64,000 nt of DNA from Natronosalvus halobius (GTDB taxonomy: Archaea; Halobacteriota; Halobacteria; Halobacteriales; Natrialbaceae): positions 496,001 to 560,000 of the forward strand of contig NZ_CP099997.1 of assembly GCF_024138145.1 (NCBI RefSeq). Direction: 5' to 3'. This document shows, one piece after another, positions 1 through 64,000 of this stretch. How positions within the stretch are numbered: position 1 is the stretch's first letter; every line of letters begins with the position of its first letter. The notes beneath the pieces are model-generated. The model was not told where the DNA came from. It worked only from the letters and a program-made list of their open reading frames with translations, and ran no database searches. A program made the translations under genes and the position numbers.

Positions 1-632
1 AATTCACCAACGACGACGGTGAGCTGGTCGGGTTCGACATCGACCTCGCCGAGGAAACCATCGACCGGGCCGGCTACGAGGTCGGTGACTGGACCGAAAT
101 CGAGTTCGAGTCCCTGATCCCGGAACTCACCGAGGAGAACATCGACCTCGCGGCCGCGGGAATGACGATCACCGAGGAGCGCCAGGAGACCATCGCGTTC
201 TCCGAACCCTACTACGAATCCGACCAGGCCGTCCTCGTCGCCAGCGACGGCGACCTGGATCCGGGATCGGTCGAGGACCTCGAGGGAGCCGTCGTCGGCG
301 CCCAGACCGGCACGACAGGCGAAGGAGAAGTCGAGACACTCGTCGAGGACGGAATCGTCGCCGAGGACGACACCCGCCAGTATCAGAACTACCCGATGGC
401 CGTCCAGGACCTCGAAAACGGCAACGTCGACGCGATCATCATCGACATTCCCGTCGCCCAGAACTTCGAGTCCGGGCGAGACGTCGAGGTCGCCTTCGAG
501 ATCGAAACCGGCGAGGTGTTCGGCTTCGGTATGCGCCAGGACGACGATCGCATCGGAGACATCAACGACGCCCTCGCCGAGATTCGTGACGACGGCACCT
601 ACGAGGACCTCATCGAAACCTGGTTCGAGTAA
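1..632 (+). CDS. Polar amino-acid ABC transporter substrate-binding protein (5' end outside window)
   Basis: The frame is open from base 3, so the signal peptide and N-terminus lie outside the window; about 209 residues remain. It starts in a type II periplasmic-binding-protein fold of the SBP_bac_3 class: a GFDIDLAEE segment, then AAAGMTITEER around the usual ligand-contact region, then a hinge with GAQTGTTGE and a second lobe ending in YEDLIETWF. Family knowledge says such proteins bind glutamate, glutamine, arginine or similar outside the cell and deliver them to the permease. It lies 6 bases ahead of a matching permease and heads the transporter operon. The exact substrate cannot be read from the sequence. 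Confidence 0.93.
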   Translation, partial: FTNDDGELVGFDIDLAEETIDRAGYEVGDWTEIEFESLIPELTEENIDLAAAGMTITEERQETIAFSEPYYESDQAVLVASDGDLDPGSVEDLEGAVVGAQTGTTGEGEVETLVEDGIVAEDDTRQYQNYPMAVQDLENGNVDAIIIDIPVAQNFESGRDVEVAFEIETGEVFGFGMRQDDDRIGDINDALAEIRDDGTYEDLIETWFE

Positions 633-638
633 CGAATC

Positions 639-1355
639 ATGGACGCCGCCGTCTTGCAGGCGAGCGACTGGCAGTTCGTCGCCTCGAACTGGGAGTTCTT
701 ACTGAAGGGGACGATCGTCACCATCTTACTCACGATCGCGAGCCTCTCGCTCGGATTCCTGTCGGGATTCCCGGCGGGCGCCGTCGAGGTGTACGGTTCG
801 GGCTGGCTCCGGGAGGCGGTGAGCACCGTCGGCGTCGTCCTCCGCGGGACGCCTATCGTCGTGTTGATCGTCCTGTTTTACTACGGGTTGCCACTCCCCC
901 GACTCGGATCGGTTCCGGTACTCGACATCAGGCTCGATAGATTTATCGCCGCGACGGTCGCGCTGGGTCTTCGAAGCGGCGCTTACCAGGCGCAGGTGTT
1001 CAGAGGGGCGATTCAGTCGATCGATGAGGGTCAAATGGAAGCCGCGCGATCGGTCGGGATGACGAAATTGGGGGCGATTCGACACGTGATCTTCCCGCAG
1101 GCGATTCGCCGCTCGATCCCCGGCTTCCAGAACGAGTTCACGATCGTCCTCAAGGACACGAGCATCGCCTTCGCCATCGGGCTGGCGGAGTTGCTCTACC
1201 AGGCGGATCAACTCTACCTCCGGCCCGGACGCGACACGGCCGTCATGGAGGTCATCATCACCATCAGTGCGATTTACTTCGTGTTGACGTTCGTGACGAA
1301 CCGCTCGCTCGACCGCTTACACGACCACTACGCGATCCCCGGAGGAAACGACTGA
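639..1355 (+). CDS. Amino-acid ABC transporter permease (HisM/GlnP class)
   Basis: This 238-residue inner-membrane subunit has about five hydrophobic helices. The cytoplasmic EAA loop is visible as MEAARSVGMT followed by HVIFPQA and R-S-I-P-G around residues 130-155; it docks on the ATPase. The early LRGTPIVVLIVLFYYGLP segment is typical of polar amino-acid permeases. It starts 6 bases after the binding protein and ends 6 bases before the ATPase gene, so the four genes are very probably one transcript. It likely pairs with the second permease three genes along to form the membrane heterodimer. Confidence 0.93.
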   Translation: MDAAVLQASDWQFVASNWEFLLKGTIVTILLTIASLSLGFLSGFPAGAVEVYGSGWLREAVSTVGVVLRGTPIVVLIVLFYYGLPLPRLGSVPVLDIRLDRFIAATVALGLRSGAYQAQVFRGAIQSIDEGQMEAARSVGMTKLGAIRHVIFPQAIRRSIPGFQNEFTIVLKDTSIAFAIGLAELLYQADQLYLRPGRDTAVMEVIITISAIYFVLTFVTNRSLDRLHDHYAIPGGND

Positions 1356-1361
1356 GCCTAT

Positions 1362-2093
1362 ATGAGTCTGTTACGCGTCGACCACGTCGACAAATCCTAC
1401 GGCGACGAGGAGGTACTGCACGACGTCAGCTTCGAGATGGAATCCCAGGACGTCGAAGTGATCGTTGGCCCCAGCGGGTCGGGGAAGTCGACCATGCTCC
1501 GGTGTGTCAACCGACTCACTGAGATCGACGACGGCGCCATCTACCTCGATGACGTCGAGATCCACGATATCGACGAAAACGACCTTCGGCGGCGCGTCGG
1601 CATGGTCTTCCAGGACTTCAGCCTCTTCGCCCATCGGACGGCGCGAGGCAACATCACCCTCGGTCTCGAGGAGGTCCTCGGCCTCTCGAGGGAGGAAGCC
1701 GATGCCAGAGCCGTGGACTACCTCGAGCGCGTTGGACTCGAGACCCAGGCCGACTCCTATCCCGCCGAGCTTTCGGGTGGCCAGCAACAGCGCGTCGGCA
1801 TCGCTCGCGCGCTCGCGATGGACCCTGAACTCATCCTCTTCGACGAACCAACCAGCGCGCTCGACCCCGAACTCATCGGCGAGGTGCTCGCGGTCATGAA
1901 AGACCTCGCCGACGAGGGGATGACCATGCTCTGTGTCACCCACGAGATGGGCTTCGCCCGCTCGGCCGCCACGACGCTGACGTTCCTGGACGAGGGCCGG
2001 ATCGTCGAACGTGGCCCACCCGAGGCGCTGTTCGACGATCCGAAACACGACCGCACCGCCGCCTTCCTCGGCGACCTCACCGTCCACCGATGA
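1362..2093 (+). CDS. Amino-acid ABC transporter ATP-binding protein (GlnQ class)
   Basis: The 243-residue ATPase has every ABC signature. Walker A is GPSGSGKST at residues 36-44, the Q-loop is VFQDF, the signature is LSGGQQQR, Walker B is LILFDEP with the D-loop SALD, and the switch histidine is in VTHE. The length and the SGGQQQR-rich core match the HisP/GlnQ group that energises polar amino-acid uptake. Its stop overlaps the start of the next permease by 4 bases (ATGA), which points to translational coupling. Confidence 0.95.
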
Positions 2094-3037
2094 CGGCGTT
2101 CGAGGAGGCTCGCGGCTCGGCGGTCGACACCCTTCCCGGTCGGCGACGGCTCGTCATCGGCGCCATCGGGGTCGTCTTCTGGACGTGGTTGCTCGCCCGC
2201 TGGGCCTACCACAACGCGTGGCTCGACAGCCTGTTCACCGCAGTCGGGTTTCCAGACCTGATCCGTTCGGAGATGGGAGTCAGCCAGCGCGAGCCCTGGC
2301 TCCCCGTCGAGCCGTTCGAATCGTTCGACCTCGTGAGCCTGGCGATCGAGTCGGCGCCGTCGCTGGCGGCGGGCGCGTTCATCACCGTCTACCTGACGGT
2401 CCTCTCGATGCTCTTCGGGCTGGTGATCGCCGTCCCCCTCGCGGTCGCGCGAACGTACGGCGGCCCGATCCTCAGTCGGATCTCGCTGGCTTACACCGAA
2501 CTCATCCGCGGGACGCCCCTGCTCGCCCAGCTCTTCTTCCTCTACTTCGGGTTGCCACTGGCGGGCATTTTCGACTCGCTCGGCTTCGTCGGCCAGGGTG
2601 GGATTCCACGGGCCGCCATCTTCGTCGCCATCGTCGGCTTCACGATCAACTCCTCGGCCTACCAGGCCGAGTACATCCGGGCGGCCCTGCAATCGGTCGA
2701 CCCCGGACAGCTCACGGCAGCCAGAGCCGTCGGCCTCTCCAGGACGCAGGGCATCCGTCACGTCGTCCTCCCGCAGGGGCTCCGGTTTGCGATTCCCGGC
2801 TGGACAAACGAATTCATCTACCTCATCAAGTACTCCTCGCTGGCGGCGTTCATTACCGTCCCCGAACTGTTCCGGCGAGGCAGGAACATCGGCTCTGATA
2901 CGTTCGAGTTCACCAACATCTACATCATCGTCGCGCTATTTTACCTCGCGCTGGTGCTCACGACGTCGCTCGCGATGGCTCGCCTGGAGCGATCAGTTGC
3001 GATTCCAGGACTGGGGACGGTGTCCGAACGGAACTGA
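2090..3037 (+). CDS. Second amino-acid ABC transporter permease
   Basis: The protein has 315 residues, longer than the first permease because of an extra N-terminal helix (about residues 20-40) and a roughly 60-residue loop before the conserved core. The core carries [20 protein letters not shown] and an EAA loop ([16 protein letters not shown]). It overlaps the ATPase gene by ATGA and is the last gene of the operon. A heterodimeric permease made of this protein and the 639-1355 product is the simplest reading. Confidence 0.92.
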
Positions 3038-3171
3038 TGGCAAACGAGAACTGATTTTTGGGTGGCGGACGTAGGCTCGAGCGGCCGATGACGACGTACT
3101 CGCTCCGAACCGGACTCGGCACCCGGTGGCGACGAGCCCTATGAGTGCCGAGGCCCATCTGCTCCCGATAC

Positions 3172-3705
3172 TCAGCCGTATCGATCGCGGTGAGACGCTT
3201 TGAGCCGCTGGTACTCGCTGTCGTCCGTGACCAACTTGAGCCACGTCTCGTAGACTAACGCGGCTTCGCGCTTGTCGGAGTCAGCCCAGTGGATCGGCTC
3301 GCGCTCGCTTCCGTCAACGTACTTTCGACCACCGGGGTACCTGGCGTACCGCATCGCTCGGGTGTACCCCATCTGGAGATACTTTCTCGCCATGTCCATT
3401 CCCACGACATCACCGTCGCGTCTGTACTCACGGAATCGCTCGTAGATGGCTTCCCCGCCTTCGTCGGCCGTCTCGCGGTCCGCATACCCCCACAGTGGCA
3501 AGAGCTCGGCCTTGTAAGGCTGGACCTTGAACACGCCTTCTTCGCCGCGGCCGATTTCATATCGCTCGGGCTGGGTCCGGTAGTCGACGTCGTTCGCCGC
3601 GTCGTCTCGCCGGTGTGGTGGCTCGCTACCGGCGTGGGTGTCGCGTGCGTTGTCGGCCACGAGAGCACGTTCGCCCGGACGGCCCTTCCCAGTGTCGGCA
3701 GTCAC
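3172..3705 (-). CDS. DUF4385 family protein
   Basis: About 177 residues from a GTG start at 3705. The frame stays open upstream for another 144 codons, but that part is arginine-rich low-quality coding and looks like a shadow. The conserved block begins at VDYRTQPERYEIGRGEEGVF and continues with VQPYKAELLPLW, VGMDMARKYLQMGYTRAMRYA and a C-terminal YQRLKASHR, which I recognise as DUF4385. Members are widespread in bacteria and archaea and have no established function. It is convergent with the ABC operon and divergent from the exchanger gene at 4011. The start is uncertain; an internal GTG/TTG could also serve. Confidence 0.8.
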   Translation of the reverse strand: MTADTGKGRPGERALVADNARDTHAGSEPPHRRDDAANDVDYRTQPERYEIGRGEEGVFKVQPYKAELLPLWGYADRETADEGGEAIYERFREYRRDGDVVGMDMARKYLQMGYTRAMRYARYPGGRKYVDGSEREPIHWADSDKREAALVYETWLKLVTDDSEYQRLKASHRDRYG

Positions 3706-4010
3706 TCGCAGGTCGTGAGCCGGCACGGAGTCGGTCGTTGTTACGTTCGTCTCGAACGGGTAGATGGCCGTGCTTCGGCGAGTGTTTCTCGAGTTCGGTC
3801 CGCGCCTCCTCGGGTTCCGAATGGACACTGAGAGACCTGTCGTTTGACGGCTCGGAAACGGTATCGACGAATGCAGTGAATTAGGACCGACGCCGCGAGA
3901 CAGACTGCACGCAGGAGCAGGCACCAGCACCATTTCGATACGACCGATAGAAGCCATGACGAGTACCGATACGCGATTCCAGATACTCGTGGGCAGCGTA
4001 TCCAGACCAC
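3706..4010. other. Intergenic stretch between divergent genes
   Basis: These 305 bases separate the DUF4385 gene from the exchanger gene and should hold both promoters. I see no convincing coding frame: the open frames covering it are arginine/serine-rich shadows. No clear repeat or strong TATA box stands out. Confidence 0.4.
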
Positions 4011-5384
4011 ATGAATCGACGAGTCCTCCTCGCCCTGTCGGCTGCGTTCGCACTGACGCTCCCCTGGGTGGTGGTGGGCGGGGCAACGACCATCTTGCCC
4101 TGGCTGACGTCCCAGGTGGGACTCGGGTACCAGGCACCCTCCGTCCTTGCTACGCTCTCGACACTCGAAACCGTGTTCGTGACGGGACTCGCCGTCCTCG
4201 GCTCGGCGTTCCTCCTCGCTTGGGCAGCCGAAACCGCCGAGAAGGACGTCCCGCAGGCGTTCGCGATTGCGGTCCTCGCCGTCCTGGCGGTGGCGCCCGA
4301 GTACGCCGTCGACGCGCTCTACGCGTGGAACGCGGGAACCCCGCGGGGCGCCGAAGCCGGGAATCTCGCCGTCGCCAACATGACCGGCGCGAACCGCATC
4401 CTCATCGGCCTCGGCTGGGCCGGCGTCGCGCTCTTTACGATCTATCGGGCGGGGGCGTCCGTCGATCCAGCGGTGCGAAACCGACGTGGCATCCTCTCCG
4501 ATTCGGTCGTTCTCGACCGCGAGATCGGCCTCGAGGTCGTCTTCCTCCTGCTGGCCACCCTGTGGGCATTCCTCGTGCCGCTAAACGGCGGTATCGATAT
4601 TCTGGACATGGTTGTCCTGGTCGGTCTGTACGCCTGTTACATCGCGGTAATCATCCGCGGCGATGTCGAACCCGACATGGACCACGTCGGCGTTCCGGCA
4701 TACCTCCAGCACCTCCCGAAGCGGCTCCGGATAGCTACCGTGTTTGGGCTGTTCGTGTACTCCGGGACGATGATCTTCACGGCTGTCGAACCCTTCGCTC
4801 ACGGCCTCGAGTTCCTGGGCGAGGGAATCGGTATCCCCTCGTTCTTCATGATCCAGTGGATCGCCCCGCTGGCTTCGGAGGCACCGGAGCTCATCGTCGT
4901 CGTTTACCTGGTGAACAAGGCGCGCTCGACGGCGGGGTTCAACGCGCTCATCTCCTCGAAGCTCAACCAGTGGACGCTGCTCATTGGGACGCTCGTGGTC
5001 GTCCACTCGATCGCGCTGGGGCACTACGGCGTGCTCGCATTTGACTTCAAGCAGGAGGCCGAAATCTGGCTCACCGCCGCCCAGTCGTTCTTCGCCGTCT
5101 CGCTGCTAATCCGGTTCGAAATCTCCGTGACGGAGGCGCTGACGCTGCTCGTGTTGTTTCTCTCGCAGGTACTGCTCGAGTTTATCATCATCCGGGATTT
5201 CGTGACGCTCCCCGTCTCGAGTACCGAACTCCTGCTGGCGTACACCATCGTCTACGTCGTTCTCGGGGTGACGTTGTTCGTCCAGCGCCGTCGAGAATTT
5301 TGGCTCCTCCTCCGTCGGACTGCGGGCACGATCGGCGACGCGATGTCCCCCGGTGACGGCCGCGCTCACCGCGCCGACGACTGA
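4011..5384 (+). CDS. Sodium/calcium exchanger-like membrane protein (CaCA superfamily)
   Basis: A 457-residue protein with about eleven hydrophobic segments and two alpha-repeat-like blocks. The first is around residues 98-130, with APEYAVDALYAW and NLAVANMTGANRILIGLGW. The second is around residues 285-335, with QWIAPLASEAPELIVVVYLV and NALISSKLNQWTLLIGT. The pseudo-symmetric P-E motifs followed by N-rich helices are the ion-binding signature of CaCA antiporters. It is longer than the compact prokaryotic exchanger encoded at 41.5-42.5 kb and diverges from it, so ion specificity is not certain. Confidence 0.85.
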   Translation: MNRRVLLALSAAFALTLPWVVVGGATTILPWLTSQVGLGYQAPSVLATLSTLETVFVTGLAVLGSAFLLAWAAETAEKDVPQAFAIAVLAVLAVAPEYAVDALYAWNAGTPRGAEAGNLAVANMTGANRILIGLGWAGVALFTIYRAGASVDPAVRNRRGILSDSVVLDREIGLEVVFLLLATLWAFLVPLNGGIDILDMVVLVGLYACYIAVIIRGDVEPDMDHVGVPAYLQHLPKRLRIATVFGLFVYSGTMIFTAVEPFAHGLEFLGEGIGIPSFFMIQWIAPLASEAPELIVVVYLVNKARSTAGFNALISSKLNQWTLLIGTLVVVHSIALGHYGVLAFDFKQEAEIWLTAAQSFFAVSLLIRFEISVTEALTLLVLFLSQVLLEFIIIRDFVTLPVSSTELLLAYTIVYVVLGVTLFVQRRREFWLLLRRTAGTIGDAMSPGDGRAHRADD

Positions 5385-5438
5385 TCTTGATCTCGTCGCT
5401 CGAAGAACTGTACGGCATTCACTCGTCCTCACGAGTTG

Positions 5439-5506
5439 GGAGACGTCACGTGCCTGGAGACGTCACGAATCTGGAGACATTACGACCCGGGAGGCGTCAC
5501 GAGCCT
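5439..5506. repeat. Degenerate 17-bp tandem repeat, four units
   Basis: Four consecutive 17-base units start at 5439, 5456, 5473 and 5490. All fit GGAGRCRTYACGnnnCB; the first two differ at only three bases (GGAGACGTCACG is shared). A partial fifth unit (GGAAACGCC) follows. The array lies in the 298-base gap between the exchanger gene and the convergent Nudix gene, so it is not in a promoter of either gene. No ORF explains it. Confidence 0.75.
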
Positions 5507-5682
5507 GGAAACGCCGCCGCGCACTGGCTTTCAATAGCCTGTGCCTCGAGTCCCGGTGTGAGCTTTTCGATCGCCCCGGAACCGGCCTTCGATCCTGGAG
5601 AACGGTCGACATCCCCGTTCCGGTCGCCAGCCGCCGTTCGCGAGAATCGCGTCATTCAGGACCCCCAGAAAGCCCACCGTGG

Positions 5683-6150
5683 TCAGTCGGCAGCGGTACC
5701 GACGGCGGTCAGCTGGTCCGGGGCCCCCTCGAGTAAGTAGAGGTAGTCGTCCAGGTCGAGCGCGAACGAGTGTGGCTCTCGGAGGTCGATCCAGGAGTAC
5801 TCGAACTCGACGCCGACCTCTTCGCCCTCGCCGGTGACGACGTGGGTGAATTCGTCGGGGGCGTCGTGGACCGTCGCGTGGAAGAAGTGTCTGACGTAGT
5901 ACTTCGGCGGGGACTCGTACCGGTTCCAGACGTCGCTGGCGACGTGGCTGGTCGAGCTAACCGCGCTGAGGCCGCTCTCCTCTACGATTTCGCGAAAGAC
6001 GGCCGCTCGAGGTGACTCGCCGGGTTCGATCGTCCCCTTCGGAATCTGCAGTCCGTCGTGCTCGGGGCTCTCGAACGCCAGTAGCTCCGCTTCGTCTCGA
6101 GTGATGTACGCACACGATTTGTGAACGTACGTCGGTGATCGAGTGCCCAT
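5683..6150 (-). CDS. Nudix hydrolase
   Basis: The protein has 155 residues. A perfect Nudix box (G-x5-E-x7-RE-U-x-EE-x-G-U) reads GTIEPGESPRAAVF then REIVEESGL at about residues 38-60, so Mg-dependent hydrolysis of a nucleoside-diphosphate-linked substrate is expected. The start at 6150 (MGTRSPTYV) is preferred over an in-frame ATG at 6195 because a TATA-like TTTTTATGTA lies about 26 bases upstream of 6150, which is the usual leaderless arrangement. The N-terminal lines (SCAYITRDEAELLAFES) fit a bis(5'-nucleosyl)-polyphosphatase-like member, but the substrate is not determined. Confidence 0.9.
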   Translation of the reverse strand: MGTRSPTYVHKSCAYITRDEAELLAFESPEHDGLQIPKGTIEPGESPRAAVFREIVEESGLSAVSSTSHVASDVWNRYESPPKYYVRHFFHATVHDAPDEFTHVVTGEGEEVGVEFEYSWIDLREPHSFALDLDDYLYLLEGAPDQLTAVGTAAD

Positions 6151-6170
6151 TCTATACCACTCAATCACGG

Positions 6171-6184
6171 TAATACATAAAAAG
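6171..6184 (-). promoter_or_regulatory. TATA/BRE promoter of the Nudix gene
   Basis: On the minus strand the bases read AACC-TTTTTATGTATT. The TATA centre is about 26 bases upstream of the ATG at 6150, so the transcript is probably leaderless. Confidence 0.6.
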
Positions 6185-6309
6185 GTTCCACCCAATGAGT
6201 ACTAGGATCATTAAAGGTCTCTTTCGGCCGGCGAGAGAGTCGAGATCGCCGTCCTCGAACGCGTCCTGAGTCGTCGGTGGAGGGATTGGTTCCGCTCGGT
6301 TCGTCCGGC

Positions 6310-6600
6310 TCACTCGACCCGCGGCGCAGTTTCGTCGGTCCGTCCTGGAAGCTCGAGTTCGATCTCGAGTTCCGGGTCGCCCACCCCGTCGAAGTCTATC
6401 TCCAGCTCGATCGGTTCGCCGAACGCGAAGGGGAGCTCCCACTCGTCGTCGCTGATCGTGAGTTCGTCACCCGCCTGGAGTTGTTCGCCCAGGGAGATGA
6501 GGAAGGCGCCGAGCTCGTTCGCGTCGAGACGGTACGCCTGTTCGAACGATCGACCGGTACGGATCACCGTTCGCTCGGAGTCGGGTTCGTCGGCCGTCAT
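6310..6600 (-). CDS. amphi-Trp domain-containing protein
   Basis: A 96-residue acidic protein. Residues 12-60 give the FEQAYRLDANELGAFLISLG helix, then EQLQAGDELTI, an EWELPF turn and the alternating hydrophobic/acidic strand PIELEIDFDG ... PELEIELEL. This helix plus amphipathic beta pattern is that of the short amphi-Trp family common in haloarchaea, often present in several copies per genome and of unknown function. It is monocistronic; the Nudix gene follows on the same strand after about 160 bases. Confidence 0.75.
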   Translation of the reverse strand: MTADEPDSERTVIRTGRSFEQAYRLDANELGAFLISLGEQLQAGDELTISDDEWELPFAFGEPIELEIDFDGVGDPELEIELELPGRTDETAPRVE

Positions 6601-6901
6601 GGTCGTATCCCCTTCGCGTCGAGTGCGGATAGGGGCGTCGCTCGAAGTCCGATAACGGACCGCAGTGGCCGATTATCGGTCGCGCGGAGGGACGCCGATC
6701 GACGGTGTCGATGTGGGATGTTCAGCACGCATCGAACCCGTATCGTATCGGGAGCGACGCGGAGGATACGCACCGAATCGGGAAACTGTCCACTACGGCA
6801 ATGCTGGAGTGAGTCCGGACGGCGAACTCGGGTTCGGGCCTCTTTTCGCTTCTTTCGCGAGCGTCCAGTAGATTCATCCGGTTTCCCTGTCAGGGACGCG
6901 T
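6601..6901. other. Intergenic stretch upstream of two divergent genes
   Basis: About 300 bases between the amphi-Trp gene (minus) and the DUF2085 gene (plus). Open frames here are arginine-rich shadows. I see no repeat or RNA gene; it presumably carries the two promoters. Confidence 0.4.
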
Positions 6902-7351
6902 ATGGGGATCGATCGGGCGGAACTCCGGAAAGGGTTAGCCGAAACTCGGCGGTTCTTGCTCGCCCACCACCTGCCTTCGGAACGACACCGGTGTTACTCG
7001 CCGGTCGTCTTCGGTCGCCAGGTGGACGTCTGTGCCCGATGCCTGGGCATCTACCCGAGCATCGTCGCCGGCATTCTCGCATATCTGTTCGCTCCGTTGC
7101 CGGCAAACCGGATACTTTTCGTAGCTATCCTGCCCGCACCCGCACTCCTCGACTGGTCGGTGACGACCTTTCGAGAGACCCGCGGGACGAACGCCTTTCG
7201 AACGCTGACCGGCGCGCTGCTCGGCTTTGGCTACGGACTGGGTCTCTCGCTCCTGATTTTCGAGTCGGTGCTGACGGTGCTTGTCATCGGTCTCGCCTAT
7301 GGGCTCCTCGCTGGCCTCTTGCTTTCGTACTCGCTTCGTCGGTCCGACTGA
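6902..7351 (+). CDS. DUF2085 family membrane protein
   Basis: A 149-residue protein with a cytoplasmic head followed by four hydrophobic helices (about residues 55-140). The head has the DUF2085 signature: HHLPSERHRCYSPVVFGRQV then DVCARCLGIYPS, i.e. conserved H, C and CARC residues that look like a metal or haem site. The domain is widespread in archaea and bacteria without known function. The next gene also encodes a cysteine-containing membrane protein. Confidence 0.85.
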   Translation: MGIDRAELRKGLAETRRFLLAHHLPSERHRCYSPVVFGRQVDVCARCLGIYPSIVAGILAYLFAPLPANRILFVAILPAPALLDWSVTTFRETRGTNAFRTLTGALLGFGYGLGLSLLIFESVLTVLVIGLAYGLLAGLLLSYSLRRSD

Positions 7352-7412
7352 ACAGCACCTCTTGCACCTGGTTATTTACCTCGAGCGTGAGAAGTTTCGC
7401 TGACACCTACCC

Positions 7413-7850
7413 ATGAAGCATTGCATCAACTGCGGCGACGAAATCGACGATCAGGCGTCGGTCTGTCCCAGCTGCGGCGTCAACCAGTCGATCTCGCTCG
7501 AAGGAGGCCACGGTGAACGTGGCGCGAACGAGAAGTACTGCGTCGACTGTGGCTCACTCATCACCAAGCAGGCGGAACTGTGTCCGGAGTGTGGCACTCG
7601 TCAGCCCGCTTCAAGCGGTGGATCGTCCAATTCGGACAAGATCGCTGCTGGCGTCCTGGCGCTGTTGCTCGGCGGAATCGGCGCCCACAAGTTTTACCAG
7701 GGGAACATGAAACTCGGCGTATTGTACCTGTGTTTCTTCTGGACAGGGATCCCACCGATTCTCGGATTGATCGAGGGCATTCTCATGCTGATAGCCGACG
7801 ACGCCGAGTACGAGGAGAAGTGGGCCGACGGCAGTCTGCTGGGTCGATAA
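7413..7850 (+). CDS. Double zinc-ribbon TM2 domain membrane protein
   Basis: A 145-residue protein. It starts with two zinc ribbons: CINCGDEI...CPSCG at residues 4-22 and CVDCGSLI...CPECG at residues 44-62. A serine/glycine linker follows, then a TM2 domain: KIAAGVLALLLGGIGAHKFY, GNMKLGVLYL and PPILGLIEGILML, with the conserved HKFYLG-like turn (HKFYQGN). The C-terminal YEEKWADG is cytoplasmic. TM2 proteins with zinc ribbons are common small archaeal membrane proteins without a defined activity. Confidence 0.88.
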   Translation: MKHCINCGDEIDDQASVCPSCGVNQSISLEGGHGERGANEKYCVDCGSLITKQAELCPECGTRQPASSGGSSNSDKIAAGVLALLLGGIGAHKFYQGNMKLGVLYLCFFWTGIPPILGLIEGILMLIADDAEYEEKWADGSLLGR

Positions 7851-7942
7851 CGGGTCCAGTCGTCGTTCGTTCTCTGATTGCGTTCGCGTCTCGAGGTGCT
7901 GACCCCGCCTTCGTTCATTATCCTCGTCGGTGTAGACGTCGT

Positions 7943-8671
7943 ATGTCACCCTCGAGCGACGACGCGACCGACACCGGCGATACCCAGGAACGAGACGACG
8001 ACGCGGCGATCGGAAGCGACCTCCAACGGGATCGGACGACCATCAGTTCGGTGTTGGGGGACACCTATCGCGGGGAGGTCGCCAGGGAAACGACCTGGCG
8101 CTCACGCCTCGATCAGACGACGACCTGGAGCGTCACCATCATGGCGGCCATCCTGACCTGGGCGTTTTCGAGTACGGACAATCCACACTACATTATTTTG
8201 ATCGCGGGTCTGGTAGTCACGATGTTTTTGCTCATCGAAGCCAGACGCTACCGAGATTACGACGTATACCGCGCTCGCGTCCGCCTCATGCAACAGAACC
8301 TGCTAGCGGCGACGCTCGATCCCGACGCGCCCGTCGACAACCCTGACTGGCGTGTCGAGTTGAGCGACGATTATCGCCGGCCGACGGTGAAAGTGTCTAT
8401 GCTCGAGGCGCTCGCGAACCGACTTCGCCGAATCTACCTGGCGCTGTTCTCCGTGCTGGTGCTGGCGTGGGCCTTTCGGATCACGGCGTTCGTCCCGAGC
8501 GACGCCTGGCTCGAGTCGGCGTCGATCGCACTCGTCCCTGGCGAAGTGGTCGTCGCCGTCTGTGCCCTCTGGTACCTGGCCGCCGTCGCCATCGTCCTCT
8601 GGCCGCGCGAGCGGCAGGCGAAAGGGGAGTTTCGTGAGGGCGAGCACGGCGAGTGGAAGTCCGGACAGTAA
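7943..8671 (+). CDS. DUF2270 family membrane protein
   Basis: Start chosen at 7943 (MSPSSDDATD), giving 242 residues; the frame is open further upstream but that part overlaps the preceding gene and is a shadow. A disordered acidic N-terminus of about 35 residues is followed by LGDTYRGEVARETTWRSRLD, two hydrophobic helices at about 68-100, a conserved basic region (EARRYRDYDVYRARVRLMQQ) and two more helices near 165-230. This order is that of DUF2270, an uncharacterised membrane family found in haloarchaea and other prokaryotes. Confidence 0.82.
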   Translation: MSPSSDDATDTGDTQERDDDAAIGSDLQRDRTTISSVLGDTYRGEVARETTWRSRLDQTTTWSVTIMAAILTWAFSSTDNPHYIILIAGLVVTMFLLIEARRYRDYDVYRARVRLMQQNLLAATLDPDAPVDNPDWRVELSDDYRRPTVKVSMLEALANRLRRIYLALFSVLVLAWAFRITAFVPSDAWLESASIALVPGEVVVAVCALWYLAAVAIVLWPRERQAKGEFREGEHGEWKSGQ

Positions 8672-8713
8672 ACGGGGCTTTTCGGCTCCATCGCCGCCGG
8701 TTTCGGGCGGCGG

Positions 8714-9169
8714 TCACTCCCCCGTCTCGACTTCTTTCCGGCCGGTGACCCGGTCCGGAACAAGCCGAAAGTCGCGAAACGTCACGTCGTCGGGCGGTCG
8801 CTCGAAGATGTCGACGGCCGGAATCTGGACCGCCCACATCCCCTGGACCGCCGCCGATTCGTACGGCTCGTCCGAGATCTCCTCGAGCGATCCGGTCGCG
8901 ACGACGCTGTGCCAGCCGTCGTCGGTCTCCGCGTAGACGACGAACGAGACCGGTCGGTCGAGGACCGCCGCTTTGCCACCGCTGTGCCCTTCCGGGAACG
9001 ACAGCTGGAAGTAGAAGTGACCCTCGTCCGCGTAGTAGCCGTAGGAAACCGGAATCGAGAACGGCGGTTCCTCGGCGGTCGTTCCGAACGAAAGAACGCC
9101 GGTCCCGCCTCGGTCGAGAAACGAATCCAGGTCCTCGCCACCGAGTTGTACCCAGCGGAGCCCTTGCAT
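8714..9169 (-). CDS. Pyridoxamine 5'-phosphate oxidase-fold (flavin-binding) protein
   Basis: A 151-residue single split-barrel domain protein. Visible pieces are GTGVLSFGTTAEEPPFSIPV, SYGYYADEGHFYFQLSFPEG, KAAVLDRPVSFVVYAE and the late GSLEEI strand. This is the haloarchaeal PPOX-class protein group thought to bind FMN or F420; no substrate can be assigned. A relative is encoded at 21849-22310. Its stop faces that of the DUF2270 gene, 42 bases away. Confidence 0.85.
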   Translation of the reverse strand: MQGLRWVQLGGEDLDSFLDRGGTGVLSFGTTAEEPPFSIPVSYGYYADEGHFYFQLSFPEGHSGGKAAVLDRPVSFVVYAETDDGWHSVVATGSLEEISDEPYESAAVQGMWAVQIPAVDIFERPPDDVTFRDFRLVPDRVTGRKEVETGE

Positions 9170-9296
9170 GTCGATCAGTACGACCGTCGGGCAAAAAATA
9201 GGCCGTTCACGACCGCACGGACTGTCTCGAGAAACGGATAATTTCCGCCCGAGTGCCCCCTAGCGCTTTTTGCTCGCCGTCGTGGTACGTCGCTCG

Positions 9297-9992
9297 ATGG
9301 ATGCTCGAGGACCGTATTCCGAACGGACAGAGTGCGCCCACGACAGACGCGAGTTGCTTCGCTCGCTCGCGCTCGCACTGGCGGCCCTGGCAGTGCCGCA
9401 GTCTGTCAACGCACAGGAGGACGATGGTGCGGACAACGAAACCGAGGACGGCGACGAGAGCGGCGCACAGGGAACGGACGATGAAGAAGGAAGCGAGAAC
9501 GAAACACAGGAAGCGGACGACGAGGAGGGCGACCAGGACGGTGACGACGGGACGGCTGGCGAATTCGTAACCGTCGAACTCGTCGACTACGCGTACGAAC
9601 CCGGGACCGACAGTCCGCTCGAGATTCCGCCCGGCACGCTCGTGGAGTTCGTCTGGATCACCGACAATCACAACGTCGCCGTCGACAGCCAACCCGACGA
9701 CGCCAGTTGGGACGGATACGACCCGATCGAGAACACCGGCTTCGAGTACGAATTCACGTTCGAGACAGAAGGCGAGTACGAGTTCCACTGCGACCCGCAC
9801 CTCAGTCTCGGCATGGTCGGCACGATTACCGTCGATCCGGAAGCGTCGGTCGGCGGCGATGACGGTGGGGGCCTCCCGTCTGTCGTCCCCGGACCGGCCG
9901 TGACGCTCCTGGTCGCGACCCTCACGTCGCTCGTCGTCGTCATGACGCTGGTCTACGCGTTTTTGAAATACGGGAGCGACCCGAACGAATGA
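9297..9992 (+). CDS. Membrane-anchored cupredoxin (plastocyanin/halocyanin-like)
   Basis: From the ATG at 9297 the product has 231 residues. It opens with RRELLRSLALALAALAVPQS (tat-like signal), then an Asp/Glu-rich linker of about 55 residues. The cupredoxin domain covers about residues 85-180: FVWITDNHNVAVDS provides the first Cu histidine, and FHCDPHLSLGM provides Cys, His and Met of a type 1 copper site. A C-terminal helix (VTLLVATLTSLVVVMTLVYA) anchors it with the domain outside the cell, unlike the lipoprotein halocyanin at 31.5 kb. A role as small blue-copper electron carrier is inferred. Confidence 0.85.
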   Translation: MDARGPYSERTECAHDRRELLRSLALALAALAVPQSVNAQEDDGADNETEDGDESGAQGTDDEEGSENETQEADDEEGDQDGDDGTAGEFVTVELVDYAYEPGTDSPLEIPPGTLVEFVWITDNHNVAVDSQPDDASWDGYDPIENTGFEYEFTFETEGEYEFHCDPHLSLGMVGTITVDPEASVGGDDGGGLPSVVPGPAVTLLVATLTSLVVVMTLVYAFLKYGSDPNE

Positions 9993-10149
9993 CGCCCACG
10001 CTTGCTCCAGCGGATTGACGGGTACCGCGTCCCTGCGGGAGGACGAGTCGATGACCGATTCGCGCCGTCGAGCGCATTCGACCGCTCGCTGACGGCCTCG
10101 CCGACGCTCGAGTAATCCACGTCAATTACGGTTTTCCCTTCCTCACCAC

Positions 10150-10221
10150 ATGGAGGACTCCCTCGTCTTCTTCGATGCACTGATTCACCCGTATCGCCAA
10201 GGAGAACCCGAACCACGATGA
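10150..10221 (+). CDS. Possible 23-aa leader ORF coupled to mobA
   Basis: ATG at 10150 opens a 23-codon frame (MEDSLVFFDALIHPYRQGEP...) that ends in a TGA overlapping the mobA start as ATGA. Translational coupling by ATGA is common in this window between genuine neighbours. It may be a leader peptide, or simply chance because the frame is short. Confidence 0.3.
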   Translation: MEDSLVFFDALIHPYRQGEPEPR

Positions 10222-10877
10222 CCGAGACTCCCTCGCGCGCCGGCGTCATCATCGCGGGCGGGTTTTCGACTCGCTTCCAGGACGGCGACAAGGCAGTCGC
10301 CGACCTCGACGGCACGCCGTTGATCGGCCACGTCGCCGACCGACTCGAGGACGTGACGGACGAACTCGTCGTCAACTGCCGCGCCGAGCAGGTCGACGCC
10401 CTCCAGGACGCACTCGAAACCAGGTCGCGGACGATCCAGGTGGCCGTCGACCGAACGCCAGACCGCGGTCCTCTCGCCGGGATCGCGACGGGGCTCGAGG
10501 CCGCGAGCGCTCCCGTCGCGGCGGTCGTAGCGTGTGACATGCCGTTCGTCGAGACGGCGTTACTCGAGGCACTGTTCGAGCGACTCGAGGGTGATGGTGA
10601 TCGTGAGACCGACGAACATGAGGTTAGGACGGCGGCCGTCGTCCCGAAGCATCCGGACGGCTGGTTCCAGACGACCCAGGCCGTCTACCGGACAGAACCG
10701 ATGGCCAATGCGTGTCGCACGGCGCTCGAGGCCGACGAGGGCAAGATCCTGGCTGCGCTCGACAGGATCGAGTGGACCGTCCTGGAGCCAGCCGACTGGA
10801 AACGACACGCGACGCTCGGTTCGTTCGACAGCATCGACACGCGAGCGGACCTCGAGGCGGCACGGGCGCGGTTCTGA
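10218..10877 (+). CDS. mobA: Molybdenum cofactor guanylyltransferase
   Basis: A 219-residue nucleotidyltransferase. The N-terminal motif is AGVIIAGGFSTRFQDGDKAV at residues 8-27, a variant of the LAGGxSxRMGxDK loop that binds GTP; PLIGHVADRL follows. The middle has RTPDRGPLAGIATGLEAA and VVACDMPFVE (metal-binding D in CDMP). This is the order seen in MobA, which attaches GMP to molybdopterin for DMSO/nitrate-reductase-type enzymes. F-Q replaces the usual M-G in the loop. No molybdoenzyme gene lies in this window. Confidence 0.85.
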   Translation: MTETPSRAGVIIAGGFSTRFQDGDKAVADLDGTPLIGHVADRLEDVTDELVVNCRAEQVDALQDALETRSRTIQVAVDRTPDRGPLAGIATGLEAASAPVAAVVACDMPFVETALLEALFERLEGDGDRETDEHEVRTAAVVPKHPDGWFQTTQAVYRTEPMANACRTALEADEGKILAALDRIEWTVLEPADWKRHATLGSFDSIDTRADLEAARARF

Positions 10878-10903
10878 CCTGCGAAAATTCTGCCCCCGAT
10901 CGA

Positions 10904-11773
10904 TCAGGCCATGCGCGGTGGCGGCACGAGCAACACGTTCCCGTTCGCGCGGGTGACGAGGTCCTCGGAGACGCTCCCGAGCAGGAGCCGTCGCAGGCGG
11001 CTGTGTCCGCGGGAGCCAACGAGGGTCGTCGTCGGCTCGTACTCGGCCTCGACGTCGAGGATTTCGTCAGCCGGATCTCCCTGCCTGCGTTCGATCCGGG
11101 CGTCGATTCCCCACTCCTGGAGCTGGTCGGCGAGTTCCTCGAGTCGCTGGCGAGGGTCTTCTCCCTCTGGAAGCTCGGGATCTTTCGGCGTCTCGACGTG
11201 AACGAGGGTCGCCTCCCTGGTGGCGTGTCGGAGATACGAGAACGCGTCGAACGCACGGTCGGCGTTCTCGGAGAAGTCCGTCGCGTAGAGCATTCGCTCG
11301 AACAGGTGTTTGCGGACGATTTCGGGCTCGTCGACGCCGCGCTCGATTCGGTTGACGAGCAACGGCGTCTCGCTCGTGCGGGCGAGGTTACGCGCGGTCG
11401 ACCCGATCACCCGGTTCTCGAGCGGGCTCTTCCCGCGGGAGCCGACGATCGTCATGCTCGCACCGATCGTCTCCGCAATTCCCCTGATTCGCCGGTGGGG
11501 CGTCCCCCGAACGACGTGGGTTTCGACGTCGAAGCCGGCGCCCTCGATGACGTTGCGGTATCGCTCGAGTGCGCGTTCGCGCCGCCCCTCGAAGTCCATG
11601 CCGGGCATACCTGCGTGTACGTTCGAGGGGATGACCGTCACCAGGTGAATCTCCTCGATGCCGATCCGGCCGAGACACTCGAGGCAGGTCTCGGTCTCGA
11701 TCGTCGCCTCACTGGCGGCTGAAAGGTCGGTCGCCAAGACGGCTTTCATACCGTCGCTAGGGGACCCAGACAT
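10904..11773 (-). CDS. Tandem universal stress protein (two UspA domains)
   Basis: About 289 residues from the ATG at 11773 (ATGs at 11794 and 11749 are alternatives). Domain 1 starts at KAVLATDLSAASEA and ends with the ATP motif G-2x-G-9x-G-S/T in VGSRGKSPLENRVIGST. Domain 2 starts at ERMLYATDFSENADRAF and repeats the motif in VGSRGHSRLRRLLLGS. Both domains keep the ATP-binding glycines. AT-rich DNA (AATATTAT and neighbours) just upstream makes either a 11773 or a 11749 start plausible. It is convergent with mobA. Confidence 0.88.
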   Translation of the reverse strand: MSGSPSDGMKAVLATDLSAASEATIETETCLECLGRIGIEEIHLVTVIPSNVHAGMPGMDFEGRRERALERYRNVIEGAGFDVETHVVRGTPHRRIRGIAETIGASMTIVGSRGKSPLENRVIGSTARNLARTSETPLLVNRIERGVDEPEIVRKHLFERMLYATDFSENADRAFDAFSYLRHATREATLVHVETPKDPELPEGEDPRQRLEELADQLQEWGIDARIERRQGDPADEILDVEAEYEPTTTLVGSRGHSRLRRLLLGSVSEDLVTRANGNVLLVPPPRMA

Positions 11774-12305
11774 AATATTGTTTTGAATATCCAATACTGT
11801 TTAGAGAAGGTTTCGGGCGTTGATCGCTCGGTTCGGTGAGTGCACCCGTTCGGTGCTGAACAGGTTGTTCGGTAAGATGTTCGTTTACGCGCACGAATCA
11901 ACCCTTCAGATGTCCCCAGGCCGTCTCTACGACTCGAGTCCTCAGCGAGGTGGCGGTTGCGAGTAGCCAGCGGTCGACTACAGTGAACGTGGTGTTCACG
12001 CATCGATTGTCGAACGAACCCGCGACACCGGACGGATATTCTCGTGGCGTGGGGTCACGCATCCTCGTCATTCCGGCGTCGATCCGCGCGTGAGACGCTC
12101 GGGTCCGTGCTCAACCGCCCCGCCGAACGCTCACGTATTTCTGTAACGTATTCGAATATCTCTGTTGGTTAGGCGTGGGATAGGTGACGGTAATATTGTG
12201 CACTAATCCCAAAAGCGTTATAGGTACCTCTGCAGTAGAAGGTGACGAGCAGAAAACCGTGATCTACACACAACCGGAATACGCGAAGAACGGAGGTCGA
12301 GACGA
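11774..12305. other. 530-base gene-free stretch before the sulfite-exporter operon
   Basis: No supportable coding frame. The right part (about 12130-12240) is AT-rich for this genome and carries GTAATATTGTGCACTAATCC at 12189-12208 (an imperfect dyad around GTGCAC) and a TATA-like GCGTTATAGGT near 12213, about 85 bases before the small ORF at 12306. These probably form the promoter of the DUF7512-TauE pair. The left part shows nothing recognisable. Confidence 0.45.
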
Positions 12306-12455
12306 ATGATCGAGTTCGCCTCCCTGTCGGAACCAGTACAGGCAGGCGTCCTCGTGGGTGCCGTCCTCGTCGAGGCAATCGTCCTCTACGTGGGGTACGG
12401 TTTACTCGAGCGAGTCGCCGCACCGCCCCTGATCGACGCTATCGAAAACGTCTAA
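12306..12455 (+). CDS. Small single-helix membrane protein (DUF7512-like)
   Basis: A 49-residue ORF: MIEFASLSEPVQAGVLVGAV followed by LVEAIVLYVGYGLLERVAAP and LIDAIENV. It has one long hydrophobic helix (about residues 12-34) and an E-A-I-V-L-Y-V-G-Y core. I recognise the pattern of tiny haloarchaeal proteins found next to TauE/SafE exporters (named DUF7512 in recent databases, from memory). It ends one base before the exporter ATG, so co-transcription and coupled translation are almost certain; a partner or assembly subunit of the exporter is the natural inference. Confidence 0.8.
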   Translation: MIEFASLSEPVQAGVLVGAVLVEAIVLYVGYGLLERVAAPPLIDAIENV

Positions 12456-12456
12456 T

Positions 12457-13506
12457 ATGGAGGTATTCGGCATCGCGCTCACGATGCTCGTCCTGTTCGT
12501 GAGCTTCGGCTTCATGGTTGGCGTCCTGTTCGGCTTCTTCGGGATGGGTGGATCCTTCCTCGTGACGCCGGCGCTCCTGGTCATGGGTTACCCGGCCCGC
12601 GTCGCGGTCGGGAGTGGTATGGCGTTCGTCTTCGGGACCGCCGTCATCGCGACGATGAAACACCACGACCTCGGCCAGGTTGACTACAAACTCGGCGGGT
12701 TGATGATCGTCGGGACGACCGTCGGCATCGAAGTCGGGCGGATCGGGGTCTTCTACCTCGAGGAACTCGGCCTCGCCAGCGGCGTCATCGGCGTCACCTA
12801 CGTCGTGTTGCTGGGGTCGATCGGTCTGTTCGTCACCCGGAACGCGCTGAAGGGTGATGGTGACGGTAACGGCACCGATACCTCGGGCGGCCACCACGAC
12901 GCCGCCAACCAGGAGATCGATCCGGACGCGATCCCGGACATCGCGAAGAAAATTCAGTCCTACCACGTGCCCCCGATGATGACCATCGCCGGCGGAATCA
13001 CGGTCTCGCTGTGGATGGTTCTCGGCGTCGCGTTCGTCACGGGGCTGTTGTCGGGCTTCCTCGGCGTTGGCGGCGGATTCATCCGCATGCCCGCGATGTT
13101 CTACCTGATCGGGGTCCCCGTCCCGGTGGCCGTCGGGACTGACCTGTTCGAGATCGTCTTCTCTGGCGGGATCGGGTCGTTCCTCTACGGCCTCGAAGGC
13201 GGCGTCGACCTCTCGATCGTCGCGCCGTTGCTGGCCGGGAGCGCATTCGGCGCCCGCATCGGTTCGGCGGCGACCAGCATCGTCGACGAGGGTGACATCA
13301 AGATCTACTTCGGCCTGATGCTCCTGGGCGGATCGGTCGCCGTCGCGTTCCGCCAGGCCGGGGACTACCTCGGGATGGAGGTCCTGAGCACGGTTAGCTT
13401 CGCGTTGATCTTGCTCTCAGCGTTCATGGTCAGTGGAGCCGTCATCTACAGCACCATCGTCGCGATGCGACAGAACGCTCGGATCGCCCGTTCGACGGCC
13501 GATTAG
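12457..13506 (+). CDS. TauE/SafE (TSUP) family anion exporter
   Basis: A 349-residue membrane protein with two TSUP repeats. Repeat 1 shows GVLFGFFGMGGSFLVTPALL with PARVAVGSGMAFVF; repeat 2 shows GLLSGFLGVGGGFIRMPAMF with PVPVAVGTDLFEIVFSG. The repeats are joined by a hydrophilic loop (about residues 130-180) rich in Gly/Asp/His (GDGDGNGTDTSGGHHD). Members move sulfite, sulfoacetate or related organosulfonates out of cells. Preceded by the 49-aa membrane peptide. A second, different TSUP gene lies at 36.2-37.2 kb. Confidence 0.9.
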   Translation: MEVFGIALTMLVLFVSFGFMVGVLFGFFGMGGSFLVTPALLVMGYPARVAVGSGMAFVFGTAVIATMKHHDLGQVDYKLGGLMIVGTTVGIEVGRIGVFYLEELGLASGVIGVTYVVLLGSIGLFVTRNALKGDGDGNGTDTSGGHHDAANQEIDPDAIPDIAKKIQSYHVPPMMTIAGGITVSLWMVLGVAFVTGLLSGFLGVGGGFIRMPAMFYLIGVPVPVAVGTDLFEIVFSGGIGSFLYGLEGGVDLSIVAPLLAGSAFGARIGSAATSIVDEGDIKIYFGLMLLGGSVAVAFRQAGDYLGMEVLSTVSFALILLSAFMVSGAVIYSTIVAMRQNARIARSTAD

Positions 13507-13594
13507 TCGGGGCTCGAATGCGTTCGGAGTACTCGTTTTCGACGTAGCACGGTACTCGAGACCGTCAGCCAGTGGTCTCGAGCCCGCGGGGACG

Positions 13595-13882
13595 CTATAT
13601 CGGATCGTCGGGGCCGTGCTCGGCAGCCATTCGCGTCGCCTCGGTCGCGTAGCGTTCCCGCTGGTCGGGGTCGTCGACCGACCCGAGGTTGTCGGCATCG
13701 ACTTCGAGTGCAGCGGTCGTCTCCCGAGCATCGGTGAAACTCGTGAGCGCCCGTTCCTTACGGAAGTAGCGCTCGCCGTCGGGCGTCGCGTAGACGAGGA
13801 TGATGAGATTCTGTTCGTCGTCGGAGTACGTTCGCTCGACCAGCCAGACTCGAACGCCCTCCTGGTCCGCGTCGGACGCCAT
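13595..13882 (-). CDS. Conserved-looking small acidic protein of unknown function
   Basis: A 95-residue ORF from the ATG at 13882. Reading: MASDADQEGVRVWLVERTYS, then NLIILVYATPDGERYFRKER, DARETTAALEVDADNL and a C-terminal RERYATEATRMAAEHG. The alternating hydrophobic pattern at residues 11-45 suggests a small beta-rich domain that may end in helices. Codon use is typical of the neighbours, so I believe it is expressed, but I do not recognise the family. It is convergent with the TauE gene. Confidence 0.65.
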   Translation of the reverse strand: MASDADQEGVRVWLVERTYSDDEQNLIILVYATPDGERYFRKERALTSFTDARETTAALEVDADNLGSVDDPDQRERYATEATRMAAEHGPDDPI

Positions 13883-14018
13883 ACCGGGATCCAGGACGCG
13901 GATTCCCAAAGTCGTTTGGCAGTCACGTGCCCTTCGCGGGGTACCGCTCGTGTGCATCGGAAGGCGCTTGCATGAGCATGTGTGGCGTTGATCCGGTTTG
14001 GTGTTGTTCGCTCTTGTG

Positions 14019-14360
14019 ATGGCGCTACAACAACTGCCGCGGGACGACGAGATGAAAGACTGCATCGACAACTGCCTCGAGGCCGCCCAGGTCTGTGAGT
14101 GGTGTGCAGACGCGTGTGCCGACCACGGCGAGGAGATGGCCGAGTGCATCCGGCTCTGTCGGGACGTCGCCGACCTGGCAACGTTGCACGCACGATTCAT
14201 GGCCCGCGATTCGGATTACCACGGCGACCTCGCCGCTATCTGTGCGGACGCCTGCGAGGCCTGTGCCGAGGAGTGCGAACAGCACGATCACGATCACTGT
14301 CAGGCCTGTGCGGAGGTCCTTCCGAAGTGTGCCGAATCGTGTCGCGCTATGGCCAGCTAG
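14019..14360 (+). CDS. Four-helix-bundle copper-binding protein (DUF326 class)
   Basis: 113 residues from ATG 14019. The sequence is built of cysteine pairs spaced for helices: CIDNCLEAAQVCEWCADAC, CIRLCRDVADL, CADACEACAEECEQH, HCQACAEVLPKC and CAESC, 14 Cys in all. This is the Csp-like/DUF326 four-helix bundle that stores Cu(I) through Cys lining the core. No signal peptide is present, so it is cytosolic. One base separates its stop from the DUF2243 start, suggesting a copper-handling pair. Confidence 0.88.
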   Translation: MALQQLPRDDEMKDCIDNCLEAAQVCEWCADACADHGEEMAECIRLCRDVADLATLHARFMARDSDYHGDLAAICADACEACAEECEQHDHDHCQACAEVLPKCAESCRAMAS

Positions 14361-14361
14361 G

Positions 14362-14892
14362 ATGGCGCCACCCCCGCAATCGGAGACGTGGCTCGGGCTC
14401 TCCGCGCGGTCGAAACCGCTCGTCCAGGCCGGAGTCGCCCTCGGTGTCGGACTGGGCGGATTTTTCGACGGCATCGTCCTGCATCAGATCTTGCAGTGGC
14501 ACCACATGCTCTCGGCCCGGACGGACACGACCGACCTCGCTGCGTTACAGCTCAATGTCCTCGCCGACGGGCTCTTTCACGTGGCGACATACGCGTTCAC
14601 GATCGTCGGGATCGTGTTGATCGTCCGCGCGTGGCGACATCCGTACGTCCCACCCTCGAGCCGAACGCTATTCGGTTCGGTTCTGATGGGCTGGGGTCTC
14701 TTCAACCTGGTCGAGGGACTCGTCAATCACCACCTCCTCGAACTCCACCACGTGTGGCCCGACGGGCCGGCGAGCGTCCTGGTATTCGACGTCGCGTTCT
14801 TGCTGTCGGGCGTGCTCTTGCTCGCGCTCGGGTACGGTATCGCTCGCTCGGACTCGGATGCAGCCGGCAGTACCCGAAGTGAAGCCGCCTGA
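14362..14892 (+). CDS. DUF2243 family membrane protein
   Basis: 176 residues from the ATG at 14362, immediately after the copper-protein stop. Four hydrophobic helices (about 22-45, 65-95, 105-125 and 138-165) carry the DUF2243 histidine motifs: FFDGIVLHQILQWHH and NLVEGLVNHHLLELHHVW. The histidine clusters at the membrane face suggest metal or haem handling. The gene pairing with a Cys-rich copper-storage protein supports a metal role; that is inference, since the family has no proven function. Confidence 0.85.
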   Translation: MAPPPQSETWLGLSARSKPLVQAGVALGVGLGGFFDGIVLHQILQWHHMLSARTDTTDLAALQLNVLADGLFHVATYAFTIVGIVLIVRAWRHPYVPPSSRTLFGSVLMGWGLFNLVEGLVNHHLLELHHVWPDGPASVLVFDVAFLLSGVLLLALGYGIARSDSDAAGSTRSEAA

Positions 14893-15051
14893 TCGCAGAC
14901 GTCCTGCCGTTTCGACTTCGAGCAGAATTTCGGAAAGTTCGCAATCAACCTTGCTCGAGATTCGTTCTAATTAATCGAAATGCTACCAATACTCGCTAAT
15001 TTAAGGAGTTAGAGTGCTGCGACCTCACTCCACAACTCGAGGCCACGATAC

Positions 15052-15083
15052 TGTATTGCACAATACACACAAAACCTTTAAAC
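15052..15083 (+). promoter_or_regulatory. Thioredoxin operon promoter with palindromic operator
   Basis: The palindrome TGTATTG-CA-CAATACA at 15052-15067 has perfect 7-base arms. It is followed by a TATA box (CTTTAAAC, 15076-15083) centred about 28 bases before the ATG at 15108. The dyad sits directly upstream of the TATA/BRE, where an archaeal activator or repressor would act. Confidence 0.65.
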
Positions 15084-15107
15084 ACTCCCGGGCCATACGA
15101 AGAGGTG

Positions 15108-15467
15108 ATGTCATCTGATGCATACAGCGGAACCGACCAGACCGCCGACGAACCAGTCTACATCCAGGGCCAGTCCCACTTCGAAGAGGTCGTGAGCGAG
15201 AACGACGTCGTTCTCGTCGACTTCTTCGCGACGTGGTGTGGCCCGTGCCAGATGCTCGAGCCGGTGATGGAGCAACTCGCCACGGAGACCGACGCCACGG
15301 TCGCGAAGGTCGACGTCGACGACAACCAGCCGCTCGCGGGCAGCTTCGGCGTTCGCGGCGTCCCGACAATCATGGTGTTCGCCGACGGCGAGCAGGTCGA
15401 ACAGCAGGTCGGCGCGTTGCCCGCCGACCGACTCCGCAGCCTGGTCGAGGGATACACGAACGAATGA
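15108..15467 (+). CDS. trxA: Thioredoxin
   Basis: 119 residues from the ATG at 15108; an in-frame GTG directly before it is also possible, but GAGGTG upstream of ATG serves as a ribosome-binding site. The thioredoxin fold is complete: VVLVDFFATWCGPCQMLEPV with the CGPC redox centre at residues 44-47, KVDVDDNQPLAGSFGV, and the cis-proline in VRGVPTIMVF. The acidic N-terminal extension of about 20 residues is usual in haloarchaea. It overlaps the thioredoxin reductase gene by ATGA. Confidence 0.95.
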   Translation: MSSDAYSGTDQTADEPVYIQGQSHFEEVVSENDVVLVDFFATWCGPCQMLEPVMEQLATETDATVAKVDVDDNQPLAGSFGVRGVPTIMVFADGEQVEQQVGALPADRLRSLVEGYTNE

Positions 15468-16519
15468 GCGAGGAGAAACGCGACTCTGACCACGACCACG
15501 ACCACGACCTCGACCTCGTCGTCGTCGGCTCCGGCGTCGCTGGCCTCTCCGCGGCCGTCTACGCCGCGCGGGCGGACCTCGGGCCGCTCGTGCTCGAGGG
15601 CCCCGAACCCGGCGGTCAGCTGACGCTCACGACGGAAGTCGAGAACTTCCTCGGCTTCCCGGAGGGCGTCGGCGGCATGGAACTCGTACAGCGCGGGAAG
15701 GAACAGGCAGAGCGATTCGGCGCCGAGTTCGCCCACGGAACCGTCGAGGCGGCCGACCTCGAGGCCCACCCGTTCGAACTCGACCTCTCGAGCGGCGAGA
15801 CGATCCGGACACGCGCACTGATCGTCGCCACCGGCGCGAGCGCTCGCTGGGTCGGTGCCGAAAACGAGGACGAGTTGATGGGGTACGGGCTCTCGACGTG
15901 TGCGACCTGCGACGGCGCCTTCCACCGCGGCGACGACGTGCTCGTCGTCGGGGGCGGCGACAGCGCGATGGAGGAGGCGCTCTTCCTCGCGAAGTTCGCC
16001 GAGAGTGTCACGGTCGTCCACCGACGCGACGAACTTCGCGCCTCCGACATCATGGCCCGGCGCGCTCGTGATCACGAGACGATCTCGTTCCGCTGGAACG
16101 CCGAACTGCTCGCGATCCAGGGCGACCGGGACTCGGGCGTCACCGGCGCGACGCTCGTGAGCCACCCCGATGGCCACCCGATCGAGAAGGTCGAGGTCGG
16201 CGAGGACGTCATCGAGGAAACCGTCGACGTCGGCGGCATCTTCTACGGCGTCGGCCACGTCCCAAACACCGACTTCCTCGTGGATACGCCCGTCTCGCTG
16301 GACGCCGCGGGCTACCTCGAGACCCGGGGCTCGACGACCGAGACCGACGTGCCCGGCGTCTTCGGCGCCGGCGACGTCATGGACCCACAGTACCGGCAAG
16401 CAATCACCGCAGCCGGGACGGGGAGCATGGCCGCGCTCGACGCCGAGGCCTGGGTCGAGGAGACGGACGCCGAACTGGCAACGGAACCGGCAGCCCCTCC
16501 GATCGAGGCCAACGATTAG
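15464..16519 (+). CDS. trxB: Thioredoxin-disulfide reductase
   Basis: 351 residues. FAD-binding GSGVAGLSAAVYAA near residue 24, the GGQLTLTTEVENFLGFPEG segment, the active-site disulfide CATC in STCATCDGAF, the NAD(P) motif VVGGGDSAMEEALFLAKFA and the second FAD motif GVFGAGDV are all in the usual order for low-Mr TrxB. The N-terminus carries an Asp-His repeat (DSDHDHDHDLD). The ATGA overlap with trxA makes a two-gene redox operon. The sequence does not decide between NADPH and NADH. Confidence 0.93.
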   Translation: MSEEKRDSDHDHDHDLDLVVVGSGVAGLSAAVYAARADLGPLVLEGPEPGGQLTLTTEVENFLGFPEGVGGMELVQRGKEQAERFGAEFAHGTVEAADLEAHPFELDLSSGETIRTRALIVATGASARWVGAENEDELMGYGLSTCATCDGAFHRGDDVLVVGGGDSAMEEALFLAKFAESVTVVHRRDELRASDIMARRARDHETISFRWNAELLAIQGDRDSGVTGATLVSHPDGHPIEKVEVGEDVIEETVDVGGIFYGVGHVPNTDFLVDTPVSLDAAGYLETRGSTTETDVPGVFGAGDVMDPQYRQAITAAGTGSMAALDAEAWVEETDAELATEPAAPPIEAND

Positions 16520-16549
16520 GGCCTTCGACGAGTAAACTCAGCTATTCTC

Positions 16550-17662
16550 ATGGACCACGAGACCCTTCGCGCGGACATTCCGGCGCTCGAGCACGGCATC
16601 TACCTGAACACCGGCGCCGGCGGGCCCAGCCCCCGGCCCGTCGTCGAGACGATCGAGTCGTCCCTCGAGTCCCACGAGTACGACGCGCCGACCGGCGAGG
16701 GCATGTACGCCGCGGCCAGCTCGAGCCTCGACCGGGCGAAGACGGCGGTCGCCGACCTCATCGGCGCTCGCGAGACTGAAATCGCGCTCACCCAGAGCAC
16801 GACCGACGGCATCAACCGCGTCGCCGGCGCGTTCGACTGGGACGAACGCGACGTCGTCGTCCGCACTGACCTCGAACACCCGGCGGGGATCCTGCCGTGG
16901 CGACGGCTCGAGCGTACGCGCGGCACGGAGGTTCGCGTCCTCGAGACGGAGGAGGGGAAACTGGACCTCGAAGCCGCGAAGGACGCACTCGAGGGAGCGA
17001 CGCTCCTGGTCGTAAGTTCGATCACCTGGACACACGGAACGCGACTGCCGATCGAGGAACTCGTCGAGCTGGCACACGATGCCGACGCGCGGGTCCTCGT
17101 CGACGCCGTGCAGTCGCCTGGACAGACCACCGTCGACGTCACCGACTGGGGGGCCGATTTCGTCGTCGGCGCCGGTCACAAGTGGCTGCTCGGCCCCTTC
17201 GGCGCCGGCTTCCTCTACGTCCGCGAGGGGGCCGAACGCGAGTGCGTGCCGGGTGCGATCGGCTACCGGAGCGTGACCGACGCCTCCGCGCACGACTATG
17301 AGTACGCGCCCGGTGCCGGTCGGTTCGAGGTCGGCACGACCAGCCCCGCCCTCTACGACGGCCTGGCGGCGGCGATCGACTATCACCAGGAACTCGGAAC
17401 GGAAGCCATCGAGTCCCGTATCGTCGATCTTACCGAGTATCTCACGGACGGCCTCCCGGACTCCGCGTTGTGCAGCCCCCGTGAGTTCGAGTCCGGACTC
17501 GTCACGATCGACGTGCCCGATCCGGAGGCGACGGTCGACCGCCTCGCCGAGCAAGACGTCGCCGTTCGGTCGCTCTCGTACCCGGACGCCATCAGGGCGT
17601 CAGTTCACGCGTTCAACACGCGAGACGACCTGGACGCGTTGCTCGAGGCGTTGAAACGATAG
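16550..17662 (+). CDS. Class V aminotransferase-fold PLP enzyme
   Basis: 370 residues. It starts LRADIPALEHGIYLNTGAGG, as in cysteine-desulfurase-like and isopenicillin-epimerase-like members. The PLP lysine lies in VVGAGHKWLLGPFGAGFLYV (about residue 210); the aspartate binding the pyridine nitrogen is in RVLVDAVQSPGQ. No desulfurase active-site cysteine loop is evident, so a cysteine desulfurase is less likely than an aminotransferase or lyase. It follows trxB by 30 bases on the same strand and could share its transcript. Substrate unknown. Confidence 0.88.
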   Translation: MDHETLRADIPALEHGIYLNTGAGGPSPRPVVETIESSLESHEYDAPTGEGMYAAASSSLDRAKTAVADLIGARETEIALTQSTTDGINRVAGAFDWDERDVVVRTDLEHPAGILPWRRLERTRGTEVRVLETEEGKLDLEAAKDALEGATLLVVSSITWTHGTRLPIEELVELAHDADARVLVDAVQSPGQTTVDVTDWGADFVVGAGHKWLLGPFGAGFLYVREGAERECVPGAIGYRSVTDASAHDYEYAPGAGRFEVGTTSPALYDGLAAAIDYHQELGTEAIESRIVDLTEYLTDGLPDSALCSPREFESGLVTIDVPDPEATVDRLAEQDVAVRSLSYPDAIRASVHAFNTRDDLDALLEALKR

Positions 17663-17693
17663 TTTTAGGAGTAAAAGAGAAGAGCGTAGCCGA

Positions 17694-18074
17694 TCAGGCG
17701 CTGGGGTGAGAGAGCAACAGTTCGATCCCACTGTCGGCTTCGACCGAGATCTGGACGTCGTCGACGCGGTGGCCGTACTCGCTCGTGTGCTTGCCCGAGC
17801 GGCGGATGCGAAGTTTCTCGTCGAGCATCCCCGCGTCGGTCAACTTCTCGATTTTGCGGTAGGTCGTCGAGAGGGGGACGTCACAGCGCTCGGAGAGTTC
17901 GGATGCGGTGAGATACGCGGCGTCCTCGTTGAGGGCCTCGAGGATGGTCCGGCAGTCGGCGTCGGTGAGCGCATCGAGAATGGTCTGGACGTCGTCGCCG
18001 GTGGTGATCGTCGTCTCGTCGCTTGGGGTGTCGTATCCGAAGGGGCTCGTCGTCGCGGTTAGTGACTGGCTCAT
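17694..18074 (-). CDS. Winged-helix transcriptional regulator
   Basis: 126 residues from the ATG at 18074. After an unstructured N-terminus the HTH reads ILDALTDADCRTILEALNED, TASELSERCDVPLSTTYRKI, EKLTDAGMLDEKLRIR, and a wing with S-G-K-H-T-S-E-Y. This is the ArsR-like haloarchaeal regulator layout. The C-terminal VQISVEADSGIELLL may mediate dimerisation. A TATA box on the minus strand (CTATATAAAT, 18128-18137) implies a short leader of about 30 bases. Target genes are unknown. Confidence 0.85.
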   Translation of the reverse strand: MSQSLTATTSPFGYDTPSDETTITTGDDVQTILDALTDADCRTILEALNEDAAYLTASELSERCDVPLSTTYRKIEKLTDAGMLDEKLRIRRSGKHTSEYGHRVDDVQISVEADSGIELLLSHPSA

Positions 18075-18126
18075 ACTTCTGTAGAGGAACCGATGGCCCT
18101 CGAGTGTACACCACCGATATCGTGGG

Positions 18127-18140
18127 TCATTTATATAGGG
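18127..18140 (-). promoter_or_regulatory. TATA box of the winged-helix regulator
   Basis: Minus-strand CCCTATATAAATGA. It is the only clear TATA in the 18075-18415 gap. Its centre is about 58 bases from the start codon at 18074, so the mRNA would have a leader of roughly 30 bases. Confidence 0.55.
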
Positions 18141-18415
18141 TGGTGAAAATAGCCGTTTCGGGGCCTGTGAACGCACCACACGGCATCGAGTGACTGATGG
18201 GTGGGCTCGTCTCGGACACGAATAGTCCCATCTTCCGATGGTCGTCATCATCATCGCCATCGCCATCGAAGAACTCGAGTCCTGGACTCTGCTCCGTCGA
18301 TGTCGTCGAGAGGCGACCCAGCGGGCATCCGTCGAGAAAAATTCGTCCATCGAGAAGTCGGCCGGTCGCGAAAAGAGAGGCACGGGCGTTCGACGCGTCG
18401 GTGACGGGCGGTAAT
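18141..18415. other. Remainder of a 341-base gap
   Basis: No supportable gene. A short CATCATCATCGCCATCGCCA-type trinucleotide run is present near 18244-18270. The frame across it on the minus strand is a shadow-like Arg/Ser-rich stretch. Confidence 0.35.
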
Positions 18416-18577
18416 TCAGGCGTCGCTTTCGGCCATCTCTTCGAAGTCCGCCCGAGAGACGGCGCTCCCACAGACCACACAGCCGTTCTCGACGAGGGCC
18501 TCCCGCATCGACGCGTTGACCGTGATGGACTGGGCGCACTCGGGACAGACGAAGCGATAGTCCTCACTTGTACTCAT
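18416..18577 (-). CDS. Small CPxC zinc-ribbon protein (DUF7560-like)
   Basis: 53 residues from the ATG at 18577. Two Cys pairs form one zinc ribbon: FVCPECAQSITVN and GCVVCGSAVSRADFEEM. The layout (CPxC, about 20 residues, CxxCG, S-R-x-x-F) matches the small haloarchaeal zinc-finger proteins grouped as DUF7560 (name from memory). A relative is encoded at 22431-22568 with the same spacing. Such proteins are often adaptors; no function can be stated. Confidence 0.75.
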   Translation of the reverse strand: MSTSEDYRFVCPECAQSITVNASMREALVENGCVVCGSAVSRADFEEMAESDA

Positions 18578-18726
18578 TGCTACTAGATCAAACACTCTCC
18601 AGTAATAAGTGGTCCACTCTCGTTCTGAGGTGATGAGAATACCCCGTGGTCGTCGAGTTTCGCCCTGCTGGGGCGATTCCTCTGTTCGATGGGAACGAAC
18701 GGCGAGGCGACGGCGTCCAGGACGTC

Positions 18727-18780
18727 GCTCGAGGCTCGAGGCTCGAGACTCGAAACTCGAAACTCGAAACTCGAAACTCG
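18727..18780. repeat. Heptanucleotide tandem repeat RCTCGAR, about eight units
   Basis: Three GCTCGAG units are followed by four ACTCGAA units and a partial ACTCG. The array lies in the 298-base gap between the zinc-ribbon gene and the 3' end of the histidine kinase gene. A sharp switch from GCTCGAG to ACTCGAA inside the array suggests slippage expansion of two variant units. Confidence 0.85.
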
Positions 18781-18875
18781 CCGTAGATGGATCGAACACG
18801 AGCACGTGAATCCCGCTCGAATGGCCAGATTGGTCTGAACTCGTCCGCGTGTCCGTGTCGTGACCGTTGCGACCC

Positions 18876-20939
18876 TCACTCGGCCCGCTCACCGACCGAA
18901 GGGAGAGTAAACGAGACCGTGGTTCCGTCACCGGGTTCGGACTCCGCCCAGATCTCGCCGCCGTGGCGTTCGACGATCCGCTCACAGATGGCGAGTCCGA
19001 TCCCGCTCCCCTCGTACTCCGTCCGACTGTGCAGTCGGGTGAAGACGTCGAAGATGTGCTCCGTTTCGTCGGGATCGATTCCGATCCCGTCGTCCTGGAC
19101 CGAAACGATCCATCGAGAGCCGTTTCGTTCCGCCGAGACGTGGATCGACGGGGGCTCGTCGCCGCTGTACTGAATCGCGTTGCTCATCAGGTTCTGGAAG
19201 ACCTGTCGCAACTGATCGTGGTCGCCCTCGACGGTTGGGAGCGATTCGGTCGTGATCGTCGCGTCGCTTCGAGAAATCCGCACCTGGAGGTCCTCGCGAA
19301 CGTTCTCGAGGACGACCTCGAGATCGAGCGGTTCGAGCGGTTTGCCGCTCGCTTCCACCCGCGAGTAGGCGAGCAACCCGTCGATCATCTCCCGCATCCG
19401 ATCGGCCCCATCGATCGCAAATTCGAGGTACTCTTCCCCGTCTTCGTCGAAGGCCTCGCTATACTGGCGCTCGATGAGCTGGAGGTAACTGGAGACCATC
19501 CGGAGCGGTTCCTGGAGGTCGTGGGAGGCGGCGTAGGCGAACTGTTCGAGGCGCTTGTTGGATTCGCGCAAGTTGGCTACGGACTGCTCGAGTTCGTGCT
19601 GATACTGGTGGCGTTCGATGGCCTCCGCGATGATGTTGGCGACGCTCTGGATGAACGTGACGTCTTCGTCGCTGAAGACCTGCGGATCGGTGTCGTGAGC
19701 GCCCAGAATCCCCCACGGATCGTCACTCGGGCCGACGATCGTGCTGATCCCGCTGCGGACGTTGTGGCTGCGAAGTAAATCCGGACCGGTGAACCGTGTT
19801 TCCGTCTCCAGGTCTTCGACGACGATGGGATGATCGTTCGCCAGGGTGTACGCCGCCTGCGAGTCGGCTTCGACGGCGGAAACCGTCGCCGCTCCGACGA
19901 GCCCGGGTTTCCAGCCGACCCCCTGGCGGAGGAGTAGTTCGTCGGCCCGGGCATCGAGATCGAGGACTTTGCAGTACTCGATGTCGAGCGCGGCCGTCAC
20001 CTGCTGGGTCGCTTCGTGCATGAGCTCGTCCAGGTCGTCCGTCTCGAGTGCGAGCTGGCCGAGATCGGCAACGATCTGTTGCTGGCGAATCCGATCCGTG
20101 AGTTCCCGTTCGCGGTCTTTCCGCTCGGTGATGTCCTGGGACATGACCAGCACGGCGTAGACGCGTCCACCCTCGTCGGTCAACGGATGAGTACGGAACT
20201 CGAACACCTGTCCAGGAGTCTCCAGTTCGAAGACGGTCGATTCGCCCTCGAGCGTCGCGCGATAGTGGGGTTCGACGACGTCCACGACCTCCGGTTGGAA
20301 GGCGTCCTGGACTCGTTTTCCCTGCAGTTCGGTCGGGTCGTACCCGGTTTCCTCGAGGGCGTTTCCTGCGACGAGTGTGTGTCGTAACTCGGTGTCCAGC
20401 AGCGCGACGGCCCCGTTCGGAAAGTTCTCCGTCAACGTTCGGTAGCGCTGTTCGGACGTCGTGAGGCGGTCGAGCGTCTCTTCGAGTTCCGCCTGCGTGT
20501 CCTGGAGTTCCTGGTTGCGCTGCTCGAGGACGTAAGCTCGTGACTTCGCGCGCGCGTCGTAGGCCCCTGCGCCGAATCCGGCGACGCCAGCGAGCGCAGA
20601 GAGGATGAGGAAGTTGTTCACTGGGTCCGACAACTGGCCGGCGAGATAGATGAAGAGGAGAATACTGACGACGACGCCGATCGCGCGGAGACACCAGTGG
20701 GCGATGGTCGAAAAGAACGTCGGCTGAATGTCAGTCCGGGGCAGACCATATCCCCCGTAGAGAAGCACGAGGCCTGACCCGCTGACCAGGACGACGACGA
20801 TTAGTACTACCGAACTCGATAGCGCTTCACCGGCCTGCATAAGTGGCCAGATCATACCGATAGTGGCGTACAGTCCCCCGAGTGCGAGGATCGCACGACG
20901 CCCACCGAACGCCGAGTGGAATCGAGCCAGGGGATTCAT
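18876..20939 (-). CDS. Membrane PAS-GAF sensor histidine kinase
   Basis: 687 residues. Four hydrophobic helices fill about residues 15-125, followed by a coiled coil (EQRNQELQDTQAELEETLDR), a PAS domain (about 160-275, ending MSQDITERKDRERELTDRIR), a GAF domain (about 290-445) and the kinase core. The phospho-acceptor histidine is in YAASHDLQEPLRMV. The ATPase has N-box NLMSNAIQYS, G1 DDGIGI and G2 GSGIGLAICE. There is no receiver domain and no adjacent response regulator gene, as is common in haloarchaea. Divergent from the HTH gene at 21112. Confidence 0.93.
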   Translation of the reverse strand: MNPLARFHSAFGGRRAILALGGLYATIGMIWPLMQAGEALSSSVVLIVVVLVSGSGLVLLYGGYGLPRTDIQPTFFSTIAHWCLRAIGVVVSILLFIYLAGQLSDPVNNFLILSALAGVAGFGAGAYDARAKSRAYVLEQRNQELQDTQAELEETLDRLTTSEQRYRTLTENFPNGAVALLDTELRHTLVAGNALEETGYDPTELQGKRVQDAFQPEVVDVVEPHYRATLEGESTVFELETPGQVFEFRTHPLTDEGGRVYAVLVMSQDITERKDRERELTDRIRQQQIVADLGQLALETDDLDELMHEATQQVTAALDIEYCKVLDLDARADELLLRQGVGWKPGLVGAATVSAVEADSQAAYTLANDHPIVVEDLETETRFTGPDLLRSHNVRSGISTIVGPSDDPWGILGAHDTDPQVFSDEDVTFIQSVANIIAEAIERHQYQHELEQSVANLRESNKRLEQFAYAASHDLQEPLRMVSSYLQLIERQYSEAFDEDGEEYLEFAIDGADRMREMIDGLLAYSRVEASGKPLEPLDLEVVLENVREDLQVRISRSDATITTESLPTVEGDHDQLRQVFQNLMSNAIQYSGDEPPSIHVSAERNGSRWIVSVQDDGIGIDPDETEHIFDVFTRLHSRTEYEGSGIGLAICERIVERHGGEIWAESEPGDGTTVSFTLPSVGERAE

Positions 20940-21111
20940 ACCATTCCAGACGTAGAGCCAAATAAATAGTACTTCTGGATATCCGACCGTCGCTTCAACG
21001 ACAGTACAGTCGTCTCTCGTGGCTCGTCGAGTGACCGTCGACCGACACGTCGGCCCCGAGTCCGCGGAACCCTATCTTCATTAGGCCGGACTTCGAACCC
21101 AACGGTAGACG

Positions 21112-21786
21112 ATGTCGCCGGGAATTCGCGCGACGGTGAAAGTCGGATCGCCCGAAGGCTGCCCGATAGCGAGCTTTTCACAGCGGACGGGGACGACGGT
21201 CGATCGGGTGTCGACCAGTACTGCGAGCGAGGGTAACTTGAGCGACAGCGAGGGAAATGCCAAGAGTACCACAAGCACCACGGAGTTCCTCGCCGCCACC
21301 GACGAGGAAATCGACGACGTCTCCGGCCCGATATTCTCCTACGGGTCGACCAACCTCTATCGCCACACGCACGACGACTCGAACTGTCCGTGCGCCTGTC
21401 TCGGCTCGTTCGGCTGTCCGGTCCACCGCTACGTCGCCGAGGACGGGGACCTCACGCTGGTCTTTCACGCCGAGCACTTCGACCAACTTCAGGCGATCAT
21501 GGCCGAGTTCCGCGAACGGTACCCCGACATCGACGTCCAACGACTCCTCCAGCCGCCGTTGCAGGGGTCGACCGAAGAGCAGGTGTTCGTCAACCGCGGA
21601 AAACTCACCGACCGCCAGCATGAGGTCCTGCAGGCCGCCTACGATGCCGGCTACTTCGAGCGGCCGAAAGGGGCTAACGCGACCGAAATCGCGGCCGAAC
21701 TCGACATCAGCCAATCGACGTTCACCGAACACCTCGTCGCCGCCCAGCGAAAGCTCTTCGAGGACATCCTCGAGACCGACGCGTGA
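21112..21786 (+). CDS. HTH_10 (Bat/DmsR-like) transcriptional regulator with Cys-rich motif
   Basis: 224 residues. The central part has NCPCACLGSFGCPVHRY (residues 94-110), five Cys/His that could bind a metal or an Fe-S cluster and sense redox state. The C-terminus is the HTH_10 domain: LTDRQHEVLQAAYDAGYFE, ATEIAAELDISQSTFTEHLV, AAQRKLFEDIL. DmsR, which regulates DMSO respiration in Halobacterium, has this class of architecture. The first 50 residues are low complexity, so the true start could be downstream. Confidence 0.85.
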   Translation: MSPGIRATVKVGSPEGCPIASFSQRTGTTVDRVSTSTASEGNLSDSEGNAKSTTSTTEFLAATDEEIDDVSGPIFSYGSTNLYRHTHDDSNCPCACLGSFGCPVHRYVAEDGDLTLVFHAEHFDQLQAIMAEFRERYPDIDVQRLLQPPLQGSTEEQVFVNRGKLTDRQHEVLQAAYDAGYFERPKGANATEIAAELDISQSTFTEHLVAAQRKLFEDILETDA

Positions 21787-21848
21787 TCTTCCCCGAGCGA
21801 CAACGGAAATAGTTTAATGGCGCATAGGCTTTGACTCTGCATACGACG

Positions 21849-22310
21849 ATGTCACTAGCCGAGGAAACCGAGATGACGGCGACAGAAATCGACGCCTTCC
21901 TGAGTCGCCACGAGACCGGCGTCCTGGCACTCGCCAGCGACAACACGCCGTATGCGATTCCGATCTCCTACGGATACGACGCCAACAGCCGGTCGTTCTA
22001 CATGCGACTGGTTTCGACGCCCGAGAGCGAGAAACGGAAGTTCCTCGACTCTACTCCCCAGGTTCGTCTCGTCGTCTACGACGAACAAGATGGCGGCCGG
22101 ACCTACCACAGTGCCGTCGCCGTCGGCACACTCGAGACGATCGACCCGACCGACCTCACCGTCCAGGATGTCGAGCAGTACGGGACGACGAAGCGACCGC
22201 TGTTCGAAATCTGGGGCGAGTCGAAGGCGAATCTCGACATCAAACTTTACCGGTTCGAACCCGACGACCTGAGCGGGCGCCGAACCGAAATCGATCGCGG
22301 AGACGCGTAG
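21849..22310 (+). CDS. Pyridoxamine 5'-phosphate oxidase-fold protein
   Basis: 153 residues from the ATG at 21849. The start is supported by a TATA-like TAGTTTAATG about 30 bases upstream. The split-barrel domain reads ETGVLALASDNTPYAIPISY, YGYDANSRSFYMRLVSTPES, EKRKFLDSTPQVRLVVYDEQ, AVAVGTLETI, and ends KLYRFEPDDLSGRRTEI. It probably binds a flavin or F420. It is a paralogue of the 8714-9169 protein. Confidence 0.87.
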   Translation: MSLAEETEMTATEIDAFLSRHETGVLALASDNTPYAIPISYGYDANSRSFYMRLVSTPESEKRKFLDSTPQVRLVVYDEQDGGRTYHSAVAVGTLETIDPTDLTVQDVEQYGTTKRPLFEIWGESKANLDIKLYRFEPDDLSGRRTEIDRGDA

Positions 22311-22430
22311 GTCCTGTCGACTTTTCGCCGTCGGTCAGGCTCTCGAGCGGTGGCAAGATGCGGTGAACACAGCGAACGTGCTAAAACACGCCGAATACGT
22401 CGAAACGCATCGAAACACGCTAAAACGTCC

Positions 22431-22568
22431 TCAGTGAACCAGAAAGTGTTCGCGGGAAACCGTCGTTCCGCAGACTGGACACCCGTATTCGACCGTCGCG
22501 TCGCGTACGTCGCCGCCCACGGGGCCTCGCTGGCCGCAGCCTGGACAGGTAAATTCGTAAGTTGTCAT
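22431..22568 (-). CDS. Small CPxC zinc-ribbon protein (DUF7560-like)
   Basis: 45 residues from the ATG at 22568: MTTYEFTCPGCGQRG ... VEYGCPVCGTTVSREHFLVH. The two Cys pairs form one zinc ribbon, and the C-terminal V-S-R-x-x-F matches the 18416-18577 product, so the two are paralogues. Too short for many gene finders but well supported by the motif. Confidence 0.75.
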   Translation of the reverse strand: MTTYEFTCPGCGQRGPVGGDVRDATVEYGCPVCGTTVSREHFLVH

Positions 22569-22645
22569 TGCAGTCGGTTGGGCACCTCTACCTAGACGAA
22601 CACGGCGGGTCTCGATAGGGGTATAGCCGCACTATGTGGGGATGT

Positions 22646-23098
22646 TTAAATGAGTCGTCGACGCGCTCGACGAACGAGAAGCGAGACACAGAGTCGCCAC
22701 GGCAGGACGAAGGCGAGTCCGAAGACGACGTTGACGAGGACGAACTCGAGCGGGGCGCCCCCGGGGAAGTACACCGTTGACCGAATTGCGGCGCCGACGA
22801 CCGAGGCGCCGATCCAGCCGAGCGTGACATACCAAAGGGTCTCGAAGGGGCTGGAAAGCGTATCGAGCCGGAGTGTTCCGACGAGCGGACTCACGATCAG
22901 CCAGCCGGCCAGAAACGGCACGGCGGTCCGGAGGGTGTGGAGCGGGTACGTCCACGGCTCGATCGCGTGCGAGAGCAAGCCGACGGCGAAGAAGCCGAGG
23001 ATGACGATCCCGTCGCCGAGAACGACGACGCTGACGACGGCGGTACTCGAGTCGAGGGTGTCGTGTCGGATGCGTGGGGTTATCGCGTTCATGGTCAT
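22646..23098 (-). CDS. DUF3054 family membrane protein
   Basis: 150 residues from the ATG at 23098 (or ATG at 23092). Four hydrophobic helices: VVSVVVLGDGIVILGFFAVG, PFLAGWLIVSPLVG, TLGWIGASVVGAAIRS and VLVNVVFGLAFVLPWRL. The D-G-I-V-I-L-G-F-F-A-V-G-x-x-S-H start and the R-S-T-V turn are those of DUF3054. Its ATG overlaps the end of the haem synthase gene by 4 bases, so both form an operon. A role in haem or membrane biogenesis is only an inference from that overlap. Confidence 0.85.
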   Translation of the reverse strand: MTMNAITPRIRHDTLDSSTAVVSVVVLGDGIVILGFFAVGLLSHAIEPWTYPLHTLRTAVPFLAGWLIVSPLVGTLRLDTLSSPFETLWYVTLGWIGASVVGAAIRSTVYFPGGAPLEFVLVNVVFGLAFVLPWRLCVSLLVRRARRRLI

Positions 23099-24588
23099 GG
23101 TCGGAGTCCGACGACGAGCGCTTCGGCGACGATGGCGAGCAGGACGACGCCGAGGTAGGCGTTCGAGGCGTGGAAGGTCCGGAGCGTCGCGCGGTCTGTT
23201 CGGCGGCGACACTGCACAACTGCCGTCCCGAGAAACAGCCCACCCACGGTGATCGTCGAGAGGGTAAAGAGCCAGCCGAGCGGGGTCACGAGGCCGAGCA
23301 CGGTCGTCATCACCAGCGTTCCGCCGAGGGTCAGGAGGATCCGGCGACGGGCGGCCGAGACGCCCGAGACGACCGGAAACATCGGGTAGCCTGCTCGCGC
23401 GTAGTCGTCGCGGTAGACGATCGCGAGGTTGTAGAAGTGTGCCGGCGTCCAGACGACGACAATCAGCGCGAGGACGATTGCCGGCAGCCCGACCGAGCCC
23501 GTGACGGCGGCCCAGCCGATGACGGCCGGAAGCGCGCCCGACCCGCCGCCGATCGCGATGTTCCAGGTCGTATTCGGTTTGAGGACGACGGTGTAGAGCA
23601 CGCTGTAGTAGACGATGGCTGCTAGCGTCAGCGCCGCGACGAGGAGGCTGACCAGCGTCACGAGCACGACCATCGAAAGGACGGCCAGTGCGAACGCAAA
23701 GAGAGTCGCGCGAGCGGCCGACACCTGGTCGGTCGCCACGGGCCGGGCCGCCGTTCGCGACATTTGCTGATCGCGGTCGCGTTCGTAGGCGTGGTTGAAC
23801 GCCCCACTCGCTCCCGTCGCCAGCATCCCGCCGGCGAGTGTCGCCACGACGGTCACGCCGTCGGGCCACTGGCCGGTCGTCGTCGTCGCGAGCGCCATTC
23901 CCGCGAGCGCGAGCAAACACAGCAGCCACATCAATCGCGGTTTCGTCAACTCGAGGTAGGATCGTCCCCTCGAATGGAGCCGAGCGCGCGCCGACCGTTC
24001 CGCGGTGGTTCGAGTCGGGTTCGACGAGGGCTCATTCGCAGGTGCGGACGACGTCGTCTCACTTGCGGCTGCGGACGACGGCGGCTCGCTTGCAGGTTCG
24101 GACGACGGGGCCGAGTCGGCGGCGTCGAATGTGGCTCGCTCGGTGGTCGACTTGCCCTCGAGCGTCCAGCCGAGGGCAGCGAGCAGCGCGGTGAAAAGCA
24201 CGGCAGCGATCGCGAGGTGGGCTCGTCCCGCGACGGGCTCCCCGGTAACGACGACGAGTCCACCGACACCGACCTGAATCACGAAGAGGACCACGCCGCC
24301 GCTGATGGCGATACGCGTTCGTCGACTAGACTCCGCCTCCCAGGCACCGAGCGTCGTCAGGGCGAGTAACAGGCCGACGACCCCGGCGAGCAGTCGATGG
24401 CCGAGAACGGCAATCAGCGTGGGATCGATCGGTGACGCGATTCCGTCGGTACAGAGCGGCCACTTCCCGCAGGCGCTCCCGGCGTCGGTCGTCGCGAGCG
24501 CCGCCCCCGTCGCGAGCAGTGCGTAGGTTGCGAGCGTCGTTGTCGCAAGGAGGAGGACGAATCGACGTGTCGTAAACAGGGTCGTCAT
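23095..24588 (-). CDS. ctaB: Fused CtaA-like/protoheme IX farnesyltransferase (haem O synthase)
   Basis: 497 residues. The N-terminal half (about 1-145) has four helices and resembles half of a CtaA/COX15 haem A synthase (GHRLLAGVVGLLLALTTLG, GRAHLAIAAVLFTALLAALG, each with a histidine). A low-complexity linker of about 60 residues follows. The C-terminal part (about 205-497) is a UbiA-fold farnesyltransferase: ELTKPRLMWLLCLLALAGMA and the polyprenyl-diphosphate motif NHAYERDRDQQMSRT-A-A-R-P; the second Asp motif is in YRDDYARAGYPM. The protein makes haem O for terminal oxidases; whether the short CtaA half is active is open. Confidence 0.9.
   Translation of the reverse strand: MTTLFTTRRFVLLLATTTLATYALLATGAALATTDAGSACGKWPLCTDGIASPIDPTLIAVLGHRLLAGVVGLLLALTTLGAWEAESSRRTRIAISGGVVLFVIQVGVGGLVVVTGEPVAGRAHLAIAAVLFTALLAALGWTLEGKSTTERATFDAADSAPSSEPASEPPSSAAASETTSSAPANEPSSNPTRTTAERSARARLHSRGRSYLELTKPRLMWLLCLLALAGMALATTTTGQWPDGVTVVATLAGGMLATGASGAFNHAYERDRDQQMSRTAARPVATDQVSAARATLFAFALAVLSMVVLVTLVSLLVAALTLAAIVYYSVLYTVVLKPNTTWNIAIGGGSGALPAVIGWAAVTGSVGLPAIVLALIVVVWTPAHFYNLAIVYRDDYARAGYPMFPVVSGVSAARRRILLTLGGTLVMTTVLGLVTPLGWLFTLSTITVGGLFLGTAVVQCRRRTDRATLRTFHASNAYLGVVLLAIVAEALVVGLRP
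24034..24114 (-). repeat. 27-bp in-frame tandem repeat inside the ctaA-ctaB linker
   Basis: Three 27-base units start at 24034, 24061 and 24088; each contains TGCGGACGACG or TTCGGACGACG. They encode nine-residue repeats in the linker (SSEPASEPP, SSAAASETT and SSAPANEPS). The repeat probably set linker length by slippage. Confidence 0.75.
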
Positions 24589-24729
24589 GAGTGAGTAGAG
24601 CGTGTTCGAACGGGCGGTTTCCGCTCCCGTTCCCGTTCACACGAAGTCGTTAGAAACGGTCGTACCCGATAATTCCCCCGAACATGTTTCGACCGACTCG
24701 AGCGATCGGTATCGCCGCGGGGCCACGTA

Positions 24730-24741
24730 CGTATTATGACC
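24730..24741 (+). promoter_or_regulatory. TATA box deciding a GTG start
   Basis: CGTATTATGACC lies about 27 bases before the GTG at 24762, the usual spacing for a leaderless archaeal mRNA. An upstream ATG at 24684 would lie before this promoter. Confidence 0.55.
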
Positions 24742-24761
24742 CGGGGCGGAGTACGCTCGGT

Positions 24762-25673
24762 GTGACGAGCGGAGATGCATACCCGATAGCGGTCGAGGGA
24801 CTCACGAAGTACTACGGGGACGTTCGCGGCGTCGAAGACCTCACGTTTGCCGTCGAGAACGGCGAAATATTCGGATTTCTCGGCCCCAACGGTGCGGGAA
24901 AGTCGACGGCGATTCGGGTCCTACTCGGGCTGTTGGGGCCGACGGACGGCGAAGCGCGGGTACTGGGCCACGATGTCACCGACCGGAACGCCCTCCGTGC
25001 CGTGAAACGGGACCTGGGCTACCTGCCGAGCGACGTCACCTTCTACGACCGGGTCACGGGCGAGGCGGTCCTCGACTACTTCGGCCGGCTTCGCGGCGAG
25101 GAGCGGCGCGAGGAATTGCTGAAACGCTTTCCCGTGCCGCTCGAGCGACACGTGAAGGCCTACTCGAGCGGCAACCGACAGAAACTCGCCATCGTGGCCG
25201 CATTCATGCACGATCCGGAGCTGGCGATCATGGACGAGCCCACGTCGGGACTGGATCCGCTCGTTCAGAACGAGTTCTACTATCTGCTCGAAGAACGAAA
25301 GCGCCGCGGGCTGGCGAGTTTCTTCTCTTCGCACGTGCTCAGCGAGGTCCGTCGCGTCTGCGACCGGGTCGGTATCATCAGGAACGGCCGATTGATCGAA
25401 CTCGACACCGTCAGCAACATCCTCGCAGAGAGCGGTACGGTTGCCACCGTCCGACTGGCCGAGGAGCCACCCGTCGAGGCACTCGAGTTCCAGGGAATCG
25501 CGCGGGTCGATCGACTCGAGTCCGGCGCGTATCGACTCGTCCTTTCACGGGAGTTCGACGCACTGATCGACAGGTTACACGAGTACACGGTGCTGGACCT
25601 CGAGGTGCGTGAAGCATCTATCGACGACGTGTTTCTGCACTTTTATGGCGACGGGGAGGACGGCCCCTCGTGA
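24762..25673 (+). CDS. ABC-2 type exporter ATP-binding protein
   Basis: 303 residues from the GTG at 24762 (VTSGDAYPIAVEGLTKYYG). Walker A is GPNGAGKST, the signature motif is a variant, YSSGNRQKL, Walker B is LAIMDEPTSGLD, and the switch His is in SSHVLSEV. The C-terminal 80 residues (after RNGRLIELDTV) form the DUF4162-like tail of drug/ABC-2 exporters. The matching permease is most likely the gene at 27022, although a minus-strand gene lies between them. Confidence 0.92.
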   Translation: MTSGDAYPIAVEGLTKYYGDVRGVEDLTFAVENGEIFGFLGPNGAGKSTAIRVLLGLLGPTDGEARVLGHDVTDRNALRAVKRDLGYLPSDVTFYDRVTGEAVLDYFGRLRGEERREELLKRFPVPLERHVKAYSSGNRQKLAIVAAFMHDPELAIMDEPTSGLDPLVQNEFYYLLEERKRRGLASFFSSHVLSEVRRVCDRVGIIRNGRLIELDTVSNILAESGTVATVRLAEEPPVEALEFQGIARVDRLESGAYRLVLSREFDALIDRLHEYTVLDLEVREASIDDVFLHFYGDGEDGPS

Positions 25674-25716
25674 TCGGTGGTTCGAATCTCGAGATTCGAG
25701 CCACGGTCGACTCGAA

Positions 25717-26883
25717 TCACCGGCGCCGATACCACCAGACAAGGGCGAGCGCGAGCACGAGAGCGACGACGACGAACGGGGCGATCGACTCGACATCGGC
25801 CTCGCCATCGGATTCGACGAGCGAAACGGGGACCGCGATCGGATTCGTCGCCGTCTGGCCGTCGCCATCGGACCCTCTCTCGTAGGTCAGCGTGATCGTC
25901 GCGCTGGTGGTCGTCTCGATGGCGTCCGAGGACGATTCAAGGGCGAAGCGTACCGTTTCCGATTCGCCGGGGTGGAGGGTCCCGACGTACGCTGTCGGTG
26001 ACTCGCTCGAGAGCGGTGGCCCGGCTTCGAGGGTGGCGACGACGCCGGAAACGGGTTCGGTGCCGTCGTTCGAAATTCGGACCTCGTAGACGCCGTCGCC
26101 GTCGACCGGAACGGTTTCGTCGACGGGCGTTACGACAAGTCTCGGGCGCTCCTCGAGGCCGATGGCGAGCACCGACGGCCCGCCGATTACGACGGTTTCG
26201 TCGTCGCCGTTGTCGCCGTTATCGTCACCGTTCCTACCGTCGTCTCCCTCGTCACCGTCCTCGACCAGGTACTGAACGGTCGCGAACACCGGATACGTTC
26301 CTGGTTCGACCGCGGCCGCCGCGACCCGGACATCGACGGTGTCTGTTTCATCCTCCTCGAGGTCCCCGAGGGAGACCGATTGCTCGGCCTGGGGCGCGTT
26401 CGGTGCCCCGAGCGACAGCGTTCCGTCCGGTGCCTGGAGCGTCACGACGACGTCCATTGCATCGTCGTCGCCGTCGTTGGTCACCTCGAGCGTCACAGTC
26501 GTCGCGCCACCCGCTCGCACTGACTGACCCTCCGCGACGACGACCTCGATGTCGTCGGCGGGTGCCTGGACGATCGTCGGACCTGCCGTGGCGGGACCCT
26601 CCTGTGGCGGACCGGCCTCGCCTTTGCTGGGCGGAAACTGACCGGACTCATTCCCGTCGTCGCCTTCGTCGTCCGTGGCGTTCGCGCCCGCCGAGTCGGG
26701 ATCGGTTCCCGTCTCGTTCCCAGCGCTGTCGTCTTGTACGTTTGCCGCGACAGTGTCTACCTGGAGCACCGTCGCCCCACTGAGCAACCCTGCCAAAAAT
26801 CCGACGATGAGAACGACGTGCCCGAGCACGACGAGGCGACGATTCCGTCGACTCGAGGCATCCTGCTGGCCCGTCATTTCCAT
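25717..26883 (-). CDS. Cell-surface protein with two CARDB/NEW3-like beta domains
   Basis: 388 residues. It begins with a basic segment and a signal-anchor helix (VVLGHVVLIVGFLAGLLSGA), then an Asp/Gly/Asn-rich spacer. Two Ig-like domains start at DIEVVVAEGQSVRAGGATTV and RPRLVVTPVDETVPVDGDGV, separated by a Gly/Asp/Asn spacer (residues 215-230). A C-terminal helix (APFVVVALVLALALVWWYRR) ends the chain. The layout is that of COG1361-type archaeal envelope proteins. It sits antiparallel between the two parts of an ABC-2 exporter and may be functionally linked to it. Confidence 0.8.
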   Translation of the reverse strand: MEMTGQQDASSRRNRRLVVLGHVVLIVGFLAGLLSGATVLQVDTVAANVQDDSAGNETGTDPDSAGANATDDEGDDGNESGQFPPSKGEAGPPQEGPATAGPTIVQAPADDIEVVVAEGQSVRAGGATTVTLEVTNDGDDDAMDVVVTLQAPDGTLSLGAPNAPQAEQSVSLGDLEEDETDTVDVRVAAAAVEPGTYPVFATVQYLVEDGDEGDDGRNGDDNGDNGDDETVVIGGPSVLAIGLEERPRLVVTPVDETVPVDGDGVYEVRISNDGTEPVSGVVATLEAGPPLSSESPTAYVGTLHPGESETVRFALESSSDAIETTTSATITLTYERGSDGDGQTATNPIAVPVSLVESDGEADVESIAPFVVVALVLALALVWWYRRR

Positions 26884-27021
26884 CTCAGGACGGCCGACCG
26901 ACGAATAAATCGTCAGGCCCGTTCCGCGGGCGAACCCTTTCGTTTCCGCCCCATTGGCGAATCAATGGATCGTTGTGATCGTCGAGCCCTCGGAAACCTA
27001 TAAGTCACCATTCGTCGTCAG

Positions 27022-27846
27022 GTGGCGGCGGATTCCCTGATCCGAATGTTCGAACTCACGTCCTTCGAGGCCGACCGACGATTGCGCGGATCGCTACTGT
27101 TATCCAGTGCGCTGGTCGCCCTGATCGCGCTCACGATCGCGCTCTTTCCGTCGATACAGGCGACGGGGCCCGACCTCGACGCCTACCTCGAGTCGCTCCC
27201 GCCCGAGGCGACGCGCGCGTTCGTCGGAAGTGTAACCACGCTAACGACGATCGAGGGCTACCTCGTTTCGCAGCTCTATCAGTTCGGCTGGGTAATCTTG
27301 CTCGCGATCTACTACGCGTACGCCGCGGCGTCGACGGTCGCCGGCGAACTCGAGCGGGGAACGGTGGAGATGACGCTCACGCTACCGGTGTCGCGCACTC
27401 GGTTCGTCGTCGGGAAATTTCTGTCCCTCGTCCCTGGACTCGTCCTGGTCAACGCGATCACGTTCCTCGCGATCTATCTGGGTGTAATCTTCGTGGATGA
27501 ATCGATCGACGTCGTCGATCTGTTCGCCGTCCACGCGTACTCGATCGCGTACCTGCTCGCCTGTGCCGGGGTTGGCCTGCTCGCATCGGTTGTCTTCGAT
27601 TCCGTTCGCCGAGCCCAGACCGTTGGCGTCGGCGCGGTGTTTGGGCTATTCCTGCTCGACACGTTCACCTTCGGCACTGACGCTGAATGGCTCGGCGACG
27701 TAGCGTTCTCGCGGTACTTCGACCCTGGGGCAATTCTCGCCGAGGGCGAGATCTCGTGGACCGATTTCTCCGTCCTCTGTGTTGCCATCGTCGTCCTCCT
27801 GGTCGTCGCGAGCGAATACTTCGAGCGACGAGACGTCTCGAGCTAG
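27022..27846 (+). CDS. ABC-2 type exporter permease
   Basis: 274 residues from the GTG at 27022; an ATG at 27046 is an alternative, but a TATA-like CCTATAAG at 26998-27005 fits a leaderless GTG start. Six hydrophobic helices; the first cytoplasmic-extracellular loop has DLDAYLESLPPEATRAFVGS, and AGELERGTVEMTLTLPVSRT is the ABC-2 coupling helix signature. It has no ATPase directly beside it on the same strand; the 24762-25673 ATPase is its probable partner. Confidence 0.88.
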   Translation: MAADSLIRMFELTSFEADRRLRGSLLLSSALVALIALTIALFPSIQATGPDLDAYLESLPPEATRAFVGSVTTLTTIEGYLVSQLYQFGWVILLAIYYAYAAASTVAGELERGTVEMTLTLPVSRTRFVVGKFLSLVPGLVLVNAITFLAIYLGVIFVDESIDVVDLFAVHAYSIAYLLACAGVGLLASVVFDSVRRAQTVGVGAVFGLFLLDTFTFGTDAEWLGDVAFSRYFDPGAILAEGEISWTDFSVLCVAIVVLLVVASEYFERRDVSS

Positions 27847-28162
27847 ATTAGTGGCAGTTCCGCATTCACGTCTATCGTTCAGATCTGTAGCCCGTCGATT
27901 TCGCCGCCAGGTATCGAAACGGTCGCGTTTTCTCCCTCGAGTCCGAATCCGTACTCTGGTTGCAGTCGGACAGAGCAGTGCGTACCGGCTTCAGTCTGTA
28001 GCCATACCGAACTCGAGGCTCTCGAGCTGCCTGGTGAGTATGGCAAATGACGTACTCGTTCGAGCCAGTTCATCAACTGTCGAGAGTCGTGGATGAGAAT
28101 TGAGGCAGATCGGAGAGGAGACGAGTCGCGGAAAAGAAAGGTGGGCTCCACACACAGCGAGC
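27847..28162. other. 316-base gap downstream of nirK
   Basis: A 90-codon minus-strand frame (28151 to 27879) starts 12 bases after the nirK stop, but its codon use is poorer in third-position G/C than its neighbours and I recognise no domain. I do not call it a gene. No terminator hairpin is obvious. Confidence 0.35.
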
Positions 28163-29266
28163 CTACGGGTTCGGATTGAAGATGTCGGGTTCCGGTTCGC
28201 CCTCGACCTCAATGACGCCCAGCATCCCCCGCCGAGCGGCTCGAGTGAGTGCGTGGTCGACGAGCTTGATCGGACCGGGAACCGGGGTCTCCATCTCGCC
28301 GGCCGCGACGGAACCGGGGACGACCGGCGCAGTTTCGATGAAGCGGCCCGGATCGGAGACCAGGTCGCCCTCGCGGTAGTACGCATCGAAGACGTTCCCG
28401 ATGGGGTGGAGGGCACTCGTCAGGTTCGGACCGCCGTTGGCGAAGAACACGCGAACCCGTTCGCCCTTCTGGACGGTCACGGGGCCGTAGCCGTTCCCGG
28501 TGAACGCGTAGGCCTCGCCGTTGAGGGTGACGTAGGTCGGGTCCTCGGCTTTCATCTTGTCGAAGCTGAACGCGTGGTGGCCCTCCTCGCCGGGGGTTCC
28601 CTTCGTGTACAGTTCGTTCTGCCCGAAGTACAGTTCGCGGTCGACCTCCGGGAGGCCGTCTTCGGGCTCGACGAGGATCGCGCCGTACATCCCGGCGCTG
28701 ATGTGGTAGTCCATGTTCGGGACTGCACAGTGGTATACGTGCACGCCGGGGTACATCGCCTTGAACTCGATTTCCGCGCTCTCACCCGGACTGATCGTCG
28801 TGTCCTCGGCGCCCCCACCAGGGCCGTAGACCGCGTGAAGGTCGATGTTGTGGGGCATCGAGTTCTCCTCGCTGTTCGTGAGCGTGAGGTGGATCGTGTC
28901 GCCCCGGCGCACGCGAATCATCGGTCCCGGGATCTGGTCGTCGAACGTCATGTAGTCGAAAGTGACGCCCGGTTCGATCTCCGCGGTGACCTCCGTTGTC
29001 GTCATCGAGATTTCGTGGCGACGCGGCTCGTTCCAGTCGACCGGCCCCGGAATGTCCGTCGGATCGGCCGCAACGCGGTCGACGTCGACTGGCTTCGCAC
29101 CCGGGAGGGATTCCTCCGTGTCGCCCGCTGGTTCTTCGCCGTTGCCAATTCCGTTTCCGTTTCCATTCCCCTCGTCAGCGTTCCCGACACAGCCAGCGAC
29201 CGCTACTGCACCAGCCACACCGAGCCCCTGCAAGAACCGCCGTCGTTTCGAATTCAGTTGGGTCAT
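28163..29266 (-). CDS. nirK: Copper-containing nitrite reductase (lipoprotein)
   Basis: 367 residues from the ATG at 29266. It starts with a tat-type signal (KRRRFLQGLGVAGAVAVAGC, lipobox Cys26), then a Gly-Asn spacer. Two cupredoxin domains carry a full set of copper ligands: type 1 Cu H139, C180, H188, M193; type 2 Cu H144, H179, H338. The proton-relay pair D142 (in HNIDLH) and H287 (in SALHPIG) is present. It reduces nitrite to NO on the outer face, using electrons from a small blue-copper protein such as the halocyanin at 31.5 kb. It is the 3'-most gene of a minus-strand group with two DUF2249 genes. Confidence 0.95.
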   Translation of the reverse strand: MTQLNSKRRRFLQGLGVAGAVAVAGCVGNADEGNGNGNGIGNGEEPAGDTEESLPGAKPVDVDRVAADPTDIPGPVDWNEPRRHEISMTTTEVTAEIEPGVTFDYMTFDDQIPGPMIRVRRGDTIHLTLTNSEENSMPHNIDLHAVYGPGGGAEDTTISPGESAEIEFKAMYPGVHVYHCAVPNMDYHISAGMYGAILVEPEDGLPEVDRELYFGQNELYTKGTPGEEGHHAFSFDKMKAEDPTYVTLNGEAYAFTGNGYGPVTVQKGERVRVFFANGGPNLTSALHPIGNVFDAYYREGDLVSDPGRFIETAPVVPGSVAAGEMETPVPGPIKLVDHALTRAARRGMLGVIEVEGEPEPDIFNPNP

Positions 29267-29318
29267 TGTCCTCACCTGGGAGTATGGCTTGACGTATGTT
29301 CAAGTATGAATACGATTC

Positions 29319-29370
29319 CCGAACAATGGAAATACACACGGAGGTGTTCGGACATGAGTTTAAATATTTA
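29319..29370 (-). promoter_or_regulatory. nirK upstream region: TATA palindrome and inverted CCGAACA
   Basis: CCGAACA (29319-29325) and TGTTCGG (29345-29351) form a perfect 7-base inverted repeat with 19 bases between. The 14-base palindrome TTTAAATATTTAAA (29357-29370) is the likely TATA element. A second, closer TATA-like TATTCATACT lies around 29300-29310. The region probably gives oxygen or nitrite control of nirK. Confidence 0.55.
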
Positions 29371-29465
29371 AAAGACCCCCCGTTATGAGGGTATCAACTT
29401 CAAGCAATTCGTTCAGACGGGGGTTCGAATCCGGTGAAAACGGAGACGGCACCAAGGTTTTGCGG

Positions 29466-29741
29466 TCACTCTCGCCAGATAACGGTCACGACTTCGGCGT
29501 CGGTCTCGAGCGTCTCGTACGTGTAGCCCCGGTCCTCGAGTTTCGGATACAGAAACTGCGGGGCGCGGTCGTTTCGCTGGAGTAACACCGCTTCGTCGGG
29601 CAGGTCCGCCAGTCGCTCGAGCGTGTTCGCGAGCGGAGCGGGCGGCCCCAGCGATCGGACGTCGAGAACGGTTCGCGGCCGGTCCTGGGGCGCTGACGTT
29701 CGTTCGACGACGGATTCGTGGCCCTGGTCGTGAGTAGACAT
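29466..29741 (-). CDS. DUF2249 domain protein
   Basis: 91 residues. DUF2249 core: TVLDVRSLGPPAPLANTLER, LADLPDEAVLLQRNDRAPQF and LYPKLEDRGYTYETLETD, ending VVTVIWRE. The family shares the TusA-like fold and is often found beside denitrification and haem genes; the function is unknown. Here it lies between nirK and a second DUF2249 gene on the same strand. Confidence 0.85.
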   Translation of the reverse strand: MSTHDQGHESVVERTSAPQDRPRTVLDVRSLGPPAPLANTLERLADLPDEAVLLQRNDRAPQFLYPKLEDRGYTYETLETDAEVVTVIWRE

Positions 29742-29796
29742 ACGTCTGCAAACGGGCTCGAGGGTCGTCTACTTGCTCGCGAATGCGTTCGGGTGA

Positions 29797-29812
29797 CGAA
29801 CGAAAACGTTCG
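29797..29812 (-). promoter_or_regulatory. Inverted repeat CGAACG-N4-CGTTCG upstream of a DUF2249 gene
   Basis: Perfect 6-base arms with AAAA between them, 56-71 bases upstream of the ATG at 29741. It resembles the other CGAA/TTCG dyads of this cluster and could bind the same regulator. Confidence 0.5.
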
Positions 29813-29867
29813 CACGAAAACGCGAACGGTGGAGATGAACGAGGGTACCAGTTTGGCGACGGGTGCG

Positions 29868-30101
29868 TTACTCGGCTCGTTTGGGGAACTCCGCGACGAA
29901 TTTCCCCGCCTCGGCCTGCTCGACGGCGTATCCGTCGACGTCGAACTCGTCGACTTCCGCCTGGAACTCGTAGAACAGCGGCTTCGGTTCGTGATCGTTG
30001 ATGATCGTCAGCGTTTCGCCCGCCTCGAGTTCGTCGAAGGCGTCGTGAATCGTCGGATGGCGGTCGACCGGCGGAATCGATCTCACATCGAGTGTCGTCA
30101 T
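29868..30101 (-). CDS. DUF2249 domain protein (short form)
   Basis: 77 residues: TLDVRSIPPVDRHPTIHDAF, DELEAGETLTIINDHEPKPL, FYEFQAEVDEFDVDGY. The DVRxxPPxxRHxxI start and the NDHEPKPL turn are characteristic of DUF2249. H-D-H residues could bind a ligand. Transcribed toward nirK; the DUF2249 pair next to a nitrite reductase suggests a role in NO or copper-enzyme maturation, which is inference. Confidence 0.87.
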   Translation of the reverse strand: MTTLDVRSIPPVDRHPTIHDAFDELEAGETLTIINDHEPKPLFYEFQAEVDEFDVDGYAVEQAEAGKFVAEFPKRAE

Positions 30102-30140
30102 GCAGTCGTCGGTAGTGGTTCCACCGGTATCGGCGTTCCT

Positions 30141-30154
30141 CCGAATACGTTCGG
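30141..30154 (-). promoter_or_regulatory. Inverted repeat CCGAA-N4-TTCGG upstream of the short DUF2249 gene
   Basis: Perfect 5-base arms with a 4-base spacer, about 40-53 bases upstream of the ATG at 30101. The same arm-spacer pattern (CGAA-N4-TTCG) recurs at 30708-30719. Confidence 0.5.
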
Positions 30155-30376
30155 GCCGGTTCCAGGCGAACGGTTGACTCGCCCTCTGAATTGCGTGCTC
30201 ACGTGCGTGTCAAAAGTACATGTTATCCAAAACCCGTCGTATTCACAAGCTGGTACCCGTCCCGTCAAACATTCCGAGCATACCTGGACGATCGTCCAGG
30301 TGCCGTCCAGACGGTCGACGTACCGGATACGTGAGAATACGTACACTTTTGTGAATTCGAACGGTACCGATACTCG

Positions 30377-30592
30377 ATGTATCCGACCGATGCCGGCACG
30401 CACGGATTCCTCTCGGTCCAGATCGCGGTGCTCCTCCACGTCGGACTCGCCCTCGGTGGGACGGTCCTGCTGTGGTGGCTCGGTCTACCATCACGGTTGG
30501 CTGTCCCCGTCTTCATCGTCGCTGTTTTCCTTCTGTTGGTCCCCTTTTGGCCGGTCTATGCCGACTTCCATCCGTCGTCCGGAGAACGCTAG
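30377..30592 (+). CDS. Small two-helix membrane protein
   Basis: 71 residues: a short N-terminus, then VQIAVLLHVGLALGGTVLLW and LAVPVFIVAVFLLLVPFWPV as two membrane helices, ending YADFHPSSGER. It has one H in the first helix. I do not recognise the family. Position between the DUF2249 genes and the regulator, divergent from nirK, suggests it belongs to the denitrification cluster. Confidence 0.65.
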   Translation: MYPTDAGTHGFLSVQIAVLLHVGLALGGTVLLWWLGLPSRLAVPVFIVAVFLLLVPFWPVYADFHPSSGER

Positions 30593-30706
30593 CGCCGCTA
30601 CTCGCCGCTCTCGAGCGAAATCCTGCCGCGATTCCGTTTCGAGATGATAAACCCCACGGTCGTTCCCGGCCGGTCATATTCTGGGATAGTAATTAGGGAG
30701 AACGAC

Positions 30707-30719
30707 CCGAACGTGTTCG
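30707..30719 (+). promoter_or_regulatory. CCGAA-N4-TTCG dyad abutting the regulator start codon
   Basis: CGAA-CGTG-TTCG ends two bases before the ATG at 30721. A TATA-like ATAGTAATTA lies at about 30686-30695. A dyad over the transcription start is a typical repressor or autoregulation position. Confidence 0.5.
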
Positions 30720-30720
30720 T

Positions 30721-31392
30721 ATGGCTCACGCGACGCTCACCGTCACGCTCCCGGAGAAGGTGTGGGTACAGGAGGTCTCGAGCGCCCACCCGGAGGCCAC
30801 CTTCTACGTCGACGCCGCGGTTCCGGGCGCCGAATCGGGGTTTGCCCTCGTTCGAATCACCGGTCCCGACGTCCCGGCTGTCCTGGAGGACATGGAAGAC
30901 CACCCGCAGCTCACCGAAATCTCGCTAATTCAGTGGAGCGAGAACGAGGCGACGGTCCACTTCGAGACCACGGCCCCGCTGTTGCTCTTCTCCTCGCGCG
31001 ACTCCGGCATGCCGATCGAACTCCCGGTCGAGATCCGACAGGGGAAAGCGACCCTCGAGGTGGCTGGCTCTCGGGACCGACTCTCCCAGCTGGCCGACCA
31101 GTTCTCCCGGTTCGGCCTCGAGTACCGTATCGACAGCGTCCAGGAGCGGCTTCACGACACGCAGTTGCTGTCTGAGCGCCAGCACGAACTCGTCGTCGCT
31201 GCCGTTGAGCACGGGTACTACGATACCCCACGCCGGTGTTCGCTGACCGACCTCGCCGACCGTCTCGATATCGCGAAGTCGACCTGCAGCGAGACGCTTC
31301 ATCGCGCCGAAGAGGCGATCATCAAGCAGTTCGTCGACAATCTGGTCGACGTGGAGCAAGCGCTTCCGTTCGAGGAAGAACTGGTGTCCTGA
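30721..31392 (+). CDS. Bat-like HTH_10 transcriptional regulator
   Basis: 223 residues. The first about 150 residues form the Bat-type alpha/beta sensory part (VSSAHPEATFYVDAAVPGAE, ALVRITGPDVPAVLEDMEDH), without PAS or GAF. The C-terminus is HTH_10: LSERQHELVVAAVEHGYYDT, SLTDLADRLDIAKSTCSETL, HRAEEAIIKQFVDNL. It lies between divergently organised denitrification genes and just upstream of the halocyanin gene, so it is the best candidate regulator of nirK and its neighbours. Confidence 0.9.
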   Translation: MAHATLTVTLPEKVWVQEVSSAHPEATFYVDAAVPGAESGFALVRITGPDVPAVLEDMEDHPQLTEISLIQWSENEATVHFETTAPLLLFSSRDSGMPIELPVEIRQGKATLEVAGSRDRLSQLADQFSRFGLEYRIDSVQERLHDTQLLSERQHELVVAAVEHGYYDTPRRCSLTDLADRLDIAKSTCSETLHRAEEAIIKQFVDNLVDVEQALPFEEELVS

Positions 31393-31442
31393 GCGACCCG
31401 AAAGGCCCAATTTTCTCGTTCTATAGCAAGCAGTACGTTTCT

Positions 31443-31466
31443 CCGAACATCATCGGGCGTGTTCCC
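31443..31466 (+). promoter_or_regulatory. Inverted CCGAACA / TGTTCCC pair upstream of halocyanin
   Basis: CCGAACA (31443-31449) and TGTTCCC (31460-31466) share a 5-base inverted GAACA/TGTTC core with 10 bases between, about 65-85 bases before the ATG at 31528. The half-site CCGAACA is identical to that before nirK. Confidence 0.45.
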
Positions 31467-31527
31467 GTAGTCTGGAAATCACCGCTGTGCTCCTATGCTC
31501 CTATTCCATACTCCTGCCCAGAGGTAT

Positions 31528-32040
31528 ATGACTGTACACGATGGACGGAAACGGCGATTTCTACAGGCCGTTGGTGGAGCGCTCCTCTTCAGCGGACTCG
31601 CTGGATGTCTCGAGGACGAAGAAGCGAGCAGCGGCAACGGCAACGGGAACGGGAATAGTAACGGCGGAAACGGTAACGGGAACGGGAACGGCAGCGCCGA
31701 GTACGACTTCGACGGCTACCTCGACGACGCCAACAACTACGACGGCGTCGAGGATCACACCGGTGAGTCCGAGGTCGCCGTCGACGTCGGTGCCGGCTCG
31801 GACGGCTTCGCGTACGAACCTGCGGCCATCGTCGTCGACTCGGGAACGACCGTCGTCTGGGAGTGGACCGGCGCCGGTGGCAGCCACGACGTAATCGCCG
31901 AGGACGGAAGCTTCGAGAGCGAGATGTACGGCGACGAAGGCGAGACCTTCGAACACACTTTCGACGAGACGGGAACCTTCACCTACTACTGCTCGCCCCA
32001 CATCAGCATGGGCATGAAAGGCGCCGTCGTCGTCGAATAG
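31528..32040 (+). CDS. Halocyanin (blue-copper lipoprotein)
   Basis: 170 residues from the ATG at 31528. A tat-like signal ([20 protein letters not shown]) ends in lipobox Cys27. A Gly-Asn-rich tether covers about residues 36-56. The cupredoxin domain has Cu ligands H120, C155, H158 and M163 (CSPHISMGM). It would be anchored outside the cell and shuttle electrons from a membrane quinol oxidoreductase to acceptors such as NirK. It precedes the ferredoxin/NrfD genes on the same strand with a 52-base gap. Confidence 0.93.
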
Positions 32041-32092
32041 CTCCAGCCATGATCGTACTATTCACGACGCGAACGCCGAGGTGGACTCGCGT

Positions 32093-33364
32093 ATGAGCGC
32101 CGACGAAGCCGAAACCGGAGCCGCCGACGCTACGGAGACACTCGAGGCACTCCACACCGACGAGTGGGAGGCAGAGATGCGCGAACTACTCGAGGACGGC
32201 GAGTACGACGCCGACCTCGGGCTGGCGATGGCCAAGGACGCCCAGCGCCTCGTCGCGGGTGAACTGATCGAAGCCGAGTTCGCCGCGCGCTACCACGACG
32301 CGGTTGTCGAAGAGTTCGACGTGGACGATTCCGAACTACCCGAGGAGCTGGCAGGGCTCGAAGATATCGACGACGAGCGTTCGCTGGCCGACAGACTGGC
32401 CGCCCTCGAGGAGGACGGCGAGATGGACCGCCGCGAGGTGATGAAGAAGATGGGAGCCGCGGGACTCTTCCTCGGACTCGGCACCTGGGCTACGGTGGAC
32501 AGCGCCGAGGGCGCCGACCCGGCCACGGCCGCCGGCGAGGGCGAAGACGAGGGCAAGCAGTACGGAATGGTCATCGACCTCGAGAAGTGCGACGGCTGTC
32601 TCTCCTGCGTGGTCGCCTGTAGCCAGGAGAACAACACCTCGATGGGGGCCAACTGGATGTACGTCTTCACCTACGAGGAGCCCGACCAGGACGGGCACAA
32701 CTTCCTCGTGCGGACGTGCCAGCACTGTTCGGACGCCCCCTGCCAGAAGGTCTGTCCGACGACCGCGAGACACAAGCGGACCGAGGACGGCCTCGTACTC
32801 ACCGACTACGACGTCTGCATCGGCTGCCGGTACTGTCAGGTGGCCTGCCCCTACGGCGTGAACTACTTCCAGTGGGGCGAACCCGATACGCCGCAGTCGG
32901 AACTCGATCCGGAGCACGTCTACGATGGACGCGACCGCCGGGTCGACAGCCGGCCGCCGAAAGGCGTCATGGGCAAGTGTACGATGTGTCCCTCCCGCCA
33001 GGACGGCAAACAAGGCGAGGACAAGATCGGCACGACCGCCTGCGAGGACGCCTGCGCGATGGACGCCATCCACTTCGGGGACATGAACGACGAGGACAGC
33101 GACCCCAACCGCTACCTCGAGCAGGTTCGGGAGGCGAATCCAAACGACCGCGAGACGTTCCCCAACCGGACCGAGAACACGGTCTCGACGTTCCGGCTGC
33201 TCGAAGAACTCGGCACCGACCCGAACGTCGTCTTCGTCGGGAACGAACCGGGCCCCGACGCGAAACAGGTCGAGGGGCCCGTGGCCTACGAGGATGTCGG
33301 GCAACTCGACCGCCGGAAGGAAGTCCTGGACGACGGCACGTTCGCCGGAGGTGTCTCGCCGTGA
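32093..33364 (+). CDS. PsrB/DmsB-like four-cluster ferredoxin with N-terminal domain and internal tat-like motif
   Basis: 423 residues. Residues 1-110 are an acidic helical domain. Then MDRREVMKKMGAAGLFLGLG (111-130) is a twin-arginine-like segment placed internally. From 157 on it is a DMSO-reductase subunit B-type protein with four [4Fe-4S] sites: C166-169-172-176, C209-212-217-221, C242-245-248-252 and C296-299-317-321. It overlaps the NrfD gene by 4 bases (GTGA). Normally such a protein links a Mo catalytic subunit to NrfD, but no Mo subunit gene is present here. It may pass electrons from NrfD to halocyanin. Confidence 0.92.
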   Translation: MSADEAETGAADATETLEALHTDEWEAEMRELLEDGEYDADLGLAMAKDAQRLVAGELIEAEFAARYHDAVVEEFDVDDSELPEELAGLEDIDDERSLADRLAALEEDGEMDRREVMKKMGAAGLFLGLGTWATVDSAEGADPATAAGEGEDEGKQYGMVIDLEKCDGCLSCVVACSQENNTSMGANWMYVFTYEEPDQDGHNFLVRTCQHCSDAPCQKVCPTTARHKRTEDGLVLTDYDVCIGCRYCQVACPYGVNYFQWGEPDTPQSELDPEHVYDGRDRRVDSRPPKGVMGKCTMCPSRQDGKQGEDKIGTTACEDACAMDAIHFGDMNDEDSDPNRYLEQVREANPNDRETFPNRTENTVSTFRLLEELGTDPNVVFVGNEPGPDAKQVEGPVAYEDVGQLDRRKEVLDDGTFAGGVSP

Positions 33365-34725
33365 GTACCGAACGTCCGAGCGAAGCGGACATCGTTCGGC
33401 CGATGCAGCGCACCTCGAAGGGATACTACGGCCTGCTCGCGGTCGTCTCCCTTGGAATCCTCGCGTTCCTGATCGGTTGGGGACTCCAGCTTCGAGACGG
33501 CCTCATCGTCACCAGTCTCGGGGACTGGGGCTCGAGCGGCGGCGTTACCTGGGGGCTGTACATCGGCGCGTTCATCTGGTGGGTCGGGATCGCCCACGGC
33601 GGGATCATCCTGTCGGCGGCGGTCCGCCTGCTCGGGATGGACCGGTACAAGCCGGTCGCCCGTCTCGCGGAGTTGCTGACGATTGCCGGGCTGACGGCGG
33701 CCGGACTGTACATCATCATCCACGTCGGCCGGCCGGACCGGATCGTCACGAGCATCCTGCTCAACTACCACGAGACGATCCACACCTCGCCGCTGGTCTG
33801 GGACGTGACCGTCATCACGCTCTACTTCGTGATGACCGCGACCTACCTCGCGCTGACGATCCGCTACGACGTGACGCGTCTGCGCGACGACCTCCCGGAC
33901 CGACTCGAGCCGCTGTACCGGGTACTGACAATCGGGTACACCGAGGCGGAAGACGAGGTCGTCGAACGGATGGTCTGGTGGCTCGCGCTGGGGATCATCA
34001 TCCTCGCGCCGCTGTTGCTCCACGGTGGGGTGATTCCGTGGCTCTTCTCCCTGCTGTCGTCGATGCCCGGCTGGTCGGGCGCGGTTCAGGGTCCGCAGTT
34101 CCTGACCATCGCGCTGACCTCGGCCATCAGCGGCGTGTTGATCGCCTCCTACGCGTTCCGGCGAGCGTACGACTGGGACCACATCATCACCGACGACGTG
34201 TTCCGCGGGCTCTTGCTGTGGCTCGGCTTCTTCAGTCTGCTGTTCCTCTGGCTCCAGCTCCAGCAGATCATCAACGGCGTCTTCGCACCGCCGGTCGACG
34301 TCGACTACGCGATGCACGCCAAACTCGCCCAGCCGCTGTACTGGGTGTCGATGGGCCTCGTCTTCGGGACGATGGCGTACGTCTTCGCCCAGACGCTCCG
34401 CCCGTCGCTGTTCAGCCTCGAACGCAGCATCGCCGCGGCGGTCGCGGTGCTCTGTGCGACGCTGGTCGAGAAGATCCTCTTCGTCGTCGAGGGGCTCATG
34501 CACCCGACGTTCAGCCTCTACAGCGGCGTCCCGGGTTCGTACTTTCCGAGCCTCGTGGAACTCTCCTCACTGGTCGGGACCATCGCCATCGTCATCACGT
34601 TCTTCATGGTCGTCGCGAAGGTCATCCCGGTCGTCGAACTCCACGCGATCGAGGAACTGCGGGGCCACGACGACGAGACAGAATCGTCTCCGACGGCTGA
34701 CTCCTCGATGGAGGTGAACGCGTAA
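33361..34725 (+). CDS. nrfD: NrfD/PsrC-family quinol-interacting membrane subunit
   Basis: 454 residues from a GTG at 33361 that overlaps the ferredoxin stop. About ten hydrophobic helices. The first bundle has TWGLYIGAFIWWVGIAHGGI and IILSAAVRLLGMDRYKPVAR, the NrfD site that faces the quinone pool; HVGRPDRI and PLVWDVTVITLY follow as in PsrC/NrfD. Family members exchange electrons with menaquinol and may translocate protons. The next gene starts on its last base, so the three genes are one unit. Confidence 0.92.
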   Translation: MSTERPSEADIVRPMQRTSKGYYGLLAVVSLGILAFLIGWGLQLRDGLIVTSLGDWGSSGGVTWGLYIGAFIWWVGIAHGGIILSAAVRLLGMDRYKPVARLAELLTIAGLTAAGLYIIIHVGRPDRIVTSILLNYHETIHTSPLVWDVTVITLYFVMTATYLALTIRYDVTRLRDDLPDRLEPLYRVLTIGYTEAEDEVVERMVWWLALGIIILAPLLLHGGVIPWLFSLLSSMPGWSGAVQGPQFLTIALTSAISGVLIASYAFRRAYDWDHIITDDVFRGLLLWLGFFSLLFLWLQLQQIINGVFAPPVDVDYAMHAKLAQPLYWVSMGLVFGTMAYVFAQTLRPSLFSLERSIAAAVAVLCATLVEKILFVVEGLMHPTFSLYSGVPGSYFPSLVELSSLVGTIAIVITFFMVVAKVIPVVELHAIEELRGHDDETESSPTADSSMEVNA

Positions 34726-34925
34726 TGGCGTTCGGCCCCGGCACGTGGCTCATCTTCGGGATCATCCTGGTCCCGGTCTACGTGGTCCTCCTGGCGTGGT
34801 ACCTCGGCGAGCCCCGCGACAGGAAGACGGCGACCCTCGGGGTGGTCTACCTCGTGGGACTGACCACGCTCCTTTGGACCGCCATGTTCATCAAGACGGT
34901 GATTCTCGACGTGATCTTCTTCTAA
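34725..34925 (+). CDS. Small two-helix membrane protein of the NrfD operon
   Basis: 66 residues: GTWLIFGIILVPVYVVLLAW, then the basic loop GEPRDRKTATLG and VVYLVGLTTLLWTAMFIKTV. Its ATG uses the last base of the nrfD stop (TAATG), which indicates obligate co-translation. It is probably an accessory subunit of the ferredoxin-NrfD complex. I do not know a named family. Confidence 0.75.
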   Translation: MAFGPGTWLIFGIILVPVYVVLLAWYLGEPRDRKTATLGVVYLVGLTTLLWTAMFIKTVILDVIFF

Positions 34926-35004
34926 TTTCATCGCCGCCCTTCGACCCGCGTATCGAGCAACGAACGACACCGACACCGACACCAATTCAAACCAAACCGA
35001 ACCT

Positions 35005-36102
35005 ATGACCGTATCCGAATCCGACCTCCGAACCCAACTCGCAACCGTACAGGACCCCGAACTCGAGGACGACATCGTCTCGCTCGGCCTCGTCAACGAC
35101 GTCTCCATCGAGGACGACACCGCCCGGATTTCGCTGGCGTTCAACGCGCCCTACGCTCCCGCCGAGATGGCGATGGGGAACCGCATCCGTGAAGTCGTCG
35201 CCGACCTCGACGCGGACCTCGAGGCCGACGTTCGCGCCAACGTGGGCGAGGACATCGGCTTCGACGAGGAGATCCTTCCCCGGGTGAAGAACGTGATCGC
35301 CGTCTCGAGCGGCAAAGGCGGTGTCGGCAAGACGACCGTCGCTGCGAACCTCGCGGCCGGTCTCGAGAAACTGGGCGCGCGGGTCGGCATCCTCGACTCG
35401 GACATCCACGGCCCGAACGTCCCGCGCATCCTGCCGATCGAGGGCGAACCCGGAATTACGCCCGACGAGGAACTCGTGCCGCCCCGGTCGGACGGCGTCC
35501 GCGTCATCAGCATGGGCTTTCTCACGGAGAACGCGGACGACCCGGCGATCCTCCGGGGACCGATGGTCAACAACATCATGACCCAGTTCCTCCAGGAGGT
35601 CGAGTGGGGCGTCCTCGATTATCTGATCGTCGACCTGCCGCCGGGAACCGGCGACGCGACGCTCAACCTCCTCCAGCTCATGCCCGTCGCGGGGGCCGTC
35701 ATCGTCACGACGCCCCAGCAGATGGCCGTCGACGACACCCGGAAAGGGCTGCGCATGTTCCAGGAACACGATGCGCCGATCCTGGGTATCGTCGAGAACA
35801 TGTCGACCTTCCGGTGTCCGAACTGCGACGACCAGCACGACCTCTTCGGCCGCGACGGTGGCGACGACATCAGCGCCGACTACGACGTCCCGCTGCTCGC
35901 GAAACTCCCCCTCGATCCCGAGTTCGGCGCCGAAGAGCGCGACGTCCCGCCGGTCAAGGATGACTCGAGCTCCGTCCAGGGTGCTCTCGAGGACCTCATC
36001 GAAACCGTCGCCGACCGGATCGGGGAGGTGAACCGGGCTCGAGTCGCCGACGCAACGGCGAACGAGGTCGAAGAGCCCGTTCCGTCCGCGGCCGGCCAGT
36101 AG
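35005..36102 (+). CDS. mrp: Mrp/NBP35 (ApbC) family Fe-S cluster carrier ATPase
   Basis: 365 residues. Residues 1-80 are a MIP18/DUF59 domain (VQDPELEDDIVSLGLVNDVS). The deviant Walker A reads SSGKGGVGKTTVAANLAAGL (about residues 101-120), with DSDIHGPNVPRIL and DYLIVDLPPGTGDATLNLLQ. The cluster-binding CxxC is in FRCPNCDD. It assembles or transfers [4Fe-4S] clusters in the cytosol. It follows the three-gene ferredoxin-NrfD unit by 79 bases, which fits a role in loading its clusters; a general housekeeping role is equally likely. Confidence 0.93.
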   Translation: MTVSESDLRTQLATVQDPELEDDIVSLGLVNDVSIEDDTARISLAFNAPYAPAEMAMGNRIREVVADLDADLEADVRANVGEDIGFDEEILPRVKNVIAVSSGKGGVGKTTVAANLAAGLEKLGARVGILDSDIHGPNVPRILPIEGEPGITPDEELVPPRSDGVRVISMGFLTENADDPAILRGPMVNNIMTQFLQEVEWGVLDYLIVDLPPGTGDATLNLLQLMPVAGAVIVTTPQQMAVDDTRKGLRMFQEHDAPILGIVENMSTFRCPNCDDQHDLFGRDGGDDISADYDVPLLAKLPLDPEFGAEERDVPPVKDDSSSVQGALEDLIETVADRIGEVNRARVADATANEVEEPVPSAAGQ

Positions 36103-36203
36103 ACGTTCGGTTTCCTGTCTCCCGTTTCCCGTCGATCGCTCGAATACTGCCACCGTTTCTACGACAGCTATACCTTTTATAGTAAGAACTTCGCCCGAAT
36201 TCG

Positions 36204-37232
36204 TCACACCACGAGACCGAGAGCCAGTCCCAGCACACCGATGGCGAACGCGTAGATCGGGATGAGGTACCGCCAGACCGCGTTCGGGACGACCCGGACG
36301 CCGTAGGGAGCGATGATAGCCGCGAAAAACCCGCCCGCGAGGATCGACGGAAGGAGGTGAAGATCGACCGGAACGCCTTGAAAGACTAGGAGGAAGAACG
36401 CGAACGCACCGACGATCGACACGATCCCTTCCGCGAGCGTCGTGATCGCAACGGCGCTTTTTTCGTACACACCCGAGAGGATCTGTCCCAGTGTCACGAC
36501 GGGGCCGTAACCGCCACCGCCGATCCCCTTGTTCACCCCGGCGAGCAGTGCGAACGCGAAAAGACGGTGCGGTCGATATTCGATTCGCGTCCGCAATTTC
36601 GCCCGTAAAATGCCGACCACCCCCATCGTCACCACGAGAATCGACACGTATGCTTCGATGACGACGTCGGAAAGTCCGAGCGTAAAATACGTGAGTATCA
36701 CGGAGCCGAGCACGGCGACCGACCCGACACCGACGAGCAGGGCCAGCAGTTTCGTCTCGTCGTTGAGCGGTCGCACAGAGAACGTTACGTTATCCACGTT
36801 GTGGTGGACAGCGCCAGCAACTATCCCCGTCAGCGTCTCGGATAGCAACAGCACGGGGACGATCTCGAGCGGCCCGTACCCCAGGACGAACAGTAGTGGC
36901 GCGATCCCGGTTCCGAACCCCATTCCGGCCGCGGAATCCGTCGTCTCGAAGACGAACGCGACGAGGACGACGATGGGCACGAACGGAAGGCTGTCCGTTC
37001 CCCCGTCGAACAGCAGCGCAATTCCCGCGACTGTCGCCACATACAGTCCGCCGAGTAGGGCGAATCGCCGAAGCGCCGCTCTCGGCAGTCGCATCCGCTC
37101 GAGCGTCGTCTGCTCGCGGTCCAGCGCCTCTGCCTCGATTCCGATTCGTCTCGGGGGCGTTTCCGGCGGAATCTCCGCGGCCGTCGGGCCCGTGTCCGGA
37201 TTCTCGATCGTGGGGTCCAGGTCTAGGTCCAT
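36204..37232 (-). CDS. TauE/SafE (TSUP) family transporter
   Basis: 342 residues. A hydrophilic N-terminus of about 55 residues precedes about eight helices. Two TSUP repeats: FVFETTDSAAGMGFGTGIAP with EIVPVLLLSETLTGIVAGAV, and AGVNKGIGGGGYGPVVTLGQ with KSAVAITTLAEGIVS. The E-x-x-D/S-x-x-G-M-G-x-G-x and G-I-G-G-G-G-Y-G-P motifs are typical. It differs in sequence and partner from the exporter at 12.5 kb. Substrate unknown, probably a sulfur-containing anion. Confidence 0.87.
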   Translation of the reverse strand: MDLDLDPTIENPDTGPTAAEIPPETPPRRIGIEAEALDREQTTLERMRLPRAALRRFALLGGLYVATVAGIALLFDGGTDSLPFVPIVVLVAFVFETTDSAAGMGFGTGIAPLLFVLGYGPLEIVPVLLLSETLTGIVAGAVHHNVDNVTFSVRPLNDETKLLALLVGVGSVAVLGSVILTYFTLGLSDVVIEAYVSILVVTMGVVGILRAKLRTRIEYRPHRLFAFALLAGVNKGIGGGGYGPVVTLGQILSGVYEKSAVAITTLAEGIVSIVGAFAFFLLVFQGVPVDLHLLPSILAGGFFAAIIAPYGVRVVPNAVWRYLIPIYAFAIGVLGLALGLVV

Positions 37233-37247
37233 GCTTCCCCGACTTCG

Positions 37248-37895
37248 TCAGGCGAGGTTCCGTTCGAACCACTCGCCGGCACGGTCAGCGACCGACTCGA
37301 GCGCGCCGGGTTCTTCGAAGAGGTGAGACGCGCCCTCGATCACCTCGAGGGACTTCTCGCTCGACAACCGGTCGTAGGCTTCGCGATTCCACTCGAGGAC
37401 GGGGTGGTCGTTCCCGCCGACGATGAACAGTGTCGGCGCCGAGACCTGCTCGAGGGCCTCCTCGGCCATGTCGACCCGACCGCCACGGGAGACGACTGCC
37501 GAAACCTCGGTCTCTGGCCGCGCCGCGGCTCGCAGGGCTGCCGCGGAACCCGTACTCGAGCCGAAGTAACCGATCCGAAAGGCGCCAACGTCGTCCCGGT
37601 TCTGCACCCAGCGGGTCGCACCGACCAGTCGGTCGGTCAGCAGGGAGATGTCGAACCGCGTCTCGTAGGTCCGATCCTCCGCCTCGGTGAGCAGGTCGAA
37701 CAGCAGGGTGGCGACCCCGCGGTCGCGAACCCGTTCGGCGACGAAGTTGTTACGCGGGCTGTGTCGACTGCTGCCGCTGCCGTGAGCGAACAGGACGATA
37801 CCTGTTGCCCCGTCCGGGACGAGCAACTCGCCTTCTAGTTCGACCCCGCCGACGGTGATCGTGACGGTCGATTCCTCGTTCTCGCTAGTTCCCAT
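37248..37895 (-). CDS. Dienelactone-hydrolase-like alpha/beta hydrolase
   Basis: 215 residues from the ATG at 37895. Strand-loop LVPDGATGIVLFAHGSGSSR, then RNNFVAERVRDRGVATLLFD. The nucleophile elbow is a variant, GYFGSSTGSAAAL, with Ser at the G-x-S-x-G-like position. The late aspartate is in VGGNDHPVLEWN and the histidine in IEGASHLFEEPG. This is the short phosphoribosyltransferase-associated/dienelactone hydrolase family often seen in archaea. Transcribed toward the TSUP gene with a 15-base gap, so probably co-transcribed. Confidence 0.85.
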   Translation of the reverse strand: MGTSENEESTVTITVGGVELEGELLVPDGATGIVLFAHGSGSSRHSPRNNFVAERVRDRGVATLLFDLLTEAEDRTYETRFDISLLTDRLVGATRWVQNRDDVGAFRIGYFGSSTGSAAALRAAARPETEVSAVVSRGGRVDMAEEALEQVSAPTLFIVGGNDHPVLEWNREAYDRLSSEKSLEVIEGASHLFEEPGALESVADRAGEWFERNLA

Positions 37896-38018
37896 CGAGA
37901 CTCGTTCAACGGCCACGACCTTGAGTCTGGAGGGGGCGAATGTGGCCAATCCAGTCTTGACGGATCGGCTGGCGACCCGTACGCGAAGGGATTTCCCGTC
38001 TCGAGGTGTCGACGGGGT

Positions 38019-38486
38019 ATGCACGTCCAGCGGCTGAAACGCCTGCTCGAGTTCTTCGTCATCGGGGTCGCCTTCGGCGTCACCGAAGACGTGCTCGCCG
38101 TCGTCGTCGCCACCGACGCGGCGGTTACTCCGCAAGTGATCGGTATCGTTGTTCTGATCGCGGTTCCGTTCGCCGTGCTGTCGGAACTCATCGTCGACCA
38201 TCCGCGGTTTCTTCACTTCGACCGGTTAGCGGTCCGGTTCTCTCGAGCTGCCGCCCAGGAAGCCGAAACGAAGCCGCGACTGGCCCCCCGAATTCATTGG
38301 GATGGCCGTCGTGATCGCCTTATGTCGCCGAAACACCACCACCATCGCTGTAACCTCTGTGGCGACGACTTCGACACAGGCGAGCAACTTCGCGAGCACG
38401 TGGAGCGACGCCATCCGAAGCGAGACGTCCACTGGTGGGTCGTCGCCGAGGATCCTGCGAAGGAACTTCGATTCTCGCGTGAGTGA
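38019..38486 (+). CDS. Two-helix membrane protein fused to a C2H2 zinc finger
   Basis: 155 residues in one frame. Residues 1-68 form two membrane helices (LLEFFVIGVAFGVTEDVLAV, PQVIGIVVLIAVPFAVLSEL). A linker leads to MSPKHHHHRCNLCGDDFDTG, EQLREHVERRHPKRDVHWWV, i.e. a classical C-x2-C-x12-H-x3-4-H finger at about residues 112-133. An internal ATG at the start of the finger part could also yield a free finger protein. A membrane-tethered C2H2 finger is unusual; the parts may be separate in relatives. Confidence 0.75.
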   Translation: MHVQRLKRLLEFFVIGVAFGVTEDVLAVVVATDAAVTPQVIGIVVLIAVPFAVLSELIVDHPRFLHFDRLAVRFSRAAAQEAETKPRLAPRIHWDGRRDRLMSPKHHHHRCNLCGDDFDTGEQLREHVERRHPKRDVHWWVVAEDPAKELRFSRE

Positions 38487-38567
38487 CCGTATTATGGCTC
38501 CGGACGCTGAGGGGAACGACTTGAGACGACGGACTCGCGCAATGCCCAATAGCGACATGACGTAACG

Positions 38568-38969
38568 ATGCAACCAATGGAACTCGAGATCCAGACCACC
38601 GACCGACTCGACGTCGTCGACGTGACGTCGACCGTCGAAGACGCCCTCTCCGACGCCGTCGAGAGCGGTACATGCACCGTCTTCGTCCCCCACACGACCG
38701 CTGGGGTAATTGTCAACGAAAACGAGCGTCGGCTCCTGGCCGACCTCGAGAACGCCCTCGAGCGACTGCTCCCCCGCGGGGACGGCTACGAGCACGACGC
38801 GATCGACGACAACGCGGACGCCCACCTTCGCGCGACGATCCTCGGCGAGAGCGTGACGGTGCCGATCGTCGAGGGAGAACTCGCACTCGGTACGTGGCAA
38901 TCGATCCTGTTCGTCGACTGTGACGGCCCTCGACGGCGACGGCTCCGGGTGACCGTACTCTCGGCGTGA
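38568..38969 (+). CDS. YjbQ family (UPF0047) protein
   Basis: 133 residues (ATG at 38568; ATG at 38577 is an alternative). The core reads VDVTSTVEDALSDAVESGTC, TVFVPHTTAGVIVNENE, YEHDAIDDNADAHLRATILG, ESVTVPIVEGELALGTWQSI, LFVDCDGPRRR. H in PHTTA, E in NE, H in NADAHL, and the GTWQ-I-F-x-D-x-D-G-P end are conserved. Family members have weak thiamine-phosphate synthase activity reported; the physiological role is unsettled. Confidence 0.92.
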   Translation: MQPMELEIQTTDRLDVVDVTSTVEDALSDAVESGTCTVFVPHTTAGVIVNENERRLLADLENALERLLPRGDGYEHDAIDDNADAHLRATILGESVTVPIVEGELALGTWQSILFVDCDGPRRRRLRVTVLSA

Positions 38970-39210
38970 TCGCGTACTCGAGCGCCGAGCGGTGAACGGC
39001 GTTCGCTATCGCTCGGTCCGGGAACACTTCGCTGTGACGGGTAGGTGTTTTATTCCCCTGGCGGTGGTCCACGTTCTCGACTCGAGTGCTCGACTTCCGC
39101 AAATCGGACTTCATACGACTCGAGGCCGGAGCCGTCGTCTTGCACGAGATGATGACGTCGGTCTAAGGGTCCGCTCGAGAACGGTAAAACGAGCAAAGAC
39201 AGGAACGGAG

Positions 39211-39795
39211 ATGAACATGACACGACGCACGATAACGACCGCACTCGTCGCAATCCTCGCGGGGTGTTTCGGCGGGCTCGGCGGTCCCGGTGGTGGAAAC
39301 GGAGACGACGACAATCCCGTACTCGCGGAGGCGACCCAGCGGGGCGACCTCAGACTCACCAGCCTCACCTTCGACGACGGCGAGCGGATTCCCGACGAGT
39401 ACGGACGCGGCGAACGGGACGTCAACCCGCCGCTCGAGATCGAGGACGTGCCCGACGACGCAGACTCACTCGCACTGGTGGTCGACGATCCCGACGCCAT
39501 CGAACCGGCCGGTCGGATCTGGGTCCACTGGCTGGTGTGGAACGTGTCGCCGGAGACGACCTCGATTCCGGAGGACTGGGACGCTGCGGGCGCCATCGAG
39601 GGGGAGAACGACTTCGGCGGCGTCGGCTACGGCGGGCCGTCGCCACCGGACGCCGAGCACACCTATCGATTCAAGGCGTACGCCCTCGACGCGGTGTTCG
39701 ACCTCGAGGCGGGCGCCTCGGCCGACGAACTCGGAAGAGCGATGGACGGGCACGTGATTGCACAGACGCAGTTAACCGGGACGTATCCGCCGTAG
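39211..39795 (+). CDS. PEBP (YbhB/YbcL) family lipoprotein
   Basis: 194 residues from the ATG at 39211, with GGAACGGAG upstream as ribosome-binding site. Short signal TRRTITTALVAILAGC with lipobox Cys18. The PEBP domain shows LTSLTFDDGERIPDEYGRGE, SLALVVDDPDA (D-x-x-D-P binding loop) and WVHWLVWNV, then GYGGPSPPDAEHTYRFKAYA. Phosphatidylethanolamine-binding-type proteins bind anionic ligands. In haloarchaea they are usually cytosolic, so this lipoprotein form would act outside. Confidence 0.88.
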   Translation: MNMTRRTITTALVAILAGCFGGLGGPGGGNGDDDNPVLAEATQRGDLRLTSLTFDDGERIPDEYGRGERDVNPPLEIEDVPDDADSLALVVDDPDAIEPAGRIWVHWLVWNVSPETTSIPEDWDAAGAIEGENDFGGVGYGGPSPPDAEHTYRFKAYALDAVFDLEAGASADELGRAMDGHVIAQTQLTGTYPP

Positions 39796-39864
39796 TTCGG
39801 CTGGGCGGATTCGAACGAGATCCGACGATTTGTCCGTCGTCTCCGTTAGTCGAGGCCGTCACTG

Positions 39865-40347
39865 TCATGTGGTGTCGTCGCCAACGCTGTCGTTCGTCGA
39901 CTGTGGACCGCCGCCAGTCTGGGCCTCCTCGGCCTCGCCCCAGCCGCCGCCATCGACGATCTCGAAGAGTTTCCGCCAGTTTTCGTCGTCCTCGCTCTCG
40001 GGGAGCTGATCCCGGAGCTGCTGGAAATCCGAGGCCGGAACCTGCGTCCGGATGAAGTCGACGATGATGCGAGCGTGGTAGGCCGCTTTCGGCGGCTCGG
40101 CGCGCTCGATCTCGCTAACTCGCGAGACGAACTCCTTCCAGTCGAATCGCTGGCCGTGCTCGTGGACGGCGCCGGTCATGTACCACTGGATCTCCATCGG
40201 GAGCGAGGCGGCGAGGTCCTCGGCCGCCCCTTCGGGTATGCGCTGTCCTAACGTCATGAGCGTCGCCCGAGTCGCGCGGACGGTCTCGCCGGTGCCGGGA
40301 AGCTCGAGGCGGTGCTGGATTTCGCCGGTGAACTCGTCGAAATTCAT
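39865..40347 (-). CDS. DUF2267 family protein
   Basis: 160 residues from the ATG at 40347 (MNFDEFTGEIQHRLELPGTG). Two repeats: the first has TRATLMTLGQRIPEGAAEDL with AASLPMEIQWYMTGA, the second has FDWKEFVSRVSEIER with PASDFQQLRDQLPE. This is DUF2267, an uncharacterised helical family. The C-terminal 30 residues are disordered. Confidence 0.85.
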   Translation of the reverse strand: MNFDEFTGEIQHRLELPGTGETVRATRATLMTLGQRIPEGAAEDLAASLPMEIQWYMTGAVHEHGQRFDWKEFVSRVSEIERAEPPKAAYHARIIVDFIRTQVPASDFQQLRDQLPESEDDENWRKLFEIVDGGGWGEAEEAQTGGGPQSTNDSVGDDTT

Positions 40348-40434
40348 GGCAGTGAACGGACGACGATCAGCGTGATAAACCCACAGTGGACGGAGCCACC
40401 CGCCCACTGTCCAAACAATTTCGACGGGGAACCA

Positions 40435-40968
40435 CTACTCCTGGATCCCGTAACGAAGATCGACCAGCCCGCTCTCCAGCGCCGTCGTCTCTTCCAGCTT
40501 CAGCCGGTTTCTCAGTCCTTTCGTCCCGAACAGACAAATCCCGCCGCCGAGCAGGATGGGGGCGATAGTCAGCCGAAGTTGGTCCACCTGCCTCGCCTCG
40601 AGAAATTCTCGGGCGACCTGAGCGCCACCCACGAGCCAGATACGTCCGTACTGTTCTCGGAGTCGCGGAGCGAGGTCCGCAACCGGTTCGTCGACGAACT
40701 CGACTGTGTCCACGACCGGTACGGAATCGTCGTGAGTTAACACGTACGTCGGCCGATCCTCGTAGGGCCACGCGCCGAAGGACCGCACCTGTTCGTACGT
40801 ATTCGAGCCCATCACGAGGGCGTCGATATCCGCGAAGAACGCATCGTACCCACCGTCGCTCTCGCCCGTCGATTGAAACGCCTCGAGCCACTCGACGCCG
40901 CCGTCTTCGGTGGCGACGAATCCGTCGACGCTGGTCGCGATGTAGAGCGTGATCGTCCCGGTGGTCAC
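40435..40968 (-). CDS. Dihydrofolate reductase-like (RibD_C family) protein
   Basis: 177 residues from the GTG at 40968 (VTTGTITLYIATSVDGFVAT); an ATG 69 bases upstream is possible. The core has SVDGFVATEDGGVEWL, ALVMGSNTYEQVRSFGAWPY, PTYVLTHD, and GRIWLVGGAQVAREFLEARQ with IAPILLGGGICLF. This is the YwjB/RibD_C group of NADPH-dependent reductases; it is not a proven folate enzyme. Neighbouring cupin gene lies just downstream on the same strand of the next transcript. Confidence 0.87.
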   Translation of the reverse strand: MTTGTITLYIATSVDGFVATEDGGVEWLEAFQSTGESDGGYDAFFADIDALVMGSNTYEQVRSFGAWPYEDRPTYVLTHDDSVPVVDTVEFVDEPVADLAPRLREQYGRIWLVGGAQVAREFLEARQVDQLRLTIAPILLGGGICLFGTKGLRNRLKLEETTALESGLVDLRYGIQE

Positions 40969-41046
40969 GCTGCTCGTACGACTCCAGGGACGATCGTTCT
41001 TGGCCTCGAATGGTGGCGTCCCGTCGATAGAAACCAACGACGAGCG

Positions 41047-41376
41047 CTAGTCGGCTCGAGGCGCCAGCACGAGCAAGGCCACGCTGTCTTCGATGGCCTC
41101 CGGGGAGACGTACTGGTCGCCGTCGAAGCGGACGATATCGCCGGCCTCGAGTTCGTGCTCGTCCTCACCGAGCGTGACGGTCAGGCGTCCCTCGAGCAGG
41201 TAGAAGACGATCTGCCGGTCGGGGTGCTGGTGGGGTGCGATGGAGTCGCCGGCGGAGAGCGTGAGCCTGATCGTCTGTGGTTCGCCCTCGAAGACGCGGG
41301 CGTGGGGTGCGCCCTCGAGGTCCTCGAGGACGGCGCCTTCGGTGGGTGCGGCGGGATCGGCGGTCGGTTCTGACAT
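41047..41376 (-). CDS. Single-domain cupin
   Basis: 109 residues. Cupin motif 1: GDSIAPHQHPDRQIVFYLLE with G-R-L; motif 2: LEAGDIVRFDGDQYVSPEAI. H-x-H-x3-Q in motif 1 provides two likely metal histidines, but motif 2 lacks the usual histidine. Cytosolic small cupin; the ligand is unknown. It is about 79 bases upstream of the DHFR-like gene on the same strand. Confidence 0.85.
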   Translation of the reverse strand: MSEPTADPAAPTEGAVLEDLEGAPHARVFEGEPQTIRLTLSAGDSIAPHQHPDRQIVFYLLEGRLTVTLGEDEHELEAGDIVRFDGDQYVSPEAIEDSVALLVLAPRAD

Positions 41377-41508
41377 ATAGTCGTACCCACGAATCCCGGG
41401 CCCATGGGGATTCGCCCGAATCGATTCGGTTGCCTTGACTCGAGTGGTGCAGTCGCATCCGGGCCTCGAGCGATGCGCTCACGTCCAAATCTCGAGCCAC
41501 GATTGGTC

Positions 41509-42546
41509 TCAAACGCCTCTGATCAAACTGGTCACGCCGATCGTTTCCGCGATCACCCAGCCGACGAACACCAGATAGCTCACGAGCAGCAGGTACGCCT
41601 CCCGGGTGGTCAACGAGAGGTCGGTTCGCATGACCGCAAAGAGAACCACCGTGGCGAGGGTGAGCACGCCGAACATCGGAATGGCGACCGCGAAGTCCAC
41701 TGCGACCGTCCCGACGATCAACACGCCGATGGGGATCGCCACGAGCAGGTCGAACGTATTCGACCCGAGGACGTTGCCAAGGCTCGTCTCCTCGTTGCCG
41801 CCTCGAGCCGACCGGACGCTCACCAGCATGTCCGGCAGGCTCGTCGCGGCCGCGATTATCGTGACGCCGGCGAGGAACTCCGGAATACTGAACGTCGTGC
41901 TGAGCGATTCGACGCTACCGACCAGCTGGTGGACCGCTACGAGAATCAGGAGCAATCCGCCAGCGAGTTTTCCCCACTCTCGAGCGAGGTCGATCGACGG
42001 CTTCGCCTCCGTGGCCTCGTAATCGCTGACGTCTTGCCACTGGATGAAGAGGTACAGGCCGTAGAGCCCGATCGGGAGCATCGCCAGCGGACGGGTGATT
42101 TCGCCGCCGAGTCCCGAGCCGTTGGAGACGGGGTTGTAGATGACCGCCAGCGCGAACGTGATGATCAACCCCGAGACGGCGATCATGTAGAACTGGGCCT
42201 CCTTGTAGACGATGGTCCGGTTCGTCTCCATGGTTCCGTCCGAAAAGATGCCGGCGAGTGCGGGGATCACCAGGATGTTGAAGATTGCAGAGCCGACGAT
42301 CGCGCCGACACCCATGTCGAAGGTCCCGGCGAGCGCCGTGAACACGACGCTCGCGAGTTCCGGAAAACTCGAGCCGACGGCGACGACGATCGATCCTTGG
42401 ACGACGGCCGGGAGTTCGTAGTACGTCGAGAGCGTATCGGCCGACCCCTCGAGCCAGCCGCTCCCGATCCAGATCACGCCCGTGGTCACGAGGACGACGG
42501 CGACGTCGACCAGCGACCCGCCCGCGAGGACTCCTGGGAAGACCAT
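41509..42546 (-). CDS. Sodium/calcium exchanger family (CaCA) protein
   Basis: 345 residues from the ATG at 42546 (MVFPGVLAGG), with a TATA box centred 29 bases upstream. The two alpha repeats are clear: VVAVGSSFPELASVVFTALA with GAIVGSAIFNILVIPALAG, and IIAAATSLPDMLVSVRSARG with NVLGSNTFDLLVAIPIG. About ten helices. This matches the prokaryotic YrbG/NCX_Mj-type exchanger length. The ORF upstream extension to 42642 is not needed. Confidence 0.93.
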   Translation of the reverse strand: MVFPGVLAGGSLVDVAVVLVTTGVIWIGSGWLEGSADTLSTYYELPAVVQGSIVVAVGSSFPELASVVFTALAGTFDMGVGAIVGSAIFNILVIPALAGIFSDGTMETNRTIVYKEAQFYMIAVSGLIITFALAVIYNPVSNGSGLGGEITRPLAMLPIGLYGLYLFIQWQDVSDYEATEAKPSIDLAREWGKLAGGLLLILVAVHQLVGSVESLSTTFSIPEFLAGVTIIAAATSLPDMLVSVRSARGGNEETSLGNVLGSNTFDLLVAIPIGVLIVGTVAVDFAVAIPMFGVLTLATVVLFAVMRTDLSLTTREAYLLLVSYLVFVGWVIAETIGVTSLIRGV

Positions 42547-42570
42547 TGCCGGACGTTTTGGGGCGAGAGG

Positions 42571-42580
42571 GTATAAATCG
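42571..42580 (-). promoter_or_regulatory. TATA box of the CaCA exchanger gene
   Basis: Minus-strand CGATTTATAC, about 29 bases before the ATG at 42546. It fixes the start choice and predicts a leaderless mRNA. Read on the plus strand (GTATAAATCG) it might also serve the divergent gene. Confidence 0.6.
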
Positions 42581-42673
42581 GTCCGAAATGTCGACGTGTT
42601 TGAGGCGCCTGATGCACCTGACGCGAATATGTCCGGGACCACCCATAGGGTGCCGGAGCCCCTCTCGTTCGGT

Positions 42674-43255
42674 ATGCGCGGCTTTCGATCCCCGTTCGGC
42701 GCGGACGACCTCTTCGACGGCTACGACGAGTACGTTCCGGAAAACGTGCCAAAGCCGGGGCCGTCCCTCGAGGACCACGACATCTTGATCGGCGACGACC
42801 ACCTCGCGTTTCATCGGCTCACGCGAGACTGCTTCGAGGAGCGGAAGGTTTACGATATGACCTTCAACTACAACCTCGCGAGGCTCAACCTCGACACCCG
42901 TCATCCGGGCGCCGGCTACCGATACGCCCGGGACCGCGACGATCCCACGGTCCTTCGGGCGGAGTTCACCCCGACGACGCCGTTTTGTCCGCAGACGCAC
43001 ACCCTCACCATCGGCTCGTTCCGGGCCTGGAACGGCCTCTCCGAGCGCCACGAGTACGACCTCGTCTCGGTTCGCGCGGCGCCAATGCACCACCAGAGCG
43101 AGGCGATCAACGCCCAGCTCGAGGAGATTGAGGCCGTCTTCCTCGAGACGGGTGCGGTCGATCACGAGCCGAGTGGCGACATCGGGTCCAATCCGATGGA
43201 GCGCTCGATGGGTGCGACGGGGCCGAGCCGGGGCAGTTCGGACGCGCCGTTCTGA
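42674..43255 (+). CDS. Conserved hypothetical protein with DUF59-like motif
   Basis: 193 residues from ATG 42674 (MRGFRSPFGADDLFDGYDEY); an ATG at 42629 is an alternative. The central part reads RAEFTPTTPFCPQTHTLTIG then FRAWNGLSERHEYDLVSVR and NAQLEEIE. The T-T-P-F-C-P motif resembles the strand-Cys loop of MIP18/PaaD-type Fe-S carriers, but the rest is not a clear match. The C-terminus is disordered. I recognise no named family. Confidence 0.6.
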   Translation: MRGFRSPFGADDLFDGYDEYVPENVPKPGPSLEDHDILIGDDHLAFHRLTRDCFEERKVYDMTFNYNLARLNLDTRHPGAGYRYARDRDDPTVLRAEFTPTTPFCPQTHTLTIGSFRAWNGLSERHEYDLVSVRAAPMHHQSEAINAQLEEIEAVFLETGAVDHEPSGDIGSNPMERSMGATGPSRGSSDAPF

Positions 43256-43416
43256 AGTTCTGACCGTCGCGTTTCTGGGTCGAGGTTTCTCGTTTCTCAG
43301 GAGGGCGCTCTCGTCGCTCATCCCTCTCCGCCTCGCCGCCAAAATACCTGCCAGCGAACGCCGACCGGAATATGTTCGGAACCATCTCGAGGTAGCTCGA
43401 GCCCCTTTCGTTGAAT

Positions 43417-44820
43417 ATGAGCGCGATACCGGGATCGATCGACGCGGATCGAGGTCCGCCGATGACGATCCCCCTTCGACACTTCCTGGTCGGGACCGGG
43501 CTGTTGCTCGCCGGAGCTTTCGCGGGGGCCGTCCATTCGTTCGACGCAACGGTCGTTCCCGGGAATCTCGGGCTGGCACACGTTCACCTCCTGCTGGTGG
43601 GCTGGGTCGCCGTGACGATCATGGGCGCAATGACCCAGTTCGTCCCGGTCTGGTCTGGCGTTGCCATCCACTCGAGGCGCTTGGCGAGCGCACAACTGTG
43701 GCTGGTCGTCGTCGGCCTCCTCGCGTTCGCCGCCGCGCTTCTGGTGGGCGCGTACCGCTGGCTCCCGCTCGGCGGGTTCGTGATGCTCGCAGGGTTCTGG
43801 ACGTTCGTCTACAACGTAGGGCGGACGCTTCGCTCGGCCCGGCCGTGGGACGTCACCGAGCGCCACTTCGCCATCGCGCTGGGCTTTTTCGTCCTGTTGA
43901 CGGGCCTGGGCGTGGTTCTCGCAGCCGGCCTGACGCGGCCGATTCTCGCGGATACGCCCGTGAGCCACGGATCGGTCCGGATGAGTCACGCGACCCTCGC
44001 GCTCTACGGGGCCGTCCTCACGACTGTCTACGGAGCGCTCTACCAGCTCGCCACGATGTTCACCCAGTCGAGTCTCCACGGGATCGACCTCCCGCTACGT
44101 CGACTCGAGTCGGTCGGCCATCCCGTGGGTGTCCTCGCGCTGGCTGGAGGACGGCTCTTCGACGTCGCGCCACTTGCCCGCGTGGGTGCGGTCCTCGTCG
44201 TCGCCAGCGCCCTCGGAATGAGCGTGATCCTGGTCCGTCGGCTCCTCGAGGCACAGGTGCCCTGGACGCCGATGCTCAGCCGGTACGCCGTCCTCGCCAC
44301 GGCGATGGGTGGGTGGGCGATCTGGACTGGTCCCGCCTGGTTGCGCGACCCGCTCGACCCGGCCACGCTCTTCGGCGCCCCTGGCGCCGCCTCGCTGTTG
44401 ATCCTCGGCGTCATCGGCTTCATCGTCCTCGGGACGCTCTACCACGTGGTTCCGTTCATCGTCTGGGTCCACCGCTACAGCGACCGACTCGGTCTCGAGC
44501 CGGTGCCCATGATCGACGACCTCTACGACGACCGGGTGGCGCGCGCCGACTTCGTCTGTTTCGTCGTCGGAGTGGGGTTGCTGGTCGCCAGCGACGCGTT
44601 CGAACTCTCGGGGGCCTCGGGAGCTCTGGGAACGGTCTCGACCATCGGTGGACTCTCGGTCACGATTGGCGCCGCGCTCTTCCTGCTCAACGTGGTCCTG
44701 GTCCTCAGGCGACACAGTCCCCACTCGGTGCCGGGATTGCTGTTCGGTCGGTTCTCGAGTGAAGAGCCAGGAAGCGAGCCGTCGCCCTCCCAGCCCGGCG
44801 TCGACTCGCCTCCCAGGTGA
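43417..44820 (+). CDS. Multi-helix haem-copper-oxidase subunit I-like/NnrS-like membrane protein
   Basis: 467 residues from the ATG at 43417. About twelve hydrophobic helices. Histidines sit where subunit I-type proteins bind haem: LAHVHLLLVGWVAVTIMGAM, RMSHATLALYGAVLTTVYGA, LYHVVPFIVWVHRY. It lacks the full catalytic ligand set I would need for a terminal oxidase or NO reductase. Such proteins appear in haloarchaea near nitrogen-oxide or oxidase genes; a haem/NO-related role is inferred. Confidence 0.7.
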   Translation: MSAIPGSIDADRGPPMTIPLRHFLVGTGLLLAGAFAGAVHSFDATVVPGNLGLAHVHLLLVGWVAVTIMGAMTQFVPVWSGVAIHSRRLASAQLWLVVVGLLAFAAALLVGAYRWLPLGGFVMLAGFWTFVYNVGRTLRSARPWDVTERHFAIALGFFVLLTGLGVVLAAGLTRPILADTPVSHGSVRMSHATLALYGAVLTTVYGALYQLATMFTQSSLHGIDLPLRRLESVGHPVGVLALAGGRLFDVAPLARVGAVLVVASALGMSVILVRRLLEAQVPWTPMLSRYAVLATAMGGWAIWTGPAWLRDPLDPATLFGAPGAASLLILGVIGFIVLGTLYHVVPFIVWVHRYSDRLGLEPVPMIDDLYDDRVARADFVCFVVGVGLLVASDAFELSGASGALGTVSTIGGLSVTIGAALFLLNVVLVLRRHSPHSVPGLLFGRFSSEEPGSEPSPSQPGVDSPPR

Positions 44821-44837
44821 TCGAAAACAGAAATTTG

Positions 44838-44872
44838 GCTCTGTTAAATCCCTCAGAGAGTGATAGGTTTGA
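44838..44872 (+). mobile_element. Remnant of an IS6-type insertion-sequence end
   Basis: GGCTCTGTTAAATCCCTCAG and the following GAGAGTGATAGG resemble the terminal inverted repeat of haloarchaeal IS6-family (ISH14-like) elements, from memory. No transposase frame follows. A 15-base stretch, TTTGGCTCTGTTAAA, recurs at 60225-60239. Confidence 0.45.
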
Positions 44873-45997
44873 ACCGCCGTGCTGCATAGAGAGAATGGAT
44901 GCAGCATATCGACCTCATTTATTTCAATCACATTGGATGGAAGCAACCGGTGCATATGGGTGCGAACTGAACATGCTCCCTAACGAATGGAGGAATTCAC
45001 AGAGGGATGAGCGCTTCTATGATCGTATTGGCCAGACTACCTTGGTAATCATAACCGCGCTAGTGGTCCGGAAGATGTGTGTAGGGGTGGCCTATGGACG
45101 AATCTAGGAAGAGATCTTGAATGAGCGATTATCGCTGGAGATGGCGTCCAGAACAGTGGGGAGACGTGAGCAGGACAAAGAGAGCGGCCCAAAAAGAGGG
45201 GAAAATCACGCTCACAAACGTTCATAATCGGTTTCCGTCTTGCGTTTTCAGGGTTGGCGGTCACCAGGAAGCAAAACGTTACGAAAAGCGTCTCAGATCT
45301 GTTCCACGAAATTGAATTCGGCGGTTTAGAGTCTTCTCTGCAGGGATTTCATTCACTCACTCGAGTCGAGCGTGTGACCGTCCAGTCTCCAATTCAAAAG
45401 TTCATAATCGGTTCTCTGCTATCGGTTTTGGGGTGCTAGACAGTACTGAAATTGCCGAACTGGTTGAGACACTTCCCGAGAACGTAAACACACCATAGAG
45501 CGCGTCTCGAACCAATTATGTGCGTTTGACGCCTCGAACCCTGCATCTACGCAGCGAGTACCGATCACGAAACGGACCTCGTTCGCCCATCAGTCTCGGT
45601 AATCATCGAGACATACGCGAACGCCCCCTAATCGCCTCGAGAGGTCTCTTACTCGACGATTGGGTCACAAGCCATACGCTCGAGGGAGATATTCATCGTG
45701 CAATCATTCCTAGACTATCTTCATAATCGGCCCTCGAAACAGAGACCATACCTATTCTTCCGGATGTAGAACCCGATTATGAAGTATCAGAAACGCGATT
45801 AGCATGTTTTGTTGTAATCCTCAGTAGATTACAAGAGTTGTCTGCTGAATATAGAGGATATAGTCAGCACGGACCGGTTCTTTTCCTCCTCGAAAGATCG
45901 GTGATTTGGCTGAGAGAGACGTGTTCTATCAAAGCAGTACAGGCGGAACAGGTGAGATGGACCAGAGACCTATACACTTTGCTAACTAGCCCTATGT
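44873..45997. other. About 1.1-kb gene-poor, AT-richer stretch (IS graveyard)
   Basis: No intact gene. Lower GC than the flanks, many short frames, all below 100 codons and without motifs. A short frame around 45437-45498 reads like a transposase start (LDSTEIAELVETLPENVNT, then stop), which hints at a decayed transposase. Four copies of an 11-base motif occur here (see separate repeat entry). Confidence 0.5.
45221..45783. repeat. Dispersed 11-base motif TTCATAATCGG, four copies
   Basis: Copies on the plus strand at 45221-45231, 45401-45411 and 45720-45730, and one inverted at 45773-45783. The first two are exactly 180 bases apart; the last two form an inverted pair with 42 bases between. 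The copies are rich in A/T compared with the genome and lie in a region without genes. Confidence 0.7.
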
Positions 45998-46432
45998 ATG
46001 CACGTCAACGGTGTCCACCACTTCGTTCTGCTGGTTGACGACGTTCCGGACGGTGAATCGTATTACAAGGAACTGTTTGACCTTGAGGTCCTATTTCGCG
46101 AGGCAGCGCTCGATGGTGAACCTGGAATCGTTCCAGAGGATGTCTCCTGGGACGAGGCTCTTGATAGAGGAGTCACACCGTATATGTCGTTCCTTGGGCG
46201 GGATGAGTTCTACGTGGCGGTCGGCGGTGCATCAGATCAACAGGGAACTGGTCGACTCGACCACATCGCCCTGGCCGTCGATGAGGAAGCATTTGACGCG
46301 ATTACTGACCGTGCCAACGCCCTCAGGTGCGACGTAGAGGAGAACGCACCCCATCACCAGGTATTTCTTGACAGGTACGACATTGAGTGGGAACTGAACG
46401 CAAAACCCCCGACCACCCAGGCAGACGTTTGA
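45998..46432 (+). CDS. VOC (glyoxalase/dioxygenase-fold) family protein
   Basis: 144 residues. Two beta-alpha-beta-beta-beta modules: VHHFVLLVDDVPDGESYYKE with LFDLEVLFRE, and RLDHIALAVDEEAFDAITDR with HHQVFLDRYDIEWELNA. Candidate metal ligands are H in VHHF, H in LDHIA and E in IEWEL. Substrate unknown. It is the first intact gene after the IS-rich gap and has slightly weaker G/C third-position bias, so it may have been acquired. Confidence 0.85.
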   Translation: MHVNGVHHFVLLVDDVPDGESYYKELFDLEVLFREAALDGEPGIVPEDVSWDEALDRGVTPYMSFLGRDEFYVAVGGASDQQGTGRLDHIALAVDEEAFDAITDRANALRCDVEENAPHHQVFLDRYDIEWELNAKPPTTQADV

Positions 46433-46875
46433 CAAATTGGATCTATAACGGCACCTCCCTACACTGGCCGATCTAACCCGGCGTCCGATTCTTCCTACTA
46501 ACTATGCGCCCTGGGCCTTGTTTAGACGGTCGTGAGAACGTCTCTATGCCGATTTCTGGCCAGTATCTGGGCGTCATCGTTGAGAGTTTTGGTCACGGGC
46601 TAAGGCGAGGGTGTTTCTACATCCCCGTTAGAACGGTTGAAGCAACGAAGTGGTCAAGATAAGGGTCTATCCGTCAGCACCCTTCACGGATGATCTGTAA
46701 CTATTCCTCGACTGTAGGACTTGTAGTACTCAAATTCCCGCGTCTAAACACGGCCTGCGCCCTGTATTCAGCACGCAGTTCTTATCAGATCTGAAGGGTC
46801 TCAACAGAATCAGAATACGAAATACGAACGTATTCGGACGAGGAATTTCCCGGCTAGACGCGCGAGTAGTGGTCG
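46433..46875. other. 443-base gap without a recognisable gene
   Basis: AT-richer than the flanking genes. No ORF with support, no hairpin terminator that stands out. It probably continues the IS-remnant landscape of 44.8-46.0 kb and carries the promoter of the gene at 46876. Confidence 0.4.
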
Positions 46876-47388
46876 ATGGACACCACAGCAGGCTCGAGCC
46901 ATGACCGGTCGAGGGTACCGAAAGCCGACTCGAGGCGCGAGCGCTCGAATCCGGATTCGACAGACGTGCTCACCGCCACCTCCGGCTGGTACCTCCTTGG
47001 TGGCTACTGGCTCTCTGGTCGCGGAACCCACCGCGTGCGTGTCGGTGAGCTGGCCGAACGGCTGTCGGTCGCGCCGGCCAGCGTCACCGAGATGGTCAAC
47101 GTACTCGCCGACGCCTCGCTCCTCGAGACGGAACCCTACGCCGGGTTCGAACTGACCGTGCACGGAATGGCACACGCGAAGGTGCTGGCGTGGCGTCAGT
47201 GCGTCGTCGCCACCTTCTTCGACCGCGCGCTCTCGTACGACCTCGACGACGAGACCGCCTACCGCATCGGGTACGAACTCCCGGGACGAGGGCTCGTCCG
47301 CCTCGAGCAGCGTATCGACCGCCCTCGCGAACGAACGTGTCGTCGTCTCGCCGACGACGGGACGTGCCTCGTCGGGACGTTCGGTTAG
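46876..47388 (+). CDS. DtxR/MntR-like metal-dependent regulator
   Basis: 170 residues from ATG 46876; the conserved part begins near a GTG at 46966 (VLTATSGWYLLGGYWLSGRG), which may be the real start. HTH: RVRVGELAERLSVAPASVTE, MVNVLADASLLETEPYAG. The dimer/metal region is FELTVHGMAHAKVLAWRQCV with FFDRALSYDLDDETAYRIGY. These are the MntR/SirR-type layout, with the C-R-Q-C-V and H positions in the right neighbourhood for metal binding. A metal regulon is likely but not visible here. Confidence 0.8.
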   Translation: MDTTAGSSHDRSRVPKADSRRERSNPDSTDVLTATSGWYLLGGYWLSGRGTHRVRVGELAERLSVAPASVTEMVNVLADASLLETEPYAGFELTVHGMAHAKVLAWRQCVVATFFDRALSYDLDDETAYRIGYELPGRGLVRLEQRIDRPRERTCRRLADDGTCLVGTFG

Positions 47389-47544
47389 CCCGCTGGACGT
47401 TCGTCAATCACAATTCGCCAGTTCGTCGTCGAATACAGCAAGCGACGAGCGTCGAGGTGGAACTCGAGTCGCTCTCGAGGACGCTTCCCGAGATCGATTC
47501 GCTCGAGGAACGGGCGGGGGTGGGGCCTTTTATCGTATCGTCCC

Positions 47545-47907
47545 ATGAGTACCACTATGCCGGGTGGTCTGGATCCAACTGAGGAGTACGATGGTTCCAT
47601 CAGAGTCCGATTACTGGACGATACTGGCGGCACTGACGAGATTGTCTGTTCGTCGTACTACGAGGCAATCGACGCCGTGAAAGAACACCAACACGACGTC
47701 ACTGCAGCGAAAATCATCGACCGAGACGACGACGTCGTGTTCACCTCCGTCGATACGCGTATCGAAGACTGGGCGGCCGAGTGGGAGCACGCGAAACGGA
47801 GCCTCTCCGTAACCGTCGAAGCGTACGATTGCCCCTACGATAATATCGCCTGCTTCGCTGACGACCTCTGTGTCCAGTGTAAGATGGACAAGGTGCAAAA
47901 CGAGTAG
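47545..47907 (+). CDS. Hypothetical protein with C-terminal cysteine motif
   Basis: 120 residues. N-terminal part: RVRLLDDTGGTDEIVCSSYY with EAIDAVKEHQHDVTAAKIID and VFTSVDTRIEDWAAEWEHAK, then VTVEAYDCPYDNIACFADDL and CVQCKMDKVQ. Four Cys (C-x6-C-x6-C-x2-C) could form a small metal site. No family recognised. An IS1341-type element is inserted directly after its stop codon. Confidence 0.7.
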   Translation: MSTTMPGGLDPTEEYDGSIRVRLLDDTGGTDEIVCSSYYEAIDAVKEHQHDVTAAKIIDRDDDVVFTSVDTRIEDWAAEWEHAKRSLSVTVEAYDCPYDNIACFADDLCVQCKMDKVQNE

Positions 47908-47910
47908 TAA

Positions 47911-47987
47911 ACTACCCCACCCTACTCCCTCAGCGCATACGCGCCTCGGTTCGTTGAGGGTGAGGCTTTGATGTGGACTCCCGGCAA
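47911..47987 (-). ncRNA. Putative omega-RNA (reRNA) 3' part of the TnpB element
   Basis: Downstream of the tnpB stop the minus strand has a stem with arms CCCTCA/TGAGGG (47955-47960 with 47927-47932) enclosing a GCGC-ATAC-GCGC hairpin. By analogy with TnpB systems, the guide RNA spans the tnpB 3' end and this right end, and the guide is read from flanking host DNA (bases just below 47911). Confidence 0.4.
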
Positions 47988-49238
47988 TCAGTCACCAGCA
48001 ATAGGCCGGTGACTCTCGCCGTTCAATGTCCCACCATTCACACGCAGGTCTACTTCTGCGTCTCCGTTCCCCGACGTGGGCGAGGAACGGAGTCTGTGTG
48101 TCCGCTTTCGGGCGTAGCGGAGCCCGATATTCTTCGCGCCGTTGTAATCCGCGTTCACCTCGTACCCGCACTTCTGGCAACAGAAGCGTTCTCCGTGGCG
48201 GTTGGCCTCGTGTGTGAACCCACAGTCCGTCCGAGAACAGCGCTGGGACGTGTGATTCGGCGCGACTTGCTCCACGGAGACGCCCTTCTCGGGTGCTTTG
48301 TACTCGACGTACTCGAACAGGCGTCGAAACGCCCAGACGTGGTGCCACTTCGCGTGCGGAAGACGCTCGCGTATGTCGGTCAAGTCTTCGAACGCGATAA
48401 CGTCGCAGTCTCGTTCGACGGCTTCCGCGACGAGTTCGTTGGCGACGGTGTGAATGTACTGTTTTCGCCACGCGTCTTCGCGCTTCCCGAGGCGAAGAAG
48501 CGCGTTGTGCGCGGCTTGCGTGCCGCGCTGTTGCATCTCACCCCGTCGCTTCTCGAACTCACGACACCAGTGGTCGTACTCGTCTCCCTGCCAGAACGTG
48601 CCGGTCGAGGAGACGGCCAATGAGTTGACGCCGAGGTCGATACCGAGGACCGTTTGGTCGGAGTGCCCGGTATCTACCGGAACCTCCGCGTCATTGCCGT
48701 CGATCCGCCGAGTCGAGATATTGAGGTAGAACTCGTCGGTAGCCGCGTCGTACCGAAGCGTACTCTCGCGGAACTCGTAGTCTTCGGAGAGGACGTACCG
48801 CTCGTAGGGCGTCGGGCTATCGGCCGGAAGAACGAACGAGGGTTCGACCCGGCCCTCAATTGTCGCTAACGACACCTTGCGTCGGTAGAAGGTGGCGCTT
48901 CGCATGTCGTAATCCATCGTTTCGTCGGTGAACGTTGGGGAAGAGACACACTGTCCCTTCTTCCAGCGTTCGACGACGCCTTTGATGGCTTCGACGGCGC
49001 GTCGTATCGCGGCTTGGACGAGTTGGGCTGGTAACTCTGTCTCCGCTCGGAGGTCCGAGTAGAGTGCGTCCCGTACTTGTCGTTTGTTGGTCTTGCACTC
49101 GCTGTACGAGGTTTCAGACCAACAGTAGTCGGCGGTTCGGTTCGCACAGTACAAGTATTGCTCGGCAGTTCGGTGGAGTGTGTCGCGGTGCTCGTCGGAA
49201 ACGGCGAGTTTCACGACGGCGGTTCGACGCACGTCCAT
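47988..49238 (-). CDS. tnpB: TnpB-type RNA-guided nuclease
   Basis: 416 residues, full length. RuvC acidic residues are present: D201 in VLGIDLGVNS, E284 in IAFEDL, D364 in ADYNGAKNIG. The zinc ribbon has C334, C339, C354 and C357. The N-terminal wedge-like part (VVKLAVSDEHRDTLHRTAEQ) and YCWSETSY are the usual start of haloarchaeal TnpB. It should cut DNA next to a TAM using the omega-RNA, which favours retention of the element after transposition by a TnpA supplied elsewhere. Confidence 0.93.
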   Translation of the reverse strand: MDVRRTAVVKLAVSDEHRDTLHRTAEQYLYCANRTADYCWSETSYSECKTNKRQVRDALYSDLRAETELPAQLVQAAIRRAVEAIKGVVERWKKGQCVSSPTFTDETMDYDMRSATFYRRKVSLATIEGRVEPSFVLPADSPTPYERYVLSEDYEFRESTLRYDAATDEFYLNISTRRIDGNDAEVPVDTGHSDQTVLGIDLGVNSLAVSSTGTFWQGDEYDHWCREFEKRRGEMQQRGTQAAHNALLRLGKREDAWRKQYIHTVANELVAEAVERDCDVIAFEDLTDIRERLPHAKWHHVWAFRRLFEYVEYKAPEKGVSVEQVAPNHTSQRCSRTDCGFTHEANRHGERFCCQKCGYEVNADYNGAKNIGLRYARKRTHRLRSSPTSGNGDAEVDLRVNGGTLNGESHRPIAGD

Positions 49239-49335
49239 ACTTCAGAGACAATGTGACGGTACTTATACGTTCGGGAATCGGTCGGTTGCAGTACGTGGGT
49301 TGTGTCGTGTCATGTCGGTTTCCTCCCCGACCTAC

Positions 49336-50448
49336 TCACTCACTTCGTTCGTTCCTTGAGGCCGGGGGCTCCACCTCGCATTTGCTGAGGAACGCACGCT
49401 GTTCGACCAGTCTTTCTGTGGGATTTGCGTAGGTATCCTCGAATATCTCGTCGGGATCGCCCTCGTACGACTCGGCACGGTTTATGGCCTCCTGGAGCGT
49501 CTCGTCGATCGCCGACTCCATCGCGTCGATGCGCTCGTCGTCGAGCAGCCCCTGTCCTCGAAGGTACGCTTCGAACCGCCTGATAGGATCGCGTTCCTTC
49601 CAGTGTTCGACCTCCGCGTCGTCGCGATAGACGGTCGGATCGTCCGCCGTCGTGTGCGCGCCGAAGCGGTACTGAACTGCCTCGATCATCGTGGGTCGAG
49701 GCTCTCCATCGAGGGGATTTGCCGCTCGACTGCGGACTGCCTCCGTCACGACGTACGTCGCGAGCGGATCCATTCCGTCCACCTGGATGCCGTCGAAGCC
49801 GTAGGCGCGAGCCTTCTCCGCGAACGTCTCCGATGCCGTCTGCTGTTCCCGTGGCGTGGAGATCGCCCACTGGTTGTTATTGCAGAAGAAGATGATCGGA
49901 ACGTCGTAGACGCCCGCGAAGTTCGCAGCCTCGTGGAAATCCCCTTCGGACGTCGATCCTTCCCCGAAGTGAACGAGCGTCACGCGGTCGTCGCCGCGCA
50001 ACTTCGCTGCCCACGCGTACCCGACCGCGTGCGGGAGGTGGCCACCGATCGAGATGTTGAGCGGCAGGACGTTGTCGTCGGGGAGCACCGCGTTTCCGAC
50101 CTCGTGTCCCATCCAGTACAACAGGTACTCCCACGGGAAGCCCCTCGAGAGGACGGTCCCGTGCTCGCGGTACTGGTAGGAAATAGTGTCTTCCGTGGCC
50201 AGCGCATACGTCGACCCGATCTGTGCCCCCTCCTGTCCGGCGAGCGAGGCGTACGTCCCGACCCGTCCCTGGCGTTGGAGACTGATTATCCGCTCGTCGA
50301 ATCGCCGACACAGGCGCATATCCTCGTATATCGACACCAGCGTCTCGTCGTCGAGGTTGGGAACGAGCTCCGGGGCGACGACGGTCCCGTTGGAACCGAG
50401 CACCGATACTCGATCGTCCGGCTCCCGGTCGAGTACGTCTCTGATCAT
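49336..50448 (-). CDS. pdhA: Pyruvate/2-oxoacid dehydrogenase E1 alpha subunit, C-terminus replaced by IS sequence
   Basis: 370 residues from the ATG at 50448 (a GTG at 50472 is an alternative). E1-alpha features: MRLCRRFDERIISLQRQGRV, GTYASLAGQEGAQIGSTYAL, the thiamine-diphosphate motif VHFGEGSTSEGDFHEAANFA with CNNNQWAIS, and RFGAHTTADDPTVYRDD. The last about 12 residues (EVEPPASRNERSE) and the stop codon come from the left end of the adjacent IS1341-type element. No E1 beta, E2 or E3 gene follows, so this copy is orphaned. It may still be stable, because the loss is at the extreme C-terminus. Confidence 0.85.
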   Translation of the reverse strand: MIRDVLDREPDDRVSVLGSNGTVVAPELVPNLDDETLVSIYEDMRLCRRFDERIISLQRQGRVGTYASLAGQEGAQIGSTYALATEDTISYQYREHGTVLSRGFPWEYLLYWMGHEVGNAVLPDDNVLPLNISIGGHLPHAVGYAWAAKLRGDDRVTLVHFGEGSTSEGDFHEAANFAGVYDVPIIFFCNNNQWAISTPREQQTASETFAEKARAYGFDGIQVDGMDPLATYVVTEAVRSRAANPLDGEPRPTMIEAVQYRFGAHTTADDPTVYRDDAEVEHWKERDPIRRFEAYLRGQGLLDDERIDAMESAIDETLQEAINRAESYEGDPDEIFEDTYANPTERLVEQRAFLSKCEVEPPASRNERSE

Positions 50449-50522
50449 GGAGAGGGGATCGGGCAGCGCCACGAAAAGCGTATTGTTGGATGTACCATTG
50501 AATCTTGGAAAAACACGTTGGT

Positions 50523-50966
50523 CTATACAACTCCGTTCGCGCTACGGACGACAAACACCGGGATCGGGGACTTGTCGACGACCCGTTCGGAGACGCTCCC
50601 CATCGTAATCCGTTTCTCTCGAGGACTCTTCCCGTGCGTGCCGATGACGATTAGATCGACGTCGTGAGTCTCGGCGTATTCGAGGATCGCTTTGGCCGGT
50701 GTGCCGCGCTCGACCGCCTCGACCCCCTCGAGTCCGGCGTCCGACGCTCGCTCGGTGACGTCGGTTACGGCCGCCTCACTCTCGCGTTCGAGTTGCCTCT
50801 TGATTTCCTCACGCGTCTCGCCCGTTGCTGCCTGGACGATCCGCGTGTCGATGACCGATAGCGCGTGGACTTTCGCATCGTTATCGGCGGCGATCGGAAG
50901 GGCGTGCTCGAGCGTCTGATCGATAGTGGTGCTTCCGTCCGTCGGAATGAGGATCTCGTCGTACAT
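50523..50966 (-). CDS. Universal stress protein (UspA)
   Basis: 147 residues. Starts MYDEILIPTDGSTTIDQTLE. The ATP motif G-2x-G-9x-G-S reads IGTHGKSPREKRITMGS. Ends PVFVVRSANG. Its 3' end lies 75 bases before the pdhA-like start on the same strand, so both may be co-transcribed. A degenerate copy of its 5' end and promoter occurs at 54.7-54.95 kb. Confidence 0.92.
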   Translation of the reverse strand: MYDEILIPTDGSTTIDQTLEHALPIAADNDAKVHALSVIDTRIVQAATGETREEIKRQLERESEAAVTDVTERASDAGLEGVEAVERGTPAKAILEYAETHDVDLIVIGTHGKSPREKRITMGSVSERVVDKSPIPVFVVRSANGVV

Positions 50967-51358
50967 TTGTGTTCACTTCGTACATTGAATCGCTCTGGAG
51001 TGAAAAGACACGTTCCACCATTCGCCCGAGTGTGAGAAGCGTTTCGGTCACTGCAACTCTGCTCGATCCCGACGTACGACGACGCTCGAGACTGTTTCGG
51101 TCTCGAGGCTGTGACTGATATCTACGAGAACAGATGGAAATTAGCGTTTACGTCGGACCGGTACTAATTACTGCACCAGCGAGATGCTTCACGCCGGTAC
51201 CGATAGCTAGGGGTGCCCGTCCACTTCCCACGACGACCTGAGTCGAACGAAGTCGCCGAGAACGCAGTGACCGTAGTGAACGGTCCTTACTTATCGACGC
51301 TTTAGCTTACACGCGAGCAAGGGCCGGCTTTACGACGACTCGTCACGTTCGTTCGATC
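50967..51358. other. 392-base gap with two divergent promoters
   Basis: The first 100 bases are the UspA promoter region and have a partial duplicate at 54866-54950. The right part has TTACTTATCG around 51287, a weak TATA about 70 bases before the gene at 51359. Otherwise nothing recognisable. Confidence 0.45.
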
Positions 51359-51898
51359 ATGGGCTCTGACTGGCGACGAGCGATCGAAACCCAGCGCGAG
51401 GAGAAAGATCGATACTTCGGCGAGAACCCACACTCTCCGATTCCGGAGTCCGAGCGCGAGACGTTCGACGGCCTCGAGTACTACCCAATCGACGACGAGT
51501 ATCGCTTCGAACGTCCCCTCCATGAGTATGAAGACCCCGACCGCGTGGCCGTCGGGACGAGCACGGACGGCGAGCGTGAGTTCCTGCGCTGGGGCGAGTT
51601 CCGGGTCACCGTCGGCGACGAGGACGTCGCAATCCAGGCGTACAAGGCCGACCCCGACGACGAACGACTCTGGGTTCCGTTTCGAGACGCGACCAGCGGC
51701 GAGGAGACGTACGGCGCCGGCCGATACATCGACCTCGAGTCCGAGCACCACCGCACGAACAACGGAATCTGGGTCCTCGACTTCAATGAAGCGTACAATC
51801 CGACGTGTGCGTACGCAGACCGGTACGAGTGTCCGCTTCCACCGATGGAAAACTGGCTCGAGGTGCCAATCGAGGCCGGCGAAAAATCCTATCATTAG
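51359..51898 (+). CDS. DUF1684 family protein
   Basis: 179 residues. The DUF1684 pattern is complete: WRRAIETQREEKDRYFGENP, PIPESERETFDGLEYYPID, EFRVTVGDEDVAIQAYKADP, LWVPFRDATSGEETYGAGRY and VLDFNEAYNPTCAYADRYEC with C-P-L-P-P-x-E-N-W-L. The family is widespread and cytosolic; function unknown. Monocistronic. Confidence 0.92.
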   Translation: MGSDWRRAIETQREEKDRYFGENPHSPIPESERETFDGLEYYPIDDEYRFERPLHEYEDPDRVAVGTSTDGEREFLRWGEFRVTVGDEDVAIQAYKADPDDERLWVPFRDATSGEETYGAGRYIDLESEHHRTNNGIWVLDFNEAYNPTCAYADRYECPLPPMENWLEVPIEAGEKSYH

Positions 51899-52025
51899 GG
51901 TCGCCGCATTCGTGACTGTCGTCGATACGTCACCGCGTTCGCCGGATGCCGATCCTGTCGTCGCTCTGTGCTACCAACCCCCTGGGTTCTACTACCTATC
52001 GGAACGAGTACTTGCGTGAGATCCA

Positions 52026-53180
52026 ATGACGACGACCGAAAACCGAATCCGGACGACACACGTGGGTAGTCTTCCGCGTCCCCCGAAACTGCTCGAACTC
52101 CTCAAAGCCCGTCAGGACGACACGGACGTCGACGAGGACGAATGGAACGCGACCGTCACGGAGGCCACGAGATCCGTCGTCGAGCGCCAGGCCGAGGTGG
52201 GACTCGATATCGCCAACAACGGCGAACAATCGCGCGTCTCGTTCAACTGGTACGTCGCAGACCGCCTCAGCGGCATCGACGGCATGCGCGAGCAGGAACT
52301 CTGGGCGGACCTCCAGGCGTTCCCGGAGTACGCCGAGCAGACGTTCAAGACGGACGTCATCGACCTCTCGATGCACCCCGTCGTGACCGACCCCGTCGAG
52401 TATACCGGCGTCGACGAGGCCGAAGCCGAACTCGAGGCGTTTCGCGAGGCGCTCGAAACGGTCGACGCCGACTTCGAGGAAACGTTCATGACTTCGGCAT
52501 CGCCGAGCGTGGTCACGGCCACGCACGTCAATGAGCACTACGACTCATACGAGGAGTTCCTCTTCGCCGTCGCGGACGCGATGGCGCACGAGTACGAACT
52601 CGTCGGCGACAGCGGATTGTCTCTCCAGATCGACGCCCCGGAACTCCTCACGGCCGGCCACACGGCAGCCTTCGCGGACGAACCCCTCGAGGAGGTCAAA
52701 GCGGTGACGCAGCTCCACGTCGAGGCGCTCAACGAGGCGCTCGCGAACGTCCCGGACGAACAGGTTCGGCTCCACACCTGCTGGGGCAGCTACGAGGGCC
52801 CCCACCACCTCGATACAGACCTCGTCGAGCTGTTACCGGTGATCTACGAAGCCGACATCTCCGGACTGAGCGTTGAACAGGCAAACCCCCGTCACCAGCA
52901 CGAATACCGTGCGTTCACCGAGCAACCGCTTCCGGACGGCTGGACGCTGATGCCGGGCGTCGTCGACGTGAAGACGAACATCATCGACCACCCGGAGACG
53001 ATCGCTGACCGACTTGAACGCGTCGCCGACGCGGTCGACGAGTCGACACCGCTGGTTGCCGCCCCCGACTGCGGGTTCGGTACGCAGGCCGGCCTCGGGA
53101 TGGTCGACCCCGAAATCGCGTGGGCGAAGCTCGAGGCGCTCGTCGAAGGCGCCGACATAGCGACCACTCGTCTCTACTAA
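52026..53180 (+). CDS. Cobalamin-independent methionine synthase core (MetE C-terminal-type) protein
   Basis: 384 residues, only the catalytic half of bacterial MetE. Start TTHVGSLPRPPKLLELLKAR. Zinc ligands are complete: H250 and C252 (RLHTCWG), E284 (SVEQANPR) and C349 (APDCGFG). Archaeal core MetE proteins methylate homocysteine with a methyl-cobalamin protein rather than folate; related members have other methyl acceptors. The IclR gene downstream is convergent. An IS1341-type end hairpin starts 5 bases after its stop codon. Confidence 0.88.
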   Translation: MTTTENRIRTTHVGSLPRPPKLLELLKARQDDTDVDEDEWNATVTEATRSVVERQAEVGLDIANNGEQSRVSFNWYVADRLSGIDGMREQELWADLQAFPEYAEQTFKTDVIDLSMHPVVTDPVEYTGVDEAEAELEAFREALETVDADFEETFMTSASPSVVTATHVNEHYDSYEEFLFAVADAMAHEYELVGDSGLSLQIDAPELLTAGHTAAFADEPLEEVKAVTQLHVEALNEALANVPDEQVRLHTCWGSYEGPHHLDTDLVELLPVIYEADISGLSVEQANPRHQHEYRAFTEQPLPDGWTLMPGVVDVKTNIIDHPETIADRLERVADAVDESTPLVAAPDCGFGTQAGLGMVDPEIAWAKLEALVEGADIATTRLY

Positions 53181-53217
53181 ACCGCAGGAAGCCTCGGGGC
53201 TTGACCCCGGGGCGGTT
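53180..53217. mobile_element. Solo IS1341-type end / strong hairpin after the metE-like gene
   Basis: AACCGC (53180-53185) pairs with GCGGTT (53212-53217) and encloses an inner 9-base stem, GCCTCGGGG (53191-53199) with CCCCGGGGC (53205-53213), around CTTGA. I recognise this hairpin type from right ends of haloarchaeal tnpB elements (from memory). No tnpB follows, so it is a remnant, and it may now serve as the terminator of the metE-like gene. Confidence 0.6.
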
Positions 53218-53231
53218 CACCGTAGGCATAC

Positions 53232-53577
53232 GAGGAGATTCGACAACGTCCACGAGAGGAATGTTCTCGTGCGGCCCGGCACGACGAGCCGTGTGCGAAG
53301 GCTGGCGAAATCGTTCCGGACTGGTAATGATATAAATATGGGGTTATTTGAATGAGGTTGTATTGAGTAGGTAGCACAATATCGATACAGTCAAAACATT
53401 TTTCTGATGACATCAAATTCGATGATAGGGCGGCGCTCCGGAACGGGTGTCCTGAATCGATCGGCCAAGTTACACGAGCTCTCTGCCACCGCCCTTCTCG
53501 TCGGTGGCTACGAATGGTTGTTTTCACTCTCTCGGTTAGGGTTGAGCGGTCAGCTCGCTACGTCGATCGAAACCTGA
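53232..53577 (+). repeat. Copy A of a diverged hairpin/small-ORF element
   Basis: This stretch aligns with 57489-57833. It begins with a hairpin (CACGAGA 53251-53257 with TCTCGTG 53265-53271), an AT-rich TATA-like GATATAAATA near 53330, and a small ORF at 53422. The gap after the metE-like gene is otherwise empty up to the IclR stop. Confidence 0.65.
53422..53577 (+). CDS. Small protein ORF, element copy A
   Basis: 51 residues: MIGRRSGTGVLNRSAKLHEL, SATALLVGGYEWLFSLSRLG, LSGQLATSIET. It aligns without gaps with the first 50 residues of the ORF at 57678 at 20 of 50 positions; shared are R5, T8, L11, R13-S14, L26-V27, G29-Y30, L33, L36, R38, LSGQL 41-45 and S48. Several codons differ synonymously, so protein-level constraint is plausible. 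A hydrophobic stretch (23-36) could touch the membrane. Family unknown. Confidence 0.4.
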   Translation: MIGRRSGTGVLNRSAKLHELSATALLVGGYEWLFSLSRLGLSGQLATSIET

Positions 53578-53712
53578 TCGAAAAAGTAGTTTCATACCCT
53601 GACGATGCGAATTAACCGCTTCAATAGTTCGTGTGCGGGAAGTCGGGCGAGCGCCAAGTCTGTCTTGGACTTTTCCCACACTACTAAAGCACGCGACAGC
53701 CATACTAGCCAG
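53578..53712. other. 3' part of the intergenic region before IclR
   Basis: No gene. AT-rich run ACTACTAAAGCACGCG around 53680 and the convergent IclR stop. Nothing else seen. Confidence 0.35.
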
Positions 53713-54513
53713 TCAGATTATGTAACAATGGGGTGTTAGACTAGACCGTGTCGCTCGGACGGTCCTGATGCTCGATGTAATATTTCCTTGCACGGAATTA
53801 GCCGTTGAGAGAACGAGCCCCGGTACGTCCTCGTGAAGGCGCTTGTCGCTAATATTGCCCAGAGCGCCCGACACTGCGATGGCGCCGACTGGCATTTCGT
53901 TCGAATCGAGTACGGGTGCCGCGACAGACTGCTGCTGGTTCTCTACGTCTTTCTTGTAGACGACACGCTGATCTCTGGCCTGTTGCAGGCTGCTGATCTC
54001 TTCTCGCCGCTCCTCCTCGAGTTGGGACAGGACCATTTTACGCCGTTCTTTGGGGAGGTGTGTCAAAATACTAACTCCCGAAGCCTTCGTCGGAAGGAAG
54101 AAACGTTCTCCATTTCGAAAACGAGGGTCCTGAGTTCCTGACACCTGGTAGAATACGACGCTATCGGTGCCGTCTGGTACGACGAGGAGAGCTGGCATCC
54201 GCGTATTTTCCGCCAAACTATCGATATCGTTCGTAGCGTCCCCGAATTCGAGCAACTTGCGTTCCATCGTATAGGTGCCCAGCGAGAGGAAACTGAGGCC
54301 GAGTCGGTACTCGGTGCCGTCCTTCGTGACGTATCCGAGAGAGCGTAACGTCTGTAAGTGTTTGTGCACCGCGCTCTTCGAGAGGTCGATCGCTTGAGCA
54401 ATCTCCGTCACGCCGGCCCCGTCTCGCTCGCGCAGCGTCTCGACGATGTCGAAGACTGTTTTCGTAGATTTCACCCACGACGAGCTCTGCTGTCGAACAC
54501 TATCTTGGCTCAT
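53713..54513 (-). CDS. IclR family transcriptional regulator
   Basis: 266 residues from the ATG at 54513. HTH: VKSTKTVFDIVETLRERDGA, GVTEIAQAIDLSKSAVHKHL, QTLRSLGYVTKDGTEYRLGL. The GAF-like effector domain follows with TDSVVFYQVSG, SVAAPVLDSNEMPVGAIAVS and SGALGNISDKRLHEDV. IclR proteins control catabolic operons in response to small acids. Its nearest targets could be the metE-like gene or the aminopeptidase gene. Confidence 0.9.
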   Translation of the reverse strand: MSQDSVRQQSSSWVKSTKTVFDIVETLRERDGAGVTEIAQAIDLSKSAVHKHLQTLRSLGYVTKDGTEYRLGLSFLSLGTYTMERKLLEFGDATNDIDSLAENTRMPALLVVPDGTDSVVFYQVSGTQDPRFRNGERFFLPTKASGVSILTHLPKERRKMVLSQLEEERREEISSLQQARDQRVVYKKDVENQQQSVAAPVLDSNEMPVGAIAVSGALGNISDKRLHEDVPGLVLSTANSVQGNITSSIRTVRATRSSLTPHCYII

Positions 54514-54981
54514 ACTGGATTTTGCGAGTCTGCGCCCGCGCGTTGTCAACTAATTCGTAGTCGTTACTGAACAAGACCACTCGTTTACGAGCCCTTCGTC
54601 GTATCGTTCGTAAGCGTCGATGATGCCGGCATCACCCGTTTCCGGCGAGACGATGTCGACCGACCGATTTGCCGTTCAGTTCCGAAACTTGCAGAGCCTA
54701 GATATCCCATCCGTCCCAGGGACCGATCCTGCAGTCGGGCGAACTCCAGATTGAACGCGGTCTCGATGCCGTGCGTCGAAAACCGTTTGTAGTACAGTCC
54801 AATCCCTCTTTGACGCCGCTCCAGAGCGCGTACCCGTTCGTCGGAATGAGAATCTTAGCGTACATTGGCGCTCCTCAAAGTGAAAAGACGCGTTTCCCTA
54901 CTGTCCGGGTCGTGAGAAGTGTTCGGTCGTGCAACGGGTATCGCCTCGTTCGAAGTGAGAATGATTGATGGGCTTCGATCT
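54514..54981. other. 468-base gap between IclR and the aminopeptidase gene
   Basis: Apart from the UspA fragment at 54698-54865 and its promoter copy, I see no gene. A minus-strand frame near 54545-54650 (VSPETGDAGIIDAYERYDEG) reads sensibly for about 30 codons and may be a second gene fragment. Confidence 0.4.
54698..54865 (-). pseudogene. Degenerate UspA 5' fragment with duplicated promoter
   Basis: The minus-strand frame starts MYAKILIPTNGYALWSG, matching the first residues of the UspA at 50966 (MYDEILIPTDGS), then diverges and stops after 55 codons. The upstream DNA (54866-54950) also matches the UspA upstream region (50967-51060) apart from a gap of about 20 bases. Only the 5' end of the gene was retained. 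Confidence 0.6.
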
Positions 54982-56070
54982 CTAGAAACCGTCCTCGAAC
55001 ACAAACGTTCCATTCCGCTGTATCCGTTCACCATCAATCTCGATGACCGAGTCCTCGCTCATGTCGACGATCATGTCCATGTGGATGGCCGACTCGTTGC
55101 CTGTACGGTCCAGGCCAATGCTCTCGTCAATGGCATGACCTAGTGCCATGTGGACGGTATCCCCCATCTTCTCGTCAAAGAGCATGTTGTGGGTGAACTG
55201 ATCGATGTCGCGGTTCATACCGAACCCGAGTTCGCCGAGTCGCCGAGCGCCGTCGTCGGTCTCTAGAACGGCCTCCAACAGGTCCTGATTCTTCCCCGCA
55301 CTGTAGTCCACTACCTCGCCCTTCGAAAAGATGAGCTGAACGCCCGTGACTTCGCGTCCGTAGGCCATCAGTGGTTTGTCGAACAACACCTCGCCCTCGA
55401 CCGAGTCTGGGTTCGGTGCCGTGAAGACTTCACCGCCAGGGAGGTTCTTCTCACCGAAGTCGTTGATCGGTACCATACCGTCGATCGACATGGTGATGTC
55501 CGTCGTGTCACCAGAGCGAATTCGTACCTCGTGTCCCTCCTCGAACAACGCGACCAGTTTCTCCTGGAACTCGCGTTGAACTTCCCAGTCCTTGTTGACG
55601 GCATCGTACACGAAATCAGCGTACGCTGCCGTACTCATCTCGGCGTCCTGTGCGTTCCCCGGTGCGGGGTGCTGGGTCGCAACCCACCGCTTGTCCGCCA
55701 TTTTTTCCTGGAACGGCTTCATCAACGCTGAATAGGCGGTGGTCTTCTCTGGGGGGATGTCGCTGGTTTCGTTCGTGTTCGACGCCGCACGGATTGCAAT
55801 CGAGGCGTCGACGTTTTCGGCGAGGGCCATGTACGTTGCTGGCGGCCCGTCGTAGTCGTCGGGATCCATCGCTCGCATAAATGCACGTTGGGCCCGGCTA
55901 CTTGGCCCGATGTAGATCGGTCGCGCACCGCGATCTCCGAGAAGTTCGTTCAGCGCGACAGCCAGATCTTCAGCTTCAGACGGAGCCGTAATCAGAACCT
56001 CGTCTCCTGGCTTCACAGCGATTGAGTGGTCGACGATGATACGTGCGTGTTCCACAATTCGTGGGTCCAT
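54982..56070 (-). CDS. M29 family aminopeptidase
   Basis: 362 residues. Start MDPRIVEHARIIVDHSIAVK with GDEVLITAPSEAEDLAVALN. The metal site is visible as the sequence set E in VEGEVLFD, E in FSKGEVVDY, H in QFTHNMLFDEK and H-D pairs near the end (HMALGHAIDE, AIHMDMIVDM). This is the thermophilic aminopeptidase (AmpS/T) fold, a cobalt- or zinc-dependent cytosolic enzyme; some haloarchaeal members are annotated as leucyl aminopeptidases. Convergent genes flank it. Confidence 0.9.
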   Translation of the reverse strand: MDPRIVEHARIIVDHSIAVKPGDEVLITAPSEAEDLAVALNELLGDRGARPIYIGPSSRAQRAFMRAMDPDDYDGPPATYMALAENVDASIAIRAASNTNETSDIPPEKTTAYSALMKPFQEKMADKRWVATQHPAPGNAQDAEMSTAAYADFVYDAVNKDWEVQREFQEKLVALFEEGHEVRIRSGDTTDITMSIDGMVPINDFGEKNLPGGEVFTAPNPDSVEGEVLFDKPLMAYGREVTGVQLIFSKGEVVDYSAGKNQDLLEAVLETDDGARRLGELGFGMNRDIDQFTHNMLFDEKMGDTVHMALGHAIDESIGLDRTGNESAIHMDMIVDMSEDSVIEIDGERIQRNGTFVFEDGF

Positions 56071-56186
56071 GTCCGACTAGTGACTGGATGAGAGCCATCT
56101 TGACCGTTCCCAGAAGCGCATTTCTGTACGATAGTTGTGAAGAACAGGCGATGGTGGGGTATTAGCTATTCTGCCGCTCCTGCTCT

Positions 56187-57065
56187 CTAGTCGTCGCCGC
56201 TGATGGCCACATCCACGATCGTGACGTCGTGGTCTACCGTGGCGACGAGTTCGGTTTCGTCAACCGTCACGGACACGCGGGCTCTCAACGGATCGTCGTC
56301 CAGTATCTCGACCAACATGTCGTCGTCCTCTCCGTAGTATCGCCAGGAGGGATCGTGCAGCACGTCAACGCCGTGTTGTTCGAAAAATGAGATGGCGACC
56401 GGATGGTACAGTACCGGGAGTGCAGGTGAAGCCCGTAATTCATCGTCGCAACGTTCGCACTCGAATACTGCTCTAACGGGTCTCGAATTGGCCGACGAAG
56501 CCCGCTCGAGGGCCGCATCGACTCGGCCACCGCAGTTCTCACAGAAGCCCTGAAGGAATTTCATCACCGTCGCCCGCATCCAGCGGTCGAAGGCAAACGG
56601 GAGTTCCTGCCGGGCGAATTGGTCGAGCGTGCCAGGTGGAAACGAGAATTCATTGCGCCACGCTTCGCACTCCCGACAGTAGAGTAGCGCTGTCTCGTTA
56701 CCGTACTCTGCGATGAGGCTGGAGTGACCACACATCGGACACGGTCCGTCGAACTTGAACGGGGGAATCGATGCGTTTGCCGTGTACGACCCCGAGAGGA
56801 TAGCACCGTATACCTGTTCACCGGCGAACGAGAGTCGGTAGCCGTCTTCGTCCTGGGTCACGAAGTGGCCGACGAGTTTTTGAAGGTGATAGTTGAACTT
56901 CCCTGAGTCCCGTTCGCTCACAGCTGTCCGGAGGTCCGAAAACGATAGCGGCTCTCCGTTCTTCCCAAGAACCTGAACGATCTCTACGCGGAGGTCGTTC
57001 GAGAGCAGTCCGAACACCTCCTCTGGCGGTCGGTGTTCGACCGAAACTGCTTCGTCGTCGCTCAT
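56187..57065 (-). CDS. ArsR-type winged-helix regulator with zinc ribbon C-terminal half
   Basis: 292 residues from the ATG at 57065. HTH part: EEVFGLLSNDLRVEIVQVLG, LSFSDLRTAVSERDSGKFNY, HLQKLVGHFVTQDEDGYRLS. The second half has Cys pairs CPMCGH, LLYCRECEAW, GFCENCGG and FECERCDDE, i.e. two zinc ribbons that may sense or bind a ligand. The family name is not certain (haloarchaeal DUF7351/7347 type, from memory). It is upstream of the aminopeptidase gene on the same strand, so it may control it. Confidence 0.85.
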   Translation of the reverse strand: MSDDEAVSVEHRPPEEVFGLLSNDLRVEIVQVLGKNGEPLSFSDLRTAVSERDSGKFNYHLQKLVGHFVTQDEDGYRLSFAGEQVYGAILSGSYTANASIPPFKFDGPCPMCGHSSLIAEYGNETALLYCRECEAWRNEFSFPPGTLDQFARQELPFAFDRWMRATVMKFLQGFCENCGGRVDAALERASSANSRPVRAVFECERCDDELRASPALPVLYHPVAISFFEQHGVDVLHDPSWRYYGEDDDMLVEILDDDPLRARVSVTVDETELVATVDHDVTIVDVAISGDD

Positions 57066-57488
57066 GGACGGTCTATGGCGAGATGGTGAGAAAGCTATTC
57101 CGCCAGCCGGCCAGGTGATCTCTGTCCGAGATTCGGTCTTTTCGTACGATAGCACTCGATAACTGGACCGGATCTATGCCGCGGTCTCGACGCTACTATC
57201 TACTGGTCGGAAGTTACCACAGTCGGGTAGACCGAACTCGAGTATCCCGGCGTATTCCGTCGTTGCCGGCCAGTTCTCCACTACATCTTCAAATTCGTCT
57301 TTCCTCGAGATCGATCACCGACGATGGTTCCCGCTAATTCTTCGCTGACGTTCTCGAGGGTGCCCTGGTGTCCTCGTCGACGAAGGCAAGGTCCTTTTTC
57401 TCGCTCAGCGATCTTTACGGCTAGTAGCGGAATCGAGTAGGGTCTGAGAGATCGGACTTCGGCTAGGGTTATTTTGCCGTGTACGCAC
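57066..57488. other. Gap left of element copy B
   Basis: About 420 bases without a supportable gene: promoter region of the winged-helix gene followed by unremarkable DNA. Part of a 1.1-kb gene-poor region that ends at the GNAT gene. Confidence 0.4.
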
Positions 57489-57833
57489 GAGTAGATTCAC
57501 GCCGTCCACGAGAGCATTGCTCTCGTGTGAGTCAGCAGAACGAGGTGTGTGGTGAGGCCGACGAAGCCGTCTCGAACCGGTAGTGATACTATTTTGCCAA
57601 TATCTTCAGGAGTAGGTATTGATATAATTGCACAAGATTAATGAGGTCGAATCGGTTTCCTCGCGTCGTCGACTTTGATGATGCGACAGCGACCCAGAAC
57701 GGAGTTCCTGAGTCGATCGATCGTGCAATACGTTTCTTCTGAAGCCGTATTCTTGGTTGTCGGCTACGACACTCTCCCTGCTCTCATTAGAGCAGAGTTG
57801 AGCGGTCAGCTCGGGCCGTCGACTACGCTCTAC
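57489..57833 (+). repeat. Copy B of the diverged hairpin/small-ORF element
   Basis: Parallel to 53232-53577. Hairpin with 9-base perfect arms CACGAGAGC (57509-57517) and GCTCTCGTG (57521-57529); relative to copy A the arms change on both sides, which preserves pairing. A TATA-like GATATAATTG lies at about 57621, then TTAATGAGGTCGA, then the ORF at 57678. The shared block TTGAGCGGTCAGCTCG is at 57798-57813 (A: 53542-53557). Confidence 0.65.
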
Positions 57834-57998
57834 ACGAAACTTACGTCGTCGAGTTTCGCGTTGTGTGCTTTCCCAGTGAGTGGAGAGGAAGTCGAGAGAG
57901 TATCTGGAGTTGTAGTGGGAGTATTATACACTACTAATGACGAATCGACCAAACAAAACTCGAAACTGACAAATTTTAGCGAGAGCTCCCGACCGTGA
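57678..57998 (+). CDS. Small protein ORF, element copy B
   Basis: 106 residues from ATG 57678 (MMRQRPRTEFLSRSIVQYVS, SEAVFLVVGYDTLPALIRAE, LSGQLGPSTT). The first 50 residues align ungapped with copy A; the rest has no counterpart because copy A stops. Family unknown, expression unproven. It may be the longer, original form of the protein. Codon use is less biased to G/C than that of the core genes. Confidence 0.4.
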   Translation: MMRQRPRTEFLSRSIVQYVSSEAVFLVVGYDTLPALIRAELSGQLGPSTTLYTKLTSSSFALCAFPVSGEEVERVSGVVVGVLYTTNDESTKQNSKLTNFSESSRP

Positions 57999-58195
57999 CG
58001 CAGATACTTACACGCTCGTGACTGTGATTCGTGGTTCGGTCGCTCGTCGCTCACCGAGAACCAGGAGCGAAGATGACTCGACCGAGTTCGTAACGGCCTT
58101 GGCTTTCCCGTCCAAAACGGCCACTCGATATCAATTATCGACTAGACGCAATGAGATCGCTAACAGCCAATCTCGTGAGACGAATCGGGATCGAA
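57999..58195. other. Gap before the GNAT gene stop
   Basis: About 200 bases without a gene or obvious structure. Confidence 0.35.
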
Positions 58196-59083
58196 TCAAC
58201 CGAACGCAAAGTCGAGAAATCCGTGGACGGACTCGGTGGCCAGTGCCGATTCGCGATCCGGATACGTCATCCGCACGAGTTCTCGCTCGCGGGCGAGACC
58301 GAGCGCTTCGAGGGAGGACGTGGTCGCGCCCCGTTCCGGTGAATCGACGATCACCTTCTCGCCAGGAAGGTCGGCCGAAACGGCTCGAAGTAATGGATCG
58401 ACCACGGATGGTTCGGCCGCCACGAGCGGCCCGATCTGCCAGTGGGTTCTTCCCGGCCGGATGATCGCGTAGCCCTCGATCCCGGCCGAGGTTTGCGAGT
58501 AGAACCCGCGAACCTCGGGCTCGGCGAACAGTTCCTGGAGTAGCGTGCTCCGGTCGACGCCGACGTGATGGCGATCGAACTCGAAGACGGCGTCGACGTC
58601 CGGGAGGGTGAGGCGTTCGATAGTCTCCCTACCGGTGCCCGGTTCCCGTTCGTCCGCTACGTCTTCGGGTCGAGGAAGCATTCCTTGCCAGCGAAACACG
58701 GGCTCGACGGACTCGAACCCGTAGTTTCGGTAGATCGGCTCTCCGAGGTGTGTCGCGTCGAGGCCGACGATATCGCCCCCGTTCCCGAGTGCGTAGTCGA
58801 GACCGTGTTCGAAGATTCGACTGCCGAAACCCTGGCCCCTGTGGGTTTCGTCGACCAGCACCATCCCAACCCAGCTGACGTCGGCTCCGTTGCCGTCAGA
58901 ACCGTAGGTTATCACGGTGGTCGTCGCGACGAGGTCGCCGTCGACGGTGCCGGCGAAACAGCCCGCTGAACAGCACGCGAGCAACCGCTCCCAGTCGGCG
59001 GGATGCTGGTTCCAGCCGGCCTGCGTCGAGAGGGTCAGTGCGTCGTCGAGGTCGTCGGCCGTGAGTGGTCGTATCTCGAGCAT
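58196..59083 (-). CDS. GNAT family N-acetyltransferase (two-domain)
   Basis: 295 residues from the ATG at 59083 (MLEIRPLTADDLDDALTLST). Motif A of the acetyl-CoA site reads VSWVGMVLVDETHRGQGFGS with RIFEHGLDYALGNG, i.e. R-G-Q-G-F-G. A second GNAT-like half follows (PDVDAVFEFDRHHVGVDRST, SAGIEGYAIIRPGR, IGPLVAAEPSVVDPLLRAVS). Such tandem GNATs acylate small amines or peptides; the substrate is unknown. The ORF can be extended upstream to 59413 but that part is a low-quality shadow. Confidence 0.88.
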   Translation of the reverse strand: MLEIRPLTADDLDDALTLSTQAGWNQHPADWERLLACCSAGCFAGTVDGDLVATTTVITYGSDGNGADVSWVGMVLVDETHRGQGFGSRIFEHGLDYALGNGGDIVGLDATHLGEPIYRNYGFESVEPVFRWQGMLPRPEDVADEREPGTGRETIERLTLPDVDAVFEFDRHHVGVDRSTLLQELFAEPEVRGFYSQTSAGIEGYAIIRPGRTHWQIGPLVAAEPSVVDPLLRAVSADLPGEKVIVDSPERGATTSSLEALGLARERELVRMTYPDRESALATESVHGFLDFAFG

Positions 59084-59429
59084 TCGATAGGAACGGATGT
59101 TCCAGAACGAACATAGCTCTGGTGGTCGGAGTATAGAGACTGTGCTCTGGCGGTCGAAGCAGAGATCCTGTGCGCTGGCTCCAGGATGAAAAGACTGTGC
59201 CGCCCAATTGCCACGCATTCGACCGTGAACGGGCTTCGGTCGAGACGACGACGGGCACGTTCTATCGCGGCCCCGGCCACCTGCCGAACGGCTCGCTGTG
59301 TTCGACCGTGATTTTGGCAGACGCCATCGAATCGTCTCGCCAGGCTGGGACGCGAGGAGTTCCGTTTCGAGTGGTCGTTGATGCCGACGTGCTTCTTCGC
59401 CGAAGGCGTTCACGGCGATGTAAAGGAGT
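59084..59429. other. 346-base gap between IclR and GNAT genes
   Basis: Both flanking genes are on the minus strand. No ORF with support and no repeat seen. It must contain the GNAT promoter and the IclR 3' end. Confidence 0.35.
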
Positions 59430-60191
59430 TCACAGCGACGTAATGTTGATCTCGATAATATTGACTGCCCGACGAATCATCTCCGGTATTTCCGTTTCGA
59501 GACGTTCCTCGTTCATCCGGCGTTCCGGACCGATAATGCTGATCGCACCGTAGATCGTCCCGTCCTGGTCACGGATCGGCGCGCCGACGCCGACGAGTCC
59601 CTGGATCGTCTCGCCGTGGTTGTACGCGATTCCACTCTCACGAATCGTCTCGAGTTCCGTGCGCAACGCCTCCTCGCCGGTGATCGTGTTCGGGGTGAGG
59701 GCTTCGAACTCCATGTCCTGGATCAGTCGGTCGCGCGCTTTCACCGGCATGAACGCGAGCATTGCCTTCCCGACGGCGGTGTGGTAGAGGGCGTTTCGAT
59801 ACCCAACGTATATCTCGGTCTGGACGGCTTTCGCGCCCCGGGCCGTATGCAGACAGATTCCTTTGCCGTCCTCTTCGACGGTGAATAGTGCCATCTCTCC
59901 GGACTCTTCAGCGAGTGCGTCGACCTCCGTGGTCGCGATATCGTAGATGTCGATGCGGTTCTTCGCGTGGTGTGCGACGTCGATGAAGCGCAATCCCAAT
60001 TTGTACTCACCGTTCTCGTTGATGACGTACCCACGTTCTTCGAGGGTCGCCAGGTGGCAGTGGGCGGTCCCCTTCGAGACGCCGATGTCCCTGGCGACAT
60101 CCGTGACGCGGGCCCCACCGGTGTCCCGGAGGATATCGATGATATCGAGGGAACGCTGGACCGCTCGAACCGGATTCTTCGCTTCGGGCAT
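59430..60191 (-). CDS. IclR family transcriptional regulator
   Basis: 253 residues. HTH: VRAVQRSLDIIDILRDTGGA, RVTDVARDIGVSKGTAHCHL, ATLEERGYVINENGEYKLGL. Effector domain: YRNALYHTAVGKAMLAFMP, GIAYNHGETIQGLVGVGAP, IYGAISIIGPERRMNEERLE, as in IclR regulators of sugar-acid and aromatic breakdown. It is divergent from the enolase-superfamily gene at 60625, which is its most likely target. A TATA-like ATTTATTTTT lies about 30 bases upstream. Confidence 0.92.
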   Translation of the reverse strand: MPEAKNPVRAVQRSLDIIDILRDTGGARVTDVARDIGVSKGTAHCHLATLEERGYVINENGEYKLGLRFIDVAHHAKNRIDIYDIATTEVDALAEESGEMALFTVEEDGKGICLHTARGAKAVQTEIYVGYRNALYHTAVGKAMLAFMPVKARDRLIQDMEFEALTPNTITGEEALRTELETIRESGIAYNHGETIQGLVGVGAPIRDQDGTIYGAISIIGPERRMNEERLETEIPEMIRRAVNIIEINITSL

Positions 60192-60624
60192 ACCAGATGT
60201 ATGGGCGTATGTGAAAAATAAATGTTTGGCTCTGTTAAACAGACTCAGACGACATCTCCAGAAGAGTGACCGCAGTCGCTATGCACGGTCAAGACGTAAT
60301 GGTCACGATAACACGGGCGAGGACCGATCCTGGACTCCGCATTGCGCTCGAGTCGAATAGACGTATTTCGAGGTTCAAACGAACGTACCAGCGTAGAACA
60401 ATCGCTTGAATACACACTACCAGGTCGTTGTCCGCCAATGTTGTCGCAGAGCGTCCGCGAGCACTACTGGGATATCGTAGCCACGCGCGACTAGTTTAGC
60501 GAGCGATCTGAGGGCATAGCGTCTCGAATCGAGAGTACCGGACCCCACCCGATTCTCGAGCGCTCGACCGTCTCGTTGGCCCCAATCACGCACACTTATG
60601 CCTCTCCTGACAGTGATTTTGCGT
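60192..60624. other. 433-base divergent promoter region with IS scar
   Basis: It separates the IclR gene from the enolase-superfamily gene. TTTGGCTCTGTTAAA at 60225-60239 is identical to 44834-44848, the end of an IS6-like element, and lies just upstream of the IclR TATA. No intact ORF. Operators of the IclR protein are expected here, but I see no obvious palindrome. Confidence 0.5.
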
Positions 60625-62073
60625 ATGAAAGTCGAAGTCGTCCGTGCTGACCAGTACGTGCGAAACAACGACACACGAATGCCGTTTCACTTCGGCAACG
60701 TCGTCGCAACCGAGGGAGCCCACCACTTTCTCGACCTCGAGATTGCGGTCGACGGTGAGCGGGCGACGGGCGTCTCGATGGTCGGAATCGCCCCAATGTG
60801 GTTTCTCAAGGACCCCGACCTCTCGCTGATCGAACAGAACGAGCGCCTGCTCGAGGTGTTCACGGCTGCCTGCGATCACGCTCGGGACCTCGAACCCGCG
60901 CCGACCGTCTTCGACTTCTGGTACGACCTCTACGAGCGCCAGCGTCAGTGGGCCGCCGACACCGAACACCCGCCGCTGCTCTGGGGCTACGGCGTGAGCA
61001 TGGTCGAACAGGCACTCGTCGACGCCTTCTGTCGCCACCGACAGCTCACCTTCGCAGACGGAATCCGCAGCGGTGCCTTCGGGGTCGACCCCGGGCGAAT
61101 CTACCCCGAGCTCGAGGGCGAATCGCTCACGACGTACCTGCCTGAAAACCCGGCTCGAGAAGCGGCCGTTCGACACACGGTCGGACTGGCGGATCCGCTC
61201 CGGCAGGACGAAATCGACGCGACGAACAGGCTCGAGGACGGACTCCCGCAGGCCCTCGAAGAGTACGTCGAGCGCGACGGAATCACGCACTTCAAGATCA
61301 AACTCTCGGCGGACGCAGAGCGCGACGCAGACCGACTCGTCCGCATCGGTGCAGTTCTCGAGGAGGGGACACACGACACGTATCTCTGCACGCTCGACGC
61401 GAACGAGCAATACGAGAGCGTTCGCGTCTTCAAAGAGCAGTGGGAACGCCACGCCGACGATCCGACCCTCGCCGCCGTCGTCGATCACGTCGCGTACGTC
61501 GAACAGCCGCTCCCTCGCGAGCAGGCGCTTACCGACGAGACGGGCGAGGTCCTCTCCGAGTGGAGTGATAGCCCGCCGATCATCATCGACGAGTCCGACG
61601 ACCGGTTAGACAGCGCTGGTCGTGCCCTCGAGTGTGGGTACGCCGGAACGAGCCACAAGAACTGCAAGGGCGTCTTCAAGGGCGTCGTCAACGCCTGTCT
61701 CATCGAGAAATGCCGCCGCGAGACGGACGGCGACTACGTCATGAGTGGCGAGGACCTCACCACGATCGGTCCGATCGAATTGCTCCACGACCTGGCGGTG
61801 ATGGGGACACTCGGACTGGATCACATCGAACGCAATGGCCACCACTACTATCACGGCCTGAGCTTCCTCCCCGAGGACCTCCAGGAGACGCTCCTCGAGG
61901 CCCACGGCGACCTCTACGAGCGTCACGAGGACGGATTCGCCGCACTCGACGTCGCGGACGGCCGCATGCAGTTCGGCAGCGTGACCGACGCGCCGTTCGG
62001 TCGGCGCTTCGAGCTCGATCCGACGCGGTTCACGCCGCTCGAGGCGTGGAAAATCGAGTCGATGTACGAGTAG
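60625..62073 (+). CDS. Enolase-superfamily (mandelate racemase/muconate-lactonizing type) enzyme
   Basis: 482 residues from ATG 60625 (MKVEVVRADQYVRNNDTRMP). Catalytic features of the superfamily: K-x-K at 224-226 (FKIKLS), the metal ligands D258 (CTLDANEQ), E293 (YVEQPLP) and D322 (IIIDESDD), and K345 in GTSHKNCKGV as second base. This is the K-x-K/K layout of muconate-lactonising and acid-sugar members, and the length is above average because of N-terminal insertions. It is paired with the divergent IclR gene. Sugar-acid dehydratase or epimerase activity is inferred. Confidence 0.88.
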   Translation: MKVEVVRADQYVRNNDTRMPFHFGNVVATEGAHHFLDLEIAVDGERATGVSMVGIAPMWFLKDPDLSLIEQNERLLEVFTAACDHARDLEPAPTVFDFWYDLYERQRQWAADTEHPPLLWGYGVSMVEQALVDAFCRHRQLTFADGIRSGAFGVDPGRIYPELEGESLTTYLPENPAREAAVRHTVGLADPLRQDEIDATNRLEDGLPQALEEYVERDGITHFKIKLSADAERDADRLVRIGAVLEEGTHDTYLCTLDANEQYESVRVFKEQWERHADDPTLAAVVDHVAYVEQPLPREQALTDETGEVLSEWSDSPPIIIDESDDRLDSAGRALECGYAGTSHKNCKGVFKGVVNACLIEKCRRETDGDYVMSGEDLTTIGPIELLHDLAVMGTLGLDHIERNGHHYYHGLSFLPEDLQETLLEAHGDLYERHEDGFAALDVADGRMQFGSVTDAPFGRRFELDPTRFTPLEAWKIESMYE

Positions 62074-62199
62074 GTCTGTGAACTCTCGAGTCGGATCTTG
62101 CTAGATACGAATCCCGTCCGTTCGAACTGACCGTGGCGGCCAACGAGTCGAATAGGCCGCTCCATTCGCAGAACGTCCTCGAACTCGATGCGGCTACGT

Positions 62200-62590
62200 G
62201 AGAGAGAGGTCGTCCTGGACGGCGGACTCTCTCAGAACGGCGGTTGCTTCCCTCGTCGTCGGGTCGATGGGCGTGAATGCCCGGGACGCCCTCCACCAGA
62301 TCGTAAAAGTCGTATATCGCGTCCTGGATCCCCGCTGTGGGGTCGTCGTAGTGTGTCAGTTGAACGCGTCCGAGGGCGGCGCTGGTCTGATGCATGCGGT
62401 ATTTGTGACCGCCGAACGGGGGGCCGGAGACACCAACGGCTACGGTTCGGACCATCAGCGGTCGTCACCGCTCGAGCGGCTGGTTCGTGAGTTGGGGGTC
62501 CGGTTCGGACTGCTAGCTTTTCCGTGTCGAGGACGAGATCGAACTCGAGGAGTCCGGGGTGATGGACCAGGTCGTTCGAATCCATCACGA
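62200..62590 (-). pseudogene. Frame-disrupted gene fragment, function unknown
   Basis: Minus-strand coding-like pieces continue across three frames. Piece 1 is SNDLVHHPGLLEFDLVLDTE, KLAVRTGPPTHEPAARAVTT; piece 2 is MVRTVAVGVSGPPFGGHKYR, MHQTSAALGRVQLTHYDDPT, AGIQDAIYDFYDLVEGVP; piece 3, starting near the end of piece 2, is AFTPIDPTTREATAVLRESA, VQDDLSLT, stop. The switches suggest two frameshifts in one gene that once ran toward the enolase-superfamily gene's 3' end. The family is not recognised. Confidence 0.4.
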
Positions 62591-63186
62591 GCGAGTCGGA
62601 GCGCCGGGGGCTTGATGATGTTTCCTATGATAAAACACGTTGCCTGTTATCGTGTCTGTCGACTGCAATTGAGCACTCGGTAATCGGCCGCCGATGCGCG
62701 TGTATGTCAGAGACGAGCGCTTGGGAACTCCAGGCCTTCATGGTCGCCGTCGCGGTACGTTCGGCTATACCGGCCCTACCTTTTGTCTCCCCATCCTTAT
62801 ATTACAGACCTAGGTGTGTAATTTCTGAGGTACGATCTCGAACGATCTGGCCACTGTTCGGATCGGACGGCCGAGTCCACATCCTGGACACTGGGTTGTC
62901 TACGCAGGTGTACAACGCGCCCTCGTATCGCCAACCGAGTGTGTTTCGAAGAGCAAAACGAACTTGATCTACAACTACTCAGTGGCCATCACCCGTTCCC
63001 GGCAGTTGCGCCCGAACCCTGAGAGAGGCAGGCTATGGCTTCACTCAGACGGGGCTTCGTGGCGGATTCCGTGGATTCGGCCTCGAGCGGGAGGAACGCG
63101 TGGGCGACACGACGCTGCGACTCGCAGACGGACGGCCTGTGCTTCGACTCCTCCCACGAAACGTTTAATATTGCTCTGGCGTGTCA
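62591..63186. other. 596-base gap before the Gfo/Idh gene
   Basis: No supportable gene; an 87-codon plus-strand frame at 62704 lacks motifs and good codon use. A TATA-like GTTTAATATT at 63162-63171 lies about 20-30 bases before the ATG codons at 63187 and 63196. Confidence 0.4.
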
Positions 63187-64000
63187 ATGCCCAGTATGCG
63201 AGTTTGTATCGCGGGATCGGGATTCATGGCCCGAACCCACGCGGTGGAGTACGCCCAGATGGACATCGAGGTCGTTGGCGTCGCCTCGCCGAGCGGTCCC
63301 GACGAGTTCGTCGCGGAGTTCGGCTTCGAAGCCGAAACCTACACGGACGTCGAGACGATGCTCCAGGAGACGGACCCCGATTACGTCGACATCTGTACCC
63401 CGACACACACGCACGTCGAACTGGTTCGGACGGCCGCCGCCGCCGGCGTCGACGTCTTCCTGGAGAAACCGATCGCCAGGACGCTCTCGGAGGCTCACGA
63501 GATCGACGAGATCGTCGCCGATGCCGGGCTGACGTTCATGGTCGGCCACGTCGCCCGCTTCTTTCCGAACTACCGAAATGCTCGCGACCTCGCGATCGGG
63601 AACGAGGGCGTCGCTCGCGCTCGGCGACTCTCGCCGTTCCCGGACTGGGGCTCTGATAACTGGTTCGCCAACCGCGAGAAGAGCGGCGGCATCTTCGTCG
63701 ATCTGGCGATCCACGACCTCGACTATCTCCGGTGGTGCTGGGGCGACATCGAGCGGGTGTTCGCCCGCCGCCACCGCGACGACGAGTCCGAACACGGGTT
63801 CGTCACCATTCGCTTCGAGAGCGGCGCGGTCGGCTACGTCGAGTCCTCGTGGGCCCAACCTGACTCGAGGCCGTTTACCGTCGAACTCGAATTCGCCGGC
63901 GACGATGGCCTGGTCGAGTTCTCGAGCGCCGAGGAGTCGGCCTACGCCGAGTGGACCGACGGCGAGGCGACCGTCGAGAGCCCGCTCGCGAGGAACGGCT
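63187..64000 (+). CDS. Gfo/Idh/MocA family oxidoreductase (3' end outside window)
   Basis: The start is an ATG at 63187 (MPSMRVCIAGSGFMARTHAV) or the next ATG at 63196; a TATA about 25 bases upstream fits both. The Rossmann motif CIAGSGFMARTH is followed by the Gfo/Idh hallmark FLEKPIARTLSEAHEI with E-K-P. FMVGHVARFFP and the C-terminal-domain start IFVDLAIHDLDYLRWCWGD (catalytic-type D-x-x-x-H-D) are present. The frame is open to the window edge after about 271 codons. Sugar or inositol dehydrogenase-type chemistry fits the neighbouring acid-sugar enzyme. Confidence 0.9.
   Translation, partial: MPSMRVCIAGSGFMARTHAVEYAQMDIEVVGVASPSGPDEFVAEFGFEAETYTDVETMLQETDPDYVDICTPTHTHVELVRTAAAAGVDVFLEKPIARTLSEAHEIDEIVADAGLTFMVGHVARFFPNYRNARDLAIGNEGVARARRLSPFPDWGSDNWFANREKSGGIFVDLAIHDLDYLRWCWGDIERVFARRHRDDESEHGFVTIRFESGAVGYVESSWAQPDSRPFTVELEFAGDDGLVEFSSAEESAYAEWTDGEATVESPLARNG

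Follow-up and report, generated by a model that had tools for sequence, protein, structure and literature searches.

How electrons pass from menaquinone to halocyanin in haloarchaea without a bc complex has been described as unresolved (PMC8305020, PMC3403918), and in Natronomonas pharaonis a complex III could not be assigned (PMC2881530). A locus of Natronosalvus halobius, lying in the stretch of 64,000 nucleotides that was analysed (hereinafter the window), raises the question of whether a compact gene set could perform this step. Here, genes for a halocyanin, a ferredoxin, an NrfD-like protein and a 66-aa membrane protein stand in a row (Table 1), with the ferredoxin and nrfD genes overlapping by 4 bases (GTGA, 33361–33364) and the nrfD and 66-aa genes by 1 base. 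Both the coordinates and the family assignments agree with this arrangement as given in the first-pass annotation; that list, however, left out a fifth operon gene, which codes for an ApbC/Mrp-type carrier that is a probable maturation factor for the ferredoxin, and it began the halocyanin at the second ATG of a longer frame. Also absent from that list are the upstream gene for the HTH_10 regulator, which is kept in the Natrialbaceae loci (31 operon loci), and the two DUF2249 genes.

Table 1. Features of the ferredoxin-NrfD locus and its neighborhood in the Natronosalvus halobius window (positions are those of the window).
Feature	Position	Strand	Family matches and remarks
Copper nitrite reductase (NirK); divergently oriented neighbour and candidate user of electrons	28163-29275	-	TIGR02376
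DUF2249 protein; adjacent, outside the proposed complex	29466-29741	-	PF10006
Second DUF2249 protein; adjacent, outside the proposed complex	29868-30101	-	PF10006, 82.6 bits
Bat-like HTH_10 regulator, upstream	30721-31392	+	PF04967, PF15915
Halocyanin	31495-32040	+	TIGR03102, PF00127; alternative second ATG at 31528
DsrO/ActB-B2-like ferredoxin, 423 aa	32093-33364	+	PF16947 (Ferredoxin_N) and several Fer4 (4Fe-4S) models
NrfD/ActC-like quinol-binding membrane subunit (predicted)	33361-34725	+	PF03916
66-aa two-helix membrane protein	34725-34925	+	Constant partner; no family match in Pfam/NCBIfam-type scans
ApbC/Mrp (NUBPL-type) Fe-S cluster carrier ATPase	35005-36102	+	PF10609, 298 bits

We compared 80 haloarchaeal loci, along with further genome stretches, and obtained 73 loci with enough downstream sequence, some of which represent one genome counted twice. 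A small membrane protein of the 66-aa type is encoded behind ferredoxin and nrfD in all 73, and an Fe-S carrier in 70 of them; consequently, the arrangement is not a product of chance. The three genes for ferredoxin, NrfD and the small protein also adjoin in each of the 21 petB-less genomes, drawn from several families, whose neighborhood was inspected, and for the remaining family members the operon context was extrapolated from the compared loci. The halocyanin gene, in contrast, lies directly 5′ of the ferredoxin gene in only 16/73 loci, which come from several families including Natrialbaceae and distant Halovenus-type lineages, and therefore we infer its role as acceptor elsewhere. Thus, when the proposed gene order was searched for in other haloarchaea, its ferredoxin-nrfD-small protein part proved constant but the adjoining halocyanin did not.

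The NrfD protein (PF03916; 84 bits against a cut-off of 26) is the single NrfD match in the N. halobius genome. Its best NCBIfam model is DsrP (74.6 bits, under the equivalog cut-off of 350), and its matches in the PDB are ActC chains only (E-value 3e-21 in sequence and 9e-33 in profile searches). Comparison of an AlphaFold model (pLDDT 81, pTM 0.85) with known structures by Foldseek gave TM scores of 0.79–0.82 for ActC, with ActF as the next match, and VIA-align Z scores were 37–39 for ActC, 26.6 for ActF and 17.9 for PsrC; QrcD and DsrP were absent among the Foldseek and VIA-align matches. The nearest solved relatives of this subunit, as judged from sequence and predicted fold, are the ActC proteins of alternative complex III, in keeping with the parallel drawn in the first-pass annotation. 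In ActC, His139, Ser164 and Asp169 (PMC8076601), together with Asp253, form part of the quinol site. The first three align with His120, Ser142 and Asp147 of the operon NrfD, of which Ser142 and Asp147 do not vary across 143 NrfD rows and His120 is nearly always kept; Asp253 is replaced by Leu227, and the position of the ActC gate residue Arg395 is occupied throughout by a lysine (Lys370), like in DsrP1. Many petB-less Natrialbaceae code for a second, solitary NrfD, mostly forming one clade inside the same NrfD family. As this paralogue retains all the quinol-site residues, unlike ActF, we rejected it as an ActF equivalent.

The ferredoxin, in which the family scan detected no Mo-type domain, has DsrO as its best NCBIfam model (151 bits, under the equivalog cut-off of 200) and ArrB and ActB as its PDB sequence matches. 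Its 16 cysteines are conserved in a 28-row alignment, with the exception of Cys169, which is gone in two distant rows, and they are predicted to bind four Fe-S clusters. A twin-arginine pair (R113 R114) before a hydrophobic stretch is invariant in the same 28 rows, from which Tat export and an outer-face location are predicted. This motif lies in an unusual position, about 113 residues into the protein, and NCBIfam aligns residues 111–347 to the start region (3–218) of DsrO. The AlphaFold model of the ferredoxin (pLDDT 43.7) was left out of the analysis. The halocyanin (TIGR03102 domain, 134 bits against a cut-off of 94) begins with a Tat/lipobox segment (RKRRFLQ...LAGC) and is likely the electron acceptor on the outer face.

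Both the ferredoxin and NrfD resemble the B and C subunits of the CISM family, and archaeal group-C sequences have been filed as DmsC (PMC8076601); the two proteins might accordingly make up the electron-transferring part of a DMSO, polysulfide or nitrate reductase type of Mo enzyme, with its catalytic subunit encoded elsewhere. The first-pass annotation, however, put it too strongly in taking a Mo subunit to be the normal partner of PsrB/NrfD pairs, as the best-matching NCBIfam families, DsrO and DsrP, belong to a complex lacking a Mo catalytic subunit (PMC8076601). A search of the N. halobius genome (3.85 Mb, 95% complete) recovered one molybdopterin enzyme above its curated cut-off, a formate dehydrogenase alpha subunit without a Tat start, and no other Mo subunit in the window or the genome, as had been claimed for the window. 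In 11 of the 80 genomes with the operon-type NrfD, PF00384 is not matched at E<=1e-15. Eight of the 11 (G094, G174 and G268, each a single contig, are among these eight) have no PF00384 candidate whatsoever; the operon neighborhood was seen directly in all eight. The co-evolving Mo subunit that would have spoken against the first-pass proposal was thus not found, and the nearest structures of NrfD are ActC and not PsrC. Since some genomes with the operon have no Mo enzyme, this explanation is close to refuted as a general one; we rejected a Mo partner encoded elsewhere on the strength of the whole-genome searches, and grant it a barely perceptible probability.

If the operon instead oxidizes menaquinol in the manner of a complex III, its distribution relative to that of petB (coding for a b6-like cytochrome b) becomes informative. 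We scored the same 392 Halobacteriales genomes for the NrfD type (E ~1e-150 or better) and for petB (PF00033, E<=1e-38), the latter threshold being chosen because a second, longer, NarC-like cytochrome b scores 1e-26 to 1e-33. The two occur near-complementarily: 36 genomes have both, 94 NrfD only, 242 petB only and 20 neither (odds ratio 0.03). The NrfD type is thus present in 94/114 petB-less genomes, a count that overstates their independence because most belong to one Natrialbaceae clade. The pattern recurs in other families and is also apparent by genus, with NrfD in 23/30 petB-less versus 18/65 petB-bearing genera (p=1.3e-5); within Natronomonas, NrfD is found in 6/6 petB-less versus 1/5 petB-bearing genomes (p=0.015). 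In the family of the window (f1), NrfD occurs in 75/75 petB-less genomes, and petB in each of the 11 genomes without NrfD. Re-testing of 59 NrfD-only genomes at E<=1e-8 recovered no cytochrome b in any of them. The 20 genomes with neither were re-tested at the same threshold, and 12 contain the longer second cytochrome b; among the other eight, G046 and G106 lack a heme-copper oxidase, and completeness is <80% for five and 91% for G343. Counting against a complex III role of the operon, several aerobic genomes lack petB as well as the NrfD type; most of them have the longer cytochrome b, but G343 has no cytochrome b. N. halobius itself has petB, and therefore the operon is an extra branch there and not a replacement.

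CuA oxidases are fed by a soluble one-electron donor. In our sample of 22 petB-less genomes with the operon, 21 have a COX2 match, and all 21 show the full CuA motif (C-x3-C-x3-H-x2-M); the exception is G017, with the operon and no COX2 match. Accordingly, a quinol:halocyanin step is needed in these genomes. It could be objected that petB-less haloarchaea require no complex III, their oxidases taking electrons directly from menaquinol, and that the operon has another role: soda-lake natronoarchaea are said to have neither complex III nor its alternative homologues nor c-type cytochromes, and to use quinol oxidases (Sorokin and colleagues, PMC6176080). On account of the CuA motifs in 21 of the 22 sampled genomes, we rejected the idea that oxidases fed directly by quinol are the general solution, and this objection, which we regard as improbable, also leaves unexplained why NrfD is present in every petB-less genome of family f1.

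A further alternative is that the complex runs in reverse or with another outer-face donor or acceptor, for instance by reducing quinone with electrons from an external dehydrogenase. QrcC and DsrO/DsrP models do match the ferredoxin and NrfD proteins, and Qrc reduces quinone. Nevertheless, the adjacency of halocyanin to the operon in several lineages and the complementarity with petB argue against such a direction, as does the potential of halocyanin, which is well above that of menaquinone. We consequently assign this alternative only a small probability and favor oxidation of menaquinol.

The first-pass annotation had further proposed that the electrons go on to NirK, whose gene, some 3 kb away in the same cluster, is confirmed by its TIGR02376 score (384 bits; cut-off 296). 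Carried further, this would make the operon a denitrification-specific donor for NirK and not a general complex III. Co-occurrence over all genomes is weak, with nirK in 51/94 NrfD-only versus 121/242 petB-only genomes, and NirK lies near the operon in 9/44 loci with long flanks. Among petB-bearing genomes, however, NrfD does accompany nirK (27/36 with NrfD versus 121/242 without; p=0.007), and therefore the NirK idea keeps room as a local use. Its restriction to NirK is contradicted by the 43/94 NrfD-only genomes without nirK and by the lack of any NrfD-nirK association within family f1; we hold it to be unlikely, if less so than the other alternatives above. A donor role for NirK may then be a local specialization, and in N. 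halobius the extra branch possibly serves denitrification.

Taken together, we consider it likely that the operon codes for a heme-free, Mo-free menaquinol:halocyanin oxidoreductase, which functions as a complex III, replaces the bc complex where cytochrome b is missing and provides an extra branch in petB-bearing species. The gene set and its homologies, the conserved motifs, the lack of a Mo partner and the complementary distribution are computational results; the reaction and the direction in which it runs, the route of the electrons to halocyanin and any ion pumping by the NrfD subunit are inferred. Menaquinol would be oxidized at an outer-face site of the NrfD/ActC-like subunit formed by His120, Ser142 and Asp147, and its electrons would travel along the four clusters of the Tat-exported Fe-S ferredoxin, reaching the lipid-anchored halocyanin and then CuA-type terminal oxidases or, in loci that have it close by, NirK. 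The 66-aa protein would have a structural role in the complex, and the clusters would be inserted into the ferredoxin by the ApbC-type carrier prior to export. The NrfD subunit, with Lys370 at the gate position, may also translocate ions. The central claim of the first-pass annotation, a path from menaquinol via ferredoxin to halocyanin in place of a bc-type complex, is thus strongly supported by the petB complementarity, the Mo-less genomes and the likeness to ActC, except that in N. halobius, with its petB, nothing is replaced.

The operon is the best candidate for the missing respiratory step in haloarchaea that lost the usual complex III, and it offers a concrete gene-level candidate for the route from menaquinone to halocyanin; no previous suggestion of this role turned up in the open-access library that was searched. 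If correct, it would represent a third, heme-free route from quinol to a one-electron carrier, beside the bc-type complexes and the full alternative complex III, and models of the energy yield of these organisms would change. As to its affinities, we lean slightly towards a minimal heme-free, Mo-free archaeal alternative complex III, which in roughly a quarter to a third of haloarchaea supplies the menaquinol:halocyanin step that was missing, probably translocates ions via its ActC-like subunit and took the place of the bc complex in several lineages.

Among known systems, the haloarchaeal petABD (the b6f-like complex III) shares with the operon the same proposed reaction, from menaquinol to halocyanin; nevertheless, the proteins are unrelated, the operon has no Rieske protein, and the family scan found no cytochrome b gene in it, which sets it apart from the bc1/b6f type. 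The CISM enzymes (e.g., PsrABC and DmsABC) likewise combine a four-cluster B subunit with an NrfD-type C subunit, but the Mo-bisPGD subunit of Psr, Dms and Nar is absent from the operon and from several whole genomes, and the fold of PsrC is far more distant from the operon NrfD than that of ActC. DsrMKJOP provides the best NCBIfam models as well as a precedent for a Tat-type ferredoxin with NrfD in the absence of Mo, and DsrP1 shares the lysine at the gate position; however, the DsrO/DsrP equivalog cut-offs are not reached, and in place of DsrM, DsrK and DsrJ the operon has halocyanin and the 66-aa protein. The alternative complex III of Rhodothermus, Flavobacterium and Chloroflexales (ActABCDEF) differs in having a Mo-like B1 domain fused to B2 in ActB, whereas the operon codes for a separate ferredoxin with no B1 and with a haloarchaeal Ferredoxin_N domain. 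Further, no ActA/ActE-type cytochromes c were found among the operon proteins (by family scan and CxxCH in translations), the operon has no ActF-type second NrfD, and, in this archaeal setting, halocyanin replaces cytochrome c or HiPIP. Even so, alternative complex III shares several features with the operon: its ActC is the nearest solved relative of the operon NrfD (TM ~0.8), with an outer-face quinol site that the latter is predicted to share except for the change of Asp253 to Leu, its outer-face Fe-S protein has a domain (B2 of ActB) similar to the ferredoxin, and the two have in common a proposed reaction from quinol to a one-electron carrier as well as an occurrence chiefly where bc1 is absent.

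Beyond the copy encoded in the ferredoxin-nrfD-small membrane protein operon, a second nrfD paralogue, standing alone without a ferredoxin gene, was recovered in many Natrialbaceae that lack petB, the cytochrome b6-like gene of the haloarchaeal bc-type complex III (loci L017, L023, L028 and about 27 more). The majority of these solitary paralogues fall into one clade and they retain the quinol-site residues; they may exchange or pair with the operon-encoded NrfD. Most Halobacteriales genomes with neither petB nor an operon-type NrfD code for a longer cytochrome b (~440-520 aa; loci L169-L178), which may serve as their complex III.

In the operon's ferredoxin, a PF16947 domain precedes the twin-arginine motif. 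Elsewhere in the window, a 469-aa protein is possibly a membrane protein resembling heme-copper oxidase. The MobA-like gene is present despite there being only one molybdopterin oxidoreductase in the genome.

Features in the window and in the compared haloarchaeal locus L179
Feature	Location	Remarks
PF16947 domain of ferredoxin	window 32093-32430	~110 residues
469-aa protein	window 43411-44820	only weakly similar to COX1 (32.1 bits, short of the 34.8 cut-off)
TnpB-family RNA-guided endonuclease gene	window 47988-49238	
MobA-like guanylyltransferase gene	window 10218-10877	match below equivalog cut-off
Separate Mo enzyme, accompanied by a ferredoxin and an NrfD-like subunit of its own	L179:15363-18999	~4 kb away from the operon

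L179 is apparently from the Natronomonas pharaonis genome.

Besides the main type, we detected more divergent ferredoxin-nrfD-small protein operons (34-47% identity; loci L011, L012, L007 and L008). In a few distant NrfD sequences, the position of His120, which matches the quinol-site His139 of ActC in alternative complex III, is occupied by Ser or Asp.
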